Source: Nitrospirales bacterium (lineage in GTDB: Bacteria; Nitrospirota; Nitrospiria; Nitrospirales; UBA8639). Taken from it: a stretch of 16,734 bases of DNA. Position numbers and translations under genes: made by a program. Below the pieces are notes generated by a model, which did not search any database, was not told the DNA's origin, and worked only from the letters and a program-made list of their open reading frames with translations. The stretch spans positions 1-16,734 of the forward strand of contig JACDDF010000007.1 of assembly GCA_013817135.1 (NCBI GenBank), in the 5' to 3' direction. Shown piece after piece: positions 1 through 16,734 of the stretch. How positions within the stretch are numbered: position 1 is the first letter of the stretch; every line of letters begins with the position of its first letter.

Positions 1-260
1 CCCGATGGATGAATGCGCTATACACAATGTCGGGCATGCCCCCACCTTTCTCCGTCATCCCCGCCGGTGGTTAGCGGGGATCCATCCGACAGAAAGAGCA
101 GATGGATTCCCGATACAAACCGTCGGGAATGACTCCGATGGATGAATGCCCGATATACAATGTCGGGCATGCCCCCACATTTCTCCGTCATCCCCGCAAG
201 TAGGTAGCGGGGATCCATCCGTAATGAAGAGCAATGGATGCCCAAAATGTCGGGGAGGAC
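1..260. repeat. Cluster of REP-like palindromic repeats in a ~133-bp tandem arrangement
   Basis: Two copies of a unit starting at 2 and 135 (period 133) share the order: ATGCCCGA-type palindrome, then ATCCCCGC-loop-GCGGGGAT. Clear stems are 57-64/74-81, 106-113/123-130 (ATTCCCGA/TCGGGAAT), 146-153/163-170 (ATGCCCGA/TCGGGCAT) and 190-197/207-214. Degenerate versions lie at 13-37 and about 237-256. The loops are 9 nt. The same motifs return at 16206-16314. No convincing gene lies here. They look like dispersed extragenic palindromes downstream of the CBS gene; a role in transcript ends or as a RAYT-mobilised element is possible but not shown. Confidence 0.8.
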
Positions 261-284
261 GGCGGTGGGGATGCGGTTCCCTCT

Positions 285-893
285 CTACACCCACTGATCA
301 AAGTCAGGATGGGCGACCAGGACACGCAGAATATCACTTCTGGTGATCATGCCCACTAAGCCCCCGGCTTCAGACACAATCGGCAATGCACCAATTCGTT
401 CCTCCAGCAACACCCTGGCCATGGCACGAAGCTCCGCGTCCGGCGACGCCACTAAGACCGGGTGACTGACCAGGTTTTGGATGGGAGTGTCGACCTGTTT
501 GGTCGACCGAAACAGATCACGATCGGACAGCATCCCAACCACAGTATCATCCGCTCCCAGAATAGGAATGTGTCGAAATCGTTGGGTATGCACCACCTCC
601 CAGGCTTGAGAAAGCGAGGCCGTGCCAGGAAGCGTGAGAACAGGGGAAGACATGATTTCCCGGGCTAGAATCTTTGCTCGAGTCGATTGGGTAACCGAGT
701 CAACCTGTTCATACAGGCGAGCCTGCAAGGAAGATGAAGGCGCAATCTTGGGATTATCCGCAGGATGATCCTCCTGCCCGACCTTCATCTTACCTATAGC
801 AGAGGCTTTTGAGATTTTTGCGACGTTTCTCTGCCGGACAGCACCCGGCACATAGGGCGACCGCATGCCTCCTGGTTCAAATACGGTGAACAT
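285..893 (-). CDS. Tandem CBS-domain protein
   Basis: This 202-residue soluble protein has a basic, low-complexity N-terminal region (about residues 1-70) and two CBS motifs, at about 78-130 (EIMSSPVLTLPG through GMLSDRDLF) and 137-195 (PVLVASPDAELRAMARVL through GMITRSDIL). The two CBS motifs should form one Bateman module binding an adenine nucleotide such as AMP, ATP or SAM. No catalytic or membrane domain is attached, so it is probably a stand-alone nucleotide sensor. The start ATG at 891-893 is preceded by GGAG about 7 nt upstream. It lies 110 nt downstream of the pentapeptide gene and may be the last gene of the usp-pentapeptide-CBS set. The partner and ligand are unknown. Confidence 0.88.
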   Translation of the reverse strand: MFTVFEPGGMRSPYVPGAVRQRNVAKISKASAIGKMKVGQEDHPADNPKIAPSSSLQARLYEQVDSVTQSTRAKILAREIMSSPVLTLPGTASLSQAWEVVHTQRFRHIPILGADDTVVGMLSDRDLFRSTKQVDTPIQNLVSHPVLVASPDAELRAMARVLLEERIGALPIVSEAGGLVGMITRSDILRVLVAHPDFDQWV

Positions 894-1003
894 TCCGGCG
901 CTCCGTACCGTGTTGTGTGGGTTCAGGACCTATTCGTGTGAATGATCTGTTGAGCACTTTCTTGAAATCCCTAGCTCCCCTTGAGAAGTCGTACTTTGGG
1001 CTT

Positions 1004-2248
1004 TCAGGGCGGACAGGGGGATGGTCCCACCAATCCTTCCGCCAACCGGGTTCGTGCATCAATACACGCCTGATTAAGTTGTGCCTGGTTTAATCCTTGG
1101 GCATACCGGATGGCCACACCCTCCAAACGCGTGCCCTGAAAAGAGACGTGTTCGACATTCGCTCCTCGAAGATCTGCCCCGTACAACTTCGCCTCATCGA
1201 GCTTCGCCCCTTGCAGGTTCGTTCGGAACATCACGGCAAATTCCAGATTGCTCTGCGAAAGATCGGCTTCAACCAGGTTTGCCCACGAGACATCCGCGCC
1301 TTCCAGATTTGCCCCCTGCAAATTCGCTTTGGCGAGATAGGCTTCATCCAATGTTGCCCGCAAGAGATTGCTGTTCATTAAATTCGCCTCAAGCAAGTCG
1401 GCATTCTGGAAACTTGCCCCGGCGCAATTGGCTCCTTCGAGATTGGCTTGAAACAGGACGGCCCTGTCCAAATTCGCTTCACGGAGATTGGCATGGGTCA
1501 GCACGGCCTCATTCAGATTGGCTAATCCCAAATCCGCCCCGGACAAATCGGCCGAACGAAGATCCGCTTCCTGTAAATTGCTCCGGTTCAAATCCGCATC
1601 GATCAGTTTGGCGTTGGCGAGTAACGCTCGTTGGAAATTCGCTTCCCGCCCATCCGCTCGAATTAATGACGCTTCCGCCAGGTTGGCCATTTCCAAATCC
1701 GCCCTCACCAGATAGGCATCCTCTAAATCGGCTCCCCGCAAGATGCCTAAGCGAAAACGGGTTTCTGCAAGATTCGCTTCTCGCAGATCGGCTCCGGCGA
1801 GGTTGGCCTGATTCAAATTGGCTTTCCGCAAATCCGCTAGCCGGAATACCGCGTGGGAGGCCTTGGCTCCTTGCATATCAACCGCGGAAAGCGAGGCTTC
1901 GGTAAGATTCGCTTTGTGGAAATTCACATGAACTAATTTGGCGGCGGTGAATACGGCACGAGTCAGGTTGGCCCCTTGAAAGATGGCGCCGCTCAAATCT
2001 TTTTCCCGGAAATCGACCCCGGCCAGATCGGCCCCGCATAAATCGGCCTGCCCCCCTTTCGGGTCTTGATGATCGGCAAGCCATCGGGCATGGGCGATTA
2101 ACACCTGGGTAAGCGTCTCCTCCGGAACCTGTTTTCCGAGGAATGTCCCATGACAGTCTGGAGAGGTGTCGGCAAGATCAGGGGTCACATCCAGGTGTTT
2201 CCCATAGGCCCCTGTGGACATTAGAATCCACGCTAATACGCATCCCAT
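1004..2248 (-). CDS. Exported pentapeptide-repeat protein
   Basis: A protein of about 414 residues. A short hydrophobic start (LAWILMSTGAYG) looks like a signal peptide, followed by an N-terminal segment with two cysteines and then a long run of A(D/N)LxX pentapeptides from about residue 68 to 385, which should fold as a right-handed quadrilateral beta-helix. The tail (GLNQAQLNQACIDA) is of a kind often seen closing such helices. No enzymatic motif is visible and the function is unknown; gyrase-mimic roles are known for only a few family members. The ATG at 2248 is preferred over TTG at 2251 because the stop of a short upstream frame with a good Shine-Dalgarno overlaps it as TGATG. The signal peptide lacks an obvious basic n-region, so the true start may be further upstream. 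Confidence 0.85.
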   Translation of the reverse strand: MGCVLAWILMSTGAYGKHLDVTPDLADTSPDCHGTFLGKQVPEETLTQVLIAHARWLADHQDPKGGQADLCGADLAGVDFREKDLSGAIFQGANLTRAVFTAAKLVHVNFHKANLTEASLSAVDMQGAKASHAVFRLADLRKANLNQANLAGADLREANLAETRFRLGILRGADLEDAYLVRADLEMANLAEASLIRADGREANFQRALLANAKLIDADLNRSNLQEADLRSADLSGADLGLANLNEAVLTHANLREANLDRAVLFQANLEGANCAGASFQNADLLEANLMNSNLLRATLDEAYLAKANLQGANLEGADVSWANLVEADLSQSNLEFAVMFRTNLQGAKLDEAKLYGADLRGANVEHVSFQGTRLEGVAIRYAQGLNQAQLNQACIDARTRLAEGLVGPSPCPP

Positions 2249-2322
2249 CAACCTTCCACCCCACGCTCCTCCGGTCTTGCAGATTTCACATGCGACCGTC
2301 CTATCTTTTCGATGTACAACAA
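2248..2322 (-). CDS. Candidate 24-residue leader ORF coupled to the pentapeptide gene
   Basis: On the minus strand, AAGGAGG (2335-2329) is followed after 6 nt by TTG (2322-2320). The frame runs 24 codons to TGA (2250-2248), whose last base is the A of the pentapeptide ATG (TGATG). The best Shine-Dalgarno upstream of the pentapeptide gene is therefore placed for this leader and not for the gene itself. The encoded peptide is charged and shows no recognisable motif. An alternative use of the same ribosome site is an in-frame ATT start for a longer pentapeptide preprotein at about 2323. The leader is a hypothesis. Confidence 0.35.
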   Translation of the reverse strand: MLYIEKIGRSHVKSARPEERGVEG

Positions 2323-2422
2323 TATCGCCCTCCTTATTATGATTATGCGGAGTAAAGCCCGATCTTCATCATCTGGATATCCATGAAGACAAGACAGCCC
2401 ATTCGACATTCATACGATTGTG

Positions 2423-3331
2423 TTAATGCCGAACGACCAGCACGGACGAAGGCGCATAGGCGCTCACCCATTCCGAAACACTTCCCATGGTAAATCGTTC
2501 CACACCCGTGAGCCCTTTGGATCCCATGACCACCAATTGCGCATGACATGTTGGAACCGATTCGACGATTTTCTCCCGTGGATTCCCCTGAAGACGTTTT
2601 CCAACCACTTGAAACCCTTCCTTGAGAAACAATTCTCGATATTGGTCAAGGTATTCCTGAGCCTGCTGCCGAAGAGGAGCCACCAGGGCCTTCAATCGAG
2701 ATTTCGGAAAAACCTTCTGGGAGGCATCCGTCAAAATATCGGGCACAACCGACACGAGGTGAAGGGTCACCTCTTCAGAAGATAGCCATTCTTTCACCCG
2801 GTTAGCCGCAAACTTTGATGGCTTGGACCCATCCAGGGCGAGTAAGACGGAGACCGGCGCATCGAGTGGACTCTTGACCGTCAAGACCGAGCAGGGGCCG
2901 TGGGTCAGAACCGTTCTCGAAATACTCCCAAGCAGATATCCCGGAAGATCATTCATTCCGCGTGATCCCACAACCACCAAATCAGGTCGACTTCGCTCAG
3001 CATAGGAAATAATGGAATCGGCGGCATGGCCTTTCACCAAGGCCGTCTTAATTGCCGCAAACGGCTTGGTGGTGGCTTGGCTTAACACCATTTCCATTCG
3101 GTGGGCACAATCCGTCAAGATCTTCTGACCCGCTGCCGCCAGCTTTTGGGAAATATCCTTGGTACATGGCTCATCTTTTTTAGGTCGCTTTCCCCCACCA
3201 CCTCTCAATATCCGTGGATCAACCGCATGCAACAGCACCAACTCTCTTACCGAATGGCGAAACAACTTCCCCACACATTCCAGGGCCCAGAGAGAAAACT
3301 CCGACCCATCAACCGCACACAGGATTTTCAT
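2423..3331 (-). CDS. Two-domain universal stress protein (UspA family)
   Basis: This cytosolic protein of 302 residues has two Usp domains in tandem (about 1-155 and 158-302). Each carries the ATP-binding signature G-x2-G-x9-G-S: G122/G125/G135-S136 in the first domain and G270/G273/G283-S284 in the second. Both halves therefore look competent to bind ATP, unlike UspA proteins that lack the motif. The ATG at 3329-3331 has GAGGAGAT about 7 nt upstream. A -24/-12 sigma-54-like element sits about 75 nt upstream (3406-3422). The neighbours are a pentapeptide protein downstream and a divergent, broken Usp gene upstream. The likely role is in stress, starvation or redox adaptation; the exact function is unknown. 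Confidence 0.92.
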   Translation of the reverse strand: MKILCAVDGSEFSLWALECVGKLFRHSVRELVLLHAVDPRILRGGGGKRPKKDEPCTKDISQKLAAAGQKILTDCAHRMEMVLSQATTKPFAAIKTALVKGHAADSIISYAERSRPDLVVVGSRGMNDLPGYLLGSISRTVLTHGPCSVLTVKSPLDAPVSVLLALDGSKPSKFAANRVKEWLSSEEVTLHLVSVVPDILTDASQKVFPKSRLKALVAPLRQQAQEYLDQYRELFLKEGFQVVGKRLQGNPREKIVESVPTCHAQLVVMGSKGLTGVERFTMGSVSEWVSAYAPSSVLVVRH

Positions 3332-3405
3332 AGTCTGATCTCCTCAATCTCGGTCACAGGACACTTCACACCCCACCATGTTTCTTAATGGTTCACTCTA
3401 CTCCT

Positions 3406-3422
3406 CGCAGGAATCCTGCCAA
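3406..3422 (-). promoter_or_regulatory. Candidate sigma-54 (-24/-12) promoter of the intact usp gene
   Basis: Read on the minus strand this is TTGGCAGGATTCCTGCG. Against the RpoN consensus TTGGCACG-N4-TTGCW it keeps the invariant GG and GC with exactly 10 nt between them, and most other positions. The predicted transcript start is near 3395, giving a leader of about 60 nt before the ATG at 3331. The element also forms an inverted repeat (GCAGGA-A-TCCTGC), so a repressor operator is an alternative. Confidence 0.45.
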
Positions 3423-3657
3423 GTAGAATATTTTTCAGCCAAAATTTTTTGTCCAGAATTTTGAATTTTCATGAAAAAAAACGTAAAGCCGGTAAACTCA
3501 ATACCCCCGCATGCCCTTTTTTGGGACTATTTTCCTTCAGCATACTGTAGCCTTTTTCCTCTTTCTTCGAGAGAACAATATTTTAATTTTTTGTCTTTTC
3601 AACATCCTGGCTTCTCCATTACTGAGTCCGGCTAGAATCTCAGGGAACCAACAGGAT

Positions 3658-3674
3658 CTGGCATTTTCTTTGCT
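3658..3674 (+). promoter_or_regulatory. Candidate sigma-54 (-24/-12) promoter of the broken usp gene
   Basis: The plus strand reads CTGGCATTTTCTTTGCT. It has TGGCA, then TTTGCT, with 10 nt between the invariant GG (3660-3661) and GC (3672-3673), which is a good RpoN match. The predicted start near 3685 is about 50 nt before the ATG at 3736. It mirrors the element on the other strand at 3406-3422. Confidence 0.45.
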
Positions 3675-3735
3675 GAGTTCTCATCCATTATCGAAAATTC
3701 CCACGCTATGACAAACGCACCATGAGGTCAACAAC

Positions 3736-4291
3736 ATGAATGACGGTCTGTTCCAAAAAATTCTGATACCCGTCGATTTTGCTCCCTCCTCACGAGAATC
3801 GTTCCTGGTTGGACTTCGCCTCGCCAGAAATTTTCAATCACAGGTTATTCTCCTTCATGTCATCGACACCAAATCCCTGGATGCCCTGAACGCTCTCGGG
3901 CTCGCGCTCCCTTCGGAGGAGAAAGCCCAAAAAAAAACGATTACACCACCAGGCCCGCCTTCTCGCACGGGGCCTCCTAGCGTTGCCTGAAGCCTAGGGG
4001 TTAAAAATTACGCGTGTACTCAGCGAAGGGAAACCCTTTATGGAAATTGCCCGTATGACACGAACGGAACAAGTCGACCTTGTCGTCATGGGCAGTTATG
4101 GTGGGCAAACGGGAGATATTACCAGAATCTTTTTTGGGAGTACGGCCGAAAAAGTCGTTCGCACAGTAGCTTGTCCAGTGCTATGCGTTCCCCATCCTTA
4201 CCCTAAAATACAATCCGTTACGGATGATGATGCGATCCCCAAACCTGTTAAGTCAAAAACAAAGAGAACGCGTCGCAACCCATCTTCTTGA
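3736..4291 (+). pseudogene. Broken universal stress protein gene (frameshift plus nonsense codon)
   Basis: The first part encodes a normal Usp start (KILIPVDFAPSSRESF, then VILLHVIDTKSLDAL) and runs into a different frame after a nine-A run at 3929-3937, ending at about 3990. Reading with one A fewer restores a plausible Usp helix (HHQARLLARGLLALPEA), which meets an in-frame TAG at 3995-3997 and then continues as ITRVLSEGKPFMEIARMT through the Usp ATP loop (VMGSYGG to FFGSTAEKVV) to the stop at 4291. Two independent lesions make this a pseudogene, originally one Usp domain of about 185 residues with a basic tail. The ATP loop is about two residues longer than the usual G-x2-G-x9-GS. A sequencing error in the A-run could explain the frameshift but not the TAG. 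Confidence 0.85.
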
Positions 4292-4433
4292 TAGGCTTAG
4301 CCATTCATTCGGCCCTGACCTGAAGTCCTTGGATTGTTGAAGGACGATTGCTCTTCTTCAAGGACACAAAATGCTCGGGTACTGCACCAGACCTGCACGC
4401 CGATGAAATTGAGCCTCCTGGAATAAAGACAAG

Positions 4434-5057
4434 ATGGACGAAATCCCCAAAATACTGATTACCCTTGGAGGATTATTTCTGTTGGGGCTGTTCACGGTCC
4501 TGTTAGGACGCCAGACCTTTTTACCACGAGTCACACTGTTACTCCTGAGCGGCTTTGCCATTGGTCCATCGGGGTTTGATGTATTGCCGGACTTTAGAGA
4601 GGACTGGTTTCCGGTGGTCACCAATATCGCCGTATCCATGGTGGGATTTTTAGTCGGCCACCATTTGACGCTTCGATCTCTCAAAAAACGGGGAAAACCG
4701 GTTCTCTGGATTTCTATTGGGGAAGTGGTGGGAGCTGCCACAGCTATGTTCCTTGGCCATATCTTGATGGGGTTTCCTCCAGAAGTCGCTCTTCTTCTGG
4801 CAGGTATTGCTCCTGCGAGCGACCCTGTGGCCATTATTGATGTGATCCGTGTTGATGGGCATAGCTCTTTGCCACAGGCTGGAGTGACGTTGGGCATGGC
4901 ACTTCTGGCCAGCCAACACTTGCCCGAACTTAAGGAAGTGATTCTTCCGGTTGCGATAGGGTCAACCATCGTCTTCGAACTTATTGGACCCGTCATGACC
5001 AGGAAAGCCCTTATCAAAGTCGGGGAAGGGCAGACGCACAATGGAATGGGGACCTGA
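4434..5057 (+). pseudogene. Cation/proton antiporter with a large in-frame internal deletion
   Basis: The 207-residue frame begins like a CPA-type (Kef/NhaP-like) Na+(K+)/H+ antiporter, with several hydrophobic segments, VGFLVGHHLTLRSLKKRG and the helix GIAPASDPVAIIDVIR at about residues 126-141. It then jumps at residues 143-146 (near 4860-4870) directly to the family's C-terminal part, LPQAGVTLGMALLASQ and IVFELIGPVMTRKALIKVGE. Family members are usually about 400 residues, so roughly the middle half is missing, including the helix with the second ion-binding acidic pair. The join is in frame with no stop. It is probably inactive in transport; a small membrane protein with another role cannot be excluded. 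The ribosome site is weak (GGA, about 11 nt away). Confidence 0.75.
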
Positions 5058-6751
<1,694 letters not shown>

Positions 6752-6788
6752 GCGAACCCACAGTCCAACCCGAAACCGGAAATCAACC

Positions 6789-7190
6789 ATGCAACCGGCG
6801 CTCATGACCTTGAAAATTCTTCTGCCGTTCAGGATCTTCGCCGAGCACGCGGTGACGCGTATCGTCGCAGAGACCCGTGAGGGCGCGTTTGGCATTTTGC
6901 CTCAACGGCTTGACTGCGTGGCAGCACTCGAGCCGGGAATTCTGATCTACCAAAGAAAAGGGGAAGAAGAGATGTACGTGGCACTCGATGAAGGGGTGCT
7001 GGTCAAAAGCGGCCCCAACGTTCTGGTCTCCGTGCGCAACGCCATTGCCGGAACCGACCTCCACCAATTGCGCGATGCCGTGGAACGTGAATTTCTGACT
7101 CTGGACGAACACGAGCAAAGCCTCCGCTCGGTGATGGCCAAGCTTGAAAGTAGCTTTGTGCGCCGCTTCGCGGATTTTCGCCATGACTGA
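6789..7190 (+). CDS. atpC: N-ATPase F1 subunit epsilon
   Basis: This 133-residue protein has the epsilon beta-sandwich (LKILLPFRIFAEHAVTRIVA, then GAFGILPQRLDCVAAL, then the YVALDEGVLVKSG strand) and a short C-terminal helical part rich in charge. It belongs to the central stalk with gamma and normally modulates hydrolysis. The start at 6789 is 37 nt after atpD, with a weak GGAA upstream; a second ATG at 6804 (MTLKILLPF) is possible. The frame remains open upstream, inside the atpD tail, but no better start is seen there. It overlaps atpQ by 8 nt. Placement directly after beta fits the N-ATPase order. Confidence 0.93.
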   Translation: MQPALMTLKILLPFRIFAEHAVTRIVAETREGAFGILPQRLDCVAALEPGILIYQRKGEEEMYVALDEGVLVKSGPNVLVSVRNAIAGTDLHQLRDAVEREFLTLDEHEQSLRSVMAKLESSFVRRFADFRHD

Positions 7191-7521
7191 GGACCCGGAA
7201 GAGAAGCCTCTCAGGGAAGAGACGACCTTAGCCCGACAGGTCGGCACGAAGGCTGCGCGCAAACTCAAGGCGCAACGTCACACGACGCGGACCATCTGGT
7301 TTGGGTTGGGGATGATGGGGCTGATCGGTTGGTCTGTGGCGATTCCAACGCTACTTGGTGCGTCGCTCGGTCTCTGGCTGGACAAACATTATCCCGGACC
7401 GCATTCATGGACGCTCACCCTGCTCTTCATCGGCCTGATCATCGGATGCGTGAATGCGTGGCATTGGGTGACCAGGGAAGACCAGGAAATACGAGCGGAA
7501 CAGGAGAATCACGATGAATGA
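7183..7521 (+). CDS. atpQ: N-ATPase accessory membrane protein AtpQ (AtpI-like)
   Basis: This small membrane protein of 112 residues has a basic, charged N-terminus (1-36), a first transmembrane hairpin segment with GWSVAIPTLLGASLGLWLD (about 48-66), and a second helix (about 75-94) followed by an acidic tail. The P-x-L-x-G-x3-G-x-WLD pattern is the AtpI/AtpQ signature; related proteins assist c-ring assembly, and magnesium transport has been suggested. It overlaps atpC by 8 nt at the start and atpR by 8 nt at the end, so the three are probably translationally coupled. Identification rests on this motif plus the operon position. Confidence 0.88.
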   Translation: MTEDPEEKPLREETTLARQVGTKAARKLKAQRHTTRTIWFGLGMMGLIGWSVAIPTLLGASLGLWLDKHYPGPHSWTLTLLFIGLIIGCVNAWHWVTREDQEIRAEQENHDE

Positions 7522-7825
7522 AATTTTGAGTCTGATGCCGGCGCTGGTTGCAGGCGTATTGCTCGGCGCGATGTTCTTCGGGGGCCTGTGGTGGACAGTC
7601 CTGAAAGGCATGGCATCCACACGGCCGGCCCTATGGTTCTTCGGTAGCCTGCTGCTACGAACGAGCACGACCATGGCTGGATTCTATATAATCTCGGACG
7701 GCCATTGGGAGAAGCTCCTGATCTGCCTCTTGGGATTCACGGTAGCGCGTCCCATCGTGACGCGACTCACACGCTCAAATGAAAAACCAACCCGCCTGGC
7801 AGAGGAGACCGGCCATGCGCCTTAG
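7514..7825 (+). CDS. atpR: N-ATPase accessory membrane protein AtpR
   Basis: This 103-residue protein has three predicted transmembrane helices (about 7-30, 39-60, 67-85) and a short polar tail. Two arginines lie in or at the edge of hydrophobic segments: R49 in LLLRTSTTM and R79 in FTVARPIV. In the literature on N-ATPases such AtpR arginines are proposed to face the c-subunit carboxylate during ring assembly or as an ion barrier. AGGAG lies 7 nt before the ATG. It overlaps atpQ by 8 nt and atpB by 11 nt. AtpR is specific to N-ATPase operons, which makes it one of the best markers for the class. Confidence 0.88.
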   Translation: MNEILSLMPALVAGVLLGAMFFGGLWWTVLKGMASTRPALWFFGSLLLRTSTTMAGFYIISDGHWEKLLICLLGFTVARPIVTRLTRSNEKPTRLAEETGHAP

Positions 7826-8513
7826 CCCGGACGACATCATTTTCTGGCAATACGGGTTCATCAAACTGAATGCCACAATTGTGTTCACGTGGGCAGTGAT
7901 GCTCGTGCTGGCCGTCGGATCGACAGTCATTACACGCCACCTGTCCACGGGGTTGAAACGTTCCCGCTGGCAGAATCTTCTGGAAATCGTCGTGACCGCC
8001 ATCCAGGGACAAATTGAAGAGGTCGGCCTGAGTCAGCCGCACAAGTATCTCAGCTTTCTGGGGACAATCTTTCTGTTCGTCGCCACAGCCAGCCTCTGTA
8101 CGATCATTCCCGGTTACGAGCCGCCGACAGGTTCCCTCTCAACCACGGTGGCACTCGCGTTGTGCGTGTTTGTCGCCGTACCGCTCTTCGGCATCGAGGA
8201 GCAAGGAGTCGGCGGGTATCTCAAGTCCTACCTGAAACCGACTGTCATCATGCTGCCGTTTAACATTATCAGCGAACTCTCCCGCACCTTGGCCCTGGCC
8301 GTCCGCCTGTTCGGCAACATGATGAGCGGAGCCATGATTGTCGGGATTCTGCTGACCATCACGCCCTTCATCTTCCCGATCGTCATGAGTCTGCTCGGTC
8401 TGCTCACCGGTATGGTGCAGGCCTATATCTTCAGTATCCTGGCCACGGTCTACATTGCGGCGGCAATACGAACACGTCAACGTGAACCTCAACCCGAACC
8501 TGGAGGGAAATAG
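7815..8513 (+). CDS. atpB: N-ATPase Fo subunit a
   Basis: The 232-residue stator channel subunit has five or six hydrophobic helices. The essential arginine of the a/c interface is R164 in ALAVRLFGNMMSG, and the last helix carries Q202 in GMVQAYIFSILATVYI. The N-terminus is shorter than in E. coli subunit a. The ATG at 7815 is chosen because GAGGAG lies 7 nt upstream; the open frame begins slightly earlier, within atpR. It overlaps atpR by 11 nt and is followed after 40 nt by atpE. Ion flow between cytoplasm and periplasm passes along this subunit. Confidence 0.95.
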   Translation: MRLSPDDIIFWQYGFIKLNATIVFTWAVMLVLAVGSTVITRHLSTGLKRSRWQNLLEIVVTAIQGQIEEVGLSQPHKYLSFLGTIFLFVATASLCTIIPGYEPPTGSLSTTVALALCVFVAVPLFGIEEQGVGGYLKSYLKPTVIMLPFNIISELSRTLALAVRLFGNMMSGAMIVGILLTITPFIFPIVMSLLGLLTGMVQAYIFSILATVYIAAAIRTRQREPQPEPGGK

Positions 8514-8553
8514 TGACACACAGGCCACAACAATTAAAGGCAAAGGAGACTCT

Positions 8554-8835
8554 ATGGACAGCATGACTCTCATCGCGGTGGCATCAATTGTCACGGCCGG
8601 CTTCACCACGGGCATCGGCTGCCTTGGGCCGGCGCTGGGGGAAGGAAGAGCGGTTTCAACGGCGCTGACTTCGCTGGCCCAGCAACCCGATGCCTCAAAC
8701 ACGATAACCCGAACGCTGTTTGTGGGCCTGGCGATGATCGAGTCCACCGCCATTTACTGTTTCGTGGTCTCGATGATTCTGGTCTTCGCCAACCCGTTCT
8801 GGAACCACGTCCTCGCCCAGGCCACAGGAAAATGA
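8554..8835 (+). CDS. atpE: N-ATPase Fo subunit c (rotor ring)
   Basis: This 93-residue helical hairpin is somewhat longer than typical c subunits because of a C-terminal extension after NPFW. The polar loop is AQQPDA (42-47). The ion-carrying carboxylate is E63 in AMIESTAIY. S64, T65 and Y68 match the E-S-T-x-x-Y pattern of Na+-type rings such as Ilyobacter. At the position of the Ilyobacter Q32 ligand there is a second glutamate, E30, in LGEGRA. Two carboxylates per subunit are typical of N-ATPases, and ion choice cannot be read safely from sequence. AAAGGAG lies before the ATG at 8554; earlier in-frame codons fall in the atpB end and are rejected. Confidence 0.95.
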   Translation: MDSMTLIAVASIVTAGFTTGIGCLGPALGEGRAVSTALTSLAQQPDASNTITRTLFVGLAMIESTAIYCFVVSMILVFANPFWNHVLAQATGK

Positions 8836-8839
8836 AACG

Positions 8840-9649
8840 ATGCTAATCGACTGGTTCACCGTTGCTGCGCAGGCACTCAACTTTCTCATCCTCGTATGGT
8901 TATTAAAGCGGTTCCTGTACAAACCCATCCTCAATGCTCTTGACGCGAGGGAGAAACGGATCGCCGCTGAACTCGCAGACGCCGATGCGAAAAAAGCCGA
9001 AGCCCGACAGGAACGCGACGAGTTCCAGCGTAAAAACGAGGAGATTGACCAGCAGCGGGCTGCACTGCTGACGAAGTCCGAGGAGGACGCCACAGTCGAG
9101 CGTCAGCGGCTCCTCAACGAGGCGCGGAAGGAGTCGGACGACTTGCGCACCAAGTGGCAAGAGGCGTTGAGAAGCGAACACCAGAGCTTGAGTGAAGAAC
9201 TCACCCGTCGAACACGAGAGGAAGTCTTTGCCATCGCCCGAAAAACATTGGCGGACCTCGCCACAACGAACCTGGAAGAACAGATGACCGACGCCTTCAT
9301 CCGCCGATTGCACAAACTGGATAGTGCGGAGAGAGGGGAGCTAGAGTCGGCCTTCAAGGCCGCGTCCACTCCCGCAATCGTACGCAGCACGTTCGATCTT
9401 CCTTCGGCCCAGCGTAGCGCGATTGAAGGTGTCGTCAAGGACGTACTCGCCATTGAGACCCACGTTCAATTCGAAACCGCCCCGGACCTGGTCAGCGGCA
9501 TCGAACTTTCTGCCAATGGGCATAAGGTGGCCTGGAGCATCGGAAATTATCTCGCGTCGCTTCAAAAACACGTCGATGACCTCCTGAACGTGCCTCCAAA
9601 AGCGGCAACCAAAGCCATAGCACCTCCCGAACAACAGGCCAATGGATAA
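8840..9649 (+). CDS. atpF: N-ATPase stator subunit b with delta-like C-terminus
   Basis: The 269-residue protein is much longer than a standard b subunit (about 156). One N-terminal membrane helix (about 8-26, [19 protein letters not shown]) is followed by a long, highly charged coiled coil (about 40-150). The C-terminal third (about 165-250), with [15 protein letters not shown], the strand [15 protein letters not shown] and [15 protein letters not shown], resembles the end of subunit delta. No separate atpH is present in the operon, so this fusion probably supplies both the peripheral stalk and the cap on alpha. It starts 4 nt after atpE and overlaps atpA by 8 nt. A short polar, alanine/proline-rich tail ends the protein. 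Confidence 0.93.
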
Positions 9650-11195
9650 CCCATTCGAAAACCTGCACAGTCTTTTCGACAACACGTTCACCGGCATGAG
9701 CCACGCACGCGAAAGCTTCACACCCGGCATGGCGGCCCACGAGATAGGGAGAATCACGAACGTCTCCACCGGTATCGCCAGGGTTTCCGGTCTTCCCCGC
9801 GTGGGGTTTGAGGAGGTATTGAAGTTTCCCGCTGCTGTGTATGGCATCGCCTTCAACGTCGATGAGGACGAAATCGGCGTCGTGCTTCTTGGGGACTACT
9901 GGCAGTTGCATGCGGGTGATGAGGTCGAACGCAGGGGACACGTTATGGACGTGCCGGTATGCGACGAATTAATCGGGCGAGTCATCAACCCATTGGGACG
10001 GCCTCTGGATGGCCTCGGGCCTGTGGTTTCTACCGAGCGCCTGCCTATCGAACGTCCGGCCCCGCCCATCATGAATCGTGCCCCCGTCACGGTGCCGTTG
10101 CAAACCGGCATCAAGGTCATCGATGCACTTATTCCCATTGGGCGAGGCCAGCGTGAGTTGATTCTCGGCGACCGGCAAACAGGCAAGACCGCCATCGCCC
10201 TCGACACCATTCTCAACCAGCGGGATCAGAATGTGCTGTGCGTGTATTGCGCCATCGGCCAACGCGCATCCGGTGTGGCCAAAGTGGTGGCCACCCTCCG
10301 AGAACAAGGCGCGATGGAATACACCATCGTCGTCGTCACCGAAGGCAACGACCCGCCTGGACTCGCCTATATCGCGCCGTACGCCGCGACCAGCATTGCC
10401 GAGCATTTCATGGAACAGGGTCGCGATGTGCTGATTGTCTATGACGACCTGACACATCACGCCCGCGCCTATCGTGAGCTGTCCTTGCTCCTGCGCCGCC
10501 CGCCCGGTCGAGAAGCGTTTCCCGGCGACATCTTTTACATTCACTCGCGGCTTCTGGAGCGCGCCACCCATCTGCGAAAAGAATTCGGTGGTGGCTCATT
10601 GACGGCGCTGCCCATCATTGAAACCGAAGCACAAAACATTTCGGCCTACATTCCGACCAACCTGATTTCCATCACGGATGGACAAATCTATCTCTCGCCC
10701 TCCCTGTTCGAATTAGGGGTGCTGCCTGCAATCGATGTCGGTCGATCCGTTTCCCGCGTGGGGGGCAAGGCCCAACGGGCGGCCTATCGCGCCGTGGCGG
10801 GAGACCTCAAGTTGGCCTATGCCCAGTTTGAAGAGCTGGAAACCTTCGCCAGGTTCGGCGCCCGGCTGGATGACGACACCCGCACTATTATCGAACACGG
10901 GCGAAGAATCCGCGCCTGTCTCAAGCAGCCGGAATTCGCACCGGTGTCGGTTCCCGCTCAAATTGCCTTGCTACTGGCGTTGTCCGAAAAACTGTTCGAC
11001 CCTGTGCCCATTGACCAGATGACGAAGGCCGAACAGGCCTTGCACAAGGCGGCCCTGGACATCCCGTTGGAAGTGCGCAAGCGATTGGAAGGCCCAGCCA
11101 AATTGAATGCCGAAGATCGTGAAACGATTATTCGGATCGCCCGTCACACACTGGAATGCTTTCAGCTCACACCGGAACTCAAGGAACAGTCATGA
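9642..11195 (+). CDS. atpA: N-ATPase F1 subunit alpha
   Basis: The 517-residue non-catalytic nucleotide-binding subunit has Walker A GDRQTGKT at 176-183, the [20 protein letters not shown] segment before it, and the arginine finger R372 in [15 protein letters not shown]. The N-terminal region (1-30) would contact the delta-like cap of AtpF. Its last seven codons (PELKEQS then TGA) overlap the start of a truncated atpG by ATGA at 11192-11195. The same end segment reappears, diverged, at the end of the HPF gene (12933-12954). All catalytic-interface motifs look intact. Confidence 0.97.
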
Positions 11196-11284
11196 GCGAC
11201 ACCATGGTGAGTCTCCGCCGAAAGATCGACGGAGCCGGGGATCTCCAATCCGTCGTTCGCACGATGAAGATTTTGGCTGCTTCA
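11174..11284 (+). repeat. Left copy of the atpA 3'/atpG 5' junction duplication
   Basis: This aligns without gaps to 12933-13043 (offset 1759). The 93 nt from the atpG ATG onward are roughly 87 percent identical by eye (about 12 differences, many silent), and the last 18 nt of atpA match less well. Similarity stops abruptly after the AAS codons of atpG. In this copy the atpA end is functional and the atpG part is a stub. Confidence 0.85.
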
Positions 11285-11380
11285 ATGGACGAAAAGCCCA
11301 TTTATGCGAGCGATAAATCGCATGGTTCAGCCATTTCGTTAAGGTATAATTTAACCCTTAAAGAACATGAACAAGAATAG
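11192..11380 (+). pseudogene. Truncated atpG stub left by the insertion
   Basis: This 62-codon frame starts with the same 31-residue N-terminus as the real gamma subunit (SLRRKIDGAGDLQSVVRTMK) and then changes after LAAS to an unrelated tail (MDEKPIYASDKSHGS...). It lacks the rest of gamma and cannot form the rotor shaft alone. It overlaps atpA by ATGA, as a functional atpG would, so it is probably still translated. Its TAG stop at 11378-11380 lies within the AGGAGG ribosome site of the baeRF gene, which would favour re-initiation there. It is most likely a remnant, though a short regulatory peptide is conceivable. Confidence 0.8.
11339..11361 (+). promoter_or_regulatory. TTAAGG-N11-CCTTAA inverted repeat with a TATAAT box
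   Basis: Six-base arms at 11339-11344 and 11356-11361 enclose TATAATTTAAC, which contains a perfect -10 hexamer at 11345-11350. No good -35 hexamer is seen 16-18 nt upstream. It could be an activator- or repressor-controlled internal promoter for the baeRF-HPF cassette, or simply an AT-rich insertion scar. Confidence 0.3.
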
Positions 11381-11389
11381 GAGGCAGGA

Positions 11390-12553
11390 ATGACACAGAA
11401 GAGGACTTTACTCACGAGCGACCTAATAGCCGAGTTGGTATCGGATCATCAGCCGCCATGCCTCTCGCTTTACCAGCCGACCCATCGGCGCCATCCCGAG
11501 AATCAGCAGGACCCGATCCGGTTTCGTAATCTTGTCAAGGAGCTGGAGACATCGCTCCGGCAAAAGTATCCGGCCGTCGAAACCCGCCTCCTTCTGGAAC
11601 CGTTCGAAGCTCTCGCACACGATCATGACTTCTGGACCCACACACACGATGGACTGGCCGTGCTGGCCGCGCAAGGCTTGTTTCATGTGTTCCGGCTTCA
11701 GCGCCCGGTCGCCGAATTGGCCGTCGTGGCCGACAGCTTTCACACCAAGCCATTGCGGCGTTTTCTCCAATCGGTCGATCGCTACCAGGTCCTCGGGCTG
11801 AGCCTCCAGAAGATCCGGCTCTTCGAGGGAAACCGCGACGCGCTTGACGAGATCGATCTTGTTCCGGGGGTTCCGCGGACGATCACTGAGGCGCTGGGCG
11901 ATGAGCTGACCGATCCCCATTCAACCGTCGCTTCGTATGGCGGCGTCGGCGGAGCGAGCGCACCCATGCACCACGGCCACGGCGGGAAAAATGCCGAGAT
12001 AGACATCGACGCGGACCGGTTTTTCCGCGCTGTCGACCGCGCGGTGTTGGAGCACTATTCCCGACCATCGGGCCTGCCGCTGATCCTCGCGGCGTTGCCG
12101 GAGCACCATCATCGTTTTCACAACATCAGCCACAATCAGTTTTTGATGGCGGAGGGACTCACAATCAATCCGGATGCCCTGGCGATCGATGAACTTCCGA
12201 AACGCATCTGGGAAGTCATCGAACCACAGTATCAGGCACGGCTGGCTAAACTGGCCGACGAGTACGCAGTGGCGAAGTCCCATGAGCTTGGCAGCGACGA
12301 CCTGACGCAGGTTGCACAGGCCGCCGCCGCCGGGCGGGTCGCCACCCTGCTGATCGAGGCCAACCGTCAGATTGCGGGCCGTCTGGACTGTGCGACGGGT
12401 GAGGTCAAACTTGCGGACCTGAGCCACCCGCAAGTCGATGACCTCCTCGACGATCTTGGCGAACTCGTCGAAAAGATGGGCGGCCGTGTTCTGATCATTC
12501 CGGCCGAACGCATGCCGGGGCGGACAGGACTGGCTGCCACATACCGGCATTAA
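11390..12553 (+). CDS. baeRF-type protein (bacterial release-factor-like, eRF1/Pelota-related)
   Basis: This 387-residue soluble protein has the layout of bacterial archaeo-eukaryotic release factor homologues: an N-terminal alpha/beta domain starting with CLSLYQPTHRRHPE, a middle domain ending in a glycine/histidine-rich loop (GGVGG...HGHGG, about 174-189) before DADRFFRAVDRAVLEHY (198-214), and a C-terminal domain with GRVATLLIEANRQIAGRLD (about 315-333) and GGRVLIIPAERMP. Known relatives are predicted to act on ribosomes in rescue or quality control, but biochemical proof is scarce. AGGAGG precedes the ATG, and 29 nt separate it from the HPF gene. It lies inside the atp operon between an atpG stub and atpG. 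The subfamily (baeRF family 3?) is a guess from memory. Confidence 0.75.
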   Translation: MTQKRTLLTSDLIAELVSDHQPPCLSLYQPTHRRHPENQQDPIRFRNLVKELETSLRQKYPAVETRLLLEPFEALAHDHDFWTHTHDGLAVLAAQGLFHVFRLQRPVAELAVVADSFHTKPLRRFLQSVDRYQVLGLSLQKIRLFEGNRDALDEIDLVPGVPRTITEALGDELTDPHSTVASYGGVGGASAPMHHGHGGKNAEIDIDADRFFRAVDRAVLEHYSRPSGLPLILAALPEHHHRFHNISHNQFLMAEGLTINPDALAIDELPKRIWEVIEPQYQARLAKLADEYAVAKSHELGSDDLTQVAQAAAAGRVATLLIEANRQIAGRLDCATGEVKLADLSHPQVDDLLDDLGELVEKMGGRVLIIPAERMPGRTGLAATYRH

Positions 12554-12582
12554 ACCAAATCATACGCACGAAGGAGAATACC

Positions 12583-12954
12583 ATGCAGATCCAAATCAAC
12601 ACCGACCGTAATATCGAAGGCCACGAGGCCTTGGCCACTCAGGTCAGTGACGTCGTGGAGAGTGCCTTGAGCCGATTCAGCGATCACATCACGCGAGTGG
12701 AGGTCCACCTGAGCGATGAAAACAGCGCCAAAAAGGGCGGCAATGACGACATACGGTGCGTGATGGAAGCCCGCCTTGAAGGCCGCCAGCCCTCCGCGGT
12801 CACACACCAGGCCGCAACCGTGGACCAAGCCGTAGACGGCGCTGCAGAGAAATTGACCAGAATGATCGAGAGCACCCTCGGACAACTGCGCGATCAACAG
12901 AGGCGCAGGACTGACCCGCCTCCGCCAGGGCAGGAACTTCCGGAAGAGTCATGA
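12583..12954 (+). CDS. HPF/RaiA-type ribosome hibernation factor
   Basis: The 123-residue protein has a single S30AE-like domain (about 1-105): MQIQINTDRNIEG, RFSDHITRVEVHLSDEN, CVMEARLEGRQPSAVTH and VDQAVDGAAEKLTRMIEST. Such proteins bind the 30S decoding region and silence ribosomes in stress. The C-terminal extension of long HPF that dimerises ribosomes is absent; the short tail is proline-rich. AAGGAG lies 6 nt before the start codon. The last codons (QELPEES) align in frame with the atpA end (PELKEQS), and the TGA overlaps atpG as ATGA, so the gene probably acquired its 3' end from the duplicated atpA. It is likely co-transcribed and coupled with atpG. Confidence 0.88.
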   Translation: MQIQINTDRNIEGHEALATQVSDVVESALSRFSDHITRVEVHLSDENSAKKGGNDDIRCVMEARLEGRQPSAVTHQAATVDQAVDGAAEKLTRMIESTLGQLRDQQRRRTDPPPPGQELPEES

Positions 12955-13043
12955 GCGACACCATAGTGGGTCTTCGCCGAAAGATCGGCGGAGCCGGGGA
13001 TCTCCAATCCGTAGTTCGCACAATGAAGGCCTTGGCCGCCTCG
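12933..13043 (+). repeat. Right copy of the atpA 3'/atpG 5' junction duplication
   Basis: This is the diverged partner of 11174-11284. Here the atpA-like part forms the last codons of the HPF gene and the atpG part is the intact gene start. Both copies keep the TCATGAGCGACACCAT junction, including the ATGA stop/start overlap. Confidence 0.85.
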
Positions 13044-13835
13044 AGCATTGGACAATATGAGCAATCGGTGAGCGCATTGGCCGACTATGCTCGCACGGTG
13101 GAGCTGGGATTAAGCGTCTGTTTCCGGAAAGACCCGCCGGTGGGCTTGATGGGAGAACAGAAGAAAAAAACACATTCAGGCACGATTGGCGCAGTCGTGT
13201 TCGGTTCAGACCAGGGACTGGTAGGCCAGTTTAATGAGGTGGTAGCCGATTATGCGGTCAAGACCTTGGCCGCTCGACCTGGTCACCACAGTGTATGGGC
13301 CGTCGGTGAGCGCGTGCAAACGCGCCTGGCAGACGCAGGTCTGCCGTTGCTAGGATTCTTTTCCGTTCCGAATTCCGTCAAGGCCATTACTCCGCTTGTC
13401 GTACAGATTCTCCTGGAAAGCGAAGCAGCTCATAGCCAGGGAAAGATCTACGAACTCCACCTCTTTTACAACCGCCCCACGTCCAGAGCGGTCTATGCGC
13501 CGGTCAATCAGCGCCTACTGCCGCTGGACGAAACCTGGCGAAGCGACTTGGCGATACTCCCGTGGCCGACGGGAAATCTGCCGGAGGTCATCGGCAGTGG
13601 TGCGACGCTGCGGGCGCTCATTCATGAGTATCTCTTTATCTCGCTTTTCCGGGCCTGCGCCGAATCTCTGGCCAGTGAAAACGCCAGCCGGCTAACCGCC
13701 ATGCAACGCGCCGAGAAAAACATCGACGAGCTGCTGGAGGACCTCAATCGGCATTTCCACCAGTTGCGCCAACGTGGTATCGACGAGGAGCTGTTTGACG
13801 TCATCTCCGGCTTTGAGGCGCTGGCCAAAGAATGA
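12951..13835 (+). CDS. atpG: N-ATPase F1 subunit gamma
   Basis: The 294-residue central rotor shaft has an N-terminal coiled-coil helix (SLRRKI-type start, VGLRRKIGGAGDLQSVVRTM), a central alpha/beta domain with the characteristic FGSDQGLVGQFNE (about 84-96), and a C-terminal helix with ASRLTAMQRAEKNIDELLEDL, the usual gamma end. This is the only complete gamma gene in the window. Its ATG overlaps the HPF stop (ATGA), whereas in N-ATPase operons atpG normally follows atpA directly. Gamma output may thus depend on translation of the hibernation factor. The 3' end ([18 protein letters not shown]) is repeated in damaged form at 14275-14340. Confidence 0.95.
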   Translation: MSDTIVGLRRKIGGAGDLQSVVRTMKALAASSIGQYEQSVSALADYARTVELGLSVCFRKDPPVGLMGEQKKKTHSGTIGAVVFGSDQGLVGQFNEVVADYAVKTLAARPGHHSVWAVGERVQTRLADAGLPLLGFFSVPNSVKAITPLVVQILLESEAAHSQGKIYELHLFYNRPTSRAVYAPVNQRLLPLDETWRSDLAILPWPTGNLPEVIGSGATLRALIHEYLFISLFRACAESLASENASRLTAMQRAEKNIDELLEDLNRHFHQLRQRGIDEELFDVISGFEALAKE

Positions 13836-13921
13836 AACAGCTCTAATCTCCACCATAAGGGAATCACCCTACGAATCATAAAGGAAGAACACCGATGAAC
13901 ATTTAGACCAAAGGCTTTTCC
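13769..13921 (+). repeat. Left copy of the atpG 3'/ppk2 5' junction duplication
   Basis: This aligns with 14275-14426 (offset 506, then 505), covering the last codons of atpG, a 58-59 nt spacer containing AAGGAAGAAC, and the first codons of ppk2. The coding parts match closely and the spacer is more diverged. In this copy the atpG end is functional and the ppk2 start is broken. Confidence 0.85.
13895..13921 (+). pseudogene. Broken duplicate of the ppk2 start
   Basis: ATG-AAC-ATT-TAG-ACC-AAA matches the true ppk2 start (ATG-AAC-ATT-CAG-ACC-AAA at 14400) except that the fourth codon is now a TAG stop. The ribosome site is retained (AAGGAAG). Homology ends near 13921, after about nine codons, so only a scar remains. 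Confidence 0.8.
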
Positions 13922-14274
13922 ATGTGGCAAAGGAACCACACAGAATATATGGCTACTTGCCCTTTCGTGTGAATCCCAGAAAGGTTCATCGCCCATGGTC
14001 CGACGCCTGCCGTCTGGCCCAAGGGAAGGACGCTCTCATCCGCTGGCGGGCCTTGTTTGAGCCCTTCGCCAAAACTCAGGGCAGGCTCCGCGAGTTGGTC
14101 CGCCCTCCGCAGACTGGCGTCCGTTCCCTCTAATGAGGCCAGACTGGGCGTCAATGGTTTTGGGGCCTTTTGCCGGAACAAAAAGCCTGTCCTGAGCCCT
14201 GCCGAAGGAGGCCTCGCCTGCCGGGGCGAAACCCGGCAACACAGAATATCACTTGGACACGAGAGGTGGGGACA
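13922..14274. mobile_element. Insert of about 350 bp between the duplicated atpG/ppk2 junctions
   Basis: There is no credible protein gene here. Short frames exist on both strands but none has a ribosome site or a recognisable product. The segment carries inverted REP-like arms (14059-14088 and 14183-14212) and the direct repeat ACACAGAATAT at 13938-13948 and 14239-14249, which may mark a nested insertion. It looks like a non-autonomous repeat element (REP doublet or MITE-like); the transposing partner is not in the window. Confidence 0.5.
14059..14212. repeat. Pair of inverted REP-like arms
   Basis: The 30-nt arm at 14059-14088, read on the minus strand (GAGCCTGCCCTGAG then GGCGAAGGG), resembles the arm at 14183-14212 on the plus strand (AAGCCTGTCCTGAG then GCCGAAGG). 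About 95 bp separate them, containing CAGACTGGCGTCC and CAGACTGGGCGTCA as direct repeats. The CCTGAG...CGAAGG core is a common dispersed intergenic palindrome in many bacteria. Confidence 0.6.
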
Positions 14275-14426
14275 CCAACGTGGCATCGACGAGGAATACT
14301 TTGACGTCATTTCCGGCTTTGAAGCGCTGGCCAAAAAATCCAACGCCTCGAAACGCCATGCAGGTGAACCACCCATCGACCTATGAAGGAAGAACAACCA
14401 TGAACATTCAGACCAAAGGTTTCCGC
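14275..14426 (+). repeat. Right copy of the atpG 3'/ppk2 5' junction duplication, with an atpG remnant
   Basis: This is the partner of 13769-13921. It starts with an atpG 3' remnant ([19 protein letters not shown]) that has lost the original stop and reads on to TGA at about 14386, then gives the intact ppk2 ribosome site and start. The remnant has no upstream gene body in frame, so it is a pseudogene fragment. Confidence 0.85.
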
Positions 14427-15269
14427 ATAGATGAAGGCACAACGGTCGATCTCAGCAAAAGGCCAACCAGGGTAAAGGATATCTATAACTCGAAAAAACA
14501 GTACAAGCAGGTTCTCAAGAAACATATTGAAGAACTCAAGGACTTACAACGTCTCCACTACGCCTACAATCGCTATGCATTGCTGCTGATATTCCAGGCC
14601 ATGGACGCCGCAGGCAAGGACGGCGCCATCCGACACGTCATGTCGGGAATTAATCCACAAGGTTGCCAGGTGTTCAGCTTCAAACATCCCAGCGCTGAGG
14701 AACTGGACCATGATTTTCTGTGGCGCACCACGCAGTCTCTGCCTGAACGCGGACGCATCGGCATTTTCAATCGTTCCTATTACGAAGAAGTCCTGATCGT
14801 TCGCGTGCATCCGGAGATTCTGCTGAGCCAGGGGCTGCCGGACGAATTACTTGATGAAAAGTCCCTTTGGCAAGATCGGTACCGCTCAATCGTGGACCTG
14901 GAGAGCCATCTCTACCGCAATGGCACACGAATCATAAAGTTTTTCCTTCACCTTTCGGAGGAAGAGCAGCGAAAACGCTTCCTTCAACGCATTGATGAAC
15001 CGGAAAAGAACTGGAAATTCAGCCTGGCCGACATTAAGGAGCGAAAGTATTGGAAAGAGTATATGCAGGCCTATGAGGCCTGTTTGGGTGCGACAAGCAC
15101 AGAGACCGCTCCCTGGTATGTTGTGCCTGCCGATGATAAAAATAACGCCAGGCTCATCATTTCAAATGTAATTGTGGAAACATTAAAGAGTCTCAACATG
15201 AGTTACCCCACCACGACCAAGGAGCGACAGAAAGAATTGCAGTCAATCCGTAAACGCCTGACGAAATAA
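14400..15269 (+). CDS. ppk2: Polyphosphate kinase 2 (PPK2 family)
   Basis: The 289-residue cytosolic kinase moves phosphate between polyphosphate and nucleotides. Walker A is [10 protein letters not shown] at 66-75, the Walker B-like motif is FNRSYYEE at 123-130, and the lid contains [16 protein letters not shown] at about 161-176. It is a single-domain enzyme of normal length; whether it prefers ADP, GDP or AMP cannot be told from sequence by eye. The ATG at 14400 is chosen over upstream in-frame codons because AAGGAAG lies about 8 nt before it and its duplicate at 13895 starts at the same codon. Being just downstream of the ATPase and HPF genes suggests nucleotide-energy buffering during stress. 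Confidence 0.95.
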
Positions 15270-15300
15270 GACCAGAAGGTCGAAAGGAGAGGGGCAGAGC

Positions 15301-15378
15301 ATGAGTATTCCGCAGACGTTTTCCCTGAGCAAACAATTTTTGAAAAGTCAGGTTATGGTAGTGAGCGCCTGCGCCTGA
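15301..15378 (+). CDS. Small leader ORF coupled to the VIT-type transporter
   Basis: A strong ribosome site (AAAGGAGAGG, about 8 nt away) precedes ATG at 15301. The frame encodes 25 residues, starts MSIPQTFSLSKQFLK, and ends in TGA at 15376-15378, whose last base begins the transporter ATG (TGATG). The transporter has no ribosome site of its own. This argues for translational coupling through a leader peptide. The peptide resembles nothing recognised and could alternatively be the remnant of a lost gene. Confidence 0.5.
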   Translation: MSIPQTFSLSKQFLKSQVMVVSACA

Positions 15379-16067
15379 TGGAAACTAGACACATGCGTAT
15401 AAGACATAGGGAACGTCACCGAACGGAACGCATCGGATGGCTCCGAGCAGCGGTCTTGGGCGCCAACGACGGGATCGTATCGACAGCCAGCCTGCTACTC
15501 GGTGTCTCGTCGGCAAATGCCACTCACAGCGATGTCTTGATCGCGGGAGCCATGTCGATGGCTGCCGGTGAGTATGTGTCTGTCCAATCACAGGCAGATA
15601 CCGAAGAGGCCGACCTTGCCCTTGAACACATGGAACTCCTATCGGACCCGTCAGGTGAGCACAAGGAACTCGCCGCTCTTTATGTTGGGCGAGGCCTCGA
15701 TCCAGCAATTGCGAAGCAGGTCGCCACGCAACTCATGGCCCATGATGCTATTGGAGCGCATGCCCGTGACGAACTCGGTATTTCCGAAAACCTCAGTGCC
15801 CGTCCGATTCAGGCGGCAATGGCGTCGGCCGGAAGCTTCGCTGTCGGAGCCGCCCTGCCTCTTGTGACCGCGACCATCATCCCGGAGGCCAGCCTGGTTC
15901 CCGTGGTTTCTGGAACCTCACTGGTGTTTCTCGCGGGATTAGGAGGGTTAGCAGCACAGGCGGGCGGTGCGTCGGTGATGAGGGGCGCCATGCGCGTCAC
16001 ATTATGGAGTGCACTGGCCATGGGACTGACCGCAGAGGTTGGAACACTCTTCGGTGCAGCGAGGTGA
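15378..16067 (+). CDS. VIT1/CCC1-family iron/manganese transporter
   Basis: This 229-residue membrane protein has a basic cytosolic N-terminus (1-20), the family hallmark GANDGIVSTASLLLGV (28-43) on the first helix, a second helix ending in MAAGEYVSVQSQADTEEADL (61-80), a charged cytosolic helical insert (about 80-140) and three C-terminal helices (about 145-229). The family moves Fe2+ or Mn2+ out of the cytosol, usually by H+ exchange. The glutamates in the TEEAD/EHMEL region correspond to the metal-binding insert. Translation probably depends on the upstream leader ORF. It is the last plus-strand gene before the repeat region; a metal CDF begins beyond. Confidence 0.92.
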   Translation: METRHMRIRHRERHRTERIGWLRAAVLGANDGIVSTASLLLGVSSANATHSDVLIAGAMSMAAGEYVSVQSQADTEEADLALEHMELLSDPSGEHKELAALYVGRGLDPAIAKQVATQLMAHDAIGAHARDELGISENLSARPIQAAMASAGSFAVGAALPLVTATIIPEASLVPVVSGTSLVFLAGLGGLAAQAGGASVMRGAMRVTLWSALAMGLTAEVGTLFGAAR

Positions 16068-16467
16068 AAGGGACAATGAGTCAATCGCAATACCTGTTCT
16101 TTCAGCTCAACGCGCCCAATGAAATTTGTCATATGGGTGAGGGGAGCTTTTCAGAAGCGTCATTCTCACGAGAACGGGAATTCGTTTGAATCTTGATTCG
16201 GATGGATCCCCGCTTACTACCGGCGGGGATGACGGAAAAGCGATGCAAGGAGGACGCTGTCCGACCTGTTGACATGAAAAAAATTTGTCATTCCCGACGT
16301 TTTTTATCGGGAATCCATCTTGGTTGTGTTTTGGATAGATCTCGGGTGCCGACCAATTTCCATGAGGCTGTTCTGCCAATATCTGGACACTATGCGATCG
16401 ATGACATCCACGTTTTCACAGGGACGAAAAATCCCACTTTCCCGGTCATGACCTTATTACACCAAAC
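16068..16467. repeat. Intergenic region with REP-like palindromes
   Basis: About 400 bp without a supported gene. Stems are 16206-16213/16223-16230 (ATCCCCGC/GCGGGGAT, inside CGGATGGATCC...GGATGACGG) and 16290-16297/16307-16314 (ATTCCCGA/TCGGGAAT), with a degenerate one near 16161-16182. The first is the reverse complement of the arrangement at 47-88. A 37-residue frame at 16076-16189 has no ribosome site and is not called. The region after 16320, which should contain the promoter of the next gene, shows no clear promoter. Confidence 0.7.
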
Positions 16468-16734
16468 ATGAGCCGTCTTCGAGAAATTCGCCGGATCCTG
16501 TGGTGGATCCTGGCATTGAACCTGGCTGTCGCTGCCGCAAAGTGGGGGTATGGCGTGGTGACGCATTCATTGGGCATGCAGGCTGATGGCCTTCATTCAA
16601 CCTTCGATGGCCTCTCGAATGTGATTGGTTTGATCGGGCTCTGGCTGACCGCCCCTCCTCCCGATGCCAATCATCCCTATGGTCATAAAAAATTTGAAGC
16701 CTTGACAGCCGGATCCATCGGAGGCTTCCTGGTC
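16468..16734 (+). CDS. Cation diffusion facilitator family metal transporter (partial, runs off the window)
   Basis: The first 89 residues are visible. A basic start (MSRLREIRR) leads into helix 1 (about 11-31). Helix 2 carries the CDF metal-site pattern ADGLHSTFDGLSN with D40, H43 and D47, followed by the loop HPYGHKKFE (69-77), a hallmark of the family. The family exports Zn2+, Fe2+, Mn2+ or Co2+ against protons; the metal is not predictable here. No clear Shine-Dalgarno precedes the ATG at 16468, so the start is provisional, but the N-terminus fits the family. Confidence 0.88.
   Translation, partial: MSRLREIRRILWWILALNLAVAAAKWGYGVVTHSLGMQADGLHSTFDGLSNVIGLIGLWLTAPPPDANHPYGHKKFEALTAGSIGGFLV

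Follow-up and report, generated by a model that had tools for sequence, protein, structure and literature searches.

The window, a stretch of 16,734 nucleotides of DNA from a Nitrospirales bacterium, contains an N-ATPase operon with the order beta-epsilon-Q-R-a-c-b-alpha-gamma in a single cluster, except that an insert splits alpha from gamma. Its features are as follows.

5216..6751, + strand: atpD (beta), leading the N-ATPase operon; PF00006, E 6.2e-74
6801..7190, + strand: atpC (epsilon); homologues at the matching place in relatives reaching that far; start set by hand
7144..7521, + strand: atpQ; PF09527, E 4.5e-17
7514..7825, + strand: atpR, the N-ATPase hallmark; PF12966, E 7.4e-32
7779..8513, + strand: atpB (a subunit); homologues in relatives, 56-92%
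8455..8835, + strand: atpE (c subunit); PF00137, E 1.5e-16; MIESTAIY and a second Glu (GEG)
8840..9649, + strand: atpF (b subunit); PF00430, E 2.2e-13
9642..11195, + strand: atpA (alpha), intact; PF00006, E 1.7e-82
11174..11283, + strand: left junction repeat, atpA end and first ~32 codons of an atpG stub; 86% identical to 12933-13042
11285..11389, + strand: leader 5′ of baeRF, common to two other genus members, G002 and G013
11390..12553, + strand: baeRF family 3 / Balon-type gene; PF18845, E 5.8e-51
12583..12954, + strand: short HPF/RaiA-type gene; PF02482, E 2.6e-9
12933..13042, + strand: right junction repeat, HPF end and intact atpG start; pairs with 11174-11283
12951..13835, + strand: atpG (gamma), intact; PF00231, E 9.6e-54
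14400..15269, + strand: downstream PPK2 polyphosphate kinase; PF03976, E 3.9e-67; start placed at 14400

The operon is identified as an N-ATPase by AtpR (PF12966) and AtpQ (PF09527) between epsilon and a. N-ATPases lack a separate delta gene, delta being either absent or fused to b; here the b subunit is 269 amino acids long and matches PF00430 only in Pfam, and the overlap of the b and alpha genes means that no delta gene can lie at that junction. The true start of atpE probably lies further inside than the first TTG listed (8455). The c subunit carries the Glu and MIESTAIY of the Na+-binding motif, and we read it from its sequence as Na+ type. The motif is as given in PMC12342949 and is described for about half of N-ATPases (914 of 1807).

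As the first-pass annotation had proposed, Pfam matches and coordinates place a baeRF and HPF pair between atpA and atpG, and the operon is still readable, atpA and atpG both being intact. Its further claim, that imperfect, gap-free direct repeats of the atpA/atpG junction flank this cassette, also holds: the two copies are 110 nt long and 86% identical, with a spacing of 1759. The left copy is a stub of ~32 atpG codons whose ATG is overlapped by the atpA stop. Only ~20 nt of the repeat precede the ATG, and these encode the AtpA and HPF tails, so that the homology amounts in essence to the initial 96 nt of atpG. The stub is probably dead; an in-frame ATG at codon 5 is kept in the window, G002 and G013, and a functional peptide is not supported, as the first ATG is lost in G013 and the lengths differ. 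The insert flanked by these 110-nt direct repeats holds baeRF and HPF as its two genes and no transposase, no inverted pair bounds it in a search limited to ≥20 nt, and no Rfam RNA was found in 11150-14450 (none up to E 1).

Residues 21-383 of the baeRF protein match Balon chain 8rd8_B (E 3e-15), with homology that spans all three domains; identity to Balon is about 22%. In its AlphaFold model (pLDDT 81.4, pTM 0.76) the fold matches 8rdw_B (E 1e-20), and all of the top five fold hits are structures of Balon. The aligned N-terminal stretch has an HP pair opposite an HP in 8rd8_B, which may correspond to Balon's HP motif, and the translated sequence, read by eye, contains no GGQ and no NIKS. On these grounds we prefer to call the protein a hibernation factor of Balon type; of the original "ribosome-hibernation/rescue" label, the first half fits it better than the second. 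Balon is described as a binder of the ribosomal A site, with EF-Tu(GDP), whose HP motif contacts the decoding centre (PMC10901736). The leader 5′ of the gene has 67 of 102 and 69 of 102 positions in common with G002 and G013, respectively. Its last ~60-80 nt resemble two surveyed loci, L055 and L057, by eye only; blastn matched the window to these loci just over the baeRF gene start.

HPF parks ribosomes by occupying the mRNA channel. The window HPF contains an S30AE domain (PF02482, 38.1 bits against a cut-off of 23.7) and matches PDB 7m4z chain v, "Ribosomal subunit interface protein", over 101 residues (E 8e-21). Chain v, an Acinetobacter baumannii 70S-bound HPF, is likewise a short single-domain HPF, but the window protein has a different C-terminal tail and its gene overlaps atpG. 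No C-terminal dimerisation domain was detected: the protein is 123 aa long, Pfam matches nothing but S30AE, which reaches only to residue 98, and we therefore class it as a short form. A hint from G013 that its tail derives from the AtpA tail was dropped because a P(E)E(S) tail is widespread in HPFs generally. In comparisons of the window, G002 and G013, dN/dS is 0.19-0.20 for baeRF and 0.10-0.21 for HPF, values that show purifying selection on each gene within the genus.

Gene order, the truncated atpG start and the left breakpoint are the same in G002 and G013, and the atpA/atpG junction is uninterrupted in five other genus members (G003, G004, G011 with two operons, G016 and G018); the cassette is thus inserted relative to sister operons, as first claimed. 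The block probably entered through a recombination event for which the start of atpG served as anchor, and the stub and 110-nt repeats would be what that event left behind. These repeats are a scar of this genus, the direct repeat being absent from 13 of 13 other occupied slots tested. A stub of atpG and a repeat like those seen here would be expected from homology-facilitated illegitimate recombination (PMC3240628), in which one end joins homologously and the other illegitimately; no donor molecule was identified for this cassette. It is quite possible, if short of probable, that a single entry at the root of the genus brought in the cassette and that in sister species the stub then recombined with the atpG start and so removed it, which would restore the atpA/atpG overlap. 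The identical breakpoint in three species fits this history, as do the position of the window operon in a quick tree, nested among empty operons and not beside G002/G013, and cassette synonymous divergence (pS 0.17-0.42) within the range of the operon genes (0.14-0.46) across three pairs. However, baeRF pS between the window and G002 is 0.28 (0.23-0.34) versus 0.39 (0.33-0.45) for atpA, and no excision scar is seen in the empty sites of genus members. The value of 0.28 is close to that of window-G003 atpA (0.26), so the window lineage may instead have received it later through homologous transfer. Single entry followed by loss is compatible with the functional explanation that we favour below.

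Comparing atpA-atpG content across N-ATPase operons, a check suggested at first pass, revealed HPF and/or baeRF in the alpha/gamma slot of 14 of 74 readable loci, which is not a population frequency because the survey comprised the 80 of 422 loci that ranked highest for likeness to the window atpG. Thirteen of these occupied slots lie outside the genus, and the slots span at least six phyla by record titles, which for MAGs can be wrong. We therefore reject a private insertion. L047 and L048 are identical. In Haliea (L078), most of the HPF gene is lost, leaving a 32-aa relic that keeps a 4-nt overlap with atpG. When 30 HPF loci from 14 genomes were scored on both strands with a slot-HPF profile, six slot HPFs reached 211-228 bits (partly circular, as they helped to build the profile), one off-slot copy in G090 reached 143.8 and none of the remaining 23 exceeded 44.7. 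There was no support for carriage of the close subtype on plasmids, the 6 HPF and 16 baeRF records all falling below 60% identity.

In the window, the HPF stop overlaps the atpG ATG by 4 nt. Across 15 loci the distance from HPF stop to atpG start is -4 nt in 11, -1 in 3 and +2 in 1, whereas baeRF and HPF stand 26-33 nt apart. In this tally the starts of baeRF in L059, L102, L107 and L111 were extrapolated and their atpA-to-first-gene distances were unused; the true baeRF ATG was later located for the last three, where it too overlaps the atpA stop by 4 nt. HPF takes the usual place of alpha as the gene whose stop overlaps the gamma start, and this overlap, found in 14 of 15 loci and not used at first pass, is the strongest sign of linkage. 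It may, however, simply be inherited, because atpA overlaps atpG in 52 of 60 operons that lack hibernation genes. No terminator-like site was found on the + strand in 8164-16100 and no promoter-like site in 11196-11390, with counts of neither kind above those in shuffled sequences. The baeRF gene has its own leader and a strong Shine-Dalgarno (-9.5), which leaves room for separate expression. A weaker gamma Shine-Dalgarno in slot operons was hinted at by a crude word count (6 of 15 versus 59 of 77 others, the 77 including repeat copies of some genomes) but was not upheld by duplex energy, which did not differ between 15 slot and 60 other operons (Mann-Whitney p 0.34; repeat copies and L078, L088, L102, L103, L115, L130, L131 and L143 left out). 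HPF might act as a translational coupler of the rotor, with gamma made mainly by ribosomes that have just completed HPF, such that ribosome hibernation would both meter how much Na+ pump is completed and receive feedback from it. We consider this unlikely; if true, the Haliea relic, with start and overlap only, would be a coupler without a protein.

We favour, with a probability of about 0.6, the reading that these operons encode a starvation package on a single mRNA: an ATP-driven Na+ pump, ribosome hibernation and sometimes a polyphosphate kinase (PPK2 is present in 22 of 80 loci, some of these loci stopping soon after atpG); both co-transcription and function are inferred, as the first pass rightly said of the regulatory link. 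The recurrence of this arrangement in unrelated bacteria points to joint activation of ion pumping and of the shutdown of protein synthesis. Under energy or salt stress, a single polycistronic mRNA would be induced that covers the N-ATPase, baeRF and HPF and yields an ATP-driven Na+ exporter and two ribosome-parking proteins, the Balon-type protein in the A site and HPF in the mRNA channel, so that the ion gradient could be held while a large NTP cost is cut. PPK2 could refill NTPs from polyphosphate, and HPF translation would feed re-initiation on gamma, keeping pump completion and HPF output in step. What N-ATPases do in the cell has, according to PMC5376962, been little explored; a recurrent tie to hibernation factors, and in some operons to PPK2, offers a concrete, testable hypothesis in which the N-ATPase belongs to a survival programme and maintains the ion gradient for as long as translation is dormant, and gives Balon-type factors a possible physiological partner.

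An alternative, which we judge unlikely, is that the junction tolerates insertions that keep the stop-start overlap, and that hibernation genes land there by lateral transfer with no functional tie to the pump. The slot may indeed be a permissive site, because an unrelated DUF2254 gene occupies it in L088 and L115. Slot state needs at least 12 changes on a quick alpha+gamma tree of 74 rows (not the same as the 74 readable loci, with the Haliea relic scored as occupied and two relocated cassettes as empty), and in G071 and G090 cassettes lie outside the slot, away from an intact atpG. The Na+ motif is present in slot and non-slot operons alike, which counts against the reading favoured above; Na+ versus H+ specificity is not supported as a discriminator, the second motif being of the Na+ kind in 72 of 72 c subunits tallied, though the first Glu could not be placed in 3 of the 13 slot rows or in 19 of the 59 others. 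Chance landing is opposed by the recurrence of the same HPF subfamily, with HPF in 13 of 14 occupied slots, and by the purifying selection on both genes.

It is improbable that the long direct repeats were created by the insertion itself, through target duplication by a mobile element or template switching. A second junction duplication does exist in the window, at atpG/PPK2, where 149-nt repeats (13769-13917/14275-14422) surround a dispersed element and may likewise have been made by insertion; two more copies of this element, in L195 and L196, have ~100-nt flanking repeats. Bracketing repeats around the element occur in 5 of 80 loci versus 0 of 188 control windows (half-overlapping, from 14 loci). 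However, such duplication is seen at only 2 of 80 further loci: the repeats of the other three bracketing cases (L188, L208 and L227) recur elsewhere, as does part of L195's (~35 nt), and the idea that the element always makes long target duplications is not borne out. Moreover, baeRF and HPF are not transposases, and a Pfam search of 18 ORFs of the window found no transposase. Finally, although the window genome is a 645-contig MAG, an assembly or binning artefact joining unrelated contigs, a worry raised at first pass, is rejected with near certainty, as is chance, because the arrangement and breakpoint are identical in G002 and in G013 (7 contigs, the relevant one of 1.78 Mb), barring one error common to all of these genomes.

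The published N-ATPase operon runs beta-epsilon-X-X-a-c-b-alpha-gamma (PMC11738941, PMC4154653). The window operon has its gene order, AtpQ, AtpR and Na+-type c subunit in common with it and differs in the two extra genes that part alpha from gamma. With Balon, reported in stress operons including RaiA (PMC10901736), the window baeRF has likeness in sequence and fold, an HP pair in the aligned N-terminal stretch, and by eye no GGQ or NIKS; it differs in sitting inside an N-ATPase operon, and "ATPase" does not occur in that paper's main text. A baeRF gene adjoining HPF is itself a published association (PMC6514570), and the window pair is exactly of the reported kind; "ATP synthase" has no occurrence in the main text of that paper, and our literature searches found no report of the pair inside N-ATPase operons. 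The baeRF-HPF pairing is thus already known; its place inside N-ATPase operons, forming a variant operon, appears to be new.

The N-ATPase operon of the window lies on the + strand and runs atpD, C, Q, R, B, E, F and A, then baeRF (11390-12553, family 3, Balon-type) and a short HPF gene (12583-12954), then atpG, 3′ of which stand PPK2 and a VIT-family gene. The first-pass annotation had described this cassette as flanked by imperfect direct repeats of the atpA/atpG junction; the repeats are indeed present, gap-free and 86% identical:

11174-11283, + strand, left repeat: 3′ end of atpA, then a second atpG start of about 32 codons (the stub)
12933-13042, + strand, right repeat: end of HPF plus the intact atpG start

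The source (G000:C634) is a metagenome-assembled genome of 645 contigs. We searched 117 genomes of the order, its own among them, for atpG fragments. Two relatives, G002 and G013, also carry a short fragment 5′ of the full-length gene with baeRF between the two (88% in G002, 86% in G013), and the point of truncation and about 100 nt of the leader that separates stub from baeRF (11285-11389 in the window) are common to all three. An assembly artefact is thus ruled out. The junction is empty, with the atpA stop overlapping the atpG start, in G003, G004, G016, G018 and both N-ATPase operon ends found in G011 (L136, L137); distances were computed for all of these except G018, which was read from its context. 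In G010, the operon has collapsed, leaving the tail of atpG directly against an atpD fragment (L142, 1242-1791).

The window’s stub is identical to those of G002 and G013 at 81/96 and 77/96 positions, and its leader at 67/102 and 69/102, whereas between G002 and G013 stub (85/96) and leader (92/103) are equally alike. The greater likeness of the stub in the window comparisons could reflect gene conversion with atpG or weak constraint; the first ATG of the stub is gone in G013. At the joint of stub and cassette, in the window (11278-11300) and at the corresponding position in L127 and L128, there is a small hairpin, which reads AAGTGAC-AAAAA-GTCACTT in G002 and G013; the window version seemingly differs, by eye and among only three sequences, by two compensatory changes and one mismatch.

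An occupied atpA-atpG slot recurs well beyond these genomes. A search of genome contigs confirmed 422 atpG relatives, and among the best 80 of these, 74 loci had a readable atpA end and atpG start. The proposed comparison with other N-ATPase operons turned up HPF and/or baeRF in the slot at 14 of the 74:

Both baeRF and HPF: L049 (the G002 copy), L055, L057, L107, L111
baeRF alone: L102
HPF alone: L058, L059 (beside a 34-residue baeRF remnant), L067, L068, L070, L098, L105, L112

By record title these belong to Nitrospirota, a ‘Deltaproteobacteria’ MAG, Acidobacteria, several Pseudomonadota, Verrucomicrobia, KSB1 and Pirellulales. Few Nitrospirota have the close baeRF subtype: at E 1e-60 it turned up in 5/295 genomes, with an identity of 57% in one. 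A quick alpha+gamma tree with 74 rows (a different set from the 74 loci above) requires at least 12 changes of slot state, which indicates frequent gain and loss. Two slots hold a DUF2254 membrane protein instead: in L115 (2992-4362) its stop and the atpG start share 4 nt, and in L088 (5098-5982), where atpA is without a middle part, it ends 18 nt before atpG.

In 52 of 60 operons with no HPF or baeRF match, atpA runs 4 nt into atpG. At 15 slot-HPF loci (the window, G002, G013 and 12 from beyond the genus), the overlap of HPF with atpG measures 4 nt in 11 and 1 nt in three, and in the remaining one the two genes are 2 nt apart; baeRF and HPF are 26-33 nt apart, and in L102, L107 and L111 the ATG of baeRF likewise overlaps the atpA stop. 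Haliea sp. E1-2-M8 (L078, 5906-6004) has an HPF relic, a 32-aa ORF with an HPF-like start and the same 4-nt overlap with atpG. Two displaced cassettes look as if they formerly stood before an atpG: that of G071, 5′ of atpD, is followed by a remnant resembling an atpG start (by eye), and that of G090, which lies some 168 kb away from its intact gamma gene, by atpG codons 154-237. The overlaps, the relic and the remnants support, short of proof, translational coupling in which HPF translation would feed re-initiation on gamma. Shine-Dalgarno strength at gamma showed no difference between slot and other operons.

Both cassette genes are under purifying selection. The baeRF protein matches Balon (8rd8_B, which the sequence file labels a chemotaxis protein) across residues 21-383, with E 3e-15. 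Its AlphaFold model, built from 43 sequences, has pLDDT 81.4 and pTM 0.76, although the five models span 51 to 81 and residues 178-199 are poor; its five best PDB folds are all Balon structures (8rdw_B, E 1e-20, TM 0.59). Because the rmsd is high (about 8-9 Å), the predicted domain arrangement is tentative. HPF encodes a short protein of the S30AE type, whose best relative in the PDB is 7m4z_v; since PF02482 has two or more matches in each of the 14 genomes searched, the slot HPF is an extra copy. Among 30 fetched HPF loci scored with a slot-HPF profile, the six slot HPFs, which had themselves contributed to the profile, reach 211-228 bits; one off-slot copy, in G090, scores 143.8, and none of the remaining 23 exceeds 44.7.

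An atpG-start repeat was sought in 19 loci and found only in L049; in the remaining 13 occupied slots and another five loci with gaps, nothing beyond chance matches of 10-11 nt turned up. Over the first 93 nt, likeness to G003 is 90-94% for the right atpG starts and 86-90% for the left copies. Either one-ended homologous plus illegitimate recombination or integration of a circle would fit, the stretch being too short to tell them apart. The cassette and the operon genes have diverged at synonymous sites to a similar degree, and the window operon nests among empty ones; the cassette may therefore have been gained ancestrally and then lost in some lineages, or may have been transferred later.

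Other repeats and an apparently split gene occur in the window. Downstream, the junction of atpG end and PPK2 start is duplicated (13769-13917 vs 14275-14422, 79% overall), enclosing a dispersed repeat (13918-14274) that is matched 42 times in its own genome and 51-67 times in every one of six relatives. Two other copies of it are flanked by repeats of ~100 nt: those of L196 (776-878/1227-1333) match no other fetched locus, and about 35 nt of those of L195 (879-977/1192-1289) recur elsewhere. Direct repeats of 99 nt (88%) at the left end of the contig recur in inverted orientation at its right end (2-233 vs 16175-16354), perhaps another dispersed repeat. Two ORFs match PF00582, that at 3736-3990 its N-terminal and that at 4040-4291 its C-terminal part, and appear to be a split universal stress protein gene.

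Pattern scans, whose counts do not exceed those of shuffles, gave no + strand terminator-like site in 8164-16100 and nothing resembling a sigma-70 promoter in the atpA-baeRF interval. The arrangement was not found among the matches listed in a literature search on N-ATPase or ATP synthase operons with hibernation factors, dormancy or polyphosphate kinase; a prior mention is possible. PPK2 is present at 22 of the best 80 N-ATPase loci (of 422), 66-92% identical to that of the window. N-ATPases are considered to spend ATP on ion pumping, and the company of Balon, HPF and, at those 22 loci, PPK2 suggests a starvation or salt package, in which the pump would keep the Na+ gradient, Balon and HPF would silence ribosomes and so save NTPs, and PPK2 would refill NTPs from polyphosphate.
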